Below are positions 1-64,000 of a DNA stretch of 64,000 bases, in pieces (position 1 is the stretch's first letter; each line of letters starts with the position of its first letter). The DNA lies in NCBI RefSeq assembly GCF_002160255.1, contig NZ_NFKF01000003.1, positions 124,001 to 188,000 of the forward strand, written 5' to 3'. A program made the position numbers and the translations under genes. The stretch comes from Olsenella sp. An188. GTDB lineage: Bacteria; Actinomycetota; Coriobacteriia; Coriobacteriales; Atopobiaceae. The notes beneath the pieces are model-generated. The model saw only the letters and a list, made by a program, of their open reading frames with translations. It did no database searches and was not told where the DNA came from.

Positions 1-10
1 GGCATCATCG

Positions 11-244
11 TGTGTAATATCGGCCTTCGAGCCATGTTTTCCGGGGTCTGCGGTGCAATTTGACCTTTCGGTCCATGCAAATTCACCCCTAGGCCGTGGA
101 ACCAGTTCGAAGTATTTGCTAATAAAATGATAAACCCCAGTTGGCGAGAGGCTGCCGGCGTGTCAGGTCTCGTCAGTTCATGGACCGAAGGGCAAAACTG
201 CACAGCGAGACGTGGGTTTCATGGATCGAAGGCCTCTTTTGCGC
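11..244. repeat. Intergenic repeat cluster, family 1, locus A
   Basis: Four copies of a word close to CATGGACCGAAGGCCAAATT followed by GCACAGC. Two are in reverse orientation (11-40 and 49-83) and two forward (177-209 and 217-244), around an AT-rich centre at about 110-135. The same arrangement recurs at 16532-16782. No coding sequence is supported between base 1 and the enolase stop. The centre also carries CCCCAGTTGGCGAGAGG (136-152), which recalls a module in the family 2 clusters. Confidence 0.75.
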
Positions 245-248
245 AAAA

Positions 249-279
249 AGGCCGTCTCGGCAACGAGCCGAGACGGCCT
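249..279 (-). terminator. Rho-independent terminator of eno
   Basis: Read on the minus strand, a 12-bp GC-rich stem (AGGCCGTCTCGG and its complement) with a 7-nt loop is followed by TTTTTGCGC. It starts 29 bases beyond the eno stop codon, a classic intrinsic terminator for enolase. Confidence 0.85.
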
Positions 280-308
280 CGGGGCGCCAGGCTGAGCCCG
301 CGCGTGCG

Positions 309-1622
<1,314 letters not shown>

Positions 1623-1629
1623 CTAACTT

Positions 1630-1803
1630 TCATGTCCTAAGTATACCCGTTCTAACTTTCCCTAGACCGAGACGGCGAGAAGAACGTCGGCTTGCGCACT
1701 TTTCCCGCCCGCGTCCGAGCGCGGCGGGCGCGCGGTTATACTTTTCGTGATAGTGGCGCGGCTGGTCGTACGGGGACGCCCACCGCACGAGCGAGGAGGT
1801 TGC
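1630..1803. promoter_or_regulatory. Divergent promoter region of eno and the purF-like gene
   Basis: The minus strand carries TATACT at 1645-1640 ahead of eno. The plus strand carries TATACT at 1737-1742 ahead of the PurF-like gene. Neither has a good -35 match. One GGCGAGAAGAAC copy lies at 1674-1685. The plus-strand -10 overlaps the immediate upstream flank of an alternative GTG at 1747, which argues for the ATG at 1804 with GGAGG just before it. Confidence 0.5.
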
Positions 1804-3225
1804 ATGGGAGCGTTCTTTGGCGCGGTCTCGCACCGTGACGTTGCACTTGACGTGTTCTTTGGCGTGGACTACCACTCTCACCTCGGAACCCGCCGGGCGG
1901 GCATGGTGAGCTGCCGCGAGGGCGGCGGCTTCAACCGCCAGATCCACTCGATCGAGAACACCCCCTTCCGCACCAAGTTCGAGCACGACCTCCCCGCGCT
2001 CTCGGGCACCTGCGCCATGGGCTGCATCTCCGACAATGACCCGCAGCCCCTGCTTGTCCGCTCCCACCTGGGCGTCTACGCCATCTCGACGGTGGGTGCC
2101 ATCGGCAACATGGACGAGCTCGTGGCTCGCTTCGAGGAGCAGGGCCACCAGTTCACCGCGATGGGGTCGGGCGGCGTCAACGTCAACGAGCTCGTGGCCG
2201 CGCTCGTGAACACGCAGGGCAGCATCGTCGAGGGCATCCGCTACGCGCAGGACCAGATCGAGGGCTCGCTCACGCTGCTCATCATGACCGAGTCGGGCGA
2301 GCTCATCGCCGCGCGCGACAAGATGGGCCGCCTGCCCGTCCTCATCGGCCGCGACGACGACGGCTACTGCGTGACCTTCGAGTCCTTCGCGTACGGCAAG
2401 CTCGGCTACGTCGACGAGCACGAGCTCGGCTCGGCGGAGATCGTGCGCATCACGGCGGACGGCTACGAGACGCTCTCCGCCCCCCGCGACGAGATGCGCA
2501 TCTGTGCGTTCCTCTGGGTCTACTACGGCTATCCCAACTCCACCTACGAGGGCGTCAACGTGGAGTGCATGCGCTACCGCAACGGTCAGGTCATGGCGCG
2601 CACCGAGCGCGAGCGCGGGCTCCTGCCCGAGGTCGACTACGTTGCCGGCATGCCCGACAGCGGCCTGCCGCACGGAATCGGCTACGCCACCGAGTCCGGC
2701 GTGCCGCTCGCACGCCCCTTCGTCAAGTACACGCCCACCTGGCCGCGCTCCTTCATGCCCGCCAACCAGGAGGTCCGCAACCGCGTGGCCAAGATGAAGC
2801 AGATTCCGGTGCCCGAGCTCATCCGTGACAAGCGCCTGCTGCTCGTGGACGACTCCATCGTCCGCGGCACCCAGATGCGCGAGACGATCGACTTCCTGCG
2901 CGACACCGGCGCCTCCGAGGTCCACATGCGCTCGGCCTGCCCGCCGATCATGTACGGCTGCAAGTTCCTCTCGTTCTCCCGCAGCCGCTCCGAGTACGAG
3001 CTCATCGCTCGCCGCAAGGTCCGCGAGCTCGAGGGCGACGAGGGAGAGAAGCACCTCGACGAGTACGCCGACGGCACGACCGAGCGCGGCCGCTGCCTGC
3101 TTCGCTCCATCTGCGAGGAGATGGGCTTCGACTCGCTGGAGTACCAGAGCCTCGACGGCATGCTCGAGGCCATCGGCATCGACCGCAAGAAGGTCTGCAC
3201 CTACTGCTGGAACGGCCGCGACTAA
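1804..3225 (+). CDS. PurF-like amidophosphoribosyltransferase lacking the glutaminase cysteine
   Basis: 473 residues with the PurF two-domain layout. The N-terminal Ntn-hydrolase-like half contains FFGVDYHSHLGTRRAGM where PurF has its Tyr-x-Gly-Leu-x-x-Leu-x-His-Arg-Gly block. The C-terminal type I phosphoribosyltransferase half has the exact PRPP motif LLLVDDSIVRGTQ near residues 343-356, and the protein ends in a CTYCW segment. PurF makes phosphoribosylamine in the first step of purine synthesis. Here the mature N-terminus reads MGAFFGAVS, so the family's cysteine nucleophile is absent. The protein may use ammonia, pair with another glutaminase, or act on another substrate. No purine gene is adjacent. 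Start chosen for the GAGGAGG ribosome site. Confidence 0.8.
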   Translation: MGAFFGAVSHRDVALDVFFGVDYHSHLGTRRAGMVSCREGGGFNRQIHSIENTPFRTKFEHDLPALSGTCAMGCISDNDPQPLLVRSHLGVYAISTVGAIGNMDELVARFEEQGHQFTAMGSGGVNVNELVAALVNTQGSIVEGIRYAQDQIEGSLTLLIMTESGELIAARDKMGRLPVLIGRDDDGYCVTFESFAYGKLGYVDEHELGSAEIVRITADGYETLSAPRDEMRICAFLWVYYGYPNSTYEGVNVECMRYRNGQVMARTERERGLLPEVDYVAGMPDSGLPHGIGYATESGVPLARPFVKYTPTWPRSFMPANQEVRNRVAKMKQIPVPELIRDKRLLLVDDSIVRGTQMRETIDFLRDTGASEVHMRSACPPIMYGCKFLSFSRSRSEYELIARRKVRELEGDEGEKHLDEYADGTTERGRCLLRSICEEMGFDSLEYQSLDGMLEAIGIDRKKVCTYCWNGRD

Positions 3226-3232
3226 CCTTTTC

Positions 3233-3308
3233 CCTCGTAGGCTTGACGTCAAGCCTGCGAGGCGTGGGACAGATGGGGTCGGAGGTAGGGTGTCCCACCT
3301 CCGACCCC
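3233..3308. terminator. Double-hairpin bidirectional terminator, copy 1 of a duplicated element
   Basis: Two adjacent inverted repeats lie between convergent genes. The first, 3233-3262, has 15-bp arms around GACGTC with one mismatch. The second, 3275-3308, has arms beginning GGGGTCGGAGGT and a TGT loop. A near-identical unit sits at 11226-11300, and both are followed by GGTGTCTCAC. Confidence 0.75.
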
Positions 3309-3314
3309 GGTGTC

Positions 3315-4487
3315 TCACTGGGGGAAGCGCCGCTGTAAGCGATCGCCGTAGAGACACATCGCCGCAAGCAAGCCAAAAAGCGCGCACGTGATGATGAAGG
3401 GCAGTTGCGGCCACGCGGCGTACGCGATTCCCGCAGCAAGTCCGCCCACGACCCAGCCGACCGAGCGCATCTCGTTGTACAGGCTCACGAGCTCGCCCTG
3501 GTGCTCCGGGCTCGCTGAGGTCACGAGCTCCTGCACGAGCGGCAGGTGCATGGCGTTGAAGACAGTAAAGACGAGGTTGCCCGCCACGAACGCCGGCCCC
3601 GACCCAGCGATCGTGAACGCGAGGCTCGTAGCGCACGCCAGCATGAAGACCACGCCGATGCTGCGCAGCAGGCGTCCCCTCCGCATGAGGCGCAGGGCGA
3701 TGAGCTGGTTTGCCACGAGCGTCACCACGCCGATCGACCCCTTCAGGTAGCCGATGTCGGCAGGCGTGAAGTCGAGCATGTCCTTGAGGTAGTAGTTGAG
3801 CGACTGCTCGTATATGGTGAGCGCGCTCATTGACACCAGCACCACGGCGAGAAACGCCACCACACGATGCCGCACCCGGAAGTCCGCGGAGCCGAGCTTG
3901 AGGGGGTTCCCGTCGCGTAGAAGCCGGCCGAGTCCAACGCGCTCGGTTCCGTACGCGCTTCCAAGCAGCGCGAGGGCGAGCCCCGCGACGGCGAGTACGC
4001 CCGTCTGCGCGAAGAACGACCGCACGTAGCCAGCGTCGCCGATGATCCCGCCCGCCGTGTAGCCCAGCGCCGTGGTGACCGCGGTCGCGGTGGCCAGATA
4101 GGTGAGGTTCCGCGCGCGCTTCTCGTCAGGCGAGGACCTCACGAGATAGACGAGCGACGCCACGTTAATCATGGCAACGAAGAAGCCGCTCAGAAGACGC
4201 CAGAGGATTACCTGGGCCTCGTTGGTTGACGCGAGAAACATCAGCTGCATCGCCGCGTAGCCAAGGCAGCCCACGGCAAAGACGCCCTTGCTCTCAAAGC
4301 GCACGCAGAGCTCGCCGGCCTCCTTTGAGAACAGGAAGCTCGTGAGGGCCATCGCTGCGTATGACACGCCAAAGATCCAGTCCTGCATTCCCATCTCCGC
4401 GATGAAGGTGGGGGTGACCGGGTGCACGAGGTTGAAGCCCAGGTTCTGGAGGCTCACAACCGCGATGAGAAACGCTGACTGGCTCAT
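3315..4487 (-). CDS. MFS transporter
   Basis: 390-residue integral membrane protein with about 12 hydrophobic segments and no signal peptide, matching a major facilitator superfamily permease. The N-terminus MSQSAFLIAVVSLQNLGFN leads into the first helix. A cytoplasmic loop SSPDEKRARNLT sits in the middle and an arginine-rich tail ends the protein. The ATG at 4487 has AAAGGA six bases upstream. It is transcribed away from the GntR-headed PTS operon, so it could export or import a related metabolite under the same regulator, but that is inference. Substrate not predictable. Confidence 0.85.
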   Translation of the reverse strand: MSQSAFLIAVVSLQNLGFNLVHPVTPTFIAEMGMQDWIFGVSYAAMALTSFLFSKEAGELCVRFESKGVFAVGCLGYAAMQLMFLASTNEAQVILWRLLSGFFVAMINVASLVYLVRSSPDEKRARNLTYLATATAVTTALGYTAGGIIGDAGYVRSFFAQTGVLAVAGLALALLGSAYGTERVGLGRLLRDGNPLKLGSADFRVRHRVVAFLAVVLVSMSALTIYEQSLNYYLKDMLDFTPADIGYLKGSIGVVTLVANQLIALRLMRRGRLLRSIGVVFMLACATSLAFTIAGSGPAFVAGNLVFTVFNAMHLPLVQELVTSASPEHQGELVSLYNEMRSVGWVVGGLAAGIAYAAWPQLPFIITCALFGLLAAMCLYGDRLQRRFPQ

Positions 4488-4622
4488 ATGGGTCCTTTCG
4501 CCGACTAAGGCTATTATAATAAGCCATCGTTGTTTTATAAATGTGTCATAACAAGATGCGCGGCGGAGCGGGGAGGAGCGCAATGCCGCGCATCGCGCGA
4601 GACACGAAAGGAGGAGGCGAGC
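4488..4622. promoter_or_regulatory. Divergent promoter/operator region between MFS gene and PTS operon
   Basis: A 135-bp AT-rich gap. TATAAT lies at 4515-4520 inside a near-palindrome (GGCTATTATAATAAGCC). A second imperfect dyad beginning TGTTTTATAAATG and ending TCATAACA covers 4531-4553. Both are plausible sites for the GntR/UTRA regulator encoded immediately to the right. Assignment is by position and symmetry only. Confidence 0.5.
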
Positions 4623-5384
4623 ATGACGGGCAGTCCCATCGACAAGACGTCGGAAGAGCCCCTCTACTACCAGCTCTACAGCGTTCTCAAGGAGAGGATC
4701 GTCGACGGCACCTACCAGGTGGGGGAGACCCTCCCCAGCGAGAACGAGATGATCCGCGAGTTTGGCGTCTCTCGCATCACTGTTCGGCGCGCCCTCTCTG
4801 ACCTAGAGAACGACGGCTACATCGAGAAGCGCAAGGGCAAGGGCTCCATCGTCTTGCGCATGCGGCTCGACCGCCCCCTCACGGTGTTCAACTCGTTCTC
4901 GGGCGACGCCATCGCGCGCGGCGACCGACCCGGCTCCATCGTCCTAAGCGTCGAGCGCATGCTCGCCGGCGTGCACGTGGCCGAGAAGCTCGGCATCTCG
5001 GCAAACGACGAGGTCTACGCGCTCATCCGTCTGCGCCTGCTCAACGGGCGCATCGTCGCTCTCCACAAGTCCTACGTCCGCACGGACCTCGGCTTCGAGA
5101 TATCGCCGGAGGACTTCGGTGAGGACACGAGCCTCTACTCCTTCCTCGAGGAGCACGGCATCGTCTTGGGAAGCGCGGACGAGACCGTGGAGGCGCGCCT
5201 GGCGACCGCGGAGCTCCGGCGCTACCTCTTCATAGACGAGCAGTACTGCGCCGTGGTCTACAAGGAGCGCGTGACCTACGACGCCCGCATGAACCCAATC
5301 GAGTTCTCCGAGAACTCCTACCTCGGCGACCAGTACAAGTACTCCATCCACATCGTCAACGTGACGGGAGGCATCCAAAGGTGA
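4623..5384 (+). CDS. GntR family (HutC/UTRA) transcriptional regulator of the PTS operon
   Basis: 253 residues. The N-terminal GntR winged helix (about 12-80) shows LYYQLYSVLKERI, LPSENEMIREFGVSRITVRRAL and the wing IEKRKGKGS. The rest is a UTRA effector domain of the HutC subfamily, which usually binds a sugar phosphate or related catabolite. It is the first gene of the operon and overlaps the next gene by GTGA, so it probably senses the PTS substrate or an intermediate and controls its own operon. Start chosen at the ATG with GGAGG eight bases upstream. Confidence 0.93.
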   Translation: MTGSPIDKTSEEPLYYQLYSVLKERIVDGTYQVGETLPSENEMIREFGVSRITVRRALSDLENDGYIEKRKGKGSIVLRMRLDRPLTVFNSFSGDAIARGDRPGSIVLSVERMLAGVHVAEKLGISANDEVYALIRLRLLNGRIVALHKSYVRTDLGFEISPEDFGEDTSLYSFLEEHGIVLGSADETVEARLATAELRRYLFIDEQYCAVVYKERVTYDARMNPIEFSENSYLGDQYKYSIHIVNVTGGIQR

Positions 5385-6118
5385 GGCGCTTTGACTTCCA
5401 CTCGCATCTTGGCAAGACGCGCAGCGGCGACGACAACAGCTGCTCTCAGATGGTCGAGCAGCTCTCGGCTTACGGCATCGAGAAAGTCGGCATCGTCTCG
5501 CTGTCCCAGAACAGCATGCGCGAGAACAACGACGTGATCGCGGCGGCCATGCGGGAGCGCCCCGACTTCGTGGTGGGCTACGCGGACATCGACCCGAAGG
5601 ACCCGCTCGCCTACGACGAGATCGACCGCACCCTCGGTGACCTGCGTATGAACGGCGTCAAGTTCATGAGCTGGAAGCACGGCTACAACGTCGAGAACTG
5701 CCCGCAGCTCGAGGGCGTCGTGGACGCGATCGCGCGTTACGGCGTGCACATCCAGATCCACGGTGGGGCATCCCCGCTCTGCACGCCATACGTCTGGACG
5801 CTCTTCGCCCGCAAGCACCCCGAGATCGACTTCGTCTTCACGCACGTCTGCGGGCGCGAGTTTGGTACCACCTGCATCGAGCTCGTCCGCGACATACCCA
5901 ACTTCTCCGTCGAGACGAGCGCAAACGAGGAGATGGACATCTTGCGTGAGGCCGTGCGCGTGCTTGGCAGCGAGCGCGTGGTCTTTGGAACGGACTGGCC
6001 CTACAAGCCCACCAACATCGAGGTCGACAAGATCTTGGAGCTCGGCCTCTCGGACGAGGAGCTGGAGAACGTGTTCTGGCGCAACGCGCAGCGCATCTGG
6101 GACACGCCCAACGCCTAG
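5381..6118 (+). CDS. Amidohydrolase 2 family hydrolase (lactonase-like), first paralogue
   Basis: 245 residues, GTG start overlapping the regulator stop. It looks like a TIM-barrel metallohydrolase of the Amidohydro_2 family, whose members hydrolyse lactones and related ring compounds. Apparent metal or catalytic residues are all present: DFHSH (His7, His9), His127 in IQIHGG, His155 in FTHVCGREFG and Asp205 in FGTDWP. Its place at the head of a PTS operon suggests it opens a lactone or cleaves a C-N bond of the imported, phosphorylated compound. The true substrate is unknown. A diverged paralogue of almost the same length is encoded at 8330. Confidence 0.85.
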   Translation: MRRFDFHSHLGKTRSGDDNSCSQMVEQLSAYGIEKVGIVSLSQNSMRENNDVIAAAMRERPDFVVGYADIDPKDPLAYDEIDRTLGDLRMNGVKFMSWKHGYNVENCPQLEGVVDAIARYGVHIQIHGGASPLCTPYVWTLFARKHPEIDFVFTHVCGREFGTTCIELVRDIPNFSVETSANEEMDILREAVRVLGSERVVFGTDWPYKPTNIEVDKILELGLSDEELENVFWRNAQRIWDTPNA

Positions 6119-6155
6119 CGCCGGCAGCAGAGAAACCAGTCAGAAAGGGAGAACC

Positions 6156-6650
6156 ATGAACGTCACCAACTTCCGTATTGATGACCGGCTCATCCACGGC
6201 CAGATCGTCACCCAGTGGATCGCTGACTCGGCGGCCAAGAGGATCGTCGTCGCCGACGACCGCGCTGCCGCGGACCCAACGCAGCAGATGCTGCTCAAGC
6301 TCACGGTGCCGGGAGGGATCTCGCTCGACATCCTGACGATCGCAGACGCTGCCGAGCTTCTCGCCAGGGACGAAAGCGAGCAGAACGTGCTGCTCATCGT
6401 GCGAAACCCCAAGGCTGCCTACGAGCTTGTCGAGGCGGGCTTCTCGCCCAAGAGTGTCAACGTGGGCAACATCTCGAACTCCCGCTCCGAGGTGGGACGC
6501 AAGCGCCTGCTCGCGTTCATCTACGTGGAGCCGGACGACGTGGCGTATCTCAGGAAGCTGATGGAAAGGGGGATTGAGCTCGAGATTCGCGCCGTCCCGG
6601 CGGACCGGCCCATCGACGTCGATGAGCTGCTGAGAAAAAACTCGCTTTAG
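6156..6650 (+). CDS. PTS mannose/fructose/sorbose-class EIIB
   Basis: 164 residues, the normal length of a stand-alone mannose-class IIB. The phosphorylated histidine is His14 in FRIDDRLIHGQI, and the following WIADSAAKRIVVADD stretch is typical. It accepts phosphate from IIA and passes it to the incoming sugar through IIC/IID. It lies in the operon 37 bp after the amidohydrolase, with GAAAGGGAG upstream of the ATG. Specificity among gluconate, aminosugar, fructosamine and other substrates cannot be read from IIB. Confidence 0.95.
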   Translation: MNVTNFRIDDRLIHGQIVTQWIADSAAKRIVVADDRAAADPTQQMLLKLTVPGGISLDILTIADAAELLARDESEQNVLLIVRNPKAAYELVEAGFSPKSVNVGNISNSRSEVGRKRLLAFIYVEPDDVAYLRKLMERGIELEIRAVPADRPIDVDELLRKNSL

Positions 6651-6662
6651 AAGGGAAGGACC

Positions 6663-7424
6663 ATGGATTCTGGACTGCTCGTGCAGGCTCTGGTGCTGAC
6701 GCTTGTCACCTGGCTCATGTTCTTTGACAAGTACTGCACCCAGTTCTTCACGTACCGACCCGTGGTGATCGGGCCCATCGTTGGCCTCATCATGGGCAAC
6801 TTCGAGATTGGCCTTCAGGTGGGCTGCATCGTGGAGCTCATGTTCCTGGGCCAGGTCTTCGTGGGTACGGCCCTGCCGCCCGAGGAGACCTTCTCGACGA
6901 TCCTCGCCGCGGCCTTTGCGTGCATCGCAAACTCCACCGAGGTCGCGCTTGCCACGGCGCTCCCGCTTGCGGTTCTCGCCCAGATGGGCATGTACTTCCG
7001 CAACATGGTGCTGTGCGTCTGGACGGGGCACCGCCTCGAGGCTGCCGTCGAGCGGCATGACCTGAGGGGGATCACGATGAACTGCCTCGTACTCCCGAAC
7101 GTGTTCAACTTCGTCCTGTTCGCTCTTCCGGTATTCTTGGCGGTCTACTTTGGAGCGGATTTGGTGCAGAGCATTATCAACGTGATCCCCCAGTCGATTA
7201 TAACTGGCCTTGCCGTGGGCGGTAACATGATCGGCGCCGTCGGCCTCTCGCTGCTCATGAAGTCGATCAACTTCTCCAAGATGTGGTACTTCTTCCTGAT
7301 TGGCTTCTTCTTCGCCAGCTACCTGGGCATCGGCAACATCGGCATCACCGTACTCGCCATCATCTGCGTCGCCGTCGCCTTCTACTCCGACCGCGAGCGC
7401 GACGAGCAGGTCGCCGTAGGCTGA
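6663..7424 (+). CDS. PTS mannose-class EIIC membrane component
   Basis: 253-residue membrane protein. The segment TQFFTYRPVVIGPIVGLIMGN, the conserved LGQVFVGTALPPEE loop and several further helices identify the IIC permease of a mannose-family PTS. It forms the translocation channel with IID. It starts 12 bp after IIB with GAAGGGAAGG upstream of the ATG. Confidence 0.93.
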   Translation: MDSGLLVQALVLTLVTWLMFFDKYCTQFFTYRPVVIGPIVGLIMGNFEIGLQVGCIVELMFLGQVFVGTALPPEETFSTILAAAFACIANSTEVALATALPLAVLAQMGMYFRNMVLCVWTGHRLEAAVERHDLRGITMNCLVLPNVFNFVLFALPVFLAVYFGADLVQSIINVIPQSIITGLAVGGNMIGAVGLSLLMKSINFSKMWYFFLIGFFFASYLGIGNIGITVLAIICVAVAFYSDRERDEQVAVG

Positions 7425-7459
7425 CCAATCCCACCGACACGCGACAGAAGGGCATAGCC

Positions 7460-8311
7460 ATGTCTGAAACTGTGAACACCGCGCAGGACGAGTCCCTGCG
7501 GCGGCTCAGCAAGAAGGACCTCCTAAAGCTCTACATCTACTCCCAGGCCTTCGTCTCCGGCTTCAACTACGAGAAGCAGGAGGCCCCCGGCACCGTCTTC
7601 TCGCTCATCCCCGTGATTGAGAAGGTCTATGACAACGACGAGGAGAAGGTCGAGGCGTACCGTCGCCACACCGAGCTCTTCCTTACCGAGGCGCACCTCT
7701 CCCACCTGGTCCTGGGCATCACGGCGGCCATGGAGGAGGAGAACGCGCTGAGGCACGATATCGACCCGGCGTCCATCGGAGCCATCAAGTCTGCCCTCAT
7801 GGGCCCGTTCGCCGGCATCGGCGACTCGCTCTACCACGGCACGCTGCGTCCGATCATGGCGGGCCTCGCCGTCTCGCTCATCACCGCGAGCGGCTACACC
7901 AGCCCGCTCGGCGCAATCCTGTTCCTCGTGGTGATGGCGGGCGTGGGCCAGGTGCTGCGCTACCTCGGAATCATGTACGGCTACAAGCAGGGCGTCTCTC
8001 TCGTGGCCAAGATCCAGAGTAGCGGCCTGCTCCAGAAGCTCACCAAATACGCCTCCATCGCCGCGTGCGTGGTCATCGGAGGCTTTGTCTCCAACCTCGT
8101 GGCCATGAACCTCGCGGTTACCTACTCCGCGGGGGAGACGGTGGTCTCCCTGCAGGAGACGCTCGACGGGATGATGCCGAGCATGCTTCCGCTGGCTCTC
8201 ACGCTCGTGTGCTTCTGGCTCATCGACAAGAAGAAGGTCGGCCCCGTCCCGCTCATGTTCATCGTCATGATCCTGGGCGTCATCGGGAGCATGGCCGGAA
8301 TCCTGGCCTAG
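7460..8311 (+). CDS. PTS mannose-class EIID membrane component
   Basis: 283 residues. The N-terminal cytoplasmic part (LSKKDLLKLYIYSQAFVSGFN) and the family signature GPFAGIGDSLYHGTLRPI near residue 115 mark a IID subunit. Hydrophobic helices fill the C-terminal half. It partners IIC in substrate transport. The ATG at 7460 was chosen because the upstream extension is arginine-rich and overlaps the end of IIC in another frame. Confidence 0.94.
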   Translation: MSETVNTAQDESLRRLSKKDLLKLYIYSQAFVSGFNYEKQEAPGTVFSLIPVIEKVYDNDEEKVEAYRRHTELFLTEAHLSHLVLGITAAMEEENALRHDIDPASIGAIKSALMGPFAGIGDSLYHGTLRPIMAGLAVSLITASGYTSPLGAILFLVVMAGVGQVLRYLGIMYGYKQGVSLVAKIQSSGLLQKLTKYASIAACVVIGGFVSNLVAMNLAVTYSAGETVVSLQETLDGMMPSMLPLALTLVCFWLIDKKKVGPVPLMFIVMILGVIGSMAGILA

Positions 8312-8329
8312 CAGGCGTAAGGAGCTGAA

Positions 8330-9058
8330 ATGGTCATCGACTATCATGCGCACCTCCCCTGGAGCAGGGAAGAGGACCGCTACCTTGTTGAGGACTGCCT
8401 GGAGGACATGGACGCCAACGGCATCGACGTGCGCATGATCTCCGCGCTGGACGGCTACTCGGTCCGCGAGCAGAACGCGGCCGTCCAGCGCGCAGTCGAG
8501 GCGCACCCCGACCGCCTGCTGGGCTCGGCGGTCATCAACCCGCGGATGCGCGATTGCCGGGAGGAGATGGAGCGCGTGGTGGCGTCGGGTGCGTTCCGCG
8601 CGATCGAGCTCGACGGCATGGAGCACAGCTACTACCCGGAGACCCAGCGCGTGTGGCTCGACCCCATCCTCGAGATGGCGAGAGACGCCGGAATGGTCGT
8701 CAACTGCTTCACCGGCTGGGGCCCGCGCTCGATGCCCGTGCAGTGGGCGCTCTACGCGCGACGCTTCCCGGGCCTTCCGTTCGTGATGCTCCACATGGGG
8801 ACCACCGACTTTGGCTACGGCTGCGTGAAGATGGTCCCCGAGTACGACAACGTCTGGGTGGAGACGAGCTGCCTGTACGAGTTTCCCATCATCCGCAGGG
8901 CGCTTGCTGCCATCGACCACGAGAAGATCCTTTTTGGGACGCACTACCCGCACAAGTCGACGCACTGCTCGCTCCATGCGTTCGACCTTCTCGGCCTTGA
9001 CGACGAATTCATCGAGCGGCATCGCTGCCTGAACGCAAAGGAGCTGCTGGGACTATGA
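8330..9058 (+). CDS. Amidohydrolase 2 family protein, second paralogue with altered active site
   Basis: 242 residues, collinear with the amidohydrolase at 5381. It keeps an HxH pair (His6, His8 in DYHAH) and His155 (LHMGTTDFGYG). However, the strand-five histidine equivalent to His127 is Phe127 (NCFTGWG), and the aspartate in the FGTDWP motif is His205 (FGTHYPHKS). These changes suggest altered metal binding, a different chemistry, or a non-catalytic partner of the first paralogue. It is coupled to the next gene by an ATGA overlap. Confidence 0.82.
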   Translation: MVIDYHAHLPWSREEDRYLVEDCLEDMDANGIDVRMISALDGYSVREQNAAVQRAVEAHPDRLLGSAVINPRMRDCREEMERVVASGAFRAIELDGMEHSYYPETQRVWLDPILEMARDAGMVVNCFTGWGPRSMPVQWALYARRFPGLPFVMLHMGTTDFGYGCVKMVPEYDNVWVETSCLYEFPIIRRALAAIDHEKILFGTHYPHKSTHCSLHAFDLLGLDDEFIERHRCLNAKELLGL

Positions 9059-10023
9059 GGAAGAAAAACGAGGTGCGGGCGCTGCTCGCCGAAGACGTCG
9101 TCTCGCTCTTCGACGACATCGACCAGAGCCGCGTGCTGGGGGCCAACGCGCAGATTGGGCTCATGCAGCAAATGATGCGCAGCGTGGTCGAGCACGCGCG
9201 TGGCGAGGGGCTCGACGTGATGCGCGGGCGCGTGGGAGACCTGGTGGACTACTACAAGGGGACGCGCGGGCAGAACTCGCGTGCGATCTACAACGCGCTG
9301 GGCGTCATGACGACCGCGTCGTTTGCCGAGGGCGTGACGGACGAAGGGGAGTTTGCGGGACGGCTGTTGCGCGACATCGACTCGTTCCAGGAGGACAACG
9401 CGCACAACGTGGAGAAGCTCGTGTCGTTTGCCGTGAACGCCTGCGCGCCCTTCTCGCACGTGATGTGCTTTGACTACTCGTCCACGGTGGAGGCGTTCAT
9501 CCGGGCCCTGCCCGCGGACGTGGTCGTCTCGATTCCTGAGAGCCGGGCGCTTGACGGCGGGGCCCCGTTCCTGCGCGGGGCGGTGGAGTCCGGCCATGCG
9601 GTTCGCTTCATACCGGACACGTGCATGATGGACGAGCTCGCCTCCTGCGACGCTGCGTTCATCGGGGCGGAGACCATCTACGCGGACGGGACGACGTTCA
9701 ACACCATCGGCTCTGACGTCCTGGCCGTGGTGGCACGCCATCTGGGAAAACCCTTCTACGTGCTGACGCCGCTGCTCAAGCTCGACCTGCGTGCGGTGCG
9801 TGGCACGCGAAGGCTGCGCCCGATGGAGTTTGACTACGCGCGTCGCCTGGGCGAGGTTGTTCCGGGCGAGCTGAGGGACCGCGTGGACTGCACCGGGGTG
9901 AAGCTCGTCTCGGTACCTGGGGAGCTGGTGACCGCCGTGGTGTGTGAGCGGGGCGTCATTCCGTCCGCGGGGCTGTTCCCGATTGCGCTCGAGTACGGCA
10001 GGAGTCTGGGGGAGGAGATCTGA
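9055..10023 (+). CDS. eIF2B-like (sugar phosphate isomerase family) protein
   Basis: 322 residues. The C-terminal half has the signature of the eIF-2B alpha/beta/delta family, which includes methylthioribose-1-phosphate isomerase and ribose-1,5-bisphosphate isomerase: CDAAFIGAETIYADG followed by NTIGSDVLAVVARHLGKPFYV. The N-terminal half is helical. In a sugar PTS operon a sugar-phosphate aldose-ketose isomerase role is more likely than translation initiation. ATGA overlap with the upstream gene and TGATG overlap with the downstream gene imply tight co-expression. Confidence 0.8.
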   Translation: MRKKNEVRALLAEDVVSLFDDIDQSRVLGANAQIGLMQQMMRSVVEHARGEGLDVMRGRVGDLVDYYKGTRGQNSRAIYNALGVMTTASFAEGVTDEGEFAGRLLRDIDSFQEDNAHNVEKLVSFAVNACAPFSHVMCFDYSSTVEAFIRALPADVVVSIPESRALDGGAPFLRGAVESGHAVRFIPDTCMMDELASCDAAFIGAETIYADGTTFNTIGSDVLAVVARHLGKPFYVLTPLLKLDLRAVRGTRRLRPMEFDYARRLGEVVPGELRDRVDCTGVKLVSVPGELVTAVVCERGVIPSAGLFPIALEYGRSLGEEI

Positions 10024-10835
10024 TGGTCGGAAGGGACCGCTTTCCGGTGGCGCTGGCGATGATCCAGCCGGAACCGATGCCGGGGTCGTACCGAAACGAC
10101 GGGATGGGCATCGACGAGGTGGTCGAGCGGGCACTTGCCGAGGCGCAGATGCTTGCCGACAACGGGTTTGACGGCTACATCATCCAGAACCGCAACGACG
10201 CCCCGGTGCTCCAGCGCGCCAACGTGGAGACCATTGCGTACATGACGAGGGTGGCCCTTGAGCTGCGGCGAGCGTTTCCCCAGCTCATCCAGGGCATTCT
10301 CGTCAACTGGGACGGCGAGGCGTCGCTTGCTGTGGCAGACGCGGCGGGCAGCGACTTCATCCGCGTGGAGCATACCTACACCTCCGTGGAGGTTGGCTAT
10401 GCCGGGCTCATGCACGCGCAGTGCGTTGACGTGCTGGCGCTCAAGAAGCGCCTGGGCTCCAAGGTGCCGGTGTTTGCGGACGTGCAGGAGGTGCACTACG
10501 AGCAGCTCTGCGGCAAGTCCGTGGTAGACAACGCCTGGGACACCGTGATGAACGCCTTTGCGGACGGGCTCTTCGTGGGCGGCCACTCGCTCGCGGAGAG
10601 CATGGAGCTCGTGCGCGCCGTGCGGGCGCGCCTGGGAGACGAGGTGCCCATCTTCCTGAGCAGCGGCTCGACGGGGGAAAACGTCAAGGAGATCCTCTCC
10701 GAGTACGACGGCGTGAGCGTTGGCACGTGGGTCAAGGACGGCAACATGAGAAACCCGATAAACCCCGAGCGCGCCCGCGTCTTCATGGACCAGGTGCGCG
10801 AGCTGAGGGCCGAGAGGAGCGCGCGTGGACGCTAG
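10023..10835 (+). CDS. BtpA/SgcQ family TIM-barrel protein
   Basis: 270 residues matching the BtpA/SgcQ family along its length: MIQPEPMPGSYR at the start, GFDGYIIQNRNDAP near residue 50, GSDFIRVEHTYTS, VFADVQEVHY, and a terminal VSVGTWVKDGNMRNPINPERA, which resembles a phosphate-binding end of a TIM barrel. BtpA was named for a role in photosystem I. SgcQ is encoded in an E. coli PTS operon and has no firmly established reaction. Context here supports a catabolic enzyme acting on the PTS product. Confidence 0.85.
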   Translation: MVGRDRFPVALAMIQPEPMPGSYRNDGMGIDEVVERALAEAQMLADNGFDGYIIQNRNDAPVLQRANVETIAYMTRVALELRRAFPQLIQGILVNWDGEASLAVADAAGSDFIRVEHTYTSVEVGYAGLMHAQCVDVLALKKRLGSKVPVFADVQEVHYEQLCGKSVVDNAWDTVMNAFADGLFVGGHSLAESMELVRAVRARLGDEVPIFLSSGSTGENVKEILSEYDGVSVGTWVKDGNMRNPINPERARVFMDQVRELRAERSARGR

Positions 10836-11217
10836 GTTTGTGGTGTGTGGGCACGGCAGGTTTGGCAGTGGCTTGCACGAGGCCCTGCGGCTGCTGTGCG
10901 GTGACGACGAGCGCGTTGCCTCGCTGGACTTCAAGGAGGGGGACAGCTTCGAGGAACTTGCAGAGCGCATGGCGGAGCTCGTGGATGAGGCGCCGGACGT
11001 TCCGACGGTCATCTGTACGGACGTGCAGGGAGGCTCTCCGTTTAAGGCGTCTGTGCTGACCGGGATGGGGCGCGACAACGTGCGCCTGGTCACGGGGACG
11101 AACTTCCCGCTGCTCATGGGGCTCGTCTTTCCCGCGGAGGAGACGGGGGACGTGGACAAGCTTGTGGCCGGCGCACTTTCCGCCGCACGCGACGCCCTCG
11201 TCACCGTCACCCTGTAG
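10825..11217 (+). CDS. PTS mannose-class EIIA
   Basis: 130 residues, GTG start overlapping the BtpA-like gene by 11 bp. FVVCGHGRFGSGLHEAL carries the phosphorylatable His10 of mannose-class IIA, and FPLLMGLVF plus CTDVQGGSPF are typical of the fold. It relays phosphate from HPr to the IIB encoded upstream. It is the last gene of the operon and is followed by the double-hairpin element at 11226. Confidence 0.93.
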   Translation: MDARFVVCGHGRFGSGLHEALRLLCGDDERVASLDFKEGDSFEELAERMAELVDEAPDVPTVICTDVQGGSPFKASVLTGMGRDNVRLVTGTNFPLLMGLVFPAEETGDVDKLVAGALSAARDALVTVTL

Positions 11218-11225
11218 ACACCTAG

Positions 11226-11300
11226 CCTCGCAGGCTTGACGTCAAGCCTGCGAGGCGTGGGACAGATGGGGTCGGAGGTGGGGCGTCCCCCTCCGACCCC
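11226..11300. terminator. Double-hairpin bidirectional terminator, copy 2
   Basis: A perfect 30-bp palindrome (11226-11255, arms CCTCGCAGGCTTGAC) and a second hairpin at 11268-11300 separate the convergent PTS IIA and AmrS genes. It is nearly identical to 3233-3308, including the trailing GGTGTCTCAC. Confidence 0.8.
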
Positions 11301-11317
11301 GGTGTCTCACGGCGCCC

Positions 11318-12211
11318 TTAGCAGTTGCCCACGTAGACGTGGGGGAGACTCCGCCGCGCCACCTCGGCGAGGCGGTAGACGTCGCTCACGGGCGTGGCCG
11401 CGCGGTCCGTCATGCGCCAGCGCGGGAAGAAGCGCGTCACGTGGTAGGTGACGTCCCCCAGCCCCGCGAGCCAGCGGGCGATGGAGCCGACCGTCTCCTC
11501 CGAGTCGCTCAGGCCGGGCACCACGAGCGTGGTCACCTCGAGGTGACAGGCGGGGTCGGCGGCCAGGGTCTCGATCGTGTGCCGCACGCAGTCGAGGGCG
11601 CCCCCCGGCGCCCCGCACGCCCGGTAGACCTCGTCCGAGAAGCCCTTGAGGTCGATGTTGGCCGCGTCGACGAGGCCGGCGAGCTCTCCGAGCACGGAGT
11701 CGCACGCGCACCCGTTGGAGACGAGCACGTTGGCGAGCCCGGCCTCGCGTGCGAGGCGGGCGCAGTCCCGCACGTACTCCCAGCCCACCAGCGGCTCGTT
11801 GTACGTGTGGGCGATGCCCACGACGCGCGGGTCGCGTCGGCGCGCCGCGAGCGCCATCTCGACGAGCTCGTCGGGCGTCACCTCGCGCCAGCCGACGTCG
11901 CCTGACCCCGCCTGGGCGATGTCGTGGTTCTGGCAGAAGGGGCAGGCGAGGTTGCAGCCGTAGCTTCCGACGGAGACCACGTAGGATCCCGGCCTCCAGC
12001 GCGCGAGCGGCTTCTTCTCAACGGGGTCGAGCGCGAGCGAGGTCAGATGCCCGTAGCCTTCCGGGACCACGCGACCGCCCACGTTGCGCCGCGCCCGGCA
12101 GGCGCCAAGCGCGCCCGGGGCGAGGCGGCAGCGCCGCGGGCAGCTCGCGCAGACGGCGACCGCCGGGGCCGGCGCGCCCTTCTCTCCCGCGCCCTTCTCG
12201 CCCGCGCTCAC
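11318..12211 (-). CDS. amrS: AmmeMemoRadiSam system radical SAM enzyme AmrS
   Basis: 297 residues, GTG start overlapping the upstream gene by four bases. It has an N-terminal cysteine cluster (CASCPRRC, then GACRAR), followed by GSYGCNLACPFCQNHDIAQ with the CxxxCxxC that binds the radical SAM 4Fe-4S cluster. HTYNEPLVGWEY and NIDLKGF are characteristic of AmrS. The partner gene encodes MEMO1 and AMMECR1 homologues, confirming the AmmeMemoRadiSam triad. This widespread system is presumed to modify a macromolecule, but its substrate is not established. The N-terminal tail GEKGAGEKG comes partly from a copy of the GGCGAGAAG motif. Confidence 0.94.
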   Translation of the reverse strand: MSAGEKGAGEKGAPAPAVAVCASCPRRCRLAPGALGACRARRNVGGRVVPEGYGHLTSLALDPVEKKPLARWRPGSYVVSVGSYGCNLACPFCQNHDIAQAGSGDVGWREVTPDELVEMALAARRRDPRVVGIAHTYNEPLVGWEYVRDCARLAREAGLANVLVSNGCACDSVLGELAGLVDAANIDLKGFSDEVYRACGAPGGALDCVRHTIETLAADPACHLEVTTLVVPGLSDSEETVGSIARWLAGLGDVTYHVTRFFPRWRMTDRAATPVSDVYRLAEVARRSLPHVYVGNC

Positions 12212-13638
12212 GAGTGGCGCTCCACGCGAAAGCGCATCAGGCGCACGCCGGGCTCCCCGAGGTCGACGCCTCCCTTGCCTGCGGCAATGCGCAGCTGCTC
12301 ATCCACGGTGTCCACCCCGTCGAGGTCGGGCAGCAGCAGGCCGCGCCGCCCGTCCGGGGCGCTTACGATGACGCCGTAGCGTCGCGGGTCGAGTGCCTGC
12401 GGCCCGTTCACGGGCTCGGGCTCCCCGAGGACGTCCACCTTGTAGACCAGCTCGGGCAGCTCCCGCTCCGTGACCGGCGAGAAGCGCGGGTCGTGGAGGC
12501 CTGCCGAGACCGCGTTGGCGATAATCTCCTCCGCGAGGTTCCCACGTGCGGGGGCGATGGTCCCGATGCAGCCCCTGAGCCGGCCGTTCTTTGAGATTGA
12601 CACAAAGGCGCCCGCGCGGCGGGAACTGAGCCCGGCGCCGAGGCCGTCCGGCGGAGCCATGCGCTTGCCCGTGCGCACGCGGTGCTCGAGGGAGGCGCGC
12701 GCCAGCCGGACGAGGGGGTCCTCCTCGCTGCGGCGCCGCTTCATGTCCTCCCTGTGCCAGGCGTCGTAGCGCGCGTCCAGCGCACGCGAGGCGTCCTCGC
12801 CCTCCGGGCCGGCCGGGGTGAGGACGGCGACCCCGTACCCCACGCCAAAGGGGCCCTCGTACGAGAGGAGCTCCGCGTCGACGGCGGTGCGGTCGAGCGC
12901 GCCCGCCATGATCTGGAAGGAGCGCAGGCCGCACTCCGCCGCGCGCTCGCACAGGCTCGGGTCGGCCGTGAGCAGGCTGAGAAGGTCGTCCGACCCGAGC
13001 GCCGCGCAGGCGAGCTCGTCGAAGACGGGGCCCTCGGGCGCGTACCCGTACGGCCCGTCTGCGGAGAGCTTGTGGGAGAGGTCACCGGAGGCCACGTAGG
13101 CCACGCGCCTGCCCAGGGCCTGCGCCGCGCGCTGCACGAGCCGCCCCATGCGGTAGTGGTCGCGCGGGGAGAGCCCAGAGATCCCCATGCGCACCACGCG
13201 GTACGGGGCGACCTCCTCGCCCGCGCGCCGCCGGGCCTCGTAGGCCCCCTCGATGAAGTGCAGCGGGACGAGTGTGCCCCAGTCCAGCGACGCCTCGCGC
13301 TCGCCCCGCGTGCCGGCGCTCAGGCCCTCATCCCGGGCGAGGCGGCACAGCTCGCGGACCAGCTCCTCGTCGTAGGTCACCCGGGAGCCGTCTCGGGCGT
13401 CACCGAAGCGCGCGAACGTGCCGCGTGCGCCCGAGCCGGGGGAGACGTGCAGGTAGTCGAGGTACATGGCTGTGTGCGGGCTCGAGATGACGATGGTCTG
13501 GGGCTCGAGCTCGGCTATGCGCCGCGTCGCCTCGCGGTAGGCCTCGACGGTGCGGCGCGCGTCCTTCTCGCGCCCCTGGCCTACCCCGGCGACGATGACC
13601 GGCGGGTGCGGGACCGCGACGGCAATGACAACGGGCAT
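12208..13638 (-). CDS. Fused AmmeMemoRadiSam proteins AmrB (MEMO1-like) and AmrA (AMMECR1-like)
   Basis: 476 residues. Residues 1-260 form a MEMO1/LigB-like dioxygenase-fold domain: AVAVPHPPVIVAGVGQG, VISSPHTAMY, YVASGDLSHKL and FQIMAGALD. Residues about 285-476 form an AMMECR1 domain: ASLEHRV, GAFVSISKNGRLRGCIGT, DPRFSPVTERELPEL and GVIVSAPDGRRGLLLPDLDGVDT. The fusion places both accessory proteins on one chain, translated just before AmrS. The ATG at 13638 has AGGAGG upstream. The longer reading frame before it is unsupported. Confidence 0.92.
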   Translation of the reverse strand: MPVVIAVAVPHPPVIVAGVGQGREKDARRTVEAYREATRRIAELEPQTIVISSPHTAMYLDYLHVSPGSGARGTFARFGDARDGSRVTYDEELVRELCRLARDEGLSAGTRGEREASLDWGTLVPLHFIEGAYEARRRAGEEVAPYRVVRMGISGLSPRDHYRMGRLVQRAAQALGRRVAYVASGDLSHKLSADGPYGYAPEGPVFDELACAALGSDDLLSLLTADPSLCERAAECGLRSFQIMAGALDRTAVDAELLSYEGPFGVGYGVAVLTPAGPEGEDASRALDARYDAWHREDMKRRRSEEDPLVRLARASLEHRVRTGKRMAPPDGLGAGLSSRRAGAFVSISKNGRLRGCIGTIAPARGNLAEEIIANAVSAGLHDPRFSPVTERELPELVYKVDVLGEPEPVNGPQALDPRRYGVIVSAPDGRRGLLLPDLDGVDTVDEQLRIAAGKGGVDLGEPGVRLMRFRVERHS

Positions 13639-13805
13639 GGTCCACCTCCTGTCTGCGCTTCTGTGCATTGTCCCCCTCGGGGCGGCTCCCGGGCGCCAGA
13701 ACGCGGCGACGCGCACCGCATTCTCCGTGTGCGACAATGAAGCGGACTCGGGGCGGCTCCGGGCCCGCGGCCTGCCTGCCCGACCGGCGGTGAAGGGAGG
13801 ACAGC

Positions 13806-14537
13806 GTGGCGCTCTTCGCACTTGGCGCGGCGTCGGCCGCCTACGGCGCGCTCATGGCCGTGCTCTACCCGGCTGGCGGCTTCTTCCTGGTGTGGATTGC
13901 GCTCGGCGCCGCGCTTGCGGCGCTTGGCTGGGCGAGAAGGACGTCTCGCTGGGCATGCCTCGCGGCCTGGGTCCGCGGGCTTGTCGTCGGGTGCTCTGCG
14001 GTGGTTCTTCTCGCCGTGTGCGCGCTCTGCGGCCTCGTTGCGAGCGCCGCCTCGGCGACGCCGCCTGCCGGCCTCGACTACCTGGTCGTGCTTGGCGCCG
14101 GCCTGCAGCCCGACGGCACGCCGAGCGAGGCGCTGACCTACCGGCTCGACGCGGCGCTCGACTACCTGGACGACAACCCCGAGACGACGTGTCTGGTCTC
14201 GGGCGGCCAGGGCGCGGGCGAGGTGCGCGCCGAGGCCGACGCCATGGCGGAGTACCTCGTCGCCCACGGTCTCGACGAGGGCCGCCTCGTGCGCGAGGAC
14301 CGCTCGACCACCACCGCGGAGAACGTCCGCAACTCCGCCGGGCTCGTCGAGCCCGGCGCCGCGGTGGCGATCGTCACCAACGACTTCCACCTCTACCGGG
14401 CCCTGCGCATTGCCGAGAGAAACGGCCTCGCGGGCGCCCACGGCCTGGCGGCGCCGTCGAACCCGCTCTACCTGCCCCAGGCCGCGCTGCGCGAGTGCGC
14501 GGCCATCGTGAAGGACGCGCTAGTCGGAAACATCTGA
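13806..14537 (+). CDS. YdcF/SanA-like DUF218 membrane protein
   Basis: 243 residues. Three or so hydrophobic segments occupy residues 1-80, then a DUF218 domain begins at LDYLVVLGAGLQPDGTPSEALTYRLDAAL. SGGQGAGE, AEAMAEYL-type helix residues, STTTAENVRNS and VTNDFHLYRAL are the family signatures. DUF218 proteins are implicated in cell-envelope functions, and the enzymatic reaction is not established. GTG start with GGGAGGA upstream. It is divergent from the AmrB-AmrA gene. Confidence 0.88.
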   Translation: MALFALGAASAAYGALMAVLYPAGGFFLVWIALGAALAALGWARRTSRWACLAAWVRGLVVGCSAVVLLAVCALCGLVASAASATPPAGLDYLVVLGAGLQPDGTPSEALTYRLDAALDYLDDNPETTCLVSGGQGAGEVRAEADAMAEYLVAHGLDEGRLVREDRSTTTAENVRNSAGLVEPGAAVAIVTNDFHLYRALRIAERNGLAGAHGLAAPSNPLYLPQAALRECAAIVKDALVGNI

Positions 14538-14576
14538 CGGGCGGGGGACGCCCCGGCCCGTGCGAGAGGAGACCGC

Positions 14577-15134
14577 ATGAGAGTCGAGACCACTTGGGAG
14601 CGAGACGGCTACGTCCTGCGCTCGGCGGCAGCCGAGGACGTGGACGCGTACTGGGAGGCGTTCGACGCGCTCGACCCGGAGGGGATGCGCCTCACGGGGA
14701 GCGTGCCGCATACGCGCGAGGAGGTCACGAGCTTCTTCCTGCGCTGCGTGGACGACCCCGACCGCTTTGACTTCCTCGTCGTGGCGCCCGACGGCCGCAT
14801 CGTGGGGGAGTCCGTCATCAACGAGGTGGACTGGGAGGCGAGAAACGCCAACTTCCGCATCTACCTCTTCGACGTGGGCGGCCGCGACCACGGCCTGGGC
14901 AGCTGGGCCACGTGCGCCACGAGGGACTTCGCCTTCGGCGAGGCGGGGCTCCATCGCCTCTCGCTCGACGTCTTCTCGATCAACCCCCGTGCGCGGCGCG
15001 TCTACGAGAAGGCCGGCTTCACGGTCGAGGGCGTGGAGCGCGACGCGATCTGGCTGGGGCCCGAGGAGGGCTACTGCGACGACGTCCTCATGGCGATTCT
15101 CGAGGACGAGTGGCGAGCGCTCGCGAGTGCGTAG
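14577..15134 (+). CDS. GNAT family N-acetyltransferase (RimJ/RimL-like)
   Basis: 185 residues. RSAAEDVDAYWEAFDALD at the N-terminus, GESVINEVDWEARNANFRIYLFD in the middle and a C-terminal FGEAGLHRLSLDVFSINPRARRVYEKAGF match RimJ/RimL-type GNAT enzymes that acetylate protein N-termini or small amines. The acetyl-CoA P-loop is divergent (RDHGLGSWAT). It is probably co-transcribed with the DUF218 gene 39 bp upstream and terminates at the shared hairpin before icd. Confidence 0.88.
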   Translation: MRVETTWERDGYVLRSAAAEDVDAYWEAFDALDPEGMRLTGSVPHTREEVTSFFLRCVDDPDRFDFLVVAPDGRIVGESVINEVDWEARNANFRIYLFDVGGRDHGLGSWATCATRDFAFGEAGLHRLSLDVFSINPRARRVYEKAGFTVEGVERDAIWLGPEEGYCDDVLMAILEDEWRALASA

Positions 15135-15144
15135 CGCGCAAGAC

Positions 15145-15176
15145 GAGGGCGCCCGGCCGTGGGGTCGGGCGCCCTC
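15145..15176. terminator. Bidirectional terminator between GNAT gene and icd
   Basis: Perfect 11-bp stem GAGGGCGCCCG with a 10-nt loop between convergent genes. A GAGGTTCTTCTCGCC copy of the repeated 9-mer motif follows at 15182-15196. Confidence 0.75.
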
Positions 15177-15207
15177 GCGCTGAGGTTCTTCTCGCCGGGC
15201 GGGACTC

Positions 15208-16422
15208 TTAGGCGGCTGCCTCGGCGTCGAGGGTCTCGCGGATGGCGAGGATGAACTCGCGCGTGCCGAGCGACTGCGGGTCGGGCAGCGTGGTGATGCG
15301 CGCGAGGTCCCCGGTCATCTTGCCGGCCTCGATGGTGTGGACGGTGGCCGCCTCCAGGCGGTTGGCAAAGTCCACGAGCTCGGGCAGCTCGTCGAGCTCG
15401 CCGCGCTTGCGCAGCGCGCCCGTCCAGGCGAAGATCGTGGCCACCGAGTTGGTCGAGGTGGGCTCGCCCTTCAGGTGCTTGTAGTAGTGGCGCTGGACGG
15501 TGCCGTGCGCGGCCTCGTACTCGAAGTAGCCGTGCGGGCTCACGAGCACCGAGGTCATCATGGCGAGGCTGCCGAAGGCGCTCGAGAGCATGTCGCTCAT
15601 GACGTCGCCGTCGTAGTTCTTGCAGGCCCAGATGAAGCCGCCCTCGGACTTGACCACGCGGGCCACGGCGTCGTCGATCAGCGTGTAGAAGTACTCGATG
15701 CCCGCCGCCTCGAACCTTTCGCGGTACTCGGCCTCGTAGATGTCCGCGAAGACGTCTTTGAAGCGGTGGTCGTAGGTCTTGGATATGGTGTCCTTGGTGG
15801 CGAACCACAGGTCCTGGCCGGTGGAGAGCGCGTACTCGAAGCAGCTGCGCGCGAAGCTCTCGATGGAGGCGTCGAGGTTGTGCTGGCCCTGGACCACGCC
15901 CGGGCCGTCGAAGACGTGCACGAGCTCGCGGCGCTCGGCGCCGTCGGCCGCGGTGTAGACGAGCTCCACCTTGCCGGGGCCGTCCACGCGCATCTCGGCG
16001 TTCTTGTAGACGTCGCCGTAGGCGTGGCGCGCGATGGTGATGGGGCGCTTCCAGGTGGTGACCGTGGGCTCGATGCCCTTGACCACGATGGGGGCGCGGA
16101 AGACCGTGCCGTCCAGGAGCGCGCGGATGGTGCCGTTGGGGCTCTTCCACATCTGCTTGAGGCCGTACTCCTCCACGCGCGCGGCGTTGGGGGTGATGGT
16201 GGCGCACTTGACGGCCACGCCCAGGCGTTTGGTGGCCTCGGCGGAGTCAACGGTGACCTGGTCGTTCGTGGCGTCGCGGTGCTCGAGGCCGAGGTCGTAG
16301 TACTCGGTCTTGAGGTCAACGTACGGGCAGATGAGCTCGTCCTTGATGATCTGCCAGATGATGCGGGTCATCTCGTCGCCGTCCATCTCGACGAGCGGGG
16401 TCTTCATAGCAATCTTGGACAT
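15208..16422 (-). CDS. icd: NADP-dependent isocitrate dehydrogenase (eukaryotic-type)
   Basis: 404 residues of the homodimeric type II subfamily shared with eukaryotes rather than the E. coli type. Evidence is the opening [65 protein letters not shown], the metal-binding TLIDDAVAR and the NADP-site region [10 protein letters not shown]. It converts isocitrate to 2-oxoglutarate with NADPH production, supplying glutamate precursors. Start at 16422 with AGGAGG five bases upstream. Monocistronic. Confidence 0.97.
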
Positions 16423-16531
16423 GCACGCCTCCTGTGGTCGGGTCGCACGCGTTGGATGGGGCGAGGTTATCACGTCGCGGGCCGCCCGCGCGCCGCATGG
16501 CGCAAGTTGAGACGGACTTGACATACGAGAG

Positions 16532-16782
16532 GTGTGCAATTTGGGCCTTCGAGCCATGTTTTTGCTCGTCTGCTGTGCAGTTTGGGCTCTCAGTCCATGC
16601 AATTTGGCGTGCCAGAGGGAGTGGGGGGAGCGTTTTCCCAGTTGATCATATTAAGTATGAAATCATAATGACGTTTGGGGGCGATTTTGCATGGACTGAA
16701 AGGCCAAATTGCGCTGCGACCCCTTGAAATCATGGACCGAAGGCCAGAATTGCACAGCGCCCCCCGAGGTCATGGCTCGAGG
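16532..16782. repeat. Intergenic repeat cluster, family 1, locus B
   Basis: Five copies of the word seen at 11-244: reverse at 16532-16560 and 16570-16606, forward at 16685-16718, 16727-16760 and a partial one at 16768-16782. An AT-rich centre at 16641-16672 contains TTGATC, a 16-bp gap and CATAAT, a possible plus-strand promoter. This fills the roughly 400-bp gap between the icd start and the next gene, with no coding sequence seen. Confidence 0.8.
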
Positions 16783-16829
16783 GGCGCCGCGGCGACTGGC
16801 TCTCCGGGGCCGGGAGCCTGCCCGTCGGG

Positions 16830-18566
16830 CTAGCCTTCCAATGCGGCGGCGAGCCAACTGGGCTGCTCCGAGCTCACGACGCGCGCGCAGCAGTAGGCGT
16901 CCTCGAGCGAGAGCGTCGCTACTGCTACGTAGCCCTCCGGGCGCAGCGCGAACGCGAGCGCCCCGTTGCCGTCCGGAACAAGGAGGAGCGTCTCGTCGGA
17001 GACGGGGTCGTAGGCGGTGGTGGCCATGCGCGGGTTGCGGGCTACGGCGTCGGACGCGGAGAACTCCGGGGCGGGGAGGCTTGGGTCGAGCGTGGCGAGG
17101 GCTGCGGGACCGAGGTAGCGGGCAGGCTTGCCGGCCCCGGAGGTGGAGAAGCCGGCGAGCTGCCAGGGAATGTCTCCCGACGCCGCGACGAGGCTGGCGT
17201 GCACGGGCTCGCCCTCCGAGGTGAGCAGGCCGGTGTCAAAGTCCGCGGAGGACCCATCGGGCGAGACGGCGAGAAGCCCCTCGGCCTGGATGCGGGCAAA
17301 CGTCATGGAGAGGTAGCTGCGTAGGACGCGACGCCCCTCCCCCCAGGGCTCGGGGGCGGCGAGCTCCGCGAGGCGCTCGAGCGCCTCGTCCCACGATCCG
17401 AGGGCGACGGTCTGGGCAAGGGCCCGCTCGGGGTCGGCCGCCTCGTCCCCGGAGGGGGAGAGGAACGCCGACCAGGGGCCGGAGGGCATCGGGCTCAGCC
17501 CGTCGAGGCCCACCTCGCCGGGCTCGCCGGCGTCGACCTCGGAGAGCGCCCACCGCTTGCCCGCGACGGGCCGGGCCGAGCGGCGAAGCGTGACGCGAAC
17601 GGGGGTCTTCCCGTCAGCCTGCAGGTAGCGGAGGGAGAAGGTGACGTTGCTGCGCGTCCCCTCGATCGAGCCGGTGGAACGTGCGGTTCGGAAGTCCTCC
17701 TCGAGCGTGGCCATGGGGTCGACATCGGCCGGGAGCACCTGGTAGAGGACGCTCAGCTGCTCGCTCGAGCAGCGCACGTCCGCGTGGAAGTCCTGTGGCA
17801 GGTCACTCTGGGGGCGGGAGACGACGGTCGAGCCGAGTGTGGGCGTGGGCTCGGCTGCGGAGGGACTTTCCTCGGGGACCTCGGCAGGCTCGGGGACGTA
17901 GGTGATGGTGAGCGAGATGGAGGGGGTCGTCCCGGACGTCACGGGCTCACCCGCGGCCTCGTCCGCCTCCTCGGTCGTGTCTTCCTGCGTCTCTGGCTTT
18001 GCCGCGGGCATGGGCTCTGCGTCGGCTCGTGCGGGCTCCTGCCCTTCCGCAGTCTCGGGCGCAGGGTTGGGCTCGGGTTCGGGCGCGGGCGCAGGTTCAG
18101 GCACGACCTCGACGGGAGCGACCTCAACGGGCGCCGTCTCGTCCGTCGTGACGGGCTCGGCCTCGGCCGCGGGCTCGGCCTCGGCCGCGGGCTCGGCCTC
18201 CGGCCGCCGCTCGACGTGGCGGGGCTTCACCGGCTTGAGCGCCTTGGCGCCGCGCCGCTTCCAGGGCTTTCCCTTCGCCGCAGCCTTGTCCGCGCCCGTC
18301 TTGGCGCGCTCCAGCGCGCGGTCGTACTCCTCGTTGGCGAGCACCGTCGCATAGACGTAGCCCTTCTTGAACACGGTGAGCTTGACGAACTCGCCGAGCT
18401 GCTCGCAGAGCTCGCGCATGTCCGCGCACCCCAGGTCCTCCGGGCAGAGCCCGTCGGCCGTGAGGGCCTCCTCGGCGCGCGGCAGCAGCGTCTGCTTCCC
18501 CACGCCGAGCGTATTTGAGAGAAGACGATACAGATACAGGCGATTACCTGCGGATATGTTGGGCAT
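16830..18566 (-). CDS. DUF3825 domain protein with long acidic Pro/Glu/Ala linker
   Basis: 578 residues. An N-terminal helical domain (about 1-90, YLYRLLSNTLGVGKQTLLPRAEE to FVKLTVFKKGYVYATVL) may be a winged-helix or LOTUS-type module, but that is a guess. A low-complexity linker (about 105-250) is rich in Pro, Glu and Ala, with repeated AEPAAE units. The C-terminal part resembles the DUF3825 family: WDEALERLAELAAPEPWGEG, YLSMTFARIQAEGLLAVSPDG, DTGLLTSEGEPVHAS, WQLAGF, AFALRPEGYVAVATLSLEDAY. DUF3825 has no firm function, though RNA-related roles have been suggested. It is transcribed with trmB upstream. Confidence 0.72.
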   Translation of the reverse strand: MPNISAGNRLYLYRLLSNTLGVGKQTLLPRAEEALTADGLCPEDLGCADMRELCEQLGEFVKLTVFKKGYVYATVLANEEYDRALERAKTGADKAAAKGKPWKRRGAKALKPVKPRHVERRPEAEPAAEAEPAAEAEPVTTDETAPVEVAPVEVVPEPAPAPEPEPNPAPETAEGQEPARADAEPMPAAKPETQEDTTEEADEAAGEPVTSGTTPSISLTITYVPEPAEVPEESPSAAEPTPTLGSTVVSRPQSDLPQDFHADVRCSSEQLSVLYQVLPADVDPMATLEEDFRTARSTGSIEGTRSNVTFSLRYLQADGKTPVRVTLRRSARPVAGKRWALSEVDAGEPGEVGLDGLSPMPSGPWSAFLSPSGDEAADPERALAQTVALGSWDEALERLAELAAPEPWGEGRRVLRSYLSMTFARIQAEGLLAVSPDGSSADFDTGLLTSEGEPVHASLVAASGDIPWQLAGFSTSGAGKPARYLGPAALATLDPSLPAPEFSASDAVARNPRMATTAYDPVSDETLLLVPDGNGALAFALRPEGYVAVATLSLEDAYCCARVVSSEQPSWLAAALEG

Positions 18567-18651
18567 GATGCCTCTTTTCGGAGTATGGTGGCGCGCTGGG
18601 CGTGCGGGTGTTCGGACCTACTACCTTACTACCCAAACGCGCCGGGGGCGC

Positions 18652-19515
18652 TCACGCATCCGCCGCCGGCCCCTCCCGGCGCGCCGCCGTCCTGAGCGCG
18701 CGGTTGCGCAGGTTCGTGACGGTCGCCTCCATGCCGTGCGGAGCGTACGAGAGCGCCTCGAGAGACTCCAGGTCGTGCGGGAGGTACGCCGCGAGCGAGA
18801 GCTCCGCGGTCTGCACGGCGCGCCTCGGGGCCGGCCCCGGCGTCGTCGAGAGTGCCAGGACGCGCGCGCCCTGTGCCCCGAGCCGCTCCTCGTACTCGCT
18901 CGACGGCTCGTCAGGCCGCTCCGCGCGGGCGTCTCGGCTTGCCCACAGCAGCTCGTAGCCGGCAAGGGGCACCTGCGTGAGCATGAAGTCAAAGAGGGGC
19001 TGGCTGTCCGTGCGCAGCCTCACCTCCGCACCCTGCGCCAGGACGTCGCGGAAGTCCATCAGCCGCTCCATGCTCGCCATTCTCTTGCCGGCGTCGCGCT
19101 TGCGCGGGAACGGCGTGGGGAAGTTGAGGTAGATTCTCCCGAGCTCGCCCGGCGAGAAGAACTCGCGCACCCGCATGCCCGTTCCGGGGACGACAACGAC
19201 GTTGGTCAGGCCGCTCTCGTGGACGCGCTGCGCTGCGTATGCCACGCAGATCGGCTCGGAGTCCATGGCGACGAACAGCACGTCGGGCTCGTGCCGCGCC
19301 GCCTCGACCGCAAAGGCGCCCTTGCCGCAGCCCAGGTCGAGGCGCACCTCCCGGTAGCGGGGGACGTCCGGCCCGGCTGCCCCGATCCCGGGCCAGCACG
19401 CCTCGGCCCAGCGACCTCGCCAGTGCTCGGGAGCGAGCTCGATGACGTCGCGGTAGCGCTCGAGGCGCTCCTCGAGCACAAAGTTCTTCGGCAGGCGTGC
19501 GTGCAGGGCGTGCAT
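18652..19515 (-). CDS. trmB: tRNA (guanine-N7-)-methyltransferase
   Basis: 287 residues, longer than the roughly 210-240 of most TrmB proteins because of a C-terminal extension. The SAM-binding motif LDLGCGKG is at residues 59-66. IYLNFPTPFPRKRDAGKR matches the TrmB substrate signature, in which Asn-Phe-Pro-x-Pro is usually followed by lysine-rich residues. It methylates G46 of tRNA. It lies 44 bp downstream of yfbR in the same minus-strand operon. Confidence 0.92.
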   Translation of the reverse strand: MHALHARLPKNFVLEERLERYRDVIELAPEHWRGRWAEACWPGIGAAGPDVPRYREVRLDLGCGKGAFAVEAARHEPDVLFVAMDSEPICVAYAAQRVHESGLTNVVVVPGTGMRVREFFSPGELGRIYLNFPTPFPRKRDAGKRMASMERLMDFRDVLAQGAEVRLRTDSQPLFDFMLTQVPLAGYELLWASRDARAERPDEPSSEYEERLGAQGARVLALSTTPGPAPRRAVQTAELSLAAYLPHDLESLEALSYAPHGMEATVTNLRNRALRTAARREGPAADA

Positions 19516-19559
19516 GGGGCTCCGTTTCCTCGTACGCTCGGGTCGTTGGCTCGTGCGGG

Positions 19560-20192
19560 CTACAGCAGCTCGTCGAGGGTGGCTCCATAGGAGGGGAGAA
19601 ACTCGCGCACGAAGTCCGCAACCTCAGGCAGCTCGGCGGCCATCTCGTCGACGGCGGCGCGGCAGGTGCGCTCGGCGCTTCCAAACTCCGCGTTGCCGGA
19701 GCGGGCCTCGTCCACGCACTTGATGAGCGCGGAGATCTTGTCGGCGGCCTTCACGAGGCGGCGCAGGTAGCGCTCGTCCTCGTCCGCGTCCGAGGCGAGC
19801 CAGAAGACGTCCTCGAAGGCCGGGCGCAGGTCGGCGGGCAGCGCGCTCACGAGCCGCTCCTCCGCGCTGTGCTCGACGGCGCGGTACGCGTCGCGGATCG
19901 TTCCGTCGTGGTACTTCACGGGCGTAGGCATGTCCCCGGTGATGATCTCGGAGGCGTCGTGGTAGAGCGCCACGACCGCGGCCCGCTCGGCGTCGAGCTC
20001 CCGACCGAAGCGCACGTTGCCGATGACGCACAGCATGTGGGCGATCAGCGCCACCTCGAGCGAGTGCTCGGAGAGGTTCTCGGGGCGCGCGCTGCGCATG
20101 AGGGCCCAGCGCTCGATGTACTTCATGCGCGAGAGCAGCGCGAGGAAGTGCGACTCCCCGCCGCGCTCCGGGCCGAGGTTCTTCTCGCCCAC
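19560..20192 (-). CDS. YfbR-like HD-domain 5'-deoxynucleotidase
   Basis: 210 residues. FLALLSRMKYIERWALMRSARPENLSEHSLEVALIAH and LYHDASEIITGDMPTPVKY are near-exact YfbR signatures, with the HD residues His43, His78 and Asp79. YfbR hydrolyses dNMPs to deoxynucleosides. The GTG start overlaps the pyrophosphatase stop by one base (TAGTG). The first codons read GEKNL and are supplied by a copy of the repeated GGCGAGAAGAACC motif, suggesting the motif was accommodated at the gene start. Confidence 0.92.
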   Translation of the reverse strand: MGEKNLGPERGGESHFLALLSRMKYIERWALMRSARPENLSEHSLEVALIAHMLCVIGNVRFGRELDAERAAVVALYHDASEIITGDMPTPVKYHDGTIRDAYRAVEHSAEERLVSALPADLRPAFEDVFWLASDADEDERYLRRLVKAADKISALIKCVDEARSGNAEFGSAERTCRAAVDEMAAELPEVADFVREFLPSYGATLDELL

Positions 20193-21859
20193 TAGCCCAG
20201 GTCCTCCTGCGTGCTCTGCAGCGTGGCCATGAGGGCGGGGATGACCTGCTTCTTGCGGCTCACGACGCCCGGGAGGCGCGCCATGCCGTCCTTGGGCTCC
20301 ACGTCAAAGGCGCGCGAGACGACCTCCTCGGCGCCCTCGCCGTACCACAGAATCTCGCTCGAGGAGCTCTTCACGTCCGTGAACAGGTAGAAGACGAGCG
20401 GCAGCTCCTCGGTCGCGGCGGCCTCGGCGAGGTAGGGCCCGACGAGCTCCTCGGCGGCCTTGCGGCTCCTCTCGGTCATGTAGCTGCCCTGGCCCACGCC
20501 GAACTTGACGTTGCCGCGGCTGAAGACCTTGAAGTCGCCGTTGAAGACCTCCTCGGCGGTGCGGCCGGTGAGGTCGGCACCCGCCTCGAACATGGCGTCG
20601 GCGTAGGTGTCGATGTCGACGCCGGCGATCCGTGCGAGGTCTGCCGCGGCGGCGCGGTCCACCTGAGTGCAGGTGGGGGAGCGGAAGGCCAGCGTGTCGG
20701 AGAGGATGGCGGAGAGCATGAGGCCCGCGACGTTCTTGGGGATCTCCACGCCGTTCTCGCGGTACATCATGTGCACGATCGTGCAGGTGCAGCCCACGGG
20801 CATGTTGCGGAAGTAGGCCGGGCTCGAGGTCTCGATGGAGCCGATGCGGTGGTGGTCGATGATCTCCATGATCTCGGCCTGCTCGAGGCCCTCGACGGAC
20901 TGCGAGCGCTCGTTGTGGTCCACGAGGATGACGTGCTTCTTCTTGGCGGACAGCAGGCTCGGGGAGCTGATGAGGCCCACGTAGGTGCCGTTCTCGTCGA
21001 TGACGGGGAAGAAGCGGTGGCGGCTCTGCGCCATCATCTTGCGCGCGTCGTCGATGGAGGTGTTGACGCTCGCCTTGAGGATGCCCTCGGAGAGCATCTT
21101 GGCGCGCACCGGGATGGACATAGAGATGAGGCGTGCGGCGGCGTAGGTGTCGTAGGGGGTGGTGATGATGGCGCAGCCGTGGCGCTCGGCGGAGGCGACC
21201 ACGCGGTGCGAGACGTGGGCGCTGCAGCAGATCACGAGGCAGCTGGCCTCGCACTCGACGGCAAACTGCTGCGTCTCGTAGCGGTTGGTCACGAGCACGA
21301 TGTCACCGGGCTTGACGGTGTCCTCCATCATCTCCGGCGTGGTGCCCACGCAGACGTTGCCCCCGGTCACGCGCGCCGTGGGGTCGCCGAGGATCATCTC
21401 GCCGTTGAGCGTGTCGATGATGTTGGCGTAGCAGGTGTTGGACGCGCCGATCACGCCCATGTCGAAGACGTCCATGTTGGCGTTGGCGATGTCCTTGACC
21501 GCGATGAGGCCCTCGAGGTGGTTGTCCTCGTCGGTGATGCAGAGGGTGTCCGCCTTGGCGTCGCGCATGAGGTTCCAGGCGGCAAAGAGGCTCATCTCTC
21601 CGTCGATGCCGCCCTGGCGCTGGATCTCGGTGTCCTTGACCTGCGGTGCGACGGACGTGATGAGCGCGGGCTCCTCAAAGCCAAAGTGGCGCAGGACAAA
21701 CGCCGTCTCGCGGTTGACCGCGCCGGCGCGGCGCGGCTCATAGATGTTGGTGTGCTCGACCTCGTTCTTGAGGTGCGCGTACGCGATGGCCGAGCAGATG
21801 CTGTCCGTGTCCGGGCGCAGGTGGCCGATGACGTTGACCTTGCGAATACCCTCAGGCAT
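20192..21859 (-). CDS. ppaC: Manganese-dependent inorganic pyrophosphatase with CBS and DRTGG-type regulatory insert
   Basis: 555 residues, a family II pyrophosphatase. The DHH metal residues are in GHLRPDTDS (His13, Asp17, Asp19), ILVDHNE and IDHHRIG. The DHHA2 part includes FNGDFKVF and the C-terminal LPGVVSRKKQVIPAL, with the conserved Arg-Lys-Lys. Between the DHH strands is a long insert with two CBS domains (for example ADTLCITDEDNHLEGLIAVKDI and FFPVIDENGTYVGLISSPSLL) flanking a DRTGG-like domain. Such inserts confer adenine-nucleotide regulation in related enzymes. It hydrolyses pyrophosphate to phosphate and leads an operon with yfbR, trmB and the DUF3825 gene. Confidence 0.95.
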   Translation of the reverse strand: MPEGIRKVNVIGHLRPDTDSICSAIAYAHLKNEVEHTNIYEPRRAGAVNRETAFVLRHFGFEEPALITSVAPQVKDTEIQRQGGIDGEMSLFAAWNLMRDAKADTLCITDEDNHLEGLIAVKDIANANMDVFDMGVIGASNTCYANIIDTLNGEMILGDPTARVTGGNVCVGTTPEMMEDTVKPGDIVLVTNRYETQQFAVECEASCLVICCSAHVSHRVVASAERHGCAIITTPYDTYAAARLISMSIPVRAKMLSEGILKASVNTSIDDARKMMAQSRHRFFPVIDENGTYVGLISSPSLLSAKKKHVILVDHNERSQSVEGLEQAEIMEIIDHHRIGSIETSSPAYFRNMPVGCTCTIVHMMYRENGVEIPKNVAGLMLSAILSDTLAFRSPTCTQVDRAAAADLARIAGVDIDTYADAMFEAGADLTGRTAEEVFNGDFKVFSRGNVKFGVGQGSYMTERSRKAAEELVGPYLAEAAATEELPLVFYLFTDVKSSSSEILWYGEGAEEVVSRAFDVEPKDGMARLPGVVSRKKQVIPALMATLQSTQEDLG

Positions 21860-22131
21860 TGGAGCTCCTCCTGTTGTGTTCCCCTGTCCTCTGATTGTGC
21901 CACGCGAGCCGGACCTTTTCAGGCGGGGCGTCCCCGAACGGCGTCATTCGTGCAGGCGCTGTGAACGCGCTGGCGAGAAGGACCGTGGGGCCGACTACCC
22001 GACGGTTCTTCTTGCCGGCGCGCCGCCCTGCGAAGTGATGATTTGTGTGTGGGCTTGGGGCCTGCCGGACCTCTCCCCGTATAATTGCGGCACGAGACAG
22101 AAAACCCCTGCTAGCGAAAGGCGAGAAACCC
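21860..22131. promoter_or_regulatory. Divergent region ppaC / ettA with ettA promoter
   Basis: 272-bp gap. TATAAT at 22080-22085 with TTGGGG at 22055-22060 (19-bp spacer) is a plausible ettA promoter. The ppaC ATG is preceded by GGAGGAGC on the minus strand. A GGCGAGAAGGACC copy lies at 21972-21984. No open reading frame is supported. Confidence 0.55.
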
Positions 22132-23811
22132 ATGGCGGAGTTCGTCTACATGTTCAACCGCGCCCGCAAGGCCGTGCACGACAAGGTGATCCTGGACGAC
22201 GTCACGGTGGGCGTGTACCCCGGCGCCAAGATCGGCGTGGTGGGCCCCAACGGCGCGGGCAAGTCCACGCTGCTCAAGGTCATGGCCGGTCTCGAGGACG
22301 TCTCCAACGGCGAGGCGCGCCTCTCCCCGGGCTACACGGTGGGCATCCTCCAGCAGGAGCCGCCGCTCGACGAGGACAAGACCGTGCGCGAGAACATCGA
22401 GCAGGCCTTTGGCGACGTCCTCGCCAAGATCGAGCGCTTCAACCAGGTGAGCGCCGAGATGGCCGACCCGGACGCGGACTTCGACGCGCTCATGGCCGAG
22501 ATGGGCCAGCTCCAGGACGAGATCGACGCCGCCAACGGCTGGGACCTGGACTCCCAGCTCTCGCAGGCCATGGACGCGCTGCAGTGCCCCGACCCGGACT
22601 CCCCGGTGACGCACCTCTCCGGCGGCGAGCGCCGTCGCGTGGCCCTGTGCCGCCTGCTGCTCGAGGCCCCCGACCTGCTGCTTCTTGACGAGCCGACCAA
22701 CCACCTGGACGCCGAGTCGGTGCTGTGGCTGGAGCAGTTCCTTCACCGCTACCCCGGCGCCGTCATGGCCGTCACGCACGACCGCTACTTCCTGGACGAC
22801 GTGGCCGAGTGGATCTGCGAGGTCGACCGCGGCCAGCTCTACCCCTACGAGGGCAACTACTCCACCTACCTGGAGAAGAAGGCCGCGCGCCTCGAGGCGC
22901 AGAGCCAGCAGGACGCCCGCCGCGCTAAGAAGATGAAGTCCGAGCTCGCCTGGGTGCGCTCGAGCCCCAAGGCGCGCCAGGCCAAGAACCGGGCCCGCCT
23001 CGAGCGCTACGAGCAGATGGAGGCCGAGGCCCGCGCCGTGAAGCGCGTCGACTTCACCGACATCCACATTCCCGTGGGCCCGCGCCTGGGAGCCAAGGTC
23101 CTCGAGGCCGAGCACCTCTGCAAGAGCTTCGGCGACCGCGTGCTGATCGACGACCTCTCGTTCTCCCTGCCGCGCAACGGCATCGTGGGCGTGATCGGCC
23201 CCAACGGCGTGGGCAAGTCCACCCTGTTCAAGATGATCGTGGGGCAGGAGGAGCCCACGTCGGGCACGCTTACGGTGGGCGAGTCCGTCAAGCTCTCCTA
23301 CGTGGACCAGATGCGCGAGGGCCTGGATGCCGAGAAGACCCTCTGGGAGGTCGTGAGCGACGGAAACGACTACATCCGCGTGGGCGAGGCCGAGATTCCG
23401 AGCCGTGCCTACGTGGCGGCCTTCGGCTTCAAGGGTGGGGACCAGCAGAAGCGCGCCGGCGTGCTCTCCGGCGGCGAGCGCAACCGCCTGAACCTGGCGC
23501 TCACGCTCAAGCAGGGCGGAAACCTGCTGCTGCTTGACGAGCCGACCAACGACCTCGACGTCGAGACCTTGGAGTCGCTCGAGGAGGCGCTCGAGGAGTT
23601 CCCGGGCTGCTCCGTGGTGATCTCCCACGACCGCTGGTTCCTCGACCGCGTTGCCACGCACATCCTGGCCTGGGAGGGCGACGACGAGAACCCCGGCCGC
23701 TGGCACTGGTTCGAGGGCAACTTCGAGGCCTACCAGGCAGACCGCGAGAGGCGCCTCGGCGCGGAGGCCTCCAAGCCGCACCGCCTGCACCGCAAGCTGA
23801 CCCGCGACTAG
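22132..23811 (+). CDS. ettA: ABC-F ATPase EttA (energy-dependent translational throttle)
   Basis: 559 residues, close to E. coli EttA length. It has two ABC cassettes in one chain without membrane segments: Walker A GPNGAGKST (38-46) and GPNGVGKST, signatures LSGGERRRVALC and LSGGERNRLNLA, and Walker B LLLLDEPTNHLD and LLLLDEPTNDLD. The start EFVYMFNRARKAV and the arm region between the cassettes fit EttA. EttA binds the ribosomal E site and couples translation to the ATP/ADP ratio. ATG preceded by GAAAGGCGAG. Monocistronic, with a strong hairpin downstream. Confidence 0.94.
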   Translation: MAEFVYMFNRARKAVHDKVILDDVTVGVYPGAKIGVVGPNGAGKSTLLKVMAGLEDVSNGEARLSPGYTVGILQQEPPLDEDKTVRENIEQAFGDVLAKIERFNQVSAEMADPDADFDALMAEMGQLQDEIDAANGWDLDSQLSQAMDALQCPDPDSPVTHLSGGERRRVALCRLLLEAPDLLLLDEPTNHLDAESVLWLEQFLHRYPGAVMAVTHDRYFLDDVAEWICEVDRGQLYPYEGNYSTYLEKKAARLEAQSQQDARRAKKMKSELAWVRSSPKARQAKNRARLERYEQMEAEARAVKRVDFTDIHIPVGPRLGAKVLEAEHLCKSFGDRVLIDDLSFSLPRNGIVGVIGPNGVGKSTLFKMIVGQEEPTSGTLTVGESVKLSYVDQMREGLDAEKTLWEVVSDGNDYIRVGEAEIPSRAYVAAFGFKGGDQQKRAGVLSGGERNRLNLALTLKQGGNLLLLDEPTNDLDVETLESLEEALEEFPGCSVVISHDRWFLDRVATHILAWEGDDENPGRWHWFEGNFEAYQADRERRLGAEASKPHRLHRKLTRD

Positions 23812-23840
23812 AGTTAGGGCACAACCCGGCCATCGGCAGA

Positions 23841-23877
23841 GCGTGGCGAGAAGGACCGCGCGTCCTTCTCGCCACGC
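23841..23877. terminator. Terminator built from an inverted pair of GGCGAGAAGGAC motifs
   Basis: Perfect 16-bp stem GCGTGGCGAGAAGGAC with a 5-nt loop, 30 bp after ettA. Both arms contain the repeated 9-mer (23845-23853 and 23865-23873). No clear T tract follows. Confidence 0.75.
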
Positions 23878-23998
23878 GTGCATTTGCCGGTGCCGGCGAC
23901 GGTGCATGTGCGCGGAACTTTGACTTATGCACGATTCATTCGACCCCACAATGCGGAGGGCGGCGATTGGCCTGGGGCGGCTGGTTGCCGCCCTCCCG

Positions 23999-25240
23999 CT
24001 ACTCGCGTCCGAGCACCCAGTCGATGGTGTTCGCCACTCGAATTCCTTCCTCGGTGACTCCAAGTCCCAGGCGGTCGAGGGTGAGCACCATTTTTGGGAA
24101 CGCGTCTCGTATGGCCAGCAGCGGCGTCAGTTCGCGTTCGCGGGTCTTCTCGCCCAGCATGGTTTCTGTGACCTGCACGTAGAGGCGCTCATCGGCCCTT
24201 GTTGCCACAAAGTCCACCTCGCCGGTGCGAAGCGCACCCACCTCAATGTGATAACCGCGGCGTATGAGCTCGTTGAAGACCAGGTTCTCCAGCTGAAAAC
24301 CGGTGTCGCCTGCCCGGAAACGGGTGGCGAGGTTCCTTAGCCCCAGGTCGACGGGATAGAACTTGCGCAGGGGTGCGAGCACGGTTTTGCCCTGAAGGCC
24401 GGTTTGCGATGCCTCGCGAACAATAAAGGCCTGCTCAAGGGCATTGATGTAATTGTCGATAGTCTCTGAACTGGTTCGTCTTCCCATGCTGGTGAGGGCA
24501 CCCACCACCTTGTTGGTTGAGAAGAGATTGCCAGACGTGGAAAAGAGGTAGGCGATGAGACGTTGCAGCAAAGCGACGTCGCGCAGGTTGAGGCGCCGGG
24601 CCACGTCGTTCAGGACCACGGTGTCCATGATGGCGGAGAGCTCTCTCGCAGCCCCCTCCTGCGTTAGCTCGCGCAGGGCAAAGAGGCCCGGCATGCCCCC
24701 GAAGCGCAGGTAGTCGGCAAAGGCGGCATCCTCGGCGGAGGGTTCCCCGTACGCCTCAAGAAAGCTCAGGTATTCGGAGAAGGAGAGGGGGTGCACCGGA
24801 ACGCTGACATATCGTCCGGACAGCAGCGTCGCAAGATCGGACGAAAGCATGTGGGCGTTTGAGCCGGTGACGTACACGTCCGTTGCGGGCCTCGTGTGCA
24901 GGCTGCGCACCACGCGCTCCCACCCCTCAACCTCTTGAATCTCATCGAGGAGAACATAGCTGGGCGTCTGCGGATCTGCGCGGTCAAAGGCCTCCTCTAA
25001 CTCACAAACGAGCTCTTCTGCGGAGGTTGCCAGTGGCAGGCCGAACTCGTCGAGGCGCTTGAAGAAAATATTGCGCTCCGGCACGCCTTCGGCAACAAGC
25101 CGATCCCTGAATGCCGAGAGTATGGTTGACTTGCCGCAACGGCGAACGCCTTGGAGCACCTTGATCTGGGGGGTATCGCGCAGGGACTCGAGCAGCTCCT
25201 GATAGGAGGGGCGGTCAACGCGCGTGATTCTCTCAGTCAT
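23999..25240 (-). CDS. P-loop ATPase with DUF4143 domain
   Basis: 413 residues. The N-terminal AAA_14-type ATPase has Walker A LQGVRRCGKST (29-39), Walker B SYVLLDEIQEVEGWE near residue 103, and SNAHMLSSDLATLLSGRY. The C-terminal DUF4143 part contains TVVLNDVARRLNL, STNKVVGALTSMGR, YINALEQAFIV and the nuclease-like ending FQLENLVFNELIRRGYHIEVG...EVDFVATRADERLYVQV. These ATPases are common in anaerobes and mobile contexts but have no settled function. ATG at 25240 with GAGGAGC upstream. Confidence 0.9.
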   Translation of the reverse strand: MTERITRVDRPSYQELLESLRDTPQIKVLQGVRRCGKSTILSAFRDRLVAEGVPERNIFFKRLDEFGLPLATSAEELVCELEEAFDRADPQTPSYVLLDEIQEVEGWERVVRSLHTRPATDVYVTGSNAHMLSSDLATLLSGRYVSVPVHPLSFSEYLSFLEAYGEPSAEDAAFADYLRFGGMPGLFALRELTQEGAARELSAIMDTVVLNDVARRLNLRDVALLQRLIAYLFSTSGNLFSTNKVVGALTSMGRRTSSETIDNYINALEQAFIVREASQTGLQGKTVLAPLRKFYPVDLGLRNLATRFRAGDTGFQLENLVFNELIRRGYHIEVGALRTGEVDFVATRADERLYVQVTETMLGEKTRERELTPLLAIRDAFPKMVLTLDRLGLGVTEEGIRVANTIDWVLGRE

Positions 25241-25261
25241 GTGAGCTCCTCTCATCATTTC

Positions 25262-25322
25262 GAGTATATCTGAAGCTAGAGTACTTTGAAGACGGAGTTT
25301 CAGGTATAACTGAAACTCCGTC
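25262..25322. promoter_or_regulatory. Inverted repeat and direct repeats upstream of the DUF4143 ATPase
   Basis: A perfect hairpin with 12-bp arms GACGGAGTTTCA (25291-25302 and 25311-25322) and loop GGTATAAC. A related direct repeat GTATATCTGAAGCT (25264-25277) matches GTATAACTGAAACT (25304-25317). Either an operator for the minus-strand ATPase gene or a terminator. The rest of the 300-bp gap to 25539 shows no other feature. Confidence 0.5.
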
Positions 25323-25538
25323 CATAGAGTGTCGATGCTTCAGGCATGGCGGAAACTATGAACTCGTCAGGGTCCTTCTCGTCCGGGCGTCATGGCCGCC
25401 GACCGGCTGTTCCGCCGCGCAACGCGCTTGTCATCTGGCACGCACAAAACGTCCACAAGACGTTAGAATGAGGGCGCCCCGCGAGGGTGCCCTTTCTTGG
25501 GACAGACGGCGCACGGCGCCACGTAGATAGGAGAGCAG

Positions 25539-26504
25539 ATGCACGGCGACATCAGGACGCGCAAGGCGGTCATCATCGGCGCGGGACGCGTGGGCAGCCA
25601 CGTGGCCCTGTGCCTCATGTTCCAGCACCTCGTGAACGAGATCGTCTTCCTCGACGTCAACAAGGAGGCCGCGCGTGCCCAGGCGCTCGACCTCGAGGAC
25701 CTGGCCTCCGGCCTCGGCGACTCGTTCACCATCCGCGTGGGCGAGTACGCGGACTGCCGCGACGCCCACTTCGTGATCCTCACCGCCGGCCGCAGCCGCC
25801 GCCCCGGCGAGACGCGCCTCCAGATGCTCGACGGCACCGTCAAGGTGCTCGACGGCATCGTGGGCCCGCTGCGCGACTCCGGCTTCCACGGCATCCTGAT
25901 CAGCGTCTCCAACCCGGCCGACATCGTGGTCGAGTACCTCTACCGCAACCTCGGCCTGCCGCGCAACCAGGTCTTCGGCACCGGCACCGCGCTCGACTCC
26001 GCGCGCCTGCGCCGCGTGCTCTCCGAGACCATCGACGTCTCGAGCCGCCAGATCCAGGCCTTCTGCATGGGCGAGCACGGCGACTCCATGTTCATCCCCA
26101 CCTCGCGCATCTCGGTCGAGGGCATCAACCTGCGCGAGTACCTCTCCCTGCGTGACGACGTGGTCGACTCCATCGACTTCGGTGACGTCATGCGCCGCGT
26201 GCGCGAGTCCGGCGCCGCGATCATCTCCGGCAAGGGCTGCACGGAGTTCGGCATCGCCTCGATCGTGGCCGACCTCGTCACCTCGATCCTGCACAACGAG
26301 AAGCGCGTGGTCCCGCTCTCCACGCACCTCGAGGGCGAGTACGGCGAGTCGGGCATCTCCGCCGGCGTCCCGTGCGTGATCGGCGACCGCGGCGTCGACT
26401 CGGTGCTCGAGATCGACCTCTCCTACGACGAGCGCCGTGCGATGCGCAAGTCCTGCTCGATCATCCGCGACTACTGCGAGAAGGCGCTTCCCGCTCAGGA
26501 GTAG
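25539..26504 (+). CDS. Lactate/malate dehydrogenase family protein with arginine at the specificity position
   Basis: 321 residues with a Rossmann NAD site GAGRVGS (14-20), SNPADIVVEYLY, TGTALDSARLRRVL (catalytic Asp/Arg pair) and FCMGEHGDS (catalytic histidine), so overall an L-lactate dehydrogenase scaffold. The mobile loop reads AGRSRRPGETR, which puts Arg87 where lactate dehydrogenases have Gln102 in AGxNQKPGETR. Gln102Arg is the classic change that converts Bacillus lactate dehydrogenase to malate dehydrogenase. The enzyme may therefore reduce oxaloacetate rather than pyruvate. GATAGGAGAG precedes the ATG. Confidence 0.9.
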   Translation: MHGDIRTRKAVIIGAGRVGSHVALCLMFQHLVNEIVFLDVNKEAARAQALDLEDLASGLGDSFTIRVGEYADCRDAHFVILTAGRSRRPGETRLQMLDGTVKVLDGIVGPLRDSGFHGILISVSNPADIVVEYLYRNLGLPRNQVFGTGTALDSARLRRVLSETIDVSSRQIQAFCMGEHGDSMFIPTSRISVEGINLREYLSLRDDVVDSIDFGDVMRRVRESGAAIISGKGCTEFGIASIVADLVTSILHNEKRVVPLSTHLEGEYGESGISAGVPCVIGDRGVDSVLEIDLSYDERRAMRKSCSIIRDYCEKALPAQE

Positions 26505-26525
26505 GGCCTGCGGTGGGAGGATCTC

Positions 26526-26560
26526 GGCCCGTCGTCCCCGTGCGCGCGGGGCGGCGGGCC
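26526..26560 (+). terminator. Terminator after the lactate/malate dehydrogenase
   Basis: Hairpin with about 13 pairs (two G-U) between GGCCCGTCGTCCCC and GGGGCGGCGGGCC, 22 bp after the stop codon and followed by GCTTTCGTTC. Confidence 0.7.
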
Positions 26561-26625
26561 GCTTTCGTTCCCGCGGGGGCCGGCGCCGCGGCCCGAAAAG
26601 GCTTACCAAACCGTCATGCAACAGC

Positions 26626-26656
26626 TTGCTGGGGGGGGGTTCTCCCAGCGTACAAT
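26626..26656 (+). promoter_or_regulatory. Promoter of ABC exporter operon
   Basis: TTGCTG at 26626-26631 and TACAAT at 26651-26656 with a 19-bp G-rich spacer containing nine or more consecutive G. The transcription start would fall about 30 bp upstream of the ABC ATPase ATG. Confidence 0.5.
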
Positions 26657-26691
26657 GGAGCGGCTTTCCGAGCCACGACGACAGGAGTCCC

Positions 26692-27519
26692 ATGATCAGA
26701 ATCGATCACGTGAGCAAGTCATACGACGGCGGCGCCACCCTCTCGGTGCGCGACCTCAGCCTCGAGATTCGCTCCGGCGAGATCTTCGGCCTGCTCGGCC
26801 CCAACGGAGCGGGCAAGTCAACGCTGCTCAACATGCTCGCGGGCGTCCTCGCGCCCACCTCGGGCACCATCGAGCTCGGCGGCGTGAACGTGGTGGAGAA
26901 CCCGCTCGCCGCCAAGCGCAACCTCTGCTACGTGGGCGACTCGCCCGACCACCTGCTGCGCCTCAAGGGCCACGAGTTCCTGCGCTTCATCGCGGACGTC
27001 TACGAGGTTCCCCAGGACGTGCGCTCCGCGCGCATCGCCGAGCTCGCGCACGAGTACGGCATGGAGGGCGAGCTGGACAACCAGATCCAGTCCTACTCCC
27101 ACGGCATGCGCCAGAAGATGATGATCATGGGCGCGCTGCTGCCCGACCCCGAGACCTGGATTCTCGACGAGCCCATGACCGGCCTCGACCCCAAGGCGTC
27201 GTGGCTGCTCAAGCAGTCCATGCGTCGCCACGCCGACGCGGGCAAGACGGTGCTCTTCTCCACCCACGTGCTCGACGTCGCCGAGAAGGTCGTGGACCGC
27301 GTGGGCGTGATCGCGCACGGCGAGCTGCTCTTCGTGGGCACCGTCAATCAGATGCGCGAGCACTTCAAGAGCAACGGCTCGCTCGAGGAGATGTTCCTCG
27401 AGCTCACCTCCGAGAACTCCCCGTTTGCGTCGGAGCCGGAGAGGGGCGCGGCGGGCGAGAAGAACGATGCCCCCGCGGCGCGCCCGGCGGGTGCGCCCGA
27501 GCCGCCGGAGGTGCGCTAG
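26692..27519 (+). CDS. ABC transporter ATP-binding protein
   Basis: 275 residues. Walker A GPNGAGKST near residue 39, Q-loop region, signature YSHGMRQKMMI, Walker B TWILDEPMTGLD and H-loop FSTHVLD identify an ABC-2 type exporter ATPase. The C-terminal 30 residues are a variable Ala/Pro/Glu-rich tail containing GEKND, encoded by a GGCGAGAAGAAC copy. It pairs with the large permease starting one base after its stop codon. Substrate unknown. Confidence 0.93.
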   Translation: MIRIDHVSKSYDGGATLSVRDLSLEIRSGEIFGLLGPNGAGKSTLLNMLAGVLAPTSGTIELGGVNVVENPLAAKRNLCYVGDSPDHLLRLKGHEFLRFIADVYEVPQDVRSARIAELAHEYGMEGELDNQIQSYSHGMRQKMMIMGALLPDPETWILDEPMTGLDPKASWLLKQSMRRHADAGKTVLFSTHVLDVAEKVVDRVGVIAHGELLFVGTVNQMREHFKSNGSLEEMFLELTSENSPFASEPERGAAGEKNDAPAARPAGAPEPPEVR

Positions 27520-27520
27520 C

Positions 27521-29314
27521 ATGGCGCGCGCGGCGGCCCAGGACTTCTCCTGGAAGCAGTTCCGCGTGATGCTGCGCGTGATCCGCAAGGGCGAGCAGCA
27601 CCTCGACAACACCGGCATGGGCCTCGGCGGGGACGCCGAGGCCACGGGCAAGGGGGTCGCCACCAAGGTGGGGCTCGGCCTGAGGCGCGTTGCCATGGCG
27701 GTCCTCTACCTCATCCTCGCCGGTGCCTTCTTCGCGCTCGGCATCGGCCTGGGCGCGGCGGGCGTCACGCCCTACTCCGCCTTCAGCCTCTCGGTGGTCA
27801 GCCTCGTCACGCTCACGGTGCTCACGGGCGTCTACCAGGCCGTGAACATCCTCTACTTCGTTCGTGACCTCAGCTACTACCTCACGCTGCCCATCTCGGC
27901 CACCACGATCATGTGGGCCAAGCTCACGCACTTCCTGGCCCTCTCCGTGCTCGGCGACCTCATCCTCGTCCCCGTGCCGCTCGGCTGCCTCTTCGCGCAG
28001 AGCGCGCCGGCGCTCACCTGGCCGCTCACCGTCGTGGCCTTCGTGCTGTGCGCGGTGGCGGTCAACCTCGCGCTGGTCATCGTGTGCGTGCCCATCATGC
28101 GCTTCTCGCGCCTCGCGCACGACAAGGACCGCTTCTCGCGGGTCTTCGGCGGCCTCATCGTGGTGCTTGCGCTCGCCATTGGCGTGGGCAGCCAGTTCGC
28201 CCTGCGCGGCGACGGTCTTGCGAGCTTGGCCTCCGGTGCCGACGAGCTGCTCTCCGGCGGCGCTCCCATGGTGGTGATGGGCGTGATCTGCCCGCCCTCG
28301 CTCTTCGTGCGGCAGGCGCTGACCGGGGACGCGCTGGGCGTGGCGAGCGGGCTGGCGCTCATGGTGGCGAGCGTGGCGCTCTACGCGCTCGTCCTCTCCG
28401 CGCTCGCGCGGCGCTGGTACTTCGAGGGGGTCCAGTCGCTCCAGGGCGCGGGCGCCAAGAGCGGCCGCCGCGTGGAGGGCGCCGAGCTCGCGCGCGCCAC
28501 GCGCTCGCGCGGCCAGGTCTCGGCCAATCTCTCCCGTGACTGGAAGACCATGGTCCGCGTGCCCGTGTTCTTCAACCAGTTCGTGCTGAGCTCGCTGCTC
28601 ATGCCGCTCTACTTCGTGGTCATCATGGTGGCGAGCGGTGTCCTCGCGTTCTCGGAGATGGAGCAGGCCGGCGTCTCGGTCCCGTTGCTGCTCGAGCTCG
28701 TGCGGACGGCCACGGCCACCTTCACGCCGGGCAGCCTCGAGCTCGCGTGGTGCGCGGTGGGAGTGCTCGGCTTCTCCATCCTCCTCGGCTTCTCGTCCTA
28801 CACCTTCACGATGGGCGTGAGCCGCGACGGGGACGACTTCTTCTTCCTGCGCGCCCTTCCCATGGACTGGCGCTCCTACCTCGTTGCCAAGTTCGTCTCG
28901 CCGTTCGCGCTCTCCACGGTGCCGATGCTCGTGCTCATGCTGGTGGCGCTCGTGGTGCTCGGCGTTCCCGTCGTGTCCGGCGCCTACCTCGTGCTCGTCT
29001 ACCTGGGGGCCACCGCGACGCTCGGGCTGCTCTCGCTCGGGCTCGGGGCGCGCTTCCCGCGCCTCACCTGGGACAACGAGGCCCAGCTCGTCAAGGGTGG
29101 CGGCGCGACGCTCATGGTCTTCGCGGGACTCGTGGTGGGCGTCGTGGTGATGGCGCTGCCCGCGCTCGCGCTTCTCGCCGGGTGCCTGTGGCTCGTGATC
29201 GAGCCCTGGCTTTGCCTCGTGCTCGCGCTCGTCGCCTTCGTCGCGGAGGGTGCGGCGCTGGCGTGGTGGGTGCTGGGCCCCTGCGCGCGTCACCTCTCCC
29301 GCCTGGAGCGCTAG
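27521..29314 (+). CDS. Large ABC exporter permease
   Basis: 597 residues with about 12 to 14 hydrophobic segments in two halves, separated by a charged loop near residue 310 (GRRVEGAELARATRSRGQ). The layout fits permeases of the ABC-2 class that accompany a single ATPase in Gram-positive bacteria. It starts one base after the ATPase stop. A short cytoplasmic N-terminus (DFSWKQFRVMLRVIRKGEQHLDNTGMGL) precedes the first helix. A similarly built permease is encoded at 31826. Function may be lipid, peptide or drug export. Confidence 0.85.
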   Translation: MARAAAQDFSWKQFRVMLRVIRKGEQHLDNTGMGLGGDAEATGKGVATKVGLGLRRVAMAVLYLILAGAFFALGIGLGAAGVTPYSAFSLSVVSLVTLTVLTGVYQAVNILYFVRDLSYYLTLPISATTIMWAKLTHFLALSVLGDLILVPVPLGCLFAQSAPALTWPLTVVAFVLCAVAVNLALVIVCVPIMRFSRLAHDKDRFSRVFGGLIVVLALAIGVGSQFALRGDGLASLASGADELLSGGAPMVVMGVICPPSLFVRQALTGDALGVASGLALMVASVALYALVLSALARRWYFEGVQSLQGAGAKSGRRVEGAELARATRSRGQVSANLSRDWKTMVRVPVFFNQFVLSSLLMPLYFVVIMVASGVLAFSEMEQAGVSVPLLLELVRTATATFTPGSLELAWCAVGVLGFSILLGFSSYTFTMGVSRDGDDFFFLRALPMDWRSYLVAKFVSPFALSTVPMLVLMLVALVVLGVPVVSGAYLVLVYLGATATLGLLSLGLGARFPRLTWDNEAQLVKGGGATLMVFAGLVVGVVVMALPALALLAGCLWLVIEPWLCLVLALVAFVAEGAALAWWVLGPCARHLSRLER

Positions 29315-29344
29315 CGGAGAGCTCCGCGCGCCCGACGTCGCGAG

Positions 29345-29390
29345 GTGCCCCCTGCCCGAGGCCCTTCTCGCCTCCGTGGGCAGGGGGCAC
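29345..29390. terminator. Bidirectional terminator between convergent permease and DUF1648 genes
   Basis: Perfect 13-bp stem GTGCCCCCTGCCC with a 20-nt loop. The loop itself contains a small GAGGC/GCCTC stem and a CTTCTCGCC motif copy. Confidence 0.75.
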
Positions 29391-29427
29391 GCGTGTGCCT
29401 GGGGCCGGGACGCGCCCTGGATGCGCG

Positions 29428-30540
29428 CTACCCGACGAGCGCCTGGAGGATTGCCACGAACGCCGCGATCGACAGGGCGAGAAGTGCCGTGAGCCCCCAG
29501 GCCCTGGGGTTGCCCCAGTTCATGGCCCAGCCGACGCCAAAGCGCCGCGGCAAGATCACGGCCGGGTCCTCGCGGTTGACGTAGAAGATTCCCGCCTTCC
29601 AGTGCTCGTCGTCATCGAAGTCGAGCGTGCGGGCCGCGGGCGTGTGGCGCAGGAGCCGGGTGCCGGACTGTCCGTAGGCGGCCGACGTGCCCAGGGTCAC
29701 CGCGCACGCGGCTACGCAGACCACGGCGACGCCGACGGCGGCGTGGCCCATGCTGATCACGCCCGCAAACGAGAGCGGCATGAGGGCGATCGACGCCTGG
29801 ACGAGCATGCCGGCGGCGAGCAGCGCCAGGCTCTGCGCCCGGGCGAACGCCCCGTAGGCGAGGGAAGAGGAGGCGGGCGCCTCCGTGGAGACCGGGCGCT
29901 TGCTGCGCCGGATCATCCAGTGCGACGAGGCGAAGGCCCCGCCCAGGAAGAGCTGGATCGCCGCCGGGAACGCAAAGACGACCCACCCCTTTGCGATGGT
30001 GTCGTCGACCTGCCCCGCCGCGTTCATGTGGATGGGGACGACGTCGGGCATGGAGGGGTAGAGCGCTGCCGTCAGCGCGAGCGTGGCGAGAATGACGGGC
30101 AGGTAGAGGAGGTTCCACCAGAGCGAGAGGACCTGCGGGGCGTCCTGCGCGGCGGAGCCCACGACGGCGCTCGCGCGCTCGTGGCGGGCCTGCCACCCCT
30201 CGGCCCGCTTGATGGCGCGCACACGCGAGCGGAAGGCCAGCATCAGCAGGAACCCCGCGAGGGGAAGGGACAGCACCACGGCCGCGAGCCCGACGGGGCT
30301 GGTGCCGGCGAGCGTCCAGGAGAGCGCCACGGCGAGCGCGGAGAGGGCCAGCATCGCGAGTGAGTAGGCGACGCGCATGCGGCGCAGGCGCGGGTCGGCT
30401 TGGGCGACCTCGGGGACGGTGACGGCAAACGCCTCGCGGCGGCGCGTGAGCCACGGCACGAGGGCGAAGGTGGCCCCGGTGAGCAGGGTGATGAGCGCCA
30501 TCATGGTGCGCCCGGTCAGGGAGACGAGCTCGGGTGACAT
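29428..30540 (-). CDS. DUF1648 domain membrane protein
   Basis: 370 residues with about eight hydrophobic segments. The central YPSMPDVVPIHMNAAGQVDDTIAKGWVVFAFP is the DUF1648 signature (Pro-x-x-Val-Pro-x-His), shared with SdpI-type immunity proteins. The C-terminal HWKAGIFYVNREDPAVILPRRFGVGWAMNWGNPRAW matches a DUF5808-like tail. It lies two bases downstream of a YtrA-type GntR regulator. Such GntR/DUF1648 pairs are common in Firmicutes, and a role in envelope stress or signal-peptide immunity is inferred. Start at 30540 beside GAGGGG. Confidence 0.87.
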   Translation of the reverse strand: MSPELVSLTGRTMMALITLLTGATFALVPWLTRRREAFAVTVPEVAQADPRLRRMRVAYSLAMLALSALAVALSWTLAGTSPVGLAAVVLSLPLAGFLLMLAFRSRVRAIKRAEGWQARHERASAVVGSAAQDAPQVLSLWWNLLYLPVILATLALTAALYPSMPDVVPIHMNAAGQVDDTIAKGWVVFAFPAAIQLFLGGAFASSHWMIRRSKRPVSTEAPASSSLAYGAFARAQSLALLAAGMLVQASIALMPLSFAGVISMGHAAVGVAVVCVAACAVTLGTSAAYGQSGTRLLRHTPAARTLDFDDDEHWKAGIFYVNREDPAVILPRRFGVGWAMNWGNPRAWGLTALLALSIAAFVAILQALVG

Positions 30541-30542
30541 GG

Positions 30543-30929
30543 TCAGGCCCCCTCGGGGAGGTCGGAGGCCGCGCGCAGCGCCGCCTCGACGAACGCGGCC
30601 CGCGTGCCCCCGGACGCCTTGAACTCCACGGCGAGCCTCCCGAGCTCCTCGTCGAGCGCCGCCTCGTCCATGCCGGCGGCCGGGTCCGCGGGGGCGTCCG
30701 CAACGTAGGCGCCGCGCCGGCCGAGCATGATGACGTACCCCTCGTCGCGCAGGGTCGCGTATGCCTTGTTGACGGTGTGCAGGTTGATGCCCAGGTCCTC
30801 CGCGAGCGAGCGCACGGAGGGCAGGGGGTCGCCGGGGCGCAGCTCGCCCGCGGCTATCCCCGCGATGACCTGGGCCCGCAGCTGCAGATACAGCGGGGTC
30901 TCGGAGAGCTTGTCCACGGTTATGACCAT
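30543..30929 (-). CDS. GntR family regulator, YtrA subfamily
   Basis: 128 residues. A winged helix-turn-helix (LYLQLRAQVIAGIAAGELRPGDPLPSVRSLAEDLGINLHTVNKAYATL, about 13-62) and a short helical tail with no effector domain are diagnostic of the YtrA subfamily, which usually controls neighbouring ABC transporter genes. It is divergent from an ABC ATPase gene and co-directional with the DUF1648 gene, and likely represses both. AGAAGAGC precedes the ATG. Confidence 0.92.
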   Translation of the reverse strand: MVITVDKLSETPLYLQLRAQVIAGIAAGELRPGDPLPSVRSLAEDLGINLHTVNKAYATLRDEGYVIMLGRRGAYVADAPADPAAGMDEAALDEELGRLAVEFKASGGTRAAFVEAALRAASDLPEGA

Positions 30930-30970
30930 GAGGGTCGCTCTTCTCGCCGGCGTGTTCTTGTTCTATGGGA

Positions 30971-31004
30971 ACTATAGCAGACGTCCGCGAAGTGTGGTAT
31001 ACCA
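30971..31004. promoter_or_regulatory. Divergent promoter with TGGTATACCA operator
   Basis: A perfect 10-bp palindrome TGGTATACCA at 30995-31004 and a minus-strand TATAGT -10 at 30976-30971, between the GntR and ABC genes. TATACC-type dyads are common for YtrA-family repressors, and a related dyad lies ahead of the second YtrA gene at 41632. Confidence 0.6.
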
Positions 31005-31079
31005 TCGCATCATCTGTTCTATTCCAGATAGAGCAGAGAGGCGTTGGCGGGGAGGGCCCCGCCGCGAAAGGAGGAAGCG

Positions 31080-31823
31080 ATGGCGCGTCCCATTCTGGAG
31101 GTCGAGCACTTCACGAAGCGCTACGGCGACAAGGTCGCGGTTCGTGACGTCTCCCTGACGGTCGAGGCCGGGGACATCCTCGGGTTCATCGGGCACAACG
31201 GCGCGGGAAAGACCACGCTCATCCGCTCGGTGGTGGGCGCCCAGCCGGCGAGCGGCGGGCAGGTCCGCGTGTGCGGGGCGGACGTCGCGCGCGAGCCCGT
31301 GGCGGCCAAGCGCCGCCTGGCCTACGTCCCCGACAACCCCGACGTCTACGAGTTCATGACGGGCATCCAGTACCTCGACTTCATGGCCGACGTCTTTGGG
31401 GTGGACGCGGCCACGCGGCGCGCGCGTATCGCGGAGCTCGCCGAGCGGCTCGAGCTCACGTCCGCGCTCGGCGACCTCGCGGGCAGCTACTCCCACGGGA
31501 TGCGGCAGAAGCTCGTCCTCGTGGGGGCGCTGCTGCACGACCCGGATCTGCTCGTTCTCGACGAGCCCTTCGTGGGTCTCGACCCCGCCGCGTCCCATGA
31601 GCTCAAGGCGCTCCTGCGCGAGCGCGCCGAGGCGGGCGGGGCGGTGTTCTTCTCGTCCCACGTACTCGAGGTCGTGGAGCGCCTCTGCGACCGGGTCGCC
31701 GTGATTCGCGCGGGTGAGCTCGTGGCCCTGGGGCCCACCGACGAGGTGTGCGGCAGCGAGTCGCTCGAGGACGTGTTCCTCGAGCTCGTCGAGGGCTCGC
31801 GCGACGAGAGGGGAGGTCGGTAG
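31080..31823 (+). CDS. ABC transporter ATP-binding protein
   Basis: 247 residues. Walker A GHNGAGKTT (about residues 39-47), signature YSHGMRQKLVL, Walker B LLVLDEPFVGLD and H-loop FSSHVLEV. It is an ABC-2 type exporter ATPase, partner of the permease two bases downstream, and under probable control of the divergent YtrA regulator. AAAGGAGGAAGCG precedes the ATG. Confidence 0.93.
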   Translation: MARPILEVEHFTKRYGDKVAVRDVSLTVEAGDILGFIGHNGAGKTTLIRSVVGAQPASGGQVRVCGADVAREPVAAKRRLAYVPDNPDVYEFMTGIQYLDFMADVFGVDAATRRARIAELAERLELTSALGDLAGSYSHGMRQKLVLVGALLHDPDLLVLDEPFVGLDPAASHELKALLRERAEAGGAVFFSSHVLEVVERLCDRVAVIRAGELVALGPTDEVCGSESLEDVFLELVEGSRDERGGR

Positions 31824-31825
31824 CG

Positions 31826-33466
31826 ATGGGTGACTTCGGGAGGCTGGTCGCGCTCCAGGCGCGCTCGCTCGCATGGGGACTCGTGGGCCGCGGGCACGGC
31901 GGGAGGGCGCGGGCGCTTGGCGTCGCGCTCGGCGCGCTCGCGCTCTCGGGGCTCGCCGTCGCCTACCTGTACCTGACGGGAAGTGGGCTCGTGGCGCTGG
32001 GGCTCGCGCAGGCGATCCCGGCGCTCGCGGCCCTCGCGGGCTCGCTCGCAGGCGTGGCCTTTGCGTTCATGAAGGCCAACGGCACCCTCTTCGGCCTGCG
32101 CGACTACGACTTCGTGGCGGCCCTGCCGGTTCCCACAGCCGTTGTCGTGCTCGCGCGCATGGCAACGCTCCTCGGCAGCGGCGTGGCGCTCTCCTTGATC
32201 GTCTCCGCGCCGCTCTACGTCGCCTACTTCGGCGCGGTGCCGGCGGGTGCGCAGGCGCTCGCGTGCGCCGTCCTGGGGACGCTCGTCGCACCGCTCGCCC
32301 CGGTCGCCGTCGCGTCGCTCGCCGCCTTCGGCGTCTCCGCCGCGGCGGCGCGCTTCCGTCACGCGGGCGTGGCCTACCTGGTCCTCTCGCTCGCGCTCGT
32401 GGTCGCGATCGTCGTGGGGTCCGCGGTGCTCGGCGCGGAGGCGGGAGACATGGACGCCGACGCGCTCGTCGCCGCGGCGGGCGGCGCGGCGGCGCTCCTG
32501 AGCTCGTCGGTCGAGGCCGCCTACCCGCCGGCGGCGTGGCTCGCCGCGGCCGTGACGCACGGCTCGTGGGCCGGCCTCGCGGCGTTTCTCGGCACGTCGG
32601 CCCTTGTGTGCGCGGCCACGGCCGCGCTCGTGACGCGCCTCTACCCGCGGATGGGCGGCACGGTCTCCGTGCGCGGCGGCCGCTCGTTCAGCGCGAGCGG
32701 GATCCGGGGGAGGGTCGCCTCCCCGCTCGGGGCGCTCGTCATCAAGGAGCTTCGCCGCGTGGCCACGCTGCCGACCTATGCGCTCAACTGCTGCGTCGGG
32801 CTCGTGCTCATGGTGGTGCTGGCGGCGGCCCTGGGGGTGGTGGGGCTCGAGGGCCTGCTCACCTCCGGGGCGATCGACGGCGTGGACGTGACGGCCGAGC
32901 AGGCGGCCGCGATCTCGGTCCCGGTGTGTGCGGCGCTTCCGTGGGCCTTTGGCTTCTGCGCGGCGATGTCGCTCACGGCGGCCCCGTCCGTCTCGCTCGA
33001 GGGGCGCTCCGCGTGGGTGATGGCGTCGCTTCCGCTCGCGCGGCGCACGGTGCTCGGTGCAAAGCTGCTGGCGAACCTGGTGCTCGGCGGGGCCGCCATC
33101 GCCGTCTCCACGGCGGTCCTTCTCGCCTGCGGGAGGGTGGGCGTGACGTGCGCCCTCGAGTGCGCCGTGGTCGCGACGGGGATGCTCGCGGGCCTTTCCG
33201 GCCTCACGATCACGCTCGACGCGCGGCGCCCCAACTTCGGCTTCTCCTCGCCCAACGAGGTCGTCAAGCGCGGGTTTCCCATGATGGTGGGCGTCATGGG
33301 CGGCCTGGTCGTCTCGTTTGGGTGCGCCTTCGCGGCGTTTCTCGCCAGCTCCTCGCTCGGGCAGCTCGCGGCAGACGCCCTTAACGTGGGGGTGCCCGCG
33401 CTGGTTGCCGTCGCGGGCATGGCGGCGTTTCTGCGCGAGACGAACGACGAGCACGTCTACGCGTAG
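31826..33466 (+). CDS. ABC exporter permease
   Basis: 546 residues with about 12 hydrophobic helices and very high Ala/Leu/Val content. The segment AFAFMKANGTLFGLRDYDFVAALPVP near residue 75 and a second-half SLEGRSAWVMASLPLARRTVLGAKLLANL resemble permeases of bacterial ABC-2 exporters in the same class as the protein at 27521. It is co-transcribed with the ATPase and followed by a 9-bp stem at 33477. No substrate clue. Confidence 0.85.
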   Translation: MGDFGRLVALQARSLAWGLVGRGHGGRARALGVALGALALSGLAVAYLYLTGSGLVALGLAQAIPALAALAGSLAGVAFAFMKANGTLFGLRDYDFVAALPVPTAVVVLARMATLLGSGVALSLIVSAPLYVAYFGAVPAGAQALACAVLGTLVAPLAPVAVASLAAFGVSAAAARFRHAGVAYLVLSLALVVAIVVGSAVLGAEAGDMDADALVAAAGGAAALLSSSVEAAYPPAAWLAAAVTHGSWAGLAAFLGTSALVCAATAALVTRLYPRMGGTVSVRGGRSFSASGIRGRVASPLGALVIKELRRVATLPTYALNCCVGLVLMVVLAAALGVVGLEGLLTSGAIDGVDVTAEQAAAISVPVCAALPWAFGFCAAMSLTAAPSVSLEGRSAWVMASLPLARRTVLGAKLLANLVLGGAAIAVSTAVLLACGRVGVTCALECAVVATGMLAGLSGLTITLDARRPNFGFSSPNEVVKRGFPMMVGVMGGLVVSFGCAFAAFLASSSLGQLAADALNVGVPALVAVAGMAAFLRETNDEHVYA

Positions 33467-33476
33467 GCGCACGGGC

Positions 33477-33504
33477 GAGGGGCGGCCACGCATGACCGCC
33501 CCTC
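33477..33504. terminator. Bidirectional terminator
   Basis: Perfect 9-bp stem GAGGGGCGG with a 10-nt loop between the convergent permease and glucokinase genes. Confidence 0.7.
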
Positions 33505-33534
33505 GGCGTGTTCCCCGTGCGTGTCCGGGCGGGC

Positions 33535-34287
33535 CTACCTGCGCGAGGCGGCAAAGGCGGCCGCTCCGACGATGCCTGCGTCGTTGAGCAGCGTCGCGGG
33601 ATAGACGGGCGTCTCCACCTCGAGGTACGGGAAGAACTTCTCGTGCCGCTTGCTCACGCCGCCGCCTATGACAAAGGCCTCGGGGCTGAGGTAGAACTCG
33701 AGGAGGCGCAGGTACTTGGTCAGGCGCTTGCCCCACTTCTTCCAGCTGAGGTCCTCGCGCTGGCGGGCGGAGTCGGCCGCCAGCCGCTCGGCGTCCTCGC
33801 CGTGCTTGCCCATGGTGAGGTGGCCGAGCTCGCTGTTGGGCACGAGCACCCCGTCCATGACGAGCGCGGTCCCGATGCCGGTTCCCAGCGTGACGGTGAC
33901 CACGAGCCCGCGGTGGCGGCGCGCCTCGCCGTAGAGGCTCTCGGCAAGGCCGGCCGCGTCGGCGTCGTTGACCACGTGGACGGGGCGCCGGCACGCCTCG
34001 GAGAGCTTGGCGGTTATGTCGACGCCCACCCAGGACTGGTCGAGGTTGGCCATGAAGCCGATGGGCCGGCCGGGGTGGACCGGCGCCGGGAAGGCAACGC
34101 CCACCGGCACGGACGCGTCCACCTCAAAGTGGTCGAGCAGCTGAGAGACGATCTGCGAGACCGCCTCGGGCGTGGACTCCTCTGGGGTGGGGGTGCGCAG
34201 GCGCTCTGCCGCAAAGCGGCCGCGCTCAAGGTCGACGGGCGCCCCCTTGATGCCGGACCCACCGATGTCGATGCCAAAAGCGTCCAT
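33535..34287 (-). CDS. ppgK: Polyphosphate glucokinase (ROK family)
   Basis: 250 residues, the usual PpgK length. The phosphate motif GIDIGGSGIKGAPVDL is at residues 5-20. NDADAAGLAE holds the catalytic aspartate, and TLGTGIGTALVMDG and the C-terminal FVIGGGVSKRHEKFF are ROK features. SWKKWGKRLTKYLRLLEF is typical of actinobacterial polyphosphate-dependent enzymes. It phosphorylates glucose with polyphosphate or ATP, feeding glycolysis. The conventional ROK zinc-cysteine motif is absent, as in other PpgK proteins. Confidence 0.94.
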   Translation of the reverse strand: MDAFGIDIGGSGIKGAPVDLERGRFAAERLRTPTPEESTPEAVSQIVSQLLDHFEVDASVPVGVAFPAPVHPGRPIGFMANLDQSWVGVDITAKLSEACRRPVHVVNDADAAGLAESLYGEARRHRGLVVTVTLGTGIGTALVMDGVLVPNSELGHLTMGKHGEDAERLAADSARQREDLSWKKWGKRLTKYLRLLEFYLSPEAFVIGGGVSKRHEKFFPYLEVETPVYPATLLNDAGIVGAAAFAASRR

Positions 34288-34405
34288 GCCGTGCCTCCCG
34301 TTCCCTCGTGCGGACAGCTGGCAAAACTGTAGGACGCGCGGGTGCGGCCGCGGGCGAGAAGAACCCCGTGCGGCGGCGATGGGACGGCCAGCGTGCGGCG
34401 GACGG

Positions 34406-35110
34406 CTACGCCCGGACCTTGAGGGACTGCAGGTACGCCCTCTGCTCGGGCGTCACGCGGCGGCTCTCGCGCGCCTTCTGCAGCGACTTGTTGTGCGTCC
34501 ACGCGTCCAGGCGCGGCGGGCGCGCCTCAAAGAGCGGAAGCGTCGCCTCGCCCTGGCGTATCAGGGCGTACGAGAAGTACCAGGCGCGTGCCATGTTGAC
34601 GTAGTACTCCGGGCGGTCAATGTCTGCGACGAGCTGCAGCTGGCTCGGCTCGAAGGCGTCGCCCAGAAAGAGCGACATGAGCGTGGTCACGCCGAAGCGC
34701 ACCACGTACTCGGGACTCTCAGGCGCGACCCACGAGCGGATTCTCTCGATCGTGGCGTCCAGGTCTCGCCCGAGGGCGCCCACGCGGATGAGGTCGCACG
34801 TGGCCCAGTTGTCCACGTGGGGGAGAAACGCCTCCAGCAGGCAGAACGCCTCCTCCGGCGTCCTGGCGAGAAGCCCGATGAGCTCGGCGTGGAGGTTCAT
34901 CTCGTCATAGGTGGCGTGCGGCAGATGCGCCGCCACGAAGGCATGCGCCTCGTCCGGGCGCCTTCGTGCGAGCTCGCGGGCGTAGCGGCGCAGCGCGGGC
35001 GTGCGCACGCCGAGGATGCGCCCCGCCTCGACCGTGGGGACGAGCCTGGCCTGGAAGTCGCGATAGGCCGGGTCCGCCAGCGCGGCGAGCTCCTCTCGGA
35101 TGGTCGGCAT
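34406..35110 (-). CDS. DNA alkylation repair protein (AlkC/AlkD-like HEAT-repeat fold)
   Basis: 234 residues, almost all alpha-helical. ILGVRTPALRRYARELAR, HLPHATYDEMNLHAELIGLL, FLPHVDNWATCDLI, EYVVRFGVTTLMSLFL and YYVNMARAWYFSYALI, followed by KSLQKARESRRVTPEQR, match the DNA alkylation repair (AlkD) family that removes alkylated bases. The DNW and the arginine-rich terminal helix are typical. The 118-bp gap to the glucokinase gene contains one GGCGAGAAGAACC motif at 34353. Confidence 0.9.
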   Translation of the reverse strand: MPTIREELAALADPAYRDFQARLVPTVEAGRILGVRTPALRRYARELARRRPDEAHAFVAAHLPHATYDEMNLHAELIGLLARTPEEAFCLLEAFLPHVDNWATCDLIRVGALGRDLDATIERIRSWVAPESPEYVVRFGVTTLMSLFLGDAFEPSQLQLVADIDRPEYYVNMARAWYFSYALIRQGEATLPLFEARPPRLDAWTHNKSLQKARESRRVTPEQRAYLQSLKVRA

Positions 35111-35180
35111 GGAGGCCCCTTCCGACTGCGGATGGTAGACCCATCTTAGGTTGCTTCGTGGCGATGCGCCCTTGTCGAGG

Positions 35181-35201
35181 ATACATACCTTTGGTATGTT
35201 T
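35181..35201. promoter_or_regulatory. TetR operator 1
   Basis: Inverted repeat ACATACC-TTT-GGTATGT (35183-35199), 29 bp upstream of the TetR start codon. The same 9-3-9 dyad recurs ahead of the MFS gene at 36052. Confidence 0.75.
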
Positions 35202-35229
35202 ATTCTGGCGAGAAGGACGGAGGTCCCCC

Positions 35230-35988
35230 ATGGCGCGCAACAAGTATCCGGAGGAGACGGTCCGGCGCATCCTGGACGTGGCCGAGGAGCTCTTCATGAC
35301 CCGCGGCTACGAGCGGACCACGATGGCCGACATCGTGGGCGGTCTCGGCGGGCTCACCAAAGGGGCCGTCTACCATCACTTCAAGAGCAAGGACGAGGTA
35401 TTCGAGGCGGTGTTCGAGCGGGCCAACCGGCCCGTCGTGGAGCGCTCCGACGCGATCGTCGCCGACCCCTCGCTCACGGGCCTCGAGAAGCTCCGCGCGC
35501 TCGACGAGGCGTCCGCGTCCGGCCCCTCCGCGGAGATGTGGGCCGCGATGCGCCCGTCGGCCGACCCCGTGAAGAGCGCGCGCATCCTCGCGCGCGAGTA
35601 CCAGGACGTGCTCGAAACCGCGCACGCCTACGTGGAGCCGGCCATCCGCGAGGGCGTGGAGGACGGGTCCATCCGCTGCGAGCACCCCCGCGAGACGGCG
35701 GAGGTCCTGCTCGTGATTGCCAACCTGTGGATGGTGCCGCTGTTCAACCCGGTTGCCTCGGAGGAGGAGTTTGCGGCGCGCGTGGAGGTCTTCCTCAAGG
35801 TGGCGCAGGCGCTTGGGATAGACCTTGTGGACTGGGAGTCCATCGACCCCTCGCGCGTGATTCGCGACGCGTGGGCGCCCTTTTCGGGGCAGGGGGAGCA
35901 AGATACGTCTGAGGCGTCTGGGGCGGGGGAGGAAACCGCCGGTGGCGCACGTGAAATGCAACCGGGGGTTGGTGGTGGCAACCGCTAG
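35230..35988 (+). CDS. TetR family transcriptional regulator
   Basis: 252 residues. The N-terminal TetR helix-turn-helix is clear: KYPEETVRRILDVAEELFMTRGYERTTMADIVGGL...TKGAVYHHFKSKDEVFEAVFE (about 5-62). The helical remainder would bind an inducer. The last 35 residues are Gly/Glu-rich and probably disordered. ATG preceded by GGAGGTCCCCC. It lies 95 bp upstream of an MFS exporter gene that carries a matching operator, so it probably autoregulates and represses the exporter. Confidence 0.93.
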   Translation: MARNKYPEETVRRILDVAEELFMTRGYERTTMADIVGGLGGLTKGAVYHHFKSKDEVFEAVFERANRPVVERSDAIVADPSLTGLEKLRALDEASASGPSAEMWAAMRPSADPVKSARILAREYQDVLETAHAYVEPAIREGVEDGSIRCEHPRETAEVLLVIANLWMVPLFNPVASEEEFAARVEVFLKVAQALGIDLVDWESIDPSRVIRDAWAPFSGQGEQDTSEASGAGEETAGGAREMQPGVGGGNR

Positions 35989-36051
35989 ACGCCCGTATCG
36001 TGACACCTGGGCGAAGGAGAGCCGCCTCGTGCGGCTTCCTTTCGAGCCAAT

Positions 36052-36072
36052 ATACATACCAACCGCATGTAT
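36052..36072. promoter_or_regulatory. TetR operator 2
   Basis: ATACATACC-AAC-CGCATGTAT, with the same 9-3-9 spacing as the site at 35181 and two mismatches in the right arm. It ends 11 bp before the MFS start codon, overlapping where a ribosome or RNA polymerase would bind. Confidence 0.68.
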
Positions 36073-36083
36073 GAAAGGGGAAG

Positions 36084-37328
36084 ATGATGACACAGGAGTC
36101 GGGCAGGCGGGGTGCGCGCCTCTTCTCGCCGGGGTTCGTGGCCATCATGGTCGCCCAGGTCTTCTCGCTGCTGGGGATGGAGATCCTGCAGTTCGTGATC
36201 CCGCTCCACCTGCTCAACCTCACGGGCTCGGGCACGCTCTACGGGGCGGTCGTCGCGCTCGGGAACGTGCCGTACCTGCTGCTCGCCCCCATCGGCGGTG
36301 TGGTCGCCGACCGCACGCGCAAGCGCGCCGTGATGGCGGCGTGCGACCTCGTGCTCGCCGCGGCGCTTCTCGGCTACCTGGCGCTCTCCGGGTCCACGCA
36401 GCTCGTCCCCCTCACGTCAGCCGTGCTGATGGTTGCCTTTGCGGCGCAGGCCATCTACCAGCCCTGCGTGCAGTCCTCGGTGCCGCGCGTGATGGCCCCC
36501 GAGCGCCTGGAGCAGGCCGTCGCGGTGACCAACCAGGTGAGCATGCTCACGGGCATCGGGGGGCCGGTGCTCGGCGGGCTCGTCTTCGGGTTCTTTGGGC
36601 TGGCGCCCATCGTGGTGGTCTCGGCGGCGTGCTTCGTGGCGGCGGGGGCCCTGGTGCTCGCGTTCGTGCGGGTGCCCTACGAGCCTCCCGCCCGCACGGC
36701 GGGGCCCCTCGCCACGGTCCGAAACGACCTCGCGGAAGCCCTGCGGTTCCTGCGCTCGCGTCCCGTTATGTGGCACATCATCATCGCCGCCACGCTCGTC
36801 AACCTGTTCGGCTCCTCCTTCTTCAACGTGGGCTCGTCCTACATCGTCACCGAGACGCTGGGCCTCTCCAACCAGCTGCTTGGGGTTCTCCAGGGCACCC
36901 TCGCGGTGGGCGGCCTCGTCGGCGGCGCCGTGGTGGCGCTGCGCCCGGGCGGGCTGGGGATCAAGAGCTCGCCGGCGCTTCTCGGCTGCACGGCAGCGGG
37001 CCTCGCTGCCATAGCGGCGGTGCTCGCTGCGCCGCTGCCCGCGCTCGGCGCCTACGCGGGGATGCTCGTCGCCTACCTCGCGTCGATGGCCTTCTGCATG
37101 GCGCTCTCCATCGTGGCCATGTCGTATCTGCAGCTCAAGGCGCCGGAGACGCTGGTGGGCAAGGTCATGGCGCTCACGGTCATGCTCGCAAACTTCGCGG
37201 CGCCCGCCGGCCAGGTGGTCTATGGGCTGGCCTTCGACCGCGTGCCGGCCTGGTCGGTCGCGCTCGTCGCCGCGGTGGCGACGGCGGCGGTCGCAGCGTG
37301 GCTCTCCCGCTCCATCCGCGAGAGGTAG
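36084..37328 (+). CDS. MFS transporter, drug efflux-like
   Basis: 414 residues with 12 hydrophobic segments. LFSPGFVAIMVAQVFSLLGMEILQFVIPLHLLNLTGSGTLYG and the loop GGVVADRTRKRAVM (motif A-like) fit the macrolide-efflux/MFS_3 type group. Control by the adjacent TetR operator supports a role in efflux of a toxic inducer. GAAAGGGGAAG precedes ATGATG, so the start could be three bases later. The last 109 bp overlap the convergent P-loop gene. Confidence 0.9.
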   Translation: MMTQESGRRGARLFSPGFVAIMVAQVFSLLGMEILQFVIPLHLLNLTGSGTLYGAVVALGNVPYLLLAPIGGVVADRTRKRAVMAACDLVLAAALLGYLALSGSTQLVPLTSAVLMVAFAAQAIYQPCVQSSVPRVMAPERLEQAVAVTNQVSMLTGIGGPVLGGLVFGFFGLAPIVVVSAACFVAAGALVLAFVRVPYEPPARTAGPLATVRNDLAEALRFLRSRPVMWHIIIAATLVNLFGSSFFNVGSSYIVTETLGLSNQLLGVLQGTLAVGGLVGGAVVALRPGGLGIKSSPALLGCTAAGLAAIAAVLAAPLPALGAYAGMLVAYLASMAFCMALSIVAMSYLQLKAPETLVGKVMALTVMLANFAAPAGQVVYGLAFDRVPAWSVALVAAVATAAVAAWLSRSIRER

Positions 37329-37798
37329 GCGGCTATCTCGGCGTGCGAGCTGAGCTCGACGAGCTGGCAGGTTGCCGGGCGCCTCTCGAGAGCCTCGCGG
37401 ATCAGAGGCTCCTTCTTCTCCCGGAACTCCATGACGTAGCGCTCGAACTCCGGGTCGTGCTTCGTCTTCTTCCAGGGGAGGTCCTCTCGCGGCCCTCCGA
37501 TGCGAGAGCGGACGGCGTCGAGGCACTCCTGCGTGGGCGGGCTGAGGAGAAAGACGGTGTCGGCCCTCTCCAGGCGCTCCGGAAGCGTGCGCAGGTAGGT
37601 GCCGTCGATGATCCAGCGAGGCTGGGCGACGATCGCCGCGTGCTCCGCGTCGAATCTTTCCGGCGCAATGTGGCTGCCGTCGGGCAGGTGCCAGACCATG
37701 TCGAGGTAATGCAGGGGGAGGCCGGTGATGTCGCGCAGCGCCCTCCCGAGGGTGGACTTCCCGGCGCCCGAGCTGCCAACGATGGCGATGCGCTCCAT
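37220..37798 (-). CDS. P-loop kinase-like ATPase (FlaR/adenylate kinase-like)
   Basis: 192 residues. Walker A IVGSSGAGKSTLGRAL (5-20), GLPLHYLDMVWHLPDGSHI, RWIIDGTYLRTLPERLERADTVFLLSPP and a basic REDLPWKKTKHDPEFERYV match small P-loop proteins annotated as DNA topology modulation protein FlaR or adenylate kinase-like. The reaction is unknown. The core ends near residue 160. The last 35 or so residues are Ala/Thr-rich, encoded in the 109-bp overlap with the convergent MFS gene, and may be dispensable. Confidence 0.85.
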   Translation of the reverse strand: MERIAIVGSSGAGKSTLGRALRDITGLPLHYLDMVWHLPDGSHIAPERFDAEHAAIVAQPRWIIDGTYLRTLPERLERADTVFLLSPPTQECLDAVRSRIGGPREDLPWKKTKHDPEFERYVMEFREKKEPLIREALERRPATCQLVELSSHAEIAAYLSRMERESHAATAAVATAATSATDQAGTRSKASP

Positions 37799-37812
37799 GT
37801 GTCCCTCCCGTC

Positions 37813-37857
37813 TTGAAACCGAATATGTGTTCTGCTATAGTGTAGACGTGTAGACAG
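37813..37857 (+). promoter_or_regulatory. Promoter and direct-repeat operator of the toxin-antitoxin pair
   Basis: TTGAAA (37813-37818) and TATAGT (37836-37841) with an ideal 17-bp spacer. Immediately after, TGTAGACG and TGTAGACA form direct repeats (37841-37856), a likely site for antitoxin autoregulation. Confidence 0.7.
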
Positions 37858-37879
37858 AGAAAAGCAACGGGGGTGGGAA

Positions 37880-38161
37880 ATGGCTACGGCGGTTGTCTCG
37901 GGCCGGGTTGATGAGCGGGTGCGGCAGCGCGCGGATGCCTACATAAAGGCCGCGGGACTAACCCCGGCGGACGTCATTCGGGTGGTCTGGGAGAACATCG
38001 CGCGGACGGGCGAGGTCCCGGACGAGGGGGAGGCGCAGGGCGAGACCCCCGACGCGTTCGAGGACTTCATGGCGTTCAGGGCAAGCCTGCCCAAGGCAAC
38101 GTGGCTCGCGGACCTGACGGACGAGCAGATGAAGGACATGATTGCGAGCCGCTATGCGTAG
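37880..38161 (+). CDS. RelB/DinJ-family antitoxin
   Basis: 93 residues. The N-terminus TAVVSGRVDERVRQRADAYIKAAGLTPADVIRVVWENIARTGEVP is a ribbon-helix-helix of the RelB/DinJ type, with a beta strand followed by a helix-turn-helix pair. The acidic C-terminus is expected to neutralise the toxin. It overlaps the PIN-domain gene by 8 bp. RelB-like antitoxins are usually paired with RelE-type toxins, so pairing with a PIN nuclease is a mixed arrangement. GGGTGGG precedes the ATG. Confidence 0.88.
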   Translation: MATAVVSGRVDERVRQRADAYIKAAGLTPADVIRVVWENIARTGEVPDEGEAQGETPDAFEDFMAFRASLPKATWLADLTDEQMKDMIASRYA

Positions 38162-38585
38162 CTACAACAGCAGGCGCCTCCTCTTTGACACCAATGTCGT
38201 TCTTGATGCCGTTTGCCCCGAGCGTCCCCAGTCCAAGGAGGCATGTGAGGTTCTTCGCCTCTGCAACGGAGAAGGCGACATGGGAATTGTGGCCGTGAGC
38301 TCGCTCAAGGATGCGTACTACATCCTCTGCAGGCAGTATGGGGAGTCCTGCGCGCGGACCTCAATCAAGAAGCTCACGGAGCTGCTGACCATCGCGCCGA
38401 TAGGCGCGGAGGAGTGTGATCTCTCTCTGCACGGGAACGAGCCCGACTTTGAGGACGGGCTCATCCGAGCCTGTGCGGAGCTCAATGACGTTGACTTCAT
38501 CCTCACGCGGGACGCCCGCGCCTTCGCAAGGTCAAAGGTGCGGGCGGTCACGTGTGCGGAGTACCTTGAGATTGCGGGGTGGTAA
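38154..38585 (+). CDS. PIN-domain toxin (VapC-like ribonuclease)
   Basis: 143 residues. LLFDTNVVLDAV (first acidic residue of the PIN site), EPDFEDGLIRACAELNDVDFILTRDARAF (later acidic residues) and SSLKDAYYIL are PIN features. It likely cleaves RNA when not bound by the antitoxin whose gene overlaps its start. ATG at 38154 chosen because of the antitoxin overlap. A TTG four codons earlier is possible. Confidence 0.9.
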   Translation: MRSYNSRRLLFDTNVVLDAVCPERPQSKEACEVLRLCNGEGDMGIVAVSSLKDAYYILCRQYGESCARTSIKKLTELLTIAPIGAEECDLSLHGNEPDFEDGLIRACAELNDVDFILTRDARAFARSKVRAVTCAEYLEIAGW

Positions 38586-38597
38586 CCGAGGGCAAGC

Positions 38598-39227
38598 CTA
38601 CCTAAACAGCGCGTTCATGAGCGCGGCTCCGTTGTAGCCGATGAAGGCGCCGATGGCTGCGGCGAGGAGCGTGAGCCCAATCGTGCGAATGACCTTCATC
38701 CAGCGCGGGATGAGGCGCTCGCGCCGGCCCTTCTCGGTGTCGCGGTCGATAGGCTCGCCCATCTGGAAGGCGAGAATCTCGTGGTAGGTGACGAGGTCGT
38801 GCTCCTTCTTGATGCGCTCGGCCCACGTGGCAGCAAACATCGCCACGCCCCACAGCGTGACGGCGAGAACCACCGTGGGAACCGTCTGCTCGGCCGGCCA
38901 GTCCCACACCACCAGCTGGGCAGAAAGCCACACGAGCGCCGCAATCATGAGCAGCAGGAAAACGAGCATTACGAAGCCGAGCCTCTTGAACGTGAGCGCG
39001 TCCTTCTCGATGGTCTTGGTCATGGTGTCCACATCTCCCTTGATCAGGCTGTCCACGGACGTGCCGAAGATCTCGGAGAGGAGAAGCAGGCTCTGGACGT
39101 CGGGATACGTCTTGTCGTTCTCCCAGGACGAGATGGTCTGGCGGCTCACGTACACGCGGCTCGCCAGCTCGTCCTGGGAGATTCCGAGAGCCGAGCGACG
39201 CTCTCTGATGCGCGACCCTATCTCCAT
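38598..39227 (-). CDS. XRE-family helix-turn-helix regulator with membrane segments
   Basis: 209 residues. Residues 1-65 form an XRE HTH: IGSRIRERRSALGISQDELASRVYVSRQTISSWENDKTYPDVQSLLLLSEIFGTSVDSLIKGD. Three hydrophobic segments follow (about 82-104, 112-135 and 183-208). This HTH-plus-membrane layout suggests a membrane-tethered regulator, perhaps sensing envelope state. It is convergent with the PIN toxin gene, only 12 bp away. The 160-bp gap upstream to 39387 holds no other feature I can support. Confidence 0.88.
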   Translation of the reverse strand: MEIGSRIRERRSALGISQDELASRVYVSRQTISSWENDKTYPDVQSLLLLSEIFGTSVDSLIKGDVDTMTKTIEKDALTFKRLGFVMLVFLLLMIAALVWLSAQLVVWDWPAEQTVPTVVLAVTLWGVAMFAATWAERIKKEHDLVTYHEILAFQMGEPIDRDTEKGRRERLIPRWMKVIRTIGLTLLAAAIGAFIGYNGAALMNALFR

Positions 39228-39386
39228 GCCCTGCGCCCTCTCGTCCTTCTTGGTGCGCCCCTTGTCTGAGCGCAGACTGCCACGACCGGGTGCAGCGTAC
39301 CATCAAAAGGGGCCGACGTGGGGTGCCCAGCGTTGTCAAATGACCTTTACATGCCAGCTGACCTGCGGTTCTGTCGCCCCATAGCA

Positions 39387-39482
39387 TCAGTCTCGGTGAT
39401 CGTGCCACCTCTTGCGGCGCCGGTTGCACAGCGGGATCGCAACGAGCAGAAGCGCGACGACGAAGAGGATCGTGAGGTCCAT
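39387..39482 (-). CDS. 31-residue single-span membrane microprotein
   Basis: Reads MDLTILFVVALLLVAIPLC then NRRRKRWHDHRD and a TGA stop. It has one hydrophobic helix (2-19) followed by a strongly basic tail, as in small membrane modulators. GGGGTGA lies before the ATG, and the gene starts 12 bp after the ABC permease stop, so translation is probably coupled. The start codon of the permease-ATPase-GntR operon lies upstream. Function unknown, but it may be an accessory subunit of the transporter. Confidence 0.6.
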   Translation of the reverse strand: MDLTILFVVALLLVAIPLCNRRRKRWHDHRD

Positions 39483-39494
39483 GGCCGTCACCCC

Positions 39495-40223
39495 CTAGAG
39501 CTCTCGGCGCTCGTAGAGTCGCAGGGAGATAGCGGCGGAGACGGCCAGCACGAGCGCGGACGCCACGAGCAGGACGCCCATGCTCGCCGCCACGCCCGCC
39601 GGCGTCTCGATGAAGGCGAGCAGGCTCGTGAGGGCGTCGGTGCCCACGATGCCGCCGTCGAGCAGGCCGCTGTTGCCGATCAGCGAGACGGGGAGCACGA
39701 AGAAGACGAGCACCATGATGAGCGGGAGGTACTGCGTGGCCTTGGACTGCCCGAAGCGGAAGTAGAGCGGCGTGACCACGCTCGCGACGAACGACCCCAT
39801 GAAGATGCAGAAGAAGGAGGAGAAGAGCGTGGCGAGGACGTTCTCGAAGCGGTAGGCGAGCATCTCGGAGAGCCCCATGGGAAGGTCGACGAACGTGGCA
39901 AGGGCGGTCACCAGCCCCGCGCCCACGAGACCCGCCACGAGGCCCACGAGCCCGAGCGTCACGATTACGCCGTAGCGGGCGAGCACGACGTCGTGGCGGG
40001 AGAGCGGCATGGTGAGGCGGAAGAGCCCCCAGTCGTTCTGCTCGTCGTAGCCGGCGGCGCCCATGGCGCCCGTCATGAAGCACATGCAGGTCAGGATCGC
40101 GGGCGCGGCGATGATGGACTGCATGCCGCAGCAGACGAACAGGGAGACGAGAAAGCCGAGGAGCAGGAGCTGACGCACGTAGCTTGCGAAGATGGTCATC
40201 TCGACGAGGTAGGCGCGCTTCAT
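39495..40223 (-). CDS. ABC-2 type transporter permease
   Basis: 242 residues with six hydrophobic segments. It resembles ABC2_membrane-type permeases: a short cytoplasmic start MKRAYLVEMTIFASYVRQLLLLGF and the loop GYDEQNDWGLFRLTMPLSRHDVVLARYGV near residue 60. It starts at the last base of the upstream ATPase gene and is controlled by the YtrA regulator at the operon head. Confidence 0.9.
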   Translation of the reverse strand: MKRAYLVEMTIFASYVRQLLLLGFLVSLFVCCGMQSIIAAPAILTCMCFMTGAMGAAGYDEQNDWGLFRLTMPLSRHDVVLARYGVIVTLGLVGLVAGLVGAGLVTALATFVDLPMGLSEMLAYRFENVLATLFSSFFCIFMGSFVASVVTPLYFRFGQSKATQYLPLIMVLVFFVLPVSLIGNSGLLDGGIVGTDALTSLLAFIETPAGVAASMGVLLVASALVLAVSAAISLRLYERREL

Positions 40224-41140
40224 TATCGGACACCGCCCTTCAGGGTGAGCGTGAGGTAGTCGTCTATGGTCATGCGGTCGCAGGGGATCTCGGGGAACCG
40301 GCGGGCAAAGTCGTAGCGGTCGGGGACGAGCACGTCGATGCCGTACTCGTGGCGCAGGTAGCGCAGCTCGCTCTCGGGCACCATCCCGGAGGCGGCCACG
40401 CGCTCGAAGTCCGCGACGCGGCAGCGGGCGACGCCCATCTCGTCGGTGATGGCGTCCTTGGGCAGGTCAAAGACGATGCGTCCCTCGTCGATGCAGACCA
40501 CCCGGTCGGCGATGCGCTCGAGGTCGCTCGTGATGTGGCTGCTCATGAGGACGGCGCGGCCGGGCTCGGCCACGAAGTCGCGCAGGCGGTCGAGGACCTC
40601 GTCGCGCGCCATGGGGTCGAGCCCCGCCGTGGCCTCGTCGAGGATCAGGACGTGGGCGTCGTGGCTGAGGGCGCAGGCCAGGCTGAGCTTCATGCCCATG
40701 CCGCGCGAGAGGTCCTTGACGCACTTCTCGGCGGGGAGGTCGAAGGTGTCGATGAGCCTTGAGAAGCGGTGGGCGTCCCAGCGGTCGTAGGCGCGCGCGT
40801 AGATCGTGCCCACGTCGCGCACGCGCAGGTGGCCGGGCAGCGAGACCGTGTCGAAGACCACGCCGACGCGCTCCTTGGCGTGCGCCCCCTCCGGGCGGGA
40901 GAGCAGCTCGCTGGGCGTGCCGAGCACGCTCGACGTGCCGCCGTCGGTTGCGATGAGGCCGAGAAGAGCCTTGATGGTGGTGGACTTGCCGGCCCCGTTC
41001 TTGCCGACGAAGCCCACGACCTCGCCCTCGCGGACGTCAAGGTCGACGCCCTCCAGGGAGAAGCCCTCGTAGTGCTTGGTAAGCCCGTGCGCGCTGACGA
41101 GCGGCGTGTCGGTGGTGGTGTCTGAGGTGTGAGTGTTCAT
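40223..41140 (-). CDS. ABC transporter ATP-binding protein (YtrB-like)
   Basis: 305 residues. Walker A GKNGAGKSTT (about 46-55), a divergent signature LSRGMGMKLSLA, Walker B VLILDEATAGLDP and SSHITSDLERIADR. The C-terminal 90 residues form an extra domain common in YtrB-type ATPases. It overlaps the GntR gene by one base. The arrangement GntR-ATPase-permease is the standard YtrA operon, often induced by cell-wall antibiotics. Confidence 0.92.
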   Translation of the reverse strand: MNTHTSDTTTDTPLVSAHGLTKHYEGFSLEGVDLDVREGEVVGFVGKNGAGKSTTIKALLGLIATDGGTSSVLGTPSELLSRPEGAHAKERVGVVFDTVSLPGHLRVRDVGTIYARAYDRWDAHRFSRLIDTFDLPAEKCVKDLSRGMGMKLSLACALSHDAHVLILDEATAGLDPMARDEVLDRLRDFVAEPGRAVLMSSHITSDLERIADRVVCIDEGRIVFDLPKDAITDEMGVARCRVADFERVAASGMVPESELRYLRHEYGIDVLVPDRYDFARRFPEIPCDRMTIDDYLTLTLKGGVR

Positions 41141-41517
41141 CAGTCGTCACTTTCCATGAGTAGGTTGAACATCTCCTTGAGCTCCCCGTCGGAGAGCCCG
41201 GCGGCCCGGCCGTCTGCGATGGCGCGCGTGAGCAGGGACTCTACGCCGCGCATCCGCTCCTCGCGGATGAGCTCCATGTTGCCGCCGGCGACGAAGCTTC
41301 CCTTTCCCTGCACCGTCTCGATGAACCCGGCCGCCTCGAGGTCCGTGTAGGCGCGCTTGGTGGTGATGACGCTCACGCGCAGCGAGCTCGCAAGGGCGCG
41401 GATGGACGGCAGCTGCTCGCCCTCGGCTAGCTCGCCCGCGAGGATCGCGGCCTTGACCTGGTCGGTGATCTGCTCGTAGATGGGCTTGTTGCTCGCGTTC
41501 GAGATGATGATTTCCAC
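41140..41517 (-). CDS. GntR family regulator, YtrA subfamily
   Basis: 125 residues. Winged helix about 10-75 (KPIYEQITDQVKAAILAGELAEGEQLPSIRALASSLRVSVITTKRAYTDLEAAGFIETVQGKGSFV) followed by a short dimerisation tail. It is the first gene of a four-gene minus-strand operon with an ATPase, permease and microprotein. GGAAGGAACC precedes the ATG. Palindromes at 41632-41669 are likely its operators. Confidence 0.93.
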   Translation of the reverse strand: MEIIISNASNKPIYEQITDQVKAAILAGELAEGEQLPSIRALASSLRVSVITTKRAYTDLEAAGFIETVQGKGSFVAGGNMELIREERMRGVESLLTRAIADGRAAGLSDGELKEMFNLLMESDD

Positions 41518-41631
41518 GTGACTCGGTTCCTTCCTCCCAGCCCGGCGGGGCGTCCCCCGTCGGGGAGCCGCACCTCGGGCGTCCCCGGTGCGCGGCAGGG
41601 GTCGCGGCGGACGTCTTCGCGCTTCCCCTAC

Positions 41632-41669
41632 GGGTATAGTGTGTATACCCGATGACTACAGTATATACT
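41632..41669. promoter_or_regulatory. Operator-like dyads ahead of the YtrA operon
   Basis: GGGTATA-GTGTG-TATACCC (41632-41650) and AGTATATACT (41660-41669) are perfect inverted repeats in an AT-rich island about 115 bp before the GntR start. They resemble the TGGTATACCA site ahead of the other YtrA gene. Confidence 0.6.
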
Positions 41670-41755
41670 CACCTATACACAGCGCAAGGAAGAATCGGGA
41701 CTTTTTTGAGCGGGGCGTGGCGGGGCCCCACAAGCTCTGACTTATGTACGAGCAA

Positions 41756-41786
41756 GAGGTTCTTCTCGCCTGGCGAGAAGAACCTC
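41756..41786. terminator. Palindrome of inverted GGCGAGAAGAACC motifs
   Basis: Perfect 15-bp arms GAGGTTCTTCTCGCC with a single-base centre, holding two copies of the 9-mer (41762-41770 and 41772-41780). It lies inside a larger arrangement in which GACTTA (41739) and TAAGTC (41810) are inverted. It could form a very stable hairpin in RNA. Confidence 0.65.
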
Positions 41787-41826
41787 ACACAGCAACTACC
41801 TGCATATATGTAAGTCTGAATCAACA

Positions 41827-41910
41827 AACTCCGAGTTTTGCTCGAGCAAAAGTCGGAGTTCGGGGCTGGGCTGGCATGCCAAGGGGGCGCCGGCGCGCGC
41901 CGACGCCCCC
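41827..41910 (-). terminator. Two hairpins downstream of uspA
   Basis: 41883-41910 has 11-bp arms GGGGGCGCCGG with one mismatch. 41827-41860 has 17-bp arms beginning AACTCCGA with one mismatch and is followed on the minus strand by TTGTTGATT. Either can terminate uspA transcription. Confidence 0.65.
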
Positions 41911-41933
41911 GCAGGTGGGGCCTGACCGGGCCG

Positions 41934-42407
41934 CTACTTGACCGTGAGCACCGGGACGTCGACGGAGCGGAGCACGCCAAAGCTCACGCTGCCGAGCATG
42001 CCGCGCAGCGCGCCGAGTCCGCGCCGCCCCATGACCACGAGGTCGATGTCGTGGCTGGTGACGTAGTCGGCGATGCCCTCCACCGGGGAGCCGGCGATGA
42101 CGGCGTCGGCCACGATCTTGCAGCGTGCGTCGTCGCGCGACTGGTCGACCACGTCCTGCACGTCCGCGCTTGCTCGCTGCACCACGGAGTTCATGATGCG
42201 CTCGTAGCTGTCGGGGTCGCCGAGCGCATAGGGGACGTCGAAGCCCTCGCCCATGAGCGTGGGGTTGGGCAGCGCGGCGGAGGGGATGACGGTCACCACG
42301 TGCACCTTGGCCTCGGGGTAGGGGCCCGCCAGCCCGAGCGCGATGTGCACGGCGCTCTTGGCGTGGTCAGACTCGTCGTAGGGAACCAGGATATTCTTGA
42401 AGAACAT
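41934..42407 (-). CDS. Universal stress protein UspA family
   Basis: 157 residues with an N-terminal strand FKNILVPYDESDHAKSAVHIAL and a C-terminal nucleotide motif VVMGRRGLGALRGMLGSVSFGVLR (Gly-x2-Gly-x8-Gly-Ser), indicating an ATP-binding UspA member. It is likely a stress-responsive cytoplasmic dimer. GGAGGCAACC precedes the ATG. Monocistronic. Confidence 0.93.
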   Translation of the reverse strand: MFFKNILVPYDESDHAKSAVHIALGLAGPYPEAKVHVVTVIPSAALPNPTLMGEGFDVPYALGDPDSYERIMNSVVQRASADVQDVVDQSRDDARCKIVADAVIAGSPVEGIADYVTSHDIDLVVMGRRGLGALRGMLGSVSFGVLRSVDVPVLTVK

Positions 42408-42548
42408 GGTTGCCTCCTTCGTCAGAGACTGCCGTCTACCTGCGTTATACCCTTCGCTCGGCGAGAAGGGCGTGCGTTCGGCGAGCGTTGGCGAAAACTA
42501 GCCTAAAGGGGCCTGCGCCGCACGGTCCGCGATTGCAGGGGGGTTGCC

Positions 42549-43385
42549 ATGCGCGTCACGGTACTGATGGAGAACAGCACGCCCTCGAGTCGGCTGGCGG
42601 CGCGTCACGGACTCAGCCTGTGGCTGGAGCTCGACGACGGTCGCCGCGTCCTCTTTGACATGGGCCCCAACGACGGCTTTCTTGCCAACGCGCGGTCGCT
42701 CGGCGTGGACGTGACGGAGGCGGACCTGGCGGTGGTCTCCCACGGTCACTACGACCACGGGGGCGGGCTCGGCGCGTTTCTCGCCGCGTGCGGGGATGCG
42801 GGCCGCGACGTGCCCGTCTACGTGCGGGAGCACGCCTTCGAGGAGCACGTCTCCGGCACCCCGGAGCGCCACCACGCAATCGGGCTGGACCCGGCGCTGG
42901 CGACCGACCCGCGCGTGCGCCCGACGGGCGAGAGGTGCGACCTGGGAGGCGGGCTCGCGCTCTTCTCGACCGCGCGGCGCGCCCACCCCACGGCTCGCTC
43001 CAACGGACGCCTGATGGAGCGCCGAGACGGGGCGCTCGTGCCCGACCGCTTTCTCCACGAGCAAAGCCTGATCGTGCGCGAGGGCGATCGCCTCACGCTG
43101 GTCTCCGGCTGCTCGCACGGCGGCGTCCTCAACCTCATGGACGTCGCCGAGGAGCTTGCCGGCGCGCCGCTCACGTCCGTCGTGGCCGGCTTTCACCTCA
43201 TGGATCCGAGCGGCGGGACCGTGGAGGACGAGGGGCTCACGCGCTCGCTCGCCCGCGAGCTCGCCGCGCGGCGCGCTCGCTACCTCACGTGCCACTGCAC
43301 CGGCACCGACGCCTTCGCGCTCCTGCGCGACGAGCTGGGCGGGCGCGTGAGCTACCTGCACGTGGGCAGCCGCGTGACGCTCTGA
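42549..43385 (+). CDS. MBL-fold metallohydrolase
   Basis: 278 residues. The metal motif AVVSHGHYDHGGGLGAFL (His-x-His-x-Asp-His), VSGCSHGG and a late CHCTGTDAF give the binuclear site of a metallo-beta-lactamase fold. FLHEQSLIV and AGFHLMDPSG match the subgroup annotated as 7,8-dihydropterin-6-yl-methyl-4-(beta-D-ribofuranosyl)aminobenzene 5'-phosphate synthase-like. The true substrate is unknown. GGGGGGTTGCC precedes the ATG. Confidence 0.9.
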   Translation: MRVTVLMENSTPSSRLAARHGLSLWLELDDGRRVLFDMGPNDGFLANARSLGVDVTEADLAVVSHGHYDHGGGLGAFLAACGDAGRDVPVYVREHAFEEHVSGTPERHHAIGLDPALATDPRVRPTGERCDLGGGLALFSTARRAHPTARSNGRLMERRDGALVPDRFLHEQSLIVREGDRLTLVSGCSHGGVLNLMDVAEELAGAPLTSVVAGFHLMDPSGGTVEDEGLTRSLARELAARRARYLTCHCTGTDAFALLRDELGGRVSYLHVGSRVTL

Positions 43386-43462
43386 TCGGCTCGCCGGGAC
43401 GGGGCGGGCGGCGCGTCGCGTCGGCGGGGTACAATCGGGGAAAGTCGTTCCCGGGAGGTCTG

Positions 43463-43657
43463 ATGCAGGTCGTTGGTGCGCTCCTCGCGTTGCTGCTCGT
43501 CGCGTTTGTCGTCTCGCTCGTGATCTCGTTTTTGGTCAACATCGTTGCCGGCGCGCTGTCCATTCTTCCGGCGATCTTTGTGATCGTGGTCATCTGGTTC
43601 CTTGTCCGCGGCGGAAGGATCCACATCGAGTTCCCGGACCGCCGCGACCGCCGCTAG
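43463..43657 (+). CDS. Small membrane protein
   Basis: 64 residues: two hydrophobic helices (about 2-27 and 30-50, VVGALLALLLVAFVVSLVIS and SILPAIFVIVVIWFLV) and a charged tail HIEFPDRRDRR. CGGGAGGTC lies before the ATG, and TACAAT at 43430-43435 is a likely -10. No family recognised. It sits immediately before a decayed NUDIX gene. Confidence 0.7.
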   Translation: MQVVGALLALLLVAFVVSLVISFLVNIVAGALSILPAIFVIVVIWFLVRGGRIHIEFPDRRDRR

Positions 43658-43666
43658 GGGGCGGGC

Positions 43667-43859
43667 ATGGCAACGCCTGAGTTCATCGTGCGCCTGCGCG
43701 AAGCCGCGCGTGGCCGATGACGAGAGCCTCGAGGTGGGCTGGTTTGCCCCGGACGCGCTGCCGGAGCCGCTTGCGGCCTCGACGCGGGAGCGCTTCGAGG
43801 CGCTTGCCGCGTGGCGTGAGGCTGGCTCGTCCGCTGCGCTCTTCTCGCTGGACGCGTGA
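43667..43859 (+). pseudogene. NUDIX hydrolase remnant with large internal deletion
   Basis: The ATG at 43667 begins MATPEFIVRLREAARGR and stops. Shifted one frame, the following bases read AKPRVADDESLEVGWFAPDALPEPLAASTRERFEALAAW. These are the first 16 and last 50 or so residues of a common actinobacterial NUDIX hydrolase, with the middle, including the Nudix box, missing. The junction lies near 43700. About 90 codons appear to have been lost. Confidence 0.75.
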
Positions 43860-43926
43860 GCGCCGCCTCGGACCTGCGCCGCCTCTGCTGCGCTACCATG
43901 GAGCCACGAGCGAGAGGGGAGCTGGC

Positions 43927-45078
43927 ATGCGCTATCGGGAGCTGGGCCGCACGGGCCTCAAGGTGAGCGAGATCGGCTTTGGCGGCGAGTGGATGGACGG
44001 CACGCCGGAGGCCACGCGCGCGGTGGTGGAGGCCGCCGACGCCGCGGGCATCAACGTCCTGGACTGCTGGATGCCCGACCCCACGCGCCGCTCCAACCTC
44101 GGTGACGCCCTGCGCGACCTGGGCCTGCGCGGGCGCTGGGTCATCCAGGGGCACCTCGGCTCCACGTGGCAGGGCGAGCAGTACGTGCGCACGCGCGAGC
44201 TCTCCGCGGTGAAGCCCGCCTTCGAGGACCTTCTCGCGCGCTTCCACACCGACTACATGGACCTCGGCATGATCCACTACGTGGACCGCGTCGACGACTT
44301 CGAGGCCGTCATGTCCGGTCCCTTCATCGACTACGTGCGCGAGCTGCGCGCCTCCGGCACCGTCCGCCACGTTGGCCTCTCCACGCACAACCCCGAGGTC
44401 GCGCGCCTGGCCGTGCTGGACCCCGAGGTGGAGATGATCCTCTTCTCCGTGAACCCGGCCTTTGACATGATGCCCGCGACCGACGACCTCGACGCCTACT
44501 TCGACGAGCGTGGCGAGTCCGCCGCCATGGACGGCATGACCCCGGAGCGCGCCGAGCTCTACGCGCTGGCAGAGGAGACGGGCACGGGCATCACGGTCAT
44601 GAAGGGCTACATGGGAGGCCGGCTCTTCGACGCGGCGCAGTCGCCGTTTGGCGTGGCGCTCACGCCGGTTCAGTGCCTCCACTACGCGCTCACGCGCCCG
44701 GCGGTGGCAAGCGTGATGGTGGGGTTCGGCGAGCCGGCGCACGTTGCCGAGGCCGTGTCCTACGAGGGCGCCTCGGAGGCCGAGAAGGACTACGCGAGCG
44801 TCCTCGCCGGGGCGCCTCGCCACGCCTACCTGGGCAGCTGCACCTACTGCGGCCACTGCGCGCCGTGCCCGCGCGGGATCGACATCGCCTCCGTGAACAA
44901 GTTCTTCGACCTGGCGAGCGCCTACGACGAGGTGCCCGACTCGCTGCGCGAGCACTACCGCGCGCTCGGCGCCACGGCCGAGGCGTGCGTCGCGTGCCGC
45001 GCGTGCGAGGGACGCTGCCCGTTCGGCGTGCGCGTGGCCGAGCGCATGGCGGCCGCGGCGGAGCTCTTCGGCTGCTAG
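43927..45078 (+). CDS. Aldo/keto reductase-fold protein with C-terminal ferredoxin-like cysteines
   Basis: 383 residues. The N-terminal AKR barrel (MRYRELGRTGLKVSEIGFG, HVGLSTHNPEVARL, GITVMKGYMGGRLF) is followed by a 4Fe-4S region: CTYCGHCAPCPRGIDIASVNKFFDLA and CVACRACEGRCPFGVRV. The usual catalytic segments are altered. LDCWMPDP replaces FIDTA-x2-Y, and VIQGHLGS replaces the lysine strand, so the Asp-Tyr-Lys tetrad seems incomplete. Probably an electron-transfer oxidoreductase of anaerobes rather than a standard carbonyl reductase. Confidence 0.88.
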   Translation: MRYRELGRTGLKVSEIGFGGEWMDGTPEATRAVVEAADAAGINVLDCWMPDPTRRSNLGDALRDLGLRGRWVIQGHLGSTWQGEQYVRTRELSAVKPAFEDLLARFHTDYMDLGMIHYVDRVDDFEAVMSGPFIDYVRELRASGTVRHVGLSTHNPEVARLAVLDPEVEMILFSVNPAFDMMPATDDLDAYFDERGESAAMDGMTPERAELYALAEETGTGITVMKGYMGGRLFDAAQSPFGVALTPVQCLHYALTRPAVASVMVGFGEPAHVAEAVSYEGASEAEKDYASVLAGAPRHAYLGSCTYCGHCAPCPRGIDIASVNKFFDLASAYDEVPDSLREHYRALGATAEACVACRACEGRCPFGVRVAERMAAAAELFGC

Positions 45079-45136
45079 GGGCGTGGGGGTTGCCCGCGCG
45101 GCCCTTCTCGCCCCGCGCTTTTCCTCCGCCGCGCCC

Positions 45137-45778
45137 CTAGCGGGCGTAGTGGGAGAGGCACATCCCGATGAAGTCGCGCATCTCGGCGCGGAAGTCCAGC
45201 TGCGGACGCTCGTGGCCGATCGCCTCGAGCGCCTCGGCGACGAGCGGGTTCTTCCAGCAGGCGCTCACGAACCCCACGGCGTGGTAGTAGATGGCCAGCA
45301 GAAGCGGCTCCACGCGCTCGGGGGCCATGTCGAGGATCTGCGGCAGGCGCTCGCGCATGTCGGCCACGCGGTCGTAGTAGGCGCCCTTGAAGTCCGCGAG
45401 GCGCTCCACGCTCACGTTGGTCTCGATGATCGTGGAGAGCAGGTCGCCGAGGCGGAAGTACTCCTGGTGCGCGTTGGCGATCCCCGCCCACACCTCGGCG
45501 ATGACGTCGGGCGCGAGCCCGCAGCCCTCGGGCAGCGCGGCGAGGAGCGCGTCGAAGTAGGCGTCGAGCTCGTCTGCCGTGAGCAGCAGGAAGACCTCCT
45601 CCTTGGTGCACACGTACTTGTAGAGGTTGGCGCGCGACCATCCCAGCTCGTCGGCGATGGTGGTGAGCGTGATCTCGTGGTAGGGGCGCGTGGCAAACTG
45701 GCGCCGCACCGCGTCCTTGATCTGATCGAGGCGCTGCTCCTTCTGCTCGGCGCTGCGCGCCCGTATGAACTCGGCCAT
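45137..45778 (-). CDS. TetR family regulator divergent from an alcohol dehydrogenase
   Basis: 213 residues. HTH at about 10-60 (EQRLDQIKDAVRRQFATRPYHEITLTTIADELGWSRANLYKYVCTKEEVFLLL). The helical C-terminal ligand domain contains FVSACWKNPLVAEAL. The ATG at 45778 has GGAGGG four bases upstream. A GTG at 45802 would add eight residues. It is divergent from the iron alcohol dehydrogenase gene across a 165-bp gap containing a 20-bp palindrome, so it likely controls that gene and itself. Confidence 0.9.
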   Translation of the reverse strand: MAEFIRARSAEQKEQRLDQIKDAVRRQFATRPYHEITLTTIADELGWSRANLYKYVCTKEEVFLLLTADELDAYFDALLAALPEGCGLAPDVIAEVWAGIANAHQEYFRLGDLLSTIIETNVSVERLADFKGAYYDRVADMRERLPQILDMAPERVEPLLLAIYYHAVGFVSACWKNPLVAEALEAIGHERPQLDFRAEMRDFIGMCLSHYAR

Positions 45779-45862
45779 GGGACCCTCCGTGCTTCTCGAC
45801 ACGTGAAGTATAGCGCAGCCGGGGTATCAATTAGCAAATCCGCGTCAATTAACCCTTTACAA

Positions 45863-45882
45863 GTTACGTGACGTCACGTAAC
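45863..45882. promoter_or_regulatory. Perfect 20-bp palindromic operator
   Basis: GTTACGTGACGTCACGTAAC lies between the divergent TetR and alcohol dehydrogenase genes, flanked by TTTACA (45856-45861) and TATAGA (45884-45889). This is the most symmetric candidate operator in the window. Confidence 0.75.
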
Positions 45883-45943
45883 CTATAGAGCAGACGGGAG
45901 GGGGAAGGCCCCTTCCCACAAGGGCACGGCGAGAGGAACGGAC

Positions 45944-47125
45944 ATGCTCGGCAACTTCACGTACCACAACCCCACCAAGCTCATCTTTGGCGCCGACGCC
46001 ATGGCCTCGCTCGCGGGCGAGCTCGCGGCGTACGGACCGGTGGTGCAGCTCGTCTACGGCGGCGGCTCCATCAAGAGAAACGGCATCTACGAGGCCGTGA
46101 CGGAGGCGCTCGCCGCGGCGGGCAAGACCGTCGTCGAGGACGCGGGCGTCATGCCCAACCCCACCGTCGAGAAGCTCTGCGAGGGCGCCCGCATCGCGCG
46201 CGAGAACGACGTCGACCTCATCCTCGCCGTGGGCGGCGGCTCGTGCATCGACTACGCCAAGGCCGTGGCCGTCTCCGCCAACCTCCCGGAGGGCGTGGAC
46301 CCCTGGCAGAAGTACTGGGTGGACTTTGACGAGCCCTCCGCGGACCTCGAGGTGATCCCCGTGGGCAGCGTGCTCACGATGGTGGGCACCGGCTCGGAGA
46401 TGAACTGCGGCTCGGTCATCACCAACCACGAGGCCAAGATGAAGGTCGGCCACGTCTTCGCGGACGCGCGCGTGTTCCCGCGCTTTGCGGTGCTCAATCC
46501 CGAGTTCACCTACACGCTGCCGCGCTACCAGATGGTCGCGGGCATCTTCGACATCATGAACCACATCACCGAGCAGTACTTCTCGGGCACCGACGACAAC
46601 ACCTCCGACTACCTCTCCGAGGGCCTCATGCGCAGCCTCGTGGCCGCGAGCCGCGCAGCCGTGCGCGACCCGCGCGACTACGAGGCCCGCTCCAACATCA
46701 TGTGGTGCGCCACCTGGGCGCTCAACACGCTCGTTGCCTGCGGGAAGTCCACCGACTGGGAGGTCCACATGCTCGGCCAGGCCGTGGGTGCCCACACCGA
46801 CGCCACGCACGGCATGACGCTCTCGGCCGTGGCGCTGCCGTACTACCGCCTCGTCATGCCGTACGGCGTGGAGAGGTTCGCGCGCTTCGCCACGAACGTG
46901 TGGGGCGTCGACGCGGCGGGCAAGGGCGCCGAGGAGCTCGCGGCGGCGGGCCTCGACGCGATGGAGGCGTGGATGCGCGAGATCGGCTGCGTGATGAGCA
47001 TCTCCGAGCTCGGCGCCGACGAGTCCATGCTCGAGGGCCTGGCCGACTCCACGCTCATCATGCAGGGCGGCTACCATGCCCTGACGCGCGACGAGGTCAT
47101 CGAGGTCTTCCGCGCCAGCCTGTAG
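45944..47125 (+). CDS. Iron-containing alcohol dehydrogenase (BDH-like)
   Basis: 393 residues, close to butanol-dehydrogenase-type enzymes: FTYHNPTKLIFGADAM at the start, NAD(P) site LAVGGGSCIDYAKAVA, SVLTMVGTGSEMNCGSVI, and metal ligands in FDIMNHITEQYF and DATHGMTLSAVALPYY. It reduces aldehydes to alcohols with NAD(P)H, often in fermentation or aldehyde detoxification. Probable control by the divergent TetR regulator through the palindrome at 45863 suggests aldehyde or related induction. Confidence 0.95.
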   Translation: MLGNFTYHNPTKLIFGADAMASLAGELAAYGPVVQLVYGGGSIKRNGIYEAVTEALAAAGKTVVEDAGVMPNPTVEKLCEGARIARENDVDLILAVGGGSCIDYAKAVAVSANLPEGVDPWQKYWVDFDEPSADLEVIPVGSVLTMVGTGSEMNCGSVITNHEAKMKVGHVFADARVFPRFAVLNPEFTYTLPRYQMVAGIFDIMNHITEQYFSGTDDNTSDYLSEGLMRSLVAASRAAVRDPRDYEARSNIMWCATWALNTLVACGKSTDWEVHMLGQAVGAHTDATHGMTLSAVALPYYRLVMPYGVERFARFATNVWGVDAAGKGAEELAAAGLDAMEAWMREIGCVMSISELGADESMLEGLADSTLIMQGGYHALTRDEVIEVFRASL

Positions 47126-47179
47126 CGCTTGTCCCGCGGGACCTGGCGTTTCTTATCGCCGCTCGCGCGGCCATCCGCG

Positions 47180-47452
47180 GAAAACCCTTGCGATTGGGTG
47201 GCCCACGCGGTCGAGGTTCTCCGTCCCCAGGGTGTGGCCCCGCACAAAACCCCTGCGATTGGGTGGCAACCTTGATATGCGTCATCAAGAATGCCACCCA
47301 ATCGCACCCCAGGCGTGGCAGGACGGGCGAGAAGAACGTGTCTGGGGCGCAAAGATCTTCTCGCCGCATCAAAGATGCCGCCCAATCGGAGGTGGTTTCG
47401 GTCAGGAGGGGGCCTCTCGACGACGCGAGAGGGGCCAGACGCCCAATCGGGC
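47180..47452. repeat. Intergenic repeat cluster, family 3
   Basis: The word TGCGATTGGGTGGC occurs forward at 47180-47202 and 47246-47270 (each after AAAACCC) and in reverse complement at 47293-47310, 47377-47389 and 47438-47452. Copies of GGCGAGAAG (47326) and CTTCTCGCC (47357) lie between. This fills the 380-bp gap after the alcohol dehydrogenase. No coding sequence is supported. Confidence 0.75.
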
Positions 47453-47506
47453 ACGTTTTGTGGCAGGCGCGTGGGCCCGTTCGCCCCGCGGAGAAGGGAT
47501 TCCATC

Positions 47507-48061
47507 ATGCGAAGGAACATCGGCAGCGCGCTTGCGCTCTACCCCATGCCGGTCACCGTGGTCGGCGCCATGAACGGTGACGAGCCCACCTGGACGCTGG
47601 TGGCGCACGTGGGCATCATCGGCCACGACCGCGTGACGGTGAGCCTGGCGTCGGCGCACTTCATCAACGACTGCATCAAGAAGGCCGGGCGCCTCTCGGT
47701 GAACCTGGCGAGCGAGCCCATGCTGCCGCAGGTGGCGGTGGCAGGCGCCGTCTCCGGTGCCAAGCAGAGCAAGGCGGACCTCTTTGCGTGGGAGGCGGCG
47801 GAGAACGGCGCGCCGCTCATCGGCGAGGCGCCGGTCTCGGTGGCGTGCACGGTGGCGGACGTCTACGAGACGCCGGGCTTCGAGACCTTTGTCTGCACGA
47901 TCGACGGCACCTACGTGGACGAGGCCGACCTCACCGAGGCGGGCAAGATCGACTACGCGCGCGTCAGGCCGGTCCTCTTTGAGTTCCCCACCTATAGCTA
48001 CCTGCGCACCGGCGAGGTCATCGGGCCGTGCGCGGACTTTGCGAGGGCGGCGCGAGCATGA
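47507..48061 (+). CDS. Flavin reductase-like FMN-binding protein
   Basis: 184 residues of the flavin reductase/FMN-binding split-barrel family: LYPMPVTVVGAMNGDEPTWTLVAHVGIIGHDRVTVSLA, CIKKAGRLSVNLAS, and CTVADVYETPGFETFVCTIDGTYVDE. It probably reduces flavin or acts as an FMN-dependent oxidoreductase. The stop overlaps the next gene (ATGA), so it is in an operon with a cyclophilin-like lipoprotein and a flavodoxin-like reductase. Confidence 0.9.
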   Translation: MRRNIGSALALYPMPVTVVGAMNGDEPTWTLVAHVGIIGHDRVTVSLASAHFINDCIKKAGRLSVNLASEPMLPQVAVAGAVSGAKQSKADLFAWEAAENGAPLIGEAPVSVACTVADVYETPGFETFVCTIDGTYVDEADLTEAGKIDYARVRPVLFEFPTYSYLRTGEVIGPCADFARAARA

Positions 48062-48576
48062 TGGGCCGAAGGGCGTTCCTTGCCGTTGCGGGCGCCCTGC
48101 TCCTGGGCGGCTGCTCGGCGGGCGAGAAGGACGCGGTGCCGGCGGCGCGGGGTCGCGCGGTGGCGTCGGCGGACGCCCCCGCGGACGTGACGGACGAGAG
48201 TGACGAGGAGGTGGGCACGGTGGGCGAGCTGCTCATGACCGTGGCCTGCGGGGACGCGGTGGTCACCTACGAGCTCAACGACAGCCCGGCGGCGAGCGCG
48301 CTTCTCGCCCAGCTGCCGCTCACGCTGGAGGTTGACGACTTCTCGGACAACGAGAAGGTCTTCTACCCGCCAGCGAGGCTTGACGTGGCGGGCGCGCCGC
48401 TCGCCGAGTCCGGCGAGGCGGGGACGCTGGCCTACTACGAGCCGTGGGGCGACGTCGTGATGTTCTACGGGCCCTTCTCGCCCAACGGAGCGCTCTACGA
48501 GCTCGGCCAGGCCGTTGCCGGCGAGGACGGGATCGCCGGGCTCAGTGGCACCATCGAGCTCGCGCTGGTGGAGTAG
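48058..48576 (+). CDS. Cyclophilin-like fold lipoprotein
   Basis: 172 residues. The N-terminal signal MMGRRAFLAVAGALLLGGC has a lipobox (LLGGC, Cys19), so it is likely lipid-anchored outside the membrane. After an acidic linker the domain MTVACGDAVVTYELNDSPAASALLAQLPLTLEVDDF and GTLAYYEPWGDVVMFYG match the cyclophilin-like family. A paralogue without signal is encoded at 50454. Role unknown. The GEKDAV just after the lipobox comes from a GGCGAGAAGGAC motif copy. Confidence 0.85.
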   Translation: MMGRRAFLAVAGALLLGGCSAGEKDAVPAARGRAVASADAPADVTDESDEEVGTVGELLMTVACGDAVVTYELNDSPAASALLAQLPLTLEVDDFSDNEKVFYPPARLDVAGAPLAESGEAGTLAYYEPWGDVVMFYGPFSPNGALYELGQAVAGEDGIAGLSGTIELALVE

Positions 48577-48621
48577 GCGGCGCATGACGCGTGTGCGCCA
48601 CCCGCAGAGAGAGGGGACAAC

Positions 48622-49158
48622 GTGAACGTCATCATCTTGCAGGGAAGTCCCAACCGGGACGGGTCCACGGCCATCATGGCAGAGGAGTTCGCGCGCGGGG
48701 CGCGGCAGGCGGGCCACGAGGTGGAGCGCGTGGACGTGTGCGCGCTCGACGTGGCCCCGTGTAGGGGCTGCGTGGCCTGCGGCTACGGCGCGCGGCCGTG
48801 CGTGCAGCGCGACGGCATGGGCCCGCTGCTGGACAAGATCGCGGCCGCCGACCTGCTCGCGCTGGCCACGCCGCTCTACTACTACGGCATGACCGCGCAG
48901 CTCAAGTGCGTGATCGACCGGTTCTGCTCGGCAAACTCCGCCATCTCGGCGCGCCGGCTCGACGCGGTTCTTCTCGCCGTTGCGTGGAACGCCGACGAGT
49001 GGGCCTTCGACGCGCTCGTCGCGCACTACGAGACGCTCTGCCGCTATCTCAACATGCGCGACCGCGGGCAGGTGCTCGGCTACGGCTGCGGCACGCCGGG
49101 CATGACGCGCGCCTCGGCGCACCTGCGCGAGGCGTTTGAGCTGGGGGCGTCGCTCTAG
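48622..49158 (+). CDS. NADPH-dependent FMN reductase / flavodoxin-fold protein
   Basis: 178 residues. IILQGSPNRDGSTAIMAEEFARGA is the FMN phosphate loop, CRGCVACGYGARPCVQRDGM has cysteines typical of iron-sulfur flavoproteins and MdaB-like oxidoreductases, and ATPLYYYGMTAQLKCVIDRF is characteristic. GTG start with AGAGAGGGG upstream. It likely transfers electrons from NAD(P)H via FMN, with the flavin reductase and lipoprotein upstream. Confidence 0.92.
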   Translation: MNVIILQGSPNRDGSTAIMAEEFARGARQAGHEVERVDVCALDVAPCRGCVACGYGARPCVQRDGMGPLLDKIAAADLLALATPLYYYGMTAQLKCVIDRFCSANSAISARRLDAVLLAVAWNADEWAFDALVAHYETLCRYLNMRDRGQVLGYGCGTPGMTRASAHLREAFELGASL

Positions 49159-49180
49159 CGGGGCCGGCGGGCGTCGCGGT

Positions 49181-49410
49181 GCACAAATTCGGAATTGTGC
49201 GGGGATGGGCGGCTCCCCCGGAGCAAAGCGCCAGTTGAGGTTCTTCTCGCGCTTAGAGAAGTGGGGTTGTGCGGGGCGTTTTCCGCACAATTTTAAAATT
49301 GTGCGGCCGAGAGGGCGCAACGAGGCCGCTTTCCCGGGCGAGAAGAACCACCTGCTGGCACTCTGCCCCGCGGGGGCCTTCGGCCTGCGCACAATTCCGG
49401 AATTGTGCGC
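49181..49410. repeat. Palindromic repeat cluster, family 2, locus 1
   Basis: Three palindromes of the type GCACAAWTYCGGAWTTGTGC at 49181-49200, 49283-49306 (centre TTTTAAAA) and 49387-49410, separated by about 80-bp spacers. The spacers carry CCAGTTGAGGTTCTTCTCGC (49235) and GGCGAGAAGAACCACC (49337). They lie between convergent genes. Confidence 0.8.
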
Positions 49411-49437
49411 CCCGGCCACCGGCCACCGGTCGGGCCG

Positions 49438-50322
49438 TCACGCCTCCCGGAGGCTCTCCAGGAACAGGCGCACCGCGCGCGAGGGCGTCGCGGTGCGCTT
49501 CCACACCACGTCGATGATCGAGACCGCGGGCGGGTAGAGCAGGCGGAAGGCGAGGCCGCTGCCCGGGCCCGTCGGCGTGAGCCCCTCGAGGGTGAGCATG
49601 CGGCCCACGCCCTCCTGCACGAGCAGCGCGGCGTTGAAGGAGAGGTTGTAGGTCGCCGCGACCTCGACGCCCTCCCCGTCTTCGCCGAACCAGGTGGCGA
49701 GCGGCCCCGCGAGGCGCTCTCTCGTCCACGAGCGCTCCGGCATGATGAGCGGGCCCTCGGCGAGGTCGGCGGGCGAGATGACCTCGCGCTCGGCGAGCGG
49801 GTCGTCCTCGCGCACGACGAGGCCCCAGGCGTCGCTGAGCGGCAGCCTCAGGTGGGAGCAGCGCTCGTCCTCGGGGTAGGACATGAGCACCGCGAGGTCG
49901 TCGAGCCCGTGCTCGAGCCGCTCGACGAGGTCGGTCGCCACCGCGCTGTGCAGGTGGAAGCGGACGTCGGGGTAGCGCTGGCGGAAGGCGCGCACGTGCC
50001 GGGCGATGAGGCGCATGCTCGCGCTCTCGCCGGCGCCGATGTGGATGTCGCCCGCCACGATGTCGTCTCCATGCGAGAAGTCTGCCGAGGTCTGGTCGGC
50101 CAGCCCCACGATCTCCTGGGCGCGGCGCCGCAGGTAGAGGCCCTTCTCGGTTGGTCGAACGCTGCGGCTGCGGCGCTCGAGCAGCTCGCATCCGAGCTCG
50201 CGCTCGAGGCCGGCGATCTGGCGCGAGAGCGCCGGCTGCGTGACGTGCAGCTCCTCGGCGGCGCGCGACATGGTCCCGCACTCGCAGACGACGAGGTAGT
50301 AGCGAAGGGCCCTGAGCTCCAT
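49438..50322 (-). CDS. LysR family transcriptional regulator
   Basis: 294 residues. N-terminal LysR HTH (LRALRYYLVVCECGTMSRAAEELHVTQPALSRQIAGLERELGCELLERRSRSVRPTEKG, about 3-62) and a periplasmic-binding-protein-like effector domain. It is divergent from the cyclophilin-like/AKR/CMD/cupin operon and probably activates it. LysR members usually bind T-N11-A sites, and AT-rich sequence at 50340-50400 could hold them. Confidence 0.93.
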   Translation of the reverse strand: MELRALRYYLVVCECGTMSRAAEELHVTQPALSRQIAGLERELGCELLERRSRSVRPTEKGLYLRRRAQEIVGLADQTSADFSHGDDIVAGDIHIGAGESASMRLIARHVRAFRQRYPDVRFHLHSAVATDLVERLEHGLDDLAVLMSYPEDERCSHLRLPLSDAWGLVVREDDPLAEREVISPADLAEGPLIMPERSWTRERLAGPLATWFGEDGEGVEVAATYNLSFNAALLVQEGVGRMLTLEGLTPTGPGSGLAFRLLYPPAVSIIDVVWKRTATPSRAVRLFLESLREA

Positions 50323-50453
50323 GGCCTCCCCCAGACGGCGTAAAACGTATAAGCAAAACGCATATCAGGATATAGATTATAAGCAATTGTATTCCCTTGC
50401 GCCCGGGTCCACACTGGAGTCGTACGAGGTGGAGACGGCGAGAGGAGGCGGCC
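50323..50453. promoter_or_regulatory. Divergent LysR / cyclophilin-like operon promoter region
   Basis: 131-bp gap with an AT-rich stretch (50340-50395, GTATAAGCAAAACGCATAT and GATTATAAGCAATTG). Repeated ATAAGCAA at 50349 and 50379 could be regulator half-sites. No ORF. Confidence 0.45.
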
Positions 50454-50843
50454 GTGGGAAGGCGAATCGTTGTGCGCCTGGGCGACGTCACCGTGCGCGC
50501 CACGCTCAACGACACCCCCGCAGCCCGTGCGCTCGCCGAGCGGCTCCCGCTGACCCTGCGCATGTGCGCCTCGACCGTGGGATGCTGCGGCGCGCTGCCC
50601 CTCTCGCTTCCCGCCGACCCCGCGCTCGTCCACCGGGGCTGGACGGACGGGGACCTCAACTACAACCCGGCGGGCGGCTGGCTCGCGATCTTCTTCGACG
50701 ACGAGAGGAACTCCATGCGCTACGGCGACCAGCTCACCATCGGGCGCGTCGAGGGCTCGCTCGAGCCGCTGCGCGCGCTCGAGGGCCGGCTCGACGCCCT
50801 CATCGAGACGGACGAACGCCGGGTCATCCCGGAGACGGACTAG
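50454..50843 (+). CDS. Cyclophilin-like fold protein
   Basis: 129 residues, GTG start after GAGAGGAGG. The domain RLGDVTVRATLNDTPAARALAERLPLTLRM and GDLNYNPAGGWLAIFFDDERNSM parallels the lipoprotein at 48058 (LNDSPAA...LPLTL) and belongs to the cyclophilin-like family. It lacks a signal peptide, so it is cytoplasmic. First gene of an operon with an aldo/keto reductase, a carboxymuconolactone decarboxylase-like protein and a cupin. Confidence 0.85.
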   Translation: MGRRIVVRLGDVTVRATLNDTPAARALAERLPLTLRMCASTVGCCGALPLSLPADPALVHRGWTDGDLNYNPAGGWLAIFFDDERNSMRYGDQLTIGRVEGSLEPLRALEGRLDALIETDERRVIPETD

Positions 50844-50853
50844 GGAGGAAGAC

Positions 50854-51870
50854 ATGAAGTACACGAAACTCGGCAATTCCGGCATAGAGGTCAGCCGCAT
50901 CTGCCTGGGCGGCATGAGCTTCGGCGTCCCCACGCCGGACCACCACCAGTGGACCATCGACCCCAGCGAGACCCGCGCCGTCATCGCCCGCGCGCTCGAG
51001 CGGGGCGTGAACTTCATCGACACGGCCAACTGCTACGCAAACGGAACGAGCGAGGAGTACATCGGCGCCGCCCTGCGCGGGCTGGGCGTTCAGCGCGACA
51101 AGGTGGTGCTGGCGAGCAAGGTCTACTTCAACGAGGGACGCCTCTCGGCCGCCGCCATCGAGCGCGAGATCGAGGGCACGCTGCGCAGGCTCCAGACCGA
51201 CTACCTCGACCTCTACATCATCCACCGCTTCGACTACGACACGCCCGTCGAGGAGACCATGGGGGCCCTCGACGGCCTCGTGCGCGCCGGCAAGGTCCGC
51301 GCGATTGGCGCGAGCGCGATGTATGCCTACCAGCTCCACAACATGCAGGTCGCGGCCGAGCGCAACGGTTGGACCAAGTTCACGTCCATGCAGTGCCACT
51401 ACAACCTGCTCTACCGCGAGGACGAGCGCGAGATGATTCCCGTGTGCCGCCAGTACGACATGGCGCTCACGCCGTACAGCCCGCTCGCGTCCGGCCACCT
51501 CTGCCGTCCCACCTGGGACTCCGACTCCGTGCGCAGCCGCACCGACCAGGTCATGGTGAACAAGTACGACGGCGCGCGCGACAACGACATGAAGATCGTG
51601 GCGCATGTGGCCGAGGTCGCCGAGCGGCATGAGGTGCCGATGTCGCGCGTCGCGCTCGCGTGGCACTGGGCGCGCGGGGTGGAGGCGCCGATCGTGGGCT
51701 GCTCGCGCCCCGAGCGCGTGGACGACGCCGTCGCGGCGCTCGACGTGGAGCTCTCGGCCGAGGAGCTGGCCTACCTCGAGGAGCCCTACGTGGCCCACGA
51801 GCTCGTGGGGCCGCTGGGCCGCCCCGGCGAGAAGCCCCTCGCCGGCACGACAGACCCCAACGCAAAGTAG
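50854..51870 (+). CDS. Aldo/keto reductase
   Basis: 338 residues with the complete catalytic tetrad: Asp and Tyr in FIDTANCYANGTSEEYIG, Lys in VVLASKVY and His in YIIHRFDY. ALTPYSPLASGHL and the terminal GCSRPERVDDAVAAL complete the NADPH-binding signatures. Close to YghZ/AKR-type enzymes acting on aldehydes or sugars. Starts 10 bp after the cyclophilin-like gene. Confidence 0.95.
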   Translation: MKYTKLGNSGIEVSRICLGGMSFGVPTPDHHQWTIDPSETRAVIARALERGVNFIDTANCYANGTSEEYIGAALRGLGVQRDKVVLASKVYFNEGRLSAAAIEREIEGTLRRLQTDYLDLYIIHRFDYDTPVEETMGALDGLVRAGKVRAIGASAMYAYQLHNMQVAAERNGWTKFTSMQCHYNLLYREDEREMIPVCRQYDMALTPYSPLASGHLCRPTWDSDSVRSRTDQVMVNKYDGARDNDMKIVAHVAEVAERHEVPMSRVALAWHWARGVEAPIVGCSRPERVDDAVAALDVELSAEELAYLEEPYVAHELVGPLGRPGEKPLAGTTDPNAK

Positions 51871-51929
51871 ACGCGCCCGCGGGCGACGCCGCCCCCGGCG
51901 CCTCCCGACGGACAGAAAGGAGAGGAACC

Positions 51930-52658
51930 ATGGCAGACTATCAGGGCGTCGCGGGGCTCGAGCTGACCGACCCCGAGTTCGCCGAGCGCTTCGCGTACTT
52001 CGCGGGTGAGGAGGTGCCCGGCGAGGCCGCGGCGGAGCTGCCGCCCCGCGAGCGCTACCTCGTGGTGCTCGCCGCGCTTCTCGGCTGCCAGGGGCTGGAC
52101 GAGTTTCGCCTCATGGCCGCCGAGGCGCTCGACGCGGCCGTCACGCCGGTCGAGCTCAAGGAGGTCGTCTACCAGGCGTGCGCCTACCTCGGCATCGGCC
52201 GCGTGCGGCCGTTCCTGGATGCCGCCAACGAGCTTCTCGTCGCGCGCGGCGTGGAGCTTCCGCTCGAGCCCCAGGCGACCACCACGCTCGAGACCAGGTG
52301 CGCGGCCGGCAACCAGAAGCAGGTCGACTACTTCGGCGAGGGCATGCGCGAGAGCTGGGAGAGCGGGCCCGCGGAGCGCGCGCACGTCAACCGCTGGCTC
52401 GCCGAGAACTGCTTCGGCGACTACTACACGCGCGGCGGCCTCTCCGACCTTGACCGCGAGATGGTCACGTTCTGCTACATCGCCGCCCAGGGCGGCTGCG
52501 AGCCGCAGGCGGCGGCCCACGCGGGCGGCAACATGAACCTCGGGCGCACCAAGGATTTCATGTACCGCGTGGTCTCGCAGATGCTGCCCTACATCGGCTA
52601 CCCTCGCAGCCTGAACGCCCTCTCGTGCATCGACAGCGCGGCAGCCGCGCGCGCATAG
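51930..52658 (+). CDS. Carboxymuconolactone decarboxylase family protein (two-domain)
   Basis: 242 residues with two helical repeats. The first is AALLGCQGLDEFRLMAAEALDAAVTPVELKEVVYQACAYLGIGRV, the second FCYIAAQGGCEPQAAAHAGGNMNLGRTKDF. CMD members include AhpD-like peroxidase reductants and true decarboxylases. The CxxC of AhpD is not seen. Similar CMD-cupin-AKR clusters are common in gut anaerobes, and the reaction is unknown. GAAAGGAGAGG precedes the ATG. Confidence 0.9.
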   Translation: MADYQGVAGLELTDPEFAERFAYFAGEEVPGEAAAELPPRERYLVVLAALLGCQGLDEFRLMAAEALDAAVTPVELKEVVYQACAYLGIGRVRPFLDAANELLVARGVELPLEPQATTTLETRCAAGNQKQVDYFGEGMRESWESGPAERAHVNRWLAENCFGDYYTRGGLSDLDREMVTFCYIAAQGGCEPQAAAHAGGNMNLGRTKDFMYRVVSQMLPYIGYPRSLNALSCIDSAAAARA

Positions 52659-52685
52659 CGACCCATCGACCAAAGGAGAAGAGCC

Positions 52686-53108
52686 ATGGCAGAAAGCGAC
52701 GACTTCACCCCCATGTTCGGCAAGGGCGCCCCGAACGAGGCCTTCGCCCAGTACTTCATCGGCAACTCCTACCTCAACCCGCTCACGAGCGCCGCCGAGT
52801 GCGGCGTGGGCCTCGCCAACGTGACCTTCGAGCCGGGCTGCCGCAACAACTGGCACGTCCACCACGCCACCAGGGGCGGCGGGCAGATCCTCATCGTGAC
52901 CGACGGGCGCGGCTGGTACCAGGAGTGGGGCAAGGAGCCGCGGATGCTCACCCCCGGCGACGTGGTGGTGATTCCCGCCGGCGTGAAGCACTGGCACGGC
53001 GCCGCCGCAGACAGCTGGTTCTCGCACATCGCCTTCGAGGCGCCGGGCGAGGGCTGCTCCAACGAGTGGCTCGAGCCCGTGGACGACGCCTCCTACCCGC
53101 AGGCGTAG
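52686..53108 (+). CDS. Cupin domain protein
   Basis: 140 residues. Cupin motif 1 in EPGCRNNWHVHHATRGGGQILIVTDGRG (metal-binding His-x-His) and motif 2 in MLTPGDVVVIPAGVKHWHGA. Typical of cupins encoded beside CMD proteins, sometimes fused to them. Probably an enzyme or binding protein for the same small molecule. Last gene of the LysR-linked operon. CAAAGGAGAAG precedes the ATG. Confidence 0.93.
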   Translation: MAESDDFTPMFGKGAPNEAFAQYFIGNSYLNPLTSAAECGVGLANVTFEPGCRNNWHVHHATRGGGQILIVTDGRGWYQEWGKEPRMLTPGDVVVIPAGVKHWHGAAADSWFSHIAFEAPGEGCSNEWLEPVDDASYPQA

Positions 53109-53127
53109 CCGGAGCCGGTCTTTCGGC

Positions 53128-53330
53128 CCGCACAATTTCCGATTTGTGCGGACCTCGCCTCGCTCGCGGCGGATCTTACCGGCGCGAGAAGAACCTCAAC
53201 TGGCGTTTTTCCTCCAAACGCCCCGCCCCCGCCGCACAATTCCGGATTTGTGCGGCGGGGCGGAGCCGTCTCGCGGCGGCGGGGGCGGAGCCGTCGCGCG
53301 GCGGCGAGGGTGGGGCTGTCGCGCGCCCTG
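53128..53330. repeat. Palindromic repeat family 2, locus 2, with GC-rich tandem repeats
   Basis: Family 2 palindromes at 53128-53151 and 53232-53255 flank GCGAGAAGAACCTCAACTGG (53185). Next to them is an imperfect 25-bp tandem repeat (units at about 53257, 53281 and 53306, core GGCGGAGCCGTC). They lie between the convergent cupin and acetyltransferase genes. Confidence 0.75.
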
Positions 53331-53340
53331 CGACCCTGCC

Positions 53341-53613
53341 CTAGGCGATGAGCGCGGCGCGCTCGGGGTGCTTCTCGAACCAGCTCACGGCATAGGAGCA
53401 CGTGGGCCGCGCGGCGAGCCCGCTCGCCGCGATGCTTGCCACGGCACGGCCCATAAGCTCGCCCGCGACGCCGCGCCCGCGCAGGGACTCGTCCACGAAG
53501 GTGTGGTTGATCTCCGCGACGCCGGGCTCCACCTGGGGGAAGGTCACCTCGGCGAGCACGTTTCCGCCCCCGCCCAGATACTGCACGCGGTCGCGCTCCA
53601 TGACGACGTCCAT
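53341..53613 (-). CDS. Small GNAT-like acetyltransferase (YjdJ type)
   Basis: 90 residues. AEINHTFVDESLRGRGVAGELMGRAVASIAASGLAARPTCSYAVSWFEKHPE matches the short GCN5-related family PF14542/YjdJ, with the Arg-x-x-Gly-x-Ala acetyl-CoA loop. The substrate is not known. Transcribed toward the cupin gene. GAGGAGC lies before the ATG at 53613. Confidence 0.9.
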   Translation of the reverse strand: MDVVMERDRVQYLGGGGNVLAEVTFPQVEPGVAEINHTFVDESLRGRGVAGELMGRAVASIAASGLAARPTCSYAVSWFEKHPERAALIA

Positions 53614-53774
53614 GACTGCTCCTCTCGTCTGACTGCCGCCTCCAGTCTAGCAAGCGCCCGCCCCCGCGAGCGGCAGGCTCTTGTCGCCGAGCGTCTGGTC
53701 TGCACGGAGCTGGAAAACGCGGCGGGAAAGGGGTATACCGTCGGGGAAGCTGAGGCTCGTCGAAGGAGGCTGCG

Positions 53775-54461
53775 ATGTCTGGCCTGAACCTCGATGGTCG
53801 CGACCGCGCCCTGTGGGTGGGGCTTCTCGCCCTGTGCGCGGCGAGCGCCGCGGCGTACCTGCTGTGGGCGCTCCCCGCGATGCCGGAGACCGTCCCCGTG
53901 CACTGGGGTGCCGACGGCGCCGCGGACGGGTGGGGCCCCAAGGGGTCGACGGTCTTCATGGGAGCCGTGCTGCCGCTCCTTGTCCTCGCGCTGCTCTTTG
54001 CCGTGCCGCGCCTCGACCCGCGCGGCGAGGCCTTCAACCGCTTCAAGGGCGTCTACCAGGGATTCTCTGCCGCCTTTGTCGTGTTCATCGTAGTCGCGGG
54101 CTGGCTCACGCCCCTCACGGCGTTCGGCGCGATCCCCTCGGGCTCCCCGGTCGTGAGCCTCATCACCTTTGGGTTCATGGGTCTGCTCTTTGTGGGGCTC
54201 GGCGTGGCGTGCCCGCGGATCGAGCCAAACTACACCTTCGGCATCCGCCTGCCGTGGACGCTGGCCGACCCGGACAACTGGCGGCGCACGCACCGCTTTG
54301 CGGGCCCGGTCTTCGTGGTCGCGGGCGTGGCCACGGTCGCCCTCGCGCTCTTCTCGGCGTCGCTTCCCGAGGCAACGCTGGTGGCGGCGCTCCTCGTGGT
54401 CACCCTCGGGGGCGTGGGCGTGGTCGCGCTCTACAGCTTCGTGATCTGGCGCCGCGGCTGA
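53775..54461 (+). CDS. SdpI/DUF1648 family membrane protein
   Basis: 228 residues with six hydrophobic segments. LPAMPETVPVHWGADGAADGWGPKGSTVF is the DUF1648 motif, and PRIEPNYTFGIRLPWTLADPDNWRRTHRFAGPVFV is the SdpI signature. In Bacillus, SdpI gives immunity to the SdpC toxin and sequesters SdpR. No toxin or SdpR gene is next to it, so the role is unknown. GGAGGCTGCG precedes the ATG. Confidence 0.92.
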   Translation: MSGLNLDGRDRALWVGLLALCAASAAAYLLWALPAMPETVPVHWGADGAADGWGPKGSTVFMGAVLPLLVLALLFAVPRLDPRGEAFNRFKGVYQGFSAAFVVFIVVAGWLTPLTAFGAIPSGSPVVSLITFGFMGLLFVGLGVACPRIEPNYTFGIRLPWTLADPDNWRRTHRFAGPVFVVAGVATVALALFSASLPEATLVAALLVVTLGGVGVVALYSFVIWRRG

Positions 54462-54504
54462 GGAGTCCCCGCGGCCGTTTGGGGCGTGCCTTGGCCTCTC
54501 CTCC

Positions 54505-54630
54505 CGGTTGTCAGTGGATTTTGGCGAGAAGCCCGAGTAGCCAGCGCCCCTCGTCTCAAAGACCCGCAGGTAGAGAAATGGCACCAGCAAGGTGATACTT
54601 CGGGAGGGCAAGAAAAACCACTGACAACCG
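54505..54630. repeat. 126-bp element with 13-bp inverted terminal repeats
   Basis: CGGTTGTCAGTGG at 54505-54517 and its reverse complement at 54618-54630 bound a non-coding unit. A GGCGAGAAG copy is just inside the left end (54523) and another lies outside the right end (54651). No target-site duplication is evident. MITE-like in form, but a single copy in this window. Confidence 0.55.
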
Positions 54631-54709
54631 CCTGGGGGGGACAAGGCGCTGGCGAGAAGGACCGGCGGCCCGGCGCCCGCCCTCGGATGTGGGCGCGCTG
54701 TGGGCGGCC

Positions 54710-54738
54710 TTGCGGCCGCCGGGCCCTTGTGCCATAGT
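54710..54738 (+). promoter_or_regulatory. Promoter of the mgtA transcript
   Basis: TTGCGG (54710-54715), 17-bp spacer, CATAGT (54733-54738). Transcription from about 54745 would give a 5' leader of roughly 250 nt before mgtA. Confidence 0.6.
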
Positions 54739-54788
54739 CACGGCACTGCAAGGCGCGCGACGCGCGCGGACCACGAGGAGGTGCGACC

Positions 54789-54854
54789 ATGAACGACCGA
54801 AGTAGCGATGCCTGCGGCGCCGGGTCGCATCGACCTTGCGTGAGGGTCGCCTAG
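54789..54854 (+). CDS. 21-residue leader peptide upstream of mgtA
   Basis: ATG at 54789 follows AGGAGGTGCGACC and encodes MNDRSSDACGAGSHRPCVRV plus a final Ala, then TAG. It is not a functional-length protein. The stop codon lies inside the right arm of a 9-bp inverted repeat whose left arm lies in the peptide coding sequence, a classic leader-peptide attenuator layout. Its position resembles MgtL of Enterobacteriaceae, but the sequence is unrelated. Confidence 0.55.
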   Translation: MNDRSSDACGAGSHRPCVRVA

Positions 54855-54923
54855 GCATCGCCGGGCACCCGCCCAAGACCCCAGACAACCGAGCACGCAC
54901 GCCGCCGGGCGCCCCGAGGCGCC
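54805..54923 (+). promoter_or_regulatory. Structured mgtA leader (possible attenuator)
   Basis: Inverted repeat GCGATGCCT (54805-54813) and AGGCATCGC (54853-54861) encloses most of the leader peptide. A second GC stem GGCGCC-CCGA-GGCGCC is at 54908-54923. I do not recognise an M-box or yybP-ykoY consensus, so a magnesium or manganese riboswitch is not claimed. Confidence 0.45.
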
Positions 54924-54997
54924 GGGCGACTCCGTGCGGCCCGCTCGCGGGCATCCCCCTCGACCAGCCGGAACCTTAGGTATTGGGAGGTGTCAGG

Positions 54998-57799
54998 ATG
55001 CTGAACCTCAAGAACTTCGCAACCATCGCAACCCGTGCGCGCGGCGTGCGCCCGGGCTCCGACCACCGCGCGCAGGGACGCCCCGGCGCCGGCGAGCTCG
55101 GCGCGTGCGTCGAGTACGCCGCCACCGCGCCCGTCGCGGAGCTGCTCGCCGCACTCGGCAGCTCCGAGCGCGGGCTCGACCCCGCCCGTGCCGCCGCGCG
55201 CCTCGCGCAGGACGGTCCCAACGAGCCCACGGCCCCGCGTCGCGCCCCCGCGGCCCTGCGCCTCGCGGCGAGCTTCGCGAGCCCGTTCACGCTCATCCTC
55301 GTGGCGCTCGCCGCGATATCGCTCTACACCAACGTCCTTCTCGCCGCGCCGGGCGAGGAGGACCCGTCGACCTGCGTGGTGATCGCCGTGATGGTGGTCG
55401 TCTCGGGCGTCCTGGGCTTTGTCCAGGAGGACCGCGGGGTGGCCGCGGCGGAGGCCCTGGGCGGTCTTGTGACCTGCACGTGCTGCGTCGAGCGCGCGGG
55501 CGAGCCCGGGCGCGAGGTCGCGTTCTCCGAGCTCGTGGTCGGCGACGTCGTGCGCCTGGCCGCCGGCGACCTCGTCCCGGCCGACGCGCGCGTGATCGAG
55601 GCCAAGGACCTCTTCGTCAACCAGGCCGCGCTCACCGGCGAGGGCGAGGGCGTCGAGAAGTGCCCGCGGCCCTGCGCCGTCCCCGAGGGCCGGCCGCTCT
55701 CCGTCGCGGACTGCGACGACGTGGTCTTCACGGGCACCACCGTGGTGTCCGGCTCCGCCCGCGCGGTCGTGGTCGCGACCGGCGACGACACCTACGTGGG
55801 GCGCGTGGCCGTCTCCTGCCGCGGCGGGGCCGCCCGGACGAGCTTCGATGCGGGCGTGGCCTCGGTCTCGCGGGTGCTCGTGGCGTTCATGCTGGTCATG
55901 TGCCCCGTGGTCTTTCTCGTCAACGGGCTCACCAAGGGGGACTGGCTCGACGCGCTGCTCTTCTCGGTGTCCGTGGCCGTGGGCATCACGCCGCAGATGC
56001 TGCCCGTGATCGTGACCACGTGCCTGGCCCGGGGCGCCCGCGTCATGGCGCGCAACGAGGTCATCGTCAAGAGCATGCCCTCGATTCAGAACCTGGGCGC
56101 GATGGACGTGCTGTGCTGCGACAAGACGGGCACGCTCACCGAGGACCGCGTGGTCCTGGAGCGCCACCTCAACGTGGACGGCGAGGCCGACGACCGGGTG
56201 CTGCGTCACGCCTACCTCGTGAGCCACTTCCAGACGGGCCTCTCCAACCTCATCGACGAGGCCATCGTCGAGCGCGTGGGGGAGCTCTCCGAGAGGTGCC
56301 CCGAGCTCGCCGACGTCGACGCCCGCTACCACAAGGTCGACGAGGTGCCCTTCGACTTCGAGCGCCGTCGCATGAGCGTGGTCGTCGCGGACGGGGCGGG
56401 GAAGACGCAGATGGTCACCAAGGGTGCCGTGGAGGAGGTGCTCGCCGCGTGCTCGCACGTGGAGGCGGGCGGCCGCGTGGTGCCGCTCGACGACGCGCTG
56501 CGCTCCCGGGTCCTGAGGCGTTCGGCCGAGCTGGGCGCGCGCGGCCTGCGCACCATCGCCGTGGCGCAGAAGACCGACCCGCGCCCGGTCGGCGCCTTCG
56601 GCGTGGGCGACGAGCGTGACATGGTGCTGATGGGCTACCTGGCCTTTCTCGACCCGCCCAAGGCGAGCGCGGCCGAGGCCGTCGGGCGCCTCACCGCGGC
56701 GGGGGTCTCGGTGCGCGTGCTCACGGGCGACACCGAGGGCGTCGCGGCCGCCGTGTGCCGCAAGGTCGGCATCCGCGTGGAGAAGATGATGCTCGGCCCC
56801 GAGGTTGACGTGCTCGACGACGCCGAGCTCGCCCGCCGCGCGGAGGGGACGCAGCTCTTTGCCCGGCTCTCTCCACTGCAGAAGGCGCGCGTGGTGAGCG
56901 CGCTGCGCGCCGGCGTGCCGGGGGCGCCCGCCGGGGACTCCGGGCACGTGGTCGGCTTCATGGGCGACGGCATCAACGACGCGGCCGCCATGCGCGCCTC
57001 CGACGTGGGGATCTCGGTGGACACCGCCGTCGACGTGGCCAAGGAGAGCGCCGACGTCATCCTCACGCGCAAGGACCTCGCGGTGCTCGGGCGCGCCGTG
57101 CGCGAGGGACGTCGCACGTACGGGAACACGATCAAGTACATCAAGGCGACGGCGAGCTCAAACTTCGGCAACGTCCTCTCCGTGCTGGCGGCGAGCGCGT
57201 TCCTGCCTTTCCTCCCCATGTCGGCGCTGCAGCTGCTCCTGCTCGGGCTCGTCTACACGCTCTCGTGCGCGGCAATCCCCTGGGATCGCATGGACGAGGA
57301 GTTTCTCGCCCGCCCGCGGCGCTGGGACGCGCGCTCCATCGTGGGCTTCATGCTCTGGATGGGCCCCACGAGCTCGGTCTTTGACCTCCTGACGTTTGCG
57401 GCGCTGTTCTTCGTGGTCGCGCCCGCGGTGACGGGCGCCCCCTGGGCGGAGCTGGCGGCGTCCGGCGACGTGGCGGGCATGGCCGCCTTTGCCGCCGTCT
57501 TCCACACGGGCTGGTTCGTCGAGTCGCTCTGGACGCAGACGCTCGTGCTGCACGCGCTGCGCACCGAGCGCGTCCCGTACGTGCAGAGCCGCCCCGCCCC
57601 CGCGCTCGCGGCGGTCACGGTGGTGGGCGTGCTCGTGGTCAGCGCGCTTCCCTACGTCGGCGGCGTGGCCGACGCGCTCGGGCTCGTGGCGCAGCCGGCG
57701 GCTTTCTACCCGGTGCTCGCCGGCTGCGTGGTCGGCTACCTCGCGCTCGTGAGCTGGGCCAAGGGCCGCTACGTGCGCCGGTTCGGCTCGCTGCTGTGA
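54998..57799 (+). CDS. mgtA: Magnesium-translocating P-type ATPase
   Basis: 933 residues, slightly longer than typical MgtA (about 900). P-type signatures: LTGEGEGV near residue 212 (TGE), PQMLPVIVTTCLARGARVMAR in helix 4 (PEMLP in E. coli), DKTGTLTE with the phosphorylated Asp near residue 374, KGAVEEVLAACS nucleotide domain, and MGDGINDAAAMRASDVG near 655. The MgtA/MgtB subfamily imports Mg2+ under limitation. Long leader with a leader peptide suggests regulated expression. GGGAGG precedes the ATG at 54998. Confidence 0.95.
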   Translation: MLNLKNFATIATRARGVRPGSDHRAQGRPGAGELGACVEYAATAPVAELLAALGSSERGLDPARAAARLAQDGPNEPTAPRRAPAALRLAASFASPFTLILVALAAISLYTNVLLAAPGEEDPSTCVVIAVMVVVSGVLGFVQEDRGVAAAEALGGLVTCTCCVERAGEPGREVAFSELVVGDVVRLAAGDLVPADARVIEAKDLFVNQAALTGEGEGVEKCPRPCAVPEGRPLSVADCDDVVFTGTTVVSGSARAVVVATGDDTYVGRVAVSCRGGAARTSFDAGVASVSRVLVAFMLVMCPVVFLVNGLTKGDWLDALLFSVSVAVGITPQMLPVIVTTCLARGARVMARNEVIVKSMPSIQNLGAMDVLCCDKTGTLTEDRVVLERHLNVDGEADDRVLRHAYLVSHFQTGLSNLIDEAIVERVGELSERCPELADVDARYHKVDEVPFDFERRRMSVVVADGAGKTQMVTKGAVEEVLAACSHVEAGGRVVPLDDALRSRVLRRSAELGARGLRTIAVAQKTDPRPVGAFGVGDERDMVLMGYLAFLDPPKASAAEAVGRLTAAGVSVRVLTGDTEGVAAAVCRKVGIRVEKMMLGPEVDVLDDAELARRAEGTQLFARLSPLQKARVVSALRAGVPGAPAGDSGHVVGFMGDGINDAAAMRASDVGISVDTAVDVAKESADVILTRKDLAVLGRAVREGRRTYGNTIKYIKATASSNFGNVLSVLAASAFLPFLPMSALQLLLLGLVYTLSCAAIPWDRMDEEFLARPRRWDARSIVGFMLWMGPTSSVFDLLTFAALFFVVAPAVTGAPWAELAASGDVAGMAAFAAVFHTGWFVESLWTQTLVLHALRTERVPYVQSRPAPALAAVTVVGVLVVSALPYVGGVADALGLVAQPAAFYPVLAGCVVGYLALVSWAKGRYVRRFGSLL

Positions 57800-57802
57800 C
57801 GG

Positions 57803-57829
57803 GTCAAGAGGGGACAGTCCCCTCTTGAC
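57803..57829. terminator. Bidirectional terminator between mgtA and the ABC-F gene
   Basis: Perfect 12-bp stem GTCAAGAGGGGA with loop CAG, overlapping the ends of the two convergent genes, followed by TCATTTCT on the plus strand. Confidence 0.8.
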
Positions 57830-59314
57830 TCATTTCTCGGTGACTCGGCCGTCGTGGACCTCCCAGGTGCGCGCGGTGCAGGCCTCGAGGAACCTCCGGT
57901 CGTGGCTCACGAGCACGAGCGCCCCGGGGTAGGCGGCGAGCGCCCGCTCGAGAGCCTCGGTGGAGTGGAGGTCCAGGTGGTTGGTGGGCTCGTCCATGAC
58001 GATGAGCGCCGGGTGGCGCAAGATCCCCTCCGCCAGCAGCAGCTTGCGGAGCTCGCCGGGGCTCGTCCGTCCGCCCTCGAGGATGCGGTCAGGCTCGGAG
58101 TTGAGCTGCGCCACCGTGGAGAGCACGCGGCCGCGCTCGGCGGGGGAGAGGGCCGCCACGCGCCCCACGGCCTCGTCGCGCGCGCCCGGGGCGAGCTCCT
58201 GCGGGATGTCGAGGACGGCGAGGTCGTCTGCCATGAGGGCGCGCAGGTGCGCGAGCAGGGTCGACTTGCCCGCACCGTTGGGCCCCACCACGCCCACGTG
58301 GTCGGCATTTCCCACCCAGAGCTCCGGGATCTTGAGCGTCCCGTCCGGCCCGCAGGGTATCTCCGTCGCGCTCACGTGCAGCACCGTCTTGCGCGGGCTC
58401 GGCTCGGCGTCCACCCACAGGTCGCCGTCGTAGCGCTTGTGGACGTGGGCCGCGGCGAGGCGCTCCTGCGCGGCGGCCAGGCGCGCGTCCATCTGCACCG
58501 AGAGCCTCCCCGCGTGGCCGTCCTTGCCGGTGAAGCGCGCGAGGTTGATCTTTCCCTTGGCGTCGTGGTCCTTGGGGTCGACGCGGCCCTTGCTGCGCAG
58601 GACGTCGGCGCGCGCCGCCTCGTGGGCGCGCGCGTCCTTCTCGGCCGAAAGGCGGGCGAGCTCGCGGCGGGCGCTCTGGCGCTCGGCTGCGACCTCGGCG
58701 CGCTCGCGTTCCGCCTGGGCGTGCGCGGCGCTGTAGCCGCCCGGCCGCACCACCACCCCTCCCGGCTCGAAGGACGCGCAGCGCTCGGCGAGCTGGTCCA
58801 CGAGCTCGCGGTCGTGACTCACGAGGATGCCGATGCCGCGGAAGGATCCGAGCGCGCGGGCGAGCTCGGCGCGGGCGTCGGCGTCGAGGTGGTTGGTGGG
58901 CTCGTCGGCCACGAGCACGTCCGGGCTGCCCCAGAGGGCCACCGCCACCTGCAGCTTCTTGCGCTCGCCGAAGGATAGCTCGTGGAAGCGCCAGGGCATG
59001 TCGTCCTCGATGCGAAAGGTCTCGCGCAGGCGTCGGGCGTCGCGGCCGTAGTCGAGCGCAAAGTCCGAGAGCCCCTCTGGCGGCTCGTCGGCGTCCTGGG
59101 CCACGTAGGCGCAGACGAGCCCGCGCGTCACGGAGCCCGAGTCCGGCCTGAGCTGCCCGCAGGCGAGCCGCGCCAGCGTGGTCTTGCCGCAGCCGTTGTC
59201 GCCGAGAAGCGCGGTCCAGCCGCGGGGGAAGGTCACGGTTACGTCGTTGAGTATCGGGTCGATTGCCGAGGGGTAGGCGTACGTGACGCCGGAGAGCATG
59301 AGTTGCATAGACAT
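57830..59314 (-). CDS. ABC-F ATPase (antibiotic target-protection-like)
   Basis: 494 residues, two ABC cassettes, no membrane segments. Walker A LLGDNGCGKTT (37-46) and GPNGAGKST, signatures LSFGERKKLQVA and TSPGELRKLLLA (divergent), Walker B with DEPTNHLD twice. The arm between cassettes is Lys/Arg/Ala-rich (ARADVLRSKGRVDPKDHDAKGKINLARFTG). Shorter than EttA and closer to Lsa/Msr/Vga-type proteins that dislodge ribosome-targeting antibiotics. A housekeeping role remains possible. Only a weak GAAAAGAG precedes the ATG at 59314. Confidence 0.9.
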   Translation of the reverse strand: MSMQLMLSGVTYAYPSAIDPILNDVTVTFPRGWTALLGDNGCGKTTLARLACGQLRPDSGSVTRGLVCAYVAQDADEPPEGLSDFALDYGRDARRLRETFRIEDDMPWRFHELSFGERKKLQVAVALWGSPDVLVADEPTNHLDADARAELARALGSFRGIGILVSHDRELVDQLAERCASFEPGGVVVRPGGYSAAHAQAERERAEVAAERQSARRELARLSAEKDARAHEAARADVLRSKGRVDPKDHDAKGKINLARFTGKDGHAGRLSVQMDARLAAAQERLAAAHVHKRYDGDLWVDAEPSPRKTVLHVSATEIPCGPDGTLKIPELWVGNADHVGVVGPNGAGKSTLLAHLRALMADDLAVLDIPQELAPGARDEAVGRVAALSPAERGRVLSTVAQLNSEPDRILEGGRTSPGELRKLLLAEGILRHPALIVMDEPTNHLDLHSTEALERALAAYPGALVLVSHDRRFLEACTARTWEVHDGRVTEK

Positions 59315-59510
59315 CTCTTTTCTGCGCCGGGACCGCGTCCCACGCGCGTCTGGTGAATCTGGCTGAGAGTGTCTAGCGAATGCCCACGTATCCCCGGTCT
59401 TCCTGCCGATCCGACGGCGGCGCCACCCGCGCTGCGGGGCCCATTCCCCACTCGGTCGACGTTGCCAGTATGGCGCGCCCTCCCACGCGCCGTCAAGGGG
59501 CGCTCGCTCG

Positions 59511-59809
59511 GCGCACAATTTCGGATTTGTGCGACCGGCGGGACGCACTGGATGGCAAAACCCCAGTTGGAGGTTCTTCTCGCCCGGGAAAACGCCTCTG
59601 CGGTGCTCCGGCTTCCGCACAATTCCGGATTTGTGCGGCCTCGGCGCGCGCGACGATCGCGCTTCTCGCCCCGCCGTCCACCCGGCGCACAATTCCGGAT
59701 TTGTGCGCTTGCGGAGGGGGCGTCGGTGAGAAACCCCAGCTCGCCGGGACTTCCGCTTAGAAAACCGGAGTCGTCCCCACCCTCATTCCGCACAATTCCA
59801 AATTTGTGC
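59511..59809. repeat. Palindromic repeat cluster, family 2, locus 3
   Basis: Four palindromes at 59511-59533, 59615-59638, 59685-59708 and 59788-59809, consensus GCACAAWTYCGGAWTTGTGC. The first spacer contains AAACCCCAGTTGGAGG and CTTCTCGCC (59576). Another CTTCTCGCC is at 59662 and GGCGAGAAGGACC at 59855. This occupies most of the 600-bp divergent gap between the ABC-F and TetM-like genes. No ORF supported. Confidence 0.8.
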
Positions 59810-59921
59810 GCCGGGCGGGGCCGGCGTGGGGCTCCCGGGCAAGAAGAACCTCGGGGCGAGAAGGACCTCGACGACGTCACCCCGCCCTTTGCTACCATCG
59901 GTGGGGCGAGGACGAGAGCGG

Positions 59922-61940
59922 ATGGGGGTCGATCGGGTGAGGCAGGCGGTGGTTGGGCTTCTCGCCCACGTGGACGCGGGCAAGACCACGCTCGCGGAGG
60001 CCATGCTCGCCGCCGCGGGCGCCATCCGCGCCGCGGGGCGCGTGGACGACGGCAGCACCCACCTCGACACCGACGCGATGGAGCGCGAGCGCGGCATCAC
60101 GATCTTCTCGTCGCAGGCCGAGCTCGACTGGGAGGGCGCTCGCCTCACGCTCGTGGACGCGCCCGGCCACGTGGACTTCTCCGCGGAGGCGGAGCGCACC
60201 GTGGCCGCCCTCGACGCGGCGATCCTGGTGGTGGGCGCCAACGACGGCGTGCAGGGCCACACCGAGACCATGTGGGAGCTCCTCGAGCGCCACGACGTCC
60301 CCACGCTCGTCTTCGTGAGCAAGTGCGACCTGGAGAACCCCGGCCGAGAGGCGCTTCTCGCCGAGCTCGCCGAGCGGCTCTCGCTCGGCTGCCTGGACGC
60401 GGCGGCTCTGCTTGCCGGGGACGCTGCCGTCACGGAGGAGGCCGCCGCCACGGACGAGCGCGCGCTCGACGAGTACCTGGAGAGCGGGTCGATCTCCCGC
60501 GGCACGATCTTGCGGCTCTTCTCTCGGCGCGCGGTCTTTCCCGTGCTGTTCGGGGCGGCCCTGCGCGGCGAGGGGGTGACGGAGCTGCTCGACGTCCTCG
60601 CGGGGCTGGTCCCGGAGCGCAGCTGGCCCGACGAGTTCTCCGCGCGCGTGTACCGCGTCTCTCGCGGCGCCCGCGGCGAGCGACTCGCGTGGGTGAAGGT
60701 GACCGGCGGCTCCCTGCGCGCGAAGGCGCAGGTTAGCGGCAGCGAGCGCGGCGTGCCCTGGAGCGAGAAGGTCAACGAGGTGCGCGTCTACCATGGGGCG
60801 GCCTACCAGACGGTGCCCGAGGTGGGTGCCGGGCGGGTGTGCGCCGTGACGGGGCTCTCGCACGTGGTGCCCGGCAGCGCCCTGGGCGCCGAGACGGCCG
60901 CCGAGCGCCCGACGCTGGCGCCCGTGCTCTCCTACCAGGTGGTCCCCGCGCCCGGGACCGACGTCTCGGCGCTCGTGCGGGCGCTGCGCGAGCTGGCGGG
61001 CGAGGACCCGACCCTCGGCGTGACGTGGCACGAGCAGCTCCAGGAGGTGCACGTCCAGCTCATGGGAGAGGTGCAGCAGGACGTGGTGCGCGAGCTGCTG
61101 GGCAGCCGCTACGGCATCGACGTCGGCTTCGGGCCGGGCGGCATCCTCTACCGGGAGACCCTGCGCGCGGGCTCGGAGGGCGTCGGCCACTTCGAGCCGC
61201 TGCGCCACTACGCCGAGGTCCGCCTCCTGGTGGAGCCGCTGCCGCGCGGCAGCGGGGTGGAGTTCGGCACGCGCTGCCCCGAGGACCAGCTCGACCGCAA
61301 CTGGCAGCGCCTCATCCTCTCGTGCGCCATGGAGCGCGACCACCTGGGCGTGCTCGTGGGCGCGCCGCTCACCGACGTGCGGGTCACCCTGCTCGCGGGG
61401 CGCGCGCACGCCAAGCACACCGAGGGAGGGGACTTCCGCCAGGCCGTCTACCGCGCGGTCCGCCAGGCGCTCATGTGCGCGCGCGAGCGGGGCGACTGCG
61501 TGCTGCTCGAGCCGTGGTACCGCTTCCGCCTGACGGTGCCGGCCGAGCGGGTGGGTCGCGCGCTCACCGACCTCACGCGCATGGCGGCCCGCTTCGAGGC
61601 GCCCGACGCCTCCGGCGACCAGGCGCGGGTCACGGGCGAAGTCCCGGCCTCGGAGGTGGGCGAGTATGCGCTCGAGGTTGCGCGCTACACGGGCGGCCGC
61701 GGGCGGCTCTCGCTCGAGCTCGCCGGCTACCGCGAGTGCCACGACGCGGATGCCGTCATCGCCGCCGCCTGCTACGACCCCGAGGCCGACCTCCCCAACA
61801 CGCCCGACTCCGTCTTCTGCAGCCACGGGGCGGGCCACACCGTCAAGTGGTTCGAGGTCCCCGAGCGCGCGCACACCGCATACGACCCGGCGCGCCTGCG
61901 GACGTGGCGCGCCGCAGACGACTCGTTCTTCTCGGCATAG
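59922..61940 (+). CDS. TetM/EF-G-like translational GTPase (ribosomal protection family)
   Basis: 672 residues. G1 AHVDAGKTTL (15-24), G2 ERERGITI, G3 DAPGHVDF and a G4 of SKCD (usually NKxD). Domains II to V resemble Tet(M)-type ribosomal protection proteins, including PPG-like loops and the C-terminal YDPEADLPNTPDSVFCSHGAGHTVKW. Such proteins use GTP to release tetracycline or act as an EF-G paralogue. Resistance is not assured. Composition matches neighbours, so it looks resident rather than newly acquired. Weak ribosome site. Confidence 0.9.
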   Translation: MGVDRVRQAVVGLLAHVDAGKTTLAEAMLAAAGAIRAAGRVDDGSTHLDTDAMERERGITIFSSQAELDWEGARLTLVDAPGHVDFSAEAERTVAALDAAILVVGANDGVQGHTETMWELLERHDVPTLVFVSKCDLENPGREALLAELAERLSLGCLDAAALLAGDAAVTEEAAATDERALDEYLESGSISRGTILRLFSRRAVFPVLFGAALRGEGVTELLDVLAGLVPERSWPDEFSARVYRVSRGARGERLAWVKVTGGSLRAKAQVSGSERGVPWSEKVNEVRVYHGAAYQTVPEVGAGRVCAVTGLSHVVPGSALGAETAAERPTLAPVLSYQVVPAPGTDVSALVRALRELAGEDPTLGVTWHEQLQEVHVQLMGEVQQDVVRELLGSRYGIDVGFGPGGILYRETLRAGSEGVGHFEPLRHYAEVRLLVEPLPRGSGVEFGTRCPEDQLDRNWQRLILSCAMERDHLGVLVGAPLTDVRVTLLAGRAHAKHTEGGDFRQAVYRAVRQALMCARERGDCVLLEPWYRFRLTVPAERVGRALTDLTRMAARFEAPDASGDQARVTGEVPASEVGEYALEVARYTGGRGRLSLELAGYRECHDADAVIAAACYDPEADLPNTPDSVFCSHGAGHTVKWFEVPERAHTAYDPARLRTWRAADDSFFSA

Positions 61941-62019
61941 GATCGCCCGGCGAGAAGGGCGTGCGCCCGGCGTCGCGGCCTGGACGGGGCGCCGGAGGGC
62001 GGCTATCATATCCTGGAGT

Positions 62020-62033
62020 TGGAAACGTTTCCA
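62020..62033. promoter_or_regulatory. LacI-family operator upstream of the MFS transporter
   Basis: Perfect 14-bp palindrome TGGAAACGTTTCCA, the typical site of LacI-family repressors with a central CG, 31 bp before the MFS start codon. Catabolite or sugar control is inferred. No LacI gene is in the window. Confidence 0.7.
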
Positions 62034-62064
62034 TATACACATACGCACGCACCTCGGAGGCACC

Positions 62065-63255
62065 ATGTCCACCGTCCTTCTCGTCGTCATTTACGTGGCC
62101 TTCGTCGGCCTGGGCATTCCCGACTCGCTCTTCGGCGCGGCGTGGCCCGCCGTCTACGCCGACCTCGGCGTCCCCGTCTCGTGGGGGAGCGTTGTCACCA
62201 TGGTCGTCTCGTGCGGGACCATCGTCTCGAGCCTGGCCTCCGCCGCGGTGATCTCCCGCTTTGGGACGGGTCGCGTCACCGCCGCGTCCACCGCGCTCAC
62301 TGCCGTGGCGCTCGCGGGCTTTGCCGTGGCGCCCTCCTTCCCGTGGCTGTGCGTGCTCGCCGTCCCGCTGGGCCTGGGCGCCGGCGCCATCGACACGGCG
62401 CTCAACAACTACGTGGCGCTGCACTACCGCGCCACACACATGAACTTCCTGCACTGTGCCTACGGGGTGGGGGTGACCGTCAGCCCGTTCATCATGTCCG
62501 TCGCGCTCTCGGGCGGCACGTGGCGCGACGGCTACCTCGGGGCGACGCTCTGCCAGGTGCTCATCTGCGTGCTCACGGTGGCCATCCTGCCGCTCTGGGG
62601 CCGCGTCGGGCACGAGGCCGACGAGTCGGGCGAGAAGGACGTGGAGACGCGCGCCGTAAGCCCGCTCTCCCTCGTGCGCCGCCACGACGTCCGCCTGGCG
62701 TGCCTGGTCTTTCTCTGCTCGGTGGCCATCGAGTGCGTCTGCAACAACTGGGGGACGAGCTACCTCGTCAACGACCGGGGGCTTGATCCCGCCGCAGCCG
62801 CGGGCATGGTCACGGTCTACTACGTGGGCGTGACGGCGGGACGCTTCCTCTCCGGCGTGCTCGCCAACCGGCTCTCGAGCAAGCAGCTCGTGGGGCTGGG
62901 GCAGATCGTCACCTTCGTGGCCGTCCTCGTCCTGCTCCTGCCGCTTCCGGCGTCGGCCGCGCCGGTGGGGCTGTTCCTCGTGGGGTTTGGCAACAGCCCG
63001 CTCTACCCCAACATGCTCCACCTCACGCCCCGCCTGTTTGGCCGCGAGCTCTCCCAGGCGGTGATCGGCGTGCAGATGGCGGCGTCGTACCTGGGGTCGC
63101 TGCTGCTCGCCCCGCTCTTCGGCGTGCTCGGCCAGGCGTTTGGGTTCTGGCTCTTCCCGGTGTGCCTGCTCGCGCTCTCCCTGGTGGTGCTGGGCTCCTT
63201 CGTGGCGCTCATGCGCCTCAAGGGGTGGCGCCCGCGCCGGCCCGCGCGCTCGTAG
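62065..63255 (+). CDS. MFS transporter, sugar permease-like (FucP/GlcP group)
   Basis: 396 residues with 12 hydrophobic segments. VIYVAFVGLGIPDSLFGAAWPAVYADL at the start, GAGAIDTALNNYVALHY and NFLHCAYGVGVTVSPFIM, and late GFGNSPLYPNMLHLTPRLFG resemble the fucose/glucose permease subgroup of MFS. Control by the palindrome at 62020 supports sugar uptake. CGGAGGCACC precedes the ATG at 62065. Confidence 0.9.
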   Translation: MSTVLLVVIYVAFVGLGIPDSLFGAAWPAVYADLGVPVSWGSVVTMVVSCGTIVSSLASAAVISRFGTGRVTAASTALTAVALAGFAVAPSFPWLCVLAVPLGLGAGAIDTALNNYVALHYRATHMNFLHCAYGVGVTVSPFIMSVALSGGTWRDGYLGATLCQVLICVLTVAILPLWGRVGHEADESGEKDVETRAVSPLSLVRRHDVRLACLVFLCSVAIECVCNNWGTSYLVNDRGLDPAAAAGMVTVYYVGVTAGRFLSGVLANRLSSKQLVGLGQIVTFVAVLVLLLPLPASAAPVGLFLVGFGNSPLYPNMLHLTPRLFGRELSQAVIGVQMAASYLGSLLLAPLFGVLGQAFGFWLFPVCLLALSLVVLGSFVALMRLKGWRPRRPARS

Positions 63256-63313
63256 GGGCGCGGGGCGCCGCACGGCGGCGGGTGCTATCCTCTTGGGCGA
63301 GGAGGGTGGTCGC

Positions 63314-63751
63314 ATGCGCATCTACAAGGGCAATCCCGAGCTTGTGTTCCGCGGTCGGGTGGCGCCGTGGTACGGCGCGGTCTCGGGCCTGGTGTGCGTC
63401 GCCGCGGCGGTGCTGGCGCTCCAGCCGGGGATGACCCCGTTCGTGCCGGCCTCGCTGCTCGTCGTGAGTGCCTTCGCGCTGTGGCCCGTGGTGGTCCGCA
63501 ACCGCGTGGAGCTCTACAAGGACCGCCTCGAGATTGTCTTTGGCTGGGGGCGCACGATCATCCCGTACGACCACGTTCGCGGCGTGCGGCGCTTCGGCGG
63601 CGCCGCGCACGAGCAGGCGACGATGCACAACTGCGCCGCCTCTATGGAGGGCGTCTTCATCGAGGCGCCCCGCGACGGCGACGCGGCGGTGTCGGTGATC
63701 GGCGACGACGTGCTGGTCGCGGAGCTGCGCCGCCGGGTGGGGCTGGATTAG
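63314..63751 (+). CDS. Bacterial PH domain membrane protein
   Basis: 145 residues. Short N-terminus YKGNPELVFRGRVAPWYG, two hydrophobic helices (about 20-60), then a bacterial PH-like domain VELYKDRLEIVFGWGRTIIPYDHVRGVRRF and a C-terminal strand/helix pair with ISVIGDD-type residues. Members are peripheral or integral membrane proteins of unknown role. GGAGGGTGG precedes the ATG. Confidence 0.82.
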   Translation: MRIYKGNPELVFRGRVAPWYGAVSGLVCVAAAVLALQPGMTPFVPASLLVVSAFALWPVVVRNRVELYKDRLEIVFGWGRTIIPYDHVRGVRRFGGAAHEQATMHNCAASMEGVFIEAPRDGDAAVSVIGDDVLVAELRRRVGLD

Positions 63752-63784
63752 CCCCTCGCGCCGCGGCGGTCGTTCTTCTCGGCC

Positions 63785-63929
63785 AAACCGTCCGGAACCT
63801 GCACCTTCCCGGAATACGTGCAGCTTGCGGTCGCTTTGGCGAGAAAAACCGTCCGGAACCTGCACGTATCCGGCACACGTGCAGCTTGCGGTCGAATCCG
63901 GGCCAAAAACCGTCCGGAACCTGCACGTC
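63785..63929. repeat. Tandem repeat family 4
   Basis: Two and a half copies of a roughly 60-bp unit starting AACCGTCCGGAACCTGCAC (63786, 63847, 63909). Each full unit contains TGCACGT...ACGTGCA dyads and is introduced by GGCCAAA or GGCGAGAAAAA. It is a non-coding region before the last gene. Confidence 0.75.
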
Positions 63930-63973
63930 CTCCCTCCGGGTGGTATCGTCGACACCGTCGACCGAGGGAGGGG

Positions 63974-64000
63974 ATGCCCGTGCGCCACACGACCGTCTAC
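63974..64000 (+). CDS. Start of a coding sequence cut by the window end
   Basis: GAGGGAGGGG precedes ATG at 63974, and the reading frame MPVRHTTVY stays open to the end of the window. Only nine codons are visible. The protein family cannot be identified. Confidence 0.4.

Follow-up and report, generated by a model that had tools for sequence, protein, structure and literature searches.

A short open reading frame ahead of mgtA in Olsenella sp. An188 and its likeness to ribosome-based magnesium attenuators

The mgtA leader in the window, which is the whole 64,000-nucleotide stretch of DNA analysed here, is best read as a translation-dependent Mg2+ attenuator that would work like the enterobacterial mgtQ and mgtL leaders, and we give this reading a probability of about 0.6. 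We state a likeness rather than membership because the window peptide lacks the paired early acidic residues of MgtL and MgtQ and its leader has no firm pairing at the mgtA Shine-Dalgarno (SD) sequence (3:4 below). The preliminary description of this DNA had suggested translation-dependent control of magnesium uptake. That suggestion stands as the best reading, with the leader ORF and its SD conserved and related N-termini found in several phyla, although the hairpin that proved to be conserved is a different one.

The mgtA leader and its ORF

The product of the gene downstream of the leader (Table 1) scored above the cut-offs of two profiles for MgtA, TIGR01524 (987 bits, cut-off 610.75) and NF011702 (999 bits, cut-off 975). 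The leader has a length of about 250 nt, as originally described, and holds the 21-codon ORF. Its upstream neighbour encodes an SdpI/DUF1648 protein (53775–54461). An imperfect inverted repeat of 35 nt (80%) flanks 90 nt at 54488–54647; this element has 13 further matches in its own genome at 70–96% identity, located in about 11 places (some overlap or adjoin); it is a repeat dispersed through intergenic regions and reaching about 135 nt in length. Translated frames at around 53140–53350 and 59370–59770 contain repeated stretches resembling QFRICA/TIPDLCA, a hint that the genome has a further palindromic repeat of the dispersed kind.

Table 1. Positions of the leader features in the window.
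Feature	Position	Strand	Remark
Promoter-like site, TTGCGG-N17-CATAGT	54710..54738	+	TTG...CATAGT kept in relatives
Segment 1: leader SD and bases up to the start codon	54774..54788	+	pairs with segment 2
SD of the leader ORF, GAGGAGGTG	54775..54783	+	relatives differ in first base only
Leader ORF, 21 codons, MNDRSSDACGAGSHRPCVRVA	54789..54854	+	codons 1–14 conserved in four relatives
5' arm of inverted repeat	54805..54813	+	repeat search; crosses pairing 1:2
Segment 2: anti-SD in leader ORF, codons 12–17	54823..54838	+	pairs with segment 1
3' arm of inverted repeat, begins inside the stop codon	54853..54861	+	repeat search
Candidate segment 3, could pair with the mgtA SD	54855..54879	+	-23.5 kcal/mol, 8/200 shuffles
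Conserved block ahead of mgtA, ends in mgtA SD GGGAGGTG (54985–54992)	54936..54992	+	alignment of five leaders
mgtA, Mg2+-importing P-type ATPase, 933 aa	54998..57799	+	NCBIfam profile matches

A perfect SD followed by an ATG-initiated ORF of 12–60 codons arose in 2 of 1,000 dinucleotide shuffles of the leader. When the leader was compared by blastn with 140 genomes of the family, credible matches came from its own genome and from four genomes of the same genus; the leaders of these four relatives are 73–74% identical to that of the window, and their MgtA proteins share 74–78% identity with it. In five further genomes the matching stretches covered 29 to about 54 nt. Codons 1–14 differ between the window and the four relatives at two synonymous third bases only. 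At codon 15 the residue changes and the sequence diverges beyond it; the ORF has 28 codons in the relatives, with the stop codon elsewhere. The window peptide starts with MNDRSSD, which places acidic residues at Asp3 and Asp7, and N2 and S5 at two other early positions. A Pfam search with this peptide returned no match. Judged from its sequence, the 21-codon ORF is real, beyond chance, and it is probably translated; the perfect SD, the shuffling result and the conservation of codons 1–14 bear out its earlier characterisation as translated-looking.

The “good promoter” reported upstream of this ORF fared less uniformly. The TTG...CATAGT elements, with a spacer of 17–18 nt, are kept in five of five leaders (the window and its four relatives), whereas a stricter consensus scan of the window leader found no promoter. 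A scan of the same leader for intrinsic terminators was likewise negative, identifying no hairpin with a U run before mgtA, and an attenuator of this type was rejected for the window on that basis. Other leaders of the genus (including L044, L049, L053 and L045) carry a GC-rich hairpin and then a U-rich stretch between the leader ORF and mgtA, with GGGCCGC-type hairpins and a U run recognised by eye in several of them (L049, L045). Judged by eye, this arrangement looks like an intrinsic terminator. As the window has no such hairpin, the output step may differ inside one genus.

Pairing of the leader start region with the ORF

Four regions were defined for the analysis of pairing: the leader SD and start (region 1), the ORF from codon 9 (region 2), the spacer (region 3) and the mgtA SD (region 4). 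Pairing was tested for each sequence against its shuffles because broad alignments yielded next to no structure with RNAalifold (energies of -1.0 and -7.7, with another run finding only a helix inside the ORF). As a whole, the window leader folds like its shuffles (z -0.52).

The 1:2 duplex of the window reaches -24.0 kcal/mol (z -2.48), with 5 of 200 shuffles as good, and the pairing is kept in the four relatives with one G-C/G-U difference in the inner helix. Across the family, 1:2 was significant at p ≤ 0.05 in 40 of 53 leaders, with a mean z of -2.81 and 77% of values below -2. For the remaining eight pairs of regions, mean z in the same 53 leaders lay between -0.50 and +0.09. The equivalent test on ordinary genes gave a mean z of 0.13 for 150 high-GC and -0.01 for 150 low-GC genes, with 3% and 4%, respectively, below -2. 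These comparisons show in statistical terms that the leader SD and start are able to pair with the latter half of their own ORF. Outside the family, 1:2 reached p ≤ 0.05 in 17 of 38 leaders that were picked partly for their N-terminus, and the mean z was -2.13 in the 29 of them long enough for the test of all regions. In L118, the pairing extends over 15 bp across the start codon.

Covariation was assessed in ten leaders chosen for alignability, whose kinship makes the p-values optimistic. Pairing 1:2 scored 0.182, a value as high in 1 of 500 shuffles, and the stricter measures were weak (28/500 for pairs changed on both sides and 250/500 for further pair types). A second helix inside the ORF, sharing segment 2, scored 0.230 (1/500), with 7/500 for pairs changed on both sides and 267/500 for further types. 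In six closer leaders (alignment A6), 92% of cells pair and 1:2 covariation is not significant.

The hairpin emphasised in the preliminary description was an inverted repeat that includes the stop codon of the ORF. This repeat is present, with its 3' arm starting in the stop codon, but it is not the hairpin that stands out as conserved, which is the one formed by 54774–54788 with 54823–54838. A 9-nt inverted repeat at comparable spacing occurs in 121 of 1,000 shuffles of the leader, so the repeat alone is not significant. Inspection by eye indicated that 7 of its 9 pairs are kept in the four relatives (in two of these, one of the pairs is G-U), that its 5' arm is invariant and that there is no covariation. 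Given the shuffles, the invariant arm and this lack of covariation, we rejected the idea that the stop-codon hairpin is the central element. Because pairing 1:2 crosses the repeat, the two are mutually exclusive unless a pseudoknot forms. Absence of the ORF or hairpin from relatives had been named as the outcome that would refute the original proposal; it is the ORF that is conserved, the stop-codon hairpin persisting only to the extent just given.

Pairing at the mgtA SD is uneven among the closest leaders: the four relatives gave 36, 45, 8 and 57 of 200 shuffles, compared with the value for the window in Table 1. Neither 3:4 nor 2:3 is enriched among the 53 family leaders (mean z -0.34 and -0.40). 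Outside the family, 3:4 reached p ≤ 0.05 in 19 of 33 measurable leaders, and in the set of 29 leaders its mean z was -2.10 and that of 2:3 was -1.12, with the other six pairs at -0.32 to +0.10; 1:2, 3:4 and partly 2:3 are enriched in these leaders. In L222, 2:3 comprises 18 bp with one bulge. The early codons had no enriched pairing with regions 2, 3 or 4, and the N-3 value outside the family, a mean z of 0.10, did not bear out the idea that GGAAGU in these codons pairs with the anti-SD.

Leader ORFs ahead of mgtA in other bacteria

A short SD-led ORF is often found upstream of mgtA homologues even where the DNA no longer aligns. In samples of genomes, MgtA was identified at E ≤ 1e-200 in 11 of 196, 26 of 246, 26 of 250 and 68 of 246. 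For the family, partial mgtA matches lacking the 5' end were left out, and one (L074) of 40 regions retrieved in two batches was too short. The family set comprised 69 regions, among which L024 gave no start. From the other 68 regions, 53 leaders were selected by SD and position; 6 regions were set aside as near-duplicates and 9 because no ORF in them was usable. Of the 68, 8 have no candidate ORF and one has a distant ORF only. Of 80 named loci, 73 were entered, and L180 was left out of the counts for having too little upstream DNA.

In dereplicated regions, from which all peptide frequencies given here are taken, an SD-led short ORF with Asp or Glu at residue 2 or 3 precedes mgtA in 39 of 53 leaders of the own family (2.4% in shuffles), 14 of 35 Clostridia (1.3%), 8 of 19 Bacilli (2.4%), 4 of 7 other Coriobacteriia (0.7%) and 27 of 70 named loci (1.7%), the last set partly overlapping the others. 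Neighbouring gene-like ORFs, which served as a control, match this pattern in 5 of 261 cases. The Clostridia and Bacilli sets, named after the classes of their centre genomes (of the Niameybacter, Lacrimispora and Lactococcus loci), include four loci from these three genomes, which were chosen for their leaders; with the four removed by hand, the counts are 12 of 32 and 7 of 18. In 21 of the 35 clostridial regions, 11 of the 19 from Bacilli and 43 of the 70 named ones, there is no ORF with Asp or Glu at these residues. In a further set of 20 regions, ten of which lack a readable mgtA start, such an ORF is present in 4 of the 10 readable ones.

Leader peptides that resemble one another at the N-terminus are encoded before mgtA in several phyla. 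Examples are MDADSSKPC and MSDSHSRRH in the own family, MESQSINSP in Lactococcus cremoris and MDPDGRDSH in a Spirochaetales MAG, together with MEGSHSRKT, MDSDSSPQR, MEEGSSKVI and MDDSSSHRW. A leader pattern searched in the 140 family genomes gave 18 matches, with none for the reversed-pattern control. Sixteen of these lie at mgtA, 15 by mgtA coordinates and the sixteenth (G121) by tblastn; for the other two (G105:C189:974-1002 and G132:C3:190519-190547), no MgtA was found in the downstream stretch that was fetched. Five genomes (G021, G019, G544, G554 and G570) have two mgtA-like genes in tandem or close together, and no leader ORF was found before the second copy in G021 (L075) or before either copy in G019 (L017, L081).

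Proposed mechanism, alternatives and known systems

We propose that the short ORF with its strong SD is translated, as its conservation suggests. Its SD and start can pair with the latter half of the same ORF, as the statistics above show. The progress of ribosomes through the first codons would then decide which downstream helices form, and hence the expression of mgtA. By analogy with Salmonella mgtQ and mgtL, ribosomes would complete the ORF when Mg2+ is ample, leading to the fold in which mgtA is off, and would pause or fall off early when Mg2+ is low, allowing an alternative fold in which mgtA is on. We infer from these systems that ribosomes respond to Mg2+ here as well. In the homologues outside the family, the off state would consist of 1:2 with 3:4, in which region 4 is the mgtA SD, and a switch to 2:3 would give the on state. 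The last step in the window may be translational or transcriptional.

Direct binding of Mg2+ by the RNA, through an M-box-like structure or a new aptamer, is an unlikely alternative, in which the ORF would only shape the expression platform. Two observations fit it: the block ahead of mgtA is almost invariant in the alignment of the window with its four same-genus relatives, and a TCCCGGGATTGCGAGGTG block, or close variants of it, recurs across genera at the mgtA SD in many family leaders, a feature that the ORF model leaves unexplained. Against it, Rfam searches at the gathering threshold identified no family match in the window, and laxer thresholds gave nothing relevant in ten related loci or the window leader. 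The M-box covariance model (RF00380) likewise had no match in the window, the ten related loci or the leader, and we rejected the M-box or any other Rfam family as the identity of this leader. In addition, the ORF, the N-terminus of its peptide and pairing 1:2 give the strongest signals shared across phyla.

Somewhat more doubtful is the possibility that the leader senses how much tRNA-Ser(GCU) is available, or some other stress on translation, in place of Mg2+, with AGU codons as the sensor. AGU encodes 66 of the 106 serines at codons 2–10 of high-GC leaders versus 8 of 147 in the N-termini of other genes, and 52 of 76 versus 18 of 99 in the low-GC sets, with p-values made optimistic by the kinship of the leaders. 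This preference could reflect either slow decoding or an RNA motif. However, the downstream gene encodes a Mg2+ importer and, in the published account as far as it was available, serine starvation in B. subtilis slows UCN rather than AGC/AGU codons.

Simple self-occlusion, in which the ORF would only couple translation to mgtA or limit ribosome entry without sensing, appears improbable. Pairing 1:2 would indeed restrict entry at the leader SD, and no anti-SD for mgtA is enriched in the family, but this explanation leaves unaccounted for both the acidic, AGU-coded N-terminus and the 3:4 and 2:3 pairings outside the family. That the ORF encodes a small protein acting in trans on MgtA is highly improbable, since despite N-terminal residues that are alike between phyla, the C-terminal halves vary in length and sequence among close relatives (21 versus 28 residues), the peptide has no counterpart in Pfam and the second half of the ORF is constrained as RNA.

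Returning to the attenuator reading, we tentatively suggest a wider extension, which we hold to be somewhat less probable than the reading itself. The leaders may represent a class of leader peptides that sense Mg2+ and are widespread, occurring in Coriobacteriia, in Bacillota and in one or more spirochaetes. They would control MgtA through ribosomes that fail early, at Asp/Glu and AGU serine codons, with a hairpin that shuts their own start codon; as a class they would be distinct from the enterobacterial mgtL/mgtQ systems and exceed them in size. If this is true, Gram-positive and gut bacteria would generally control MgtA by the ribosome-based magnesium sensing described for enterobacteria, and the AGU preference and self-shutting start would be new and directly testable features. 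Among the papers listed from the literature searched, which included few subscription papers or preprints, none was seen from its title and the opening of its abstract to describe such leaders outside enterobacteria, bar the uORFs of the mycobacterial M-box; earlier reports may exist.

The comparison with known systems is confined to the portions of the cited papers that were accessible. The M. tuberculosis pe20 M-box carries uORFs and features an SD/anti-SD exchange (PMC12810186). It thus shares with the leaders described here a link to Mg2+, small ORFs and an exchange of this kind, and differs in the M-box itself, of which none was found in the window leader or related loci. The mgtL-mgtA leader of E. 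coli and Salmonella adopts mutually exclusive folds and makes use of EPDP/proline codons, and of Rho in Salmonella (PMC11282234, PMC11552253), the EPDP motif being that used by E. coli MgtL (PMC11282234). A short SD-led uORF in an mgtA leader is found in the window too, and early acidic residues in many homologues and mutually exclusive folds add to the likeness; some homologues have acidic residues at positions 2 and 4 as in MgtL (MDADS, MDSDSS, MDPDG). The window peptide, in contrast, has neither these residues nor an EPDP motif, and its leader matches no Rfam family.

In Salmonella, mgtQ is an intergenic uORF of 8 codons before mgtB, and the mgtQ-mgtB region forms stems 1:2 and 3:4 or the alternative 2:3, with the transporter RBS in 3:4 (PMC8092293). 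Asp2 and Glu5 of mgtQ are needed; they bring about early abortion, which leads to transporter synthesis (PMC8092293). The leaders analysed here differ from this accessible description in their longer ORFs (18–44 codons in the family) with AGU-coded serines, in their location in the mgtA leader and in segment 1, which is the leader's own SD and start; the window additionally has N2 and S5 in place of Asp2 and Glu5, and no firm 3:4 or 2:3. The likeness lies in a short ORF before a gene for a Mg2+ P-type ATPase, in acidic early codons in many leaders and, in the window, in the ORF with its computed pairing 1:2 at the uORF start. The leaders outside the family, in which 1:2, 3:4 and 2:3 are enriched, fit the mgtQ layout well. 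The initial view of this leader as unlike mgtL or M-box leaders is thus upheld in that its sequence differs from mgtL and has no M-box match, whereas its layout resembles the published mgtQ/mgtL regulation.
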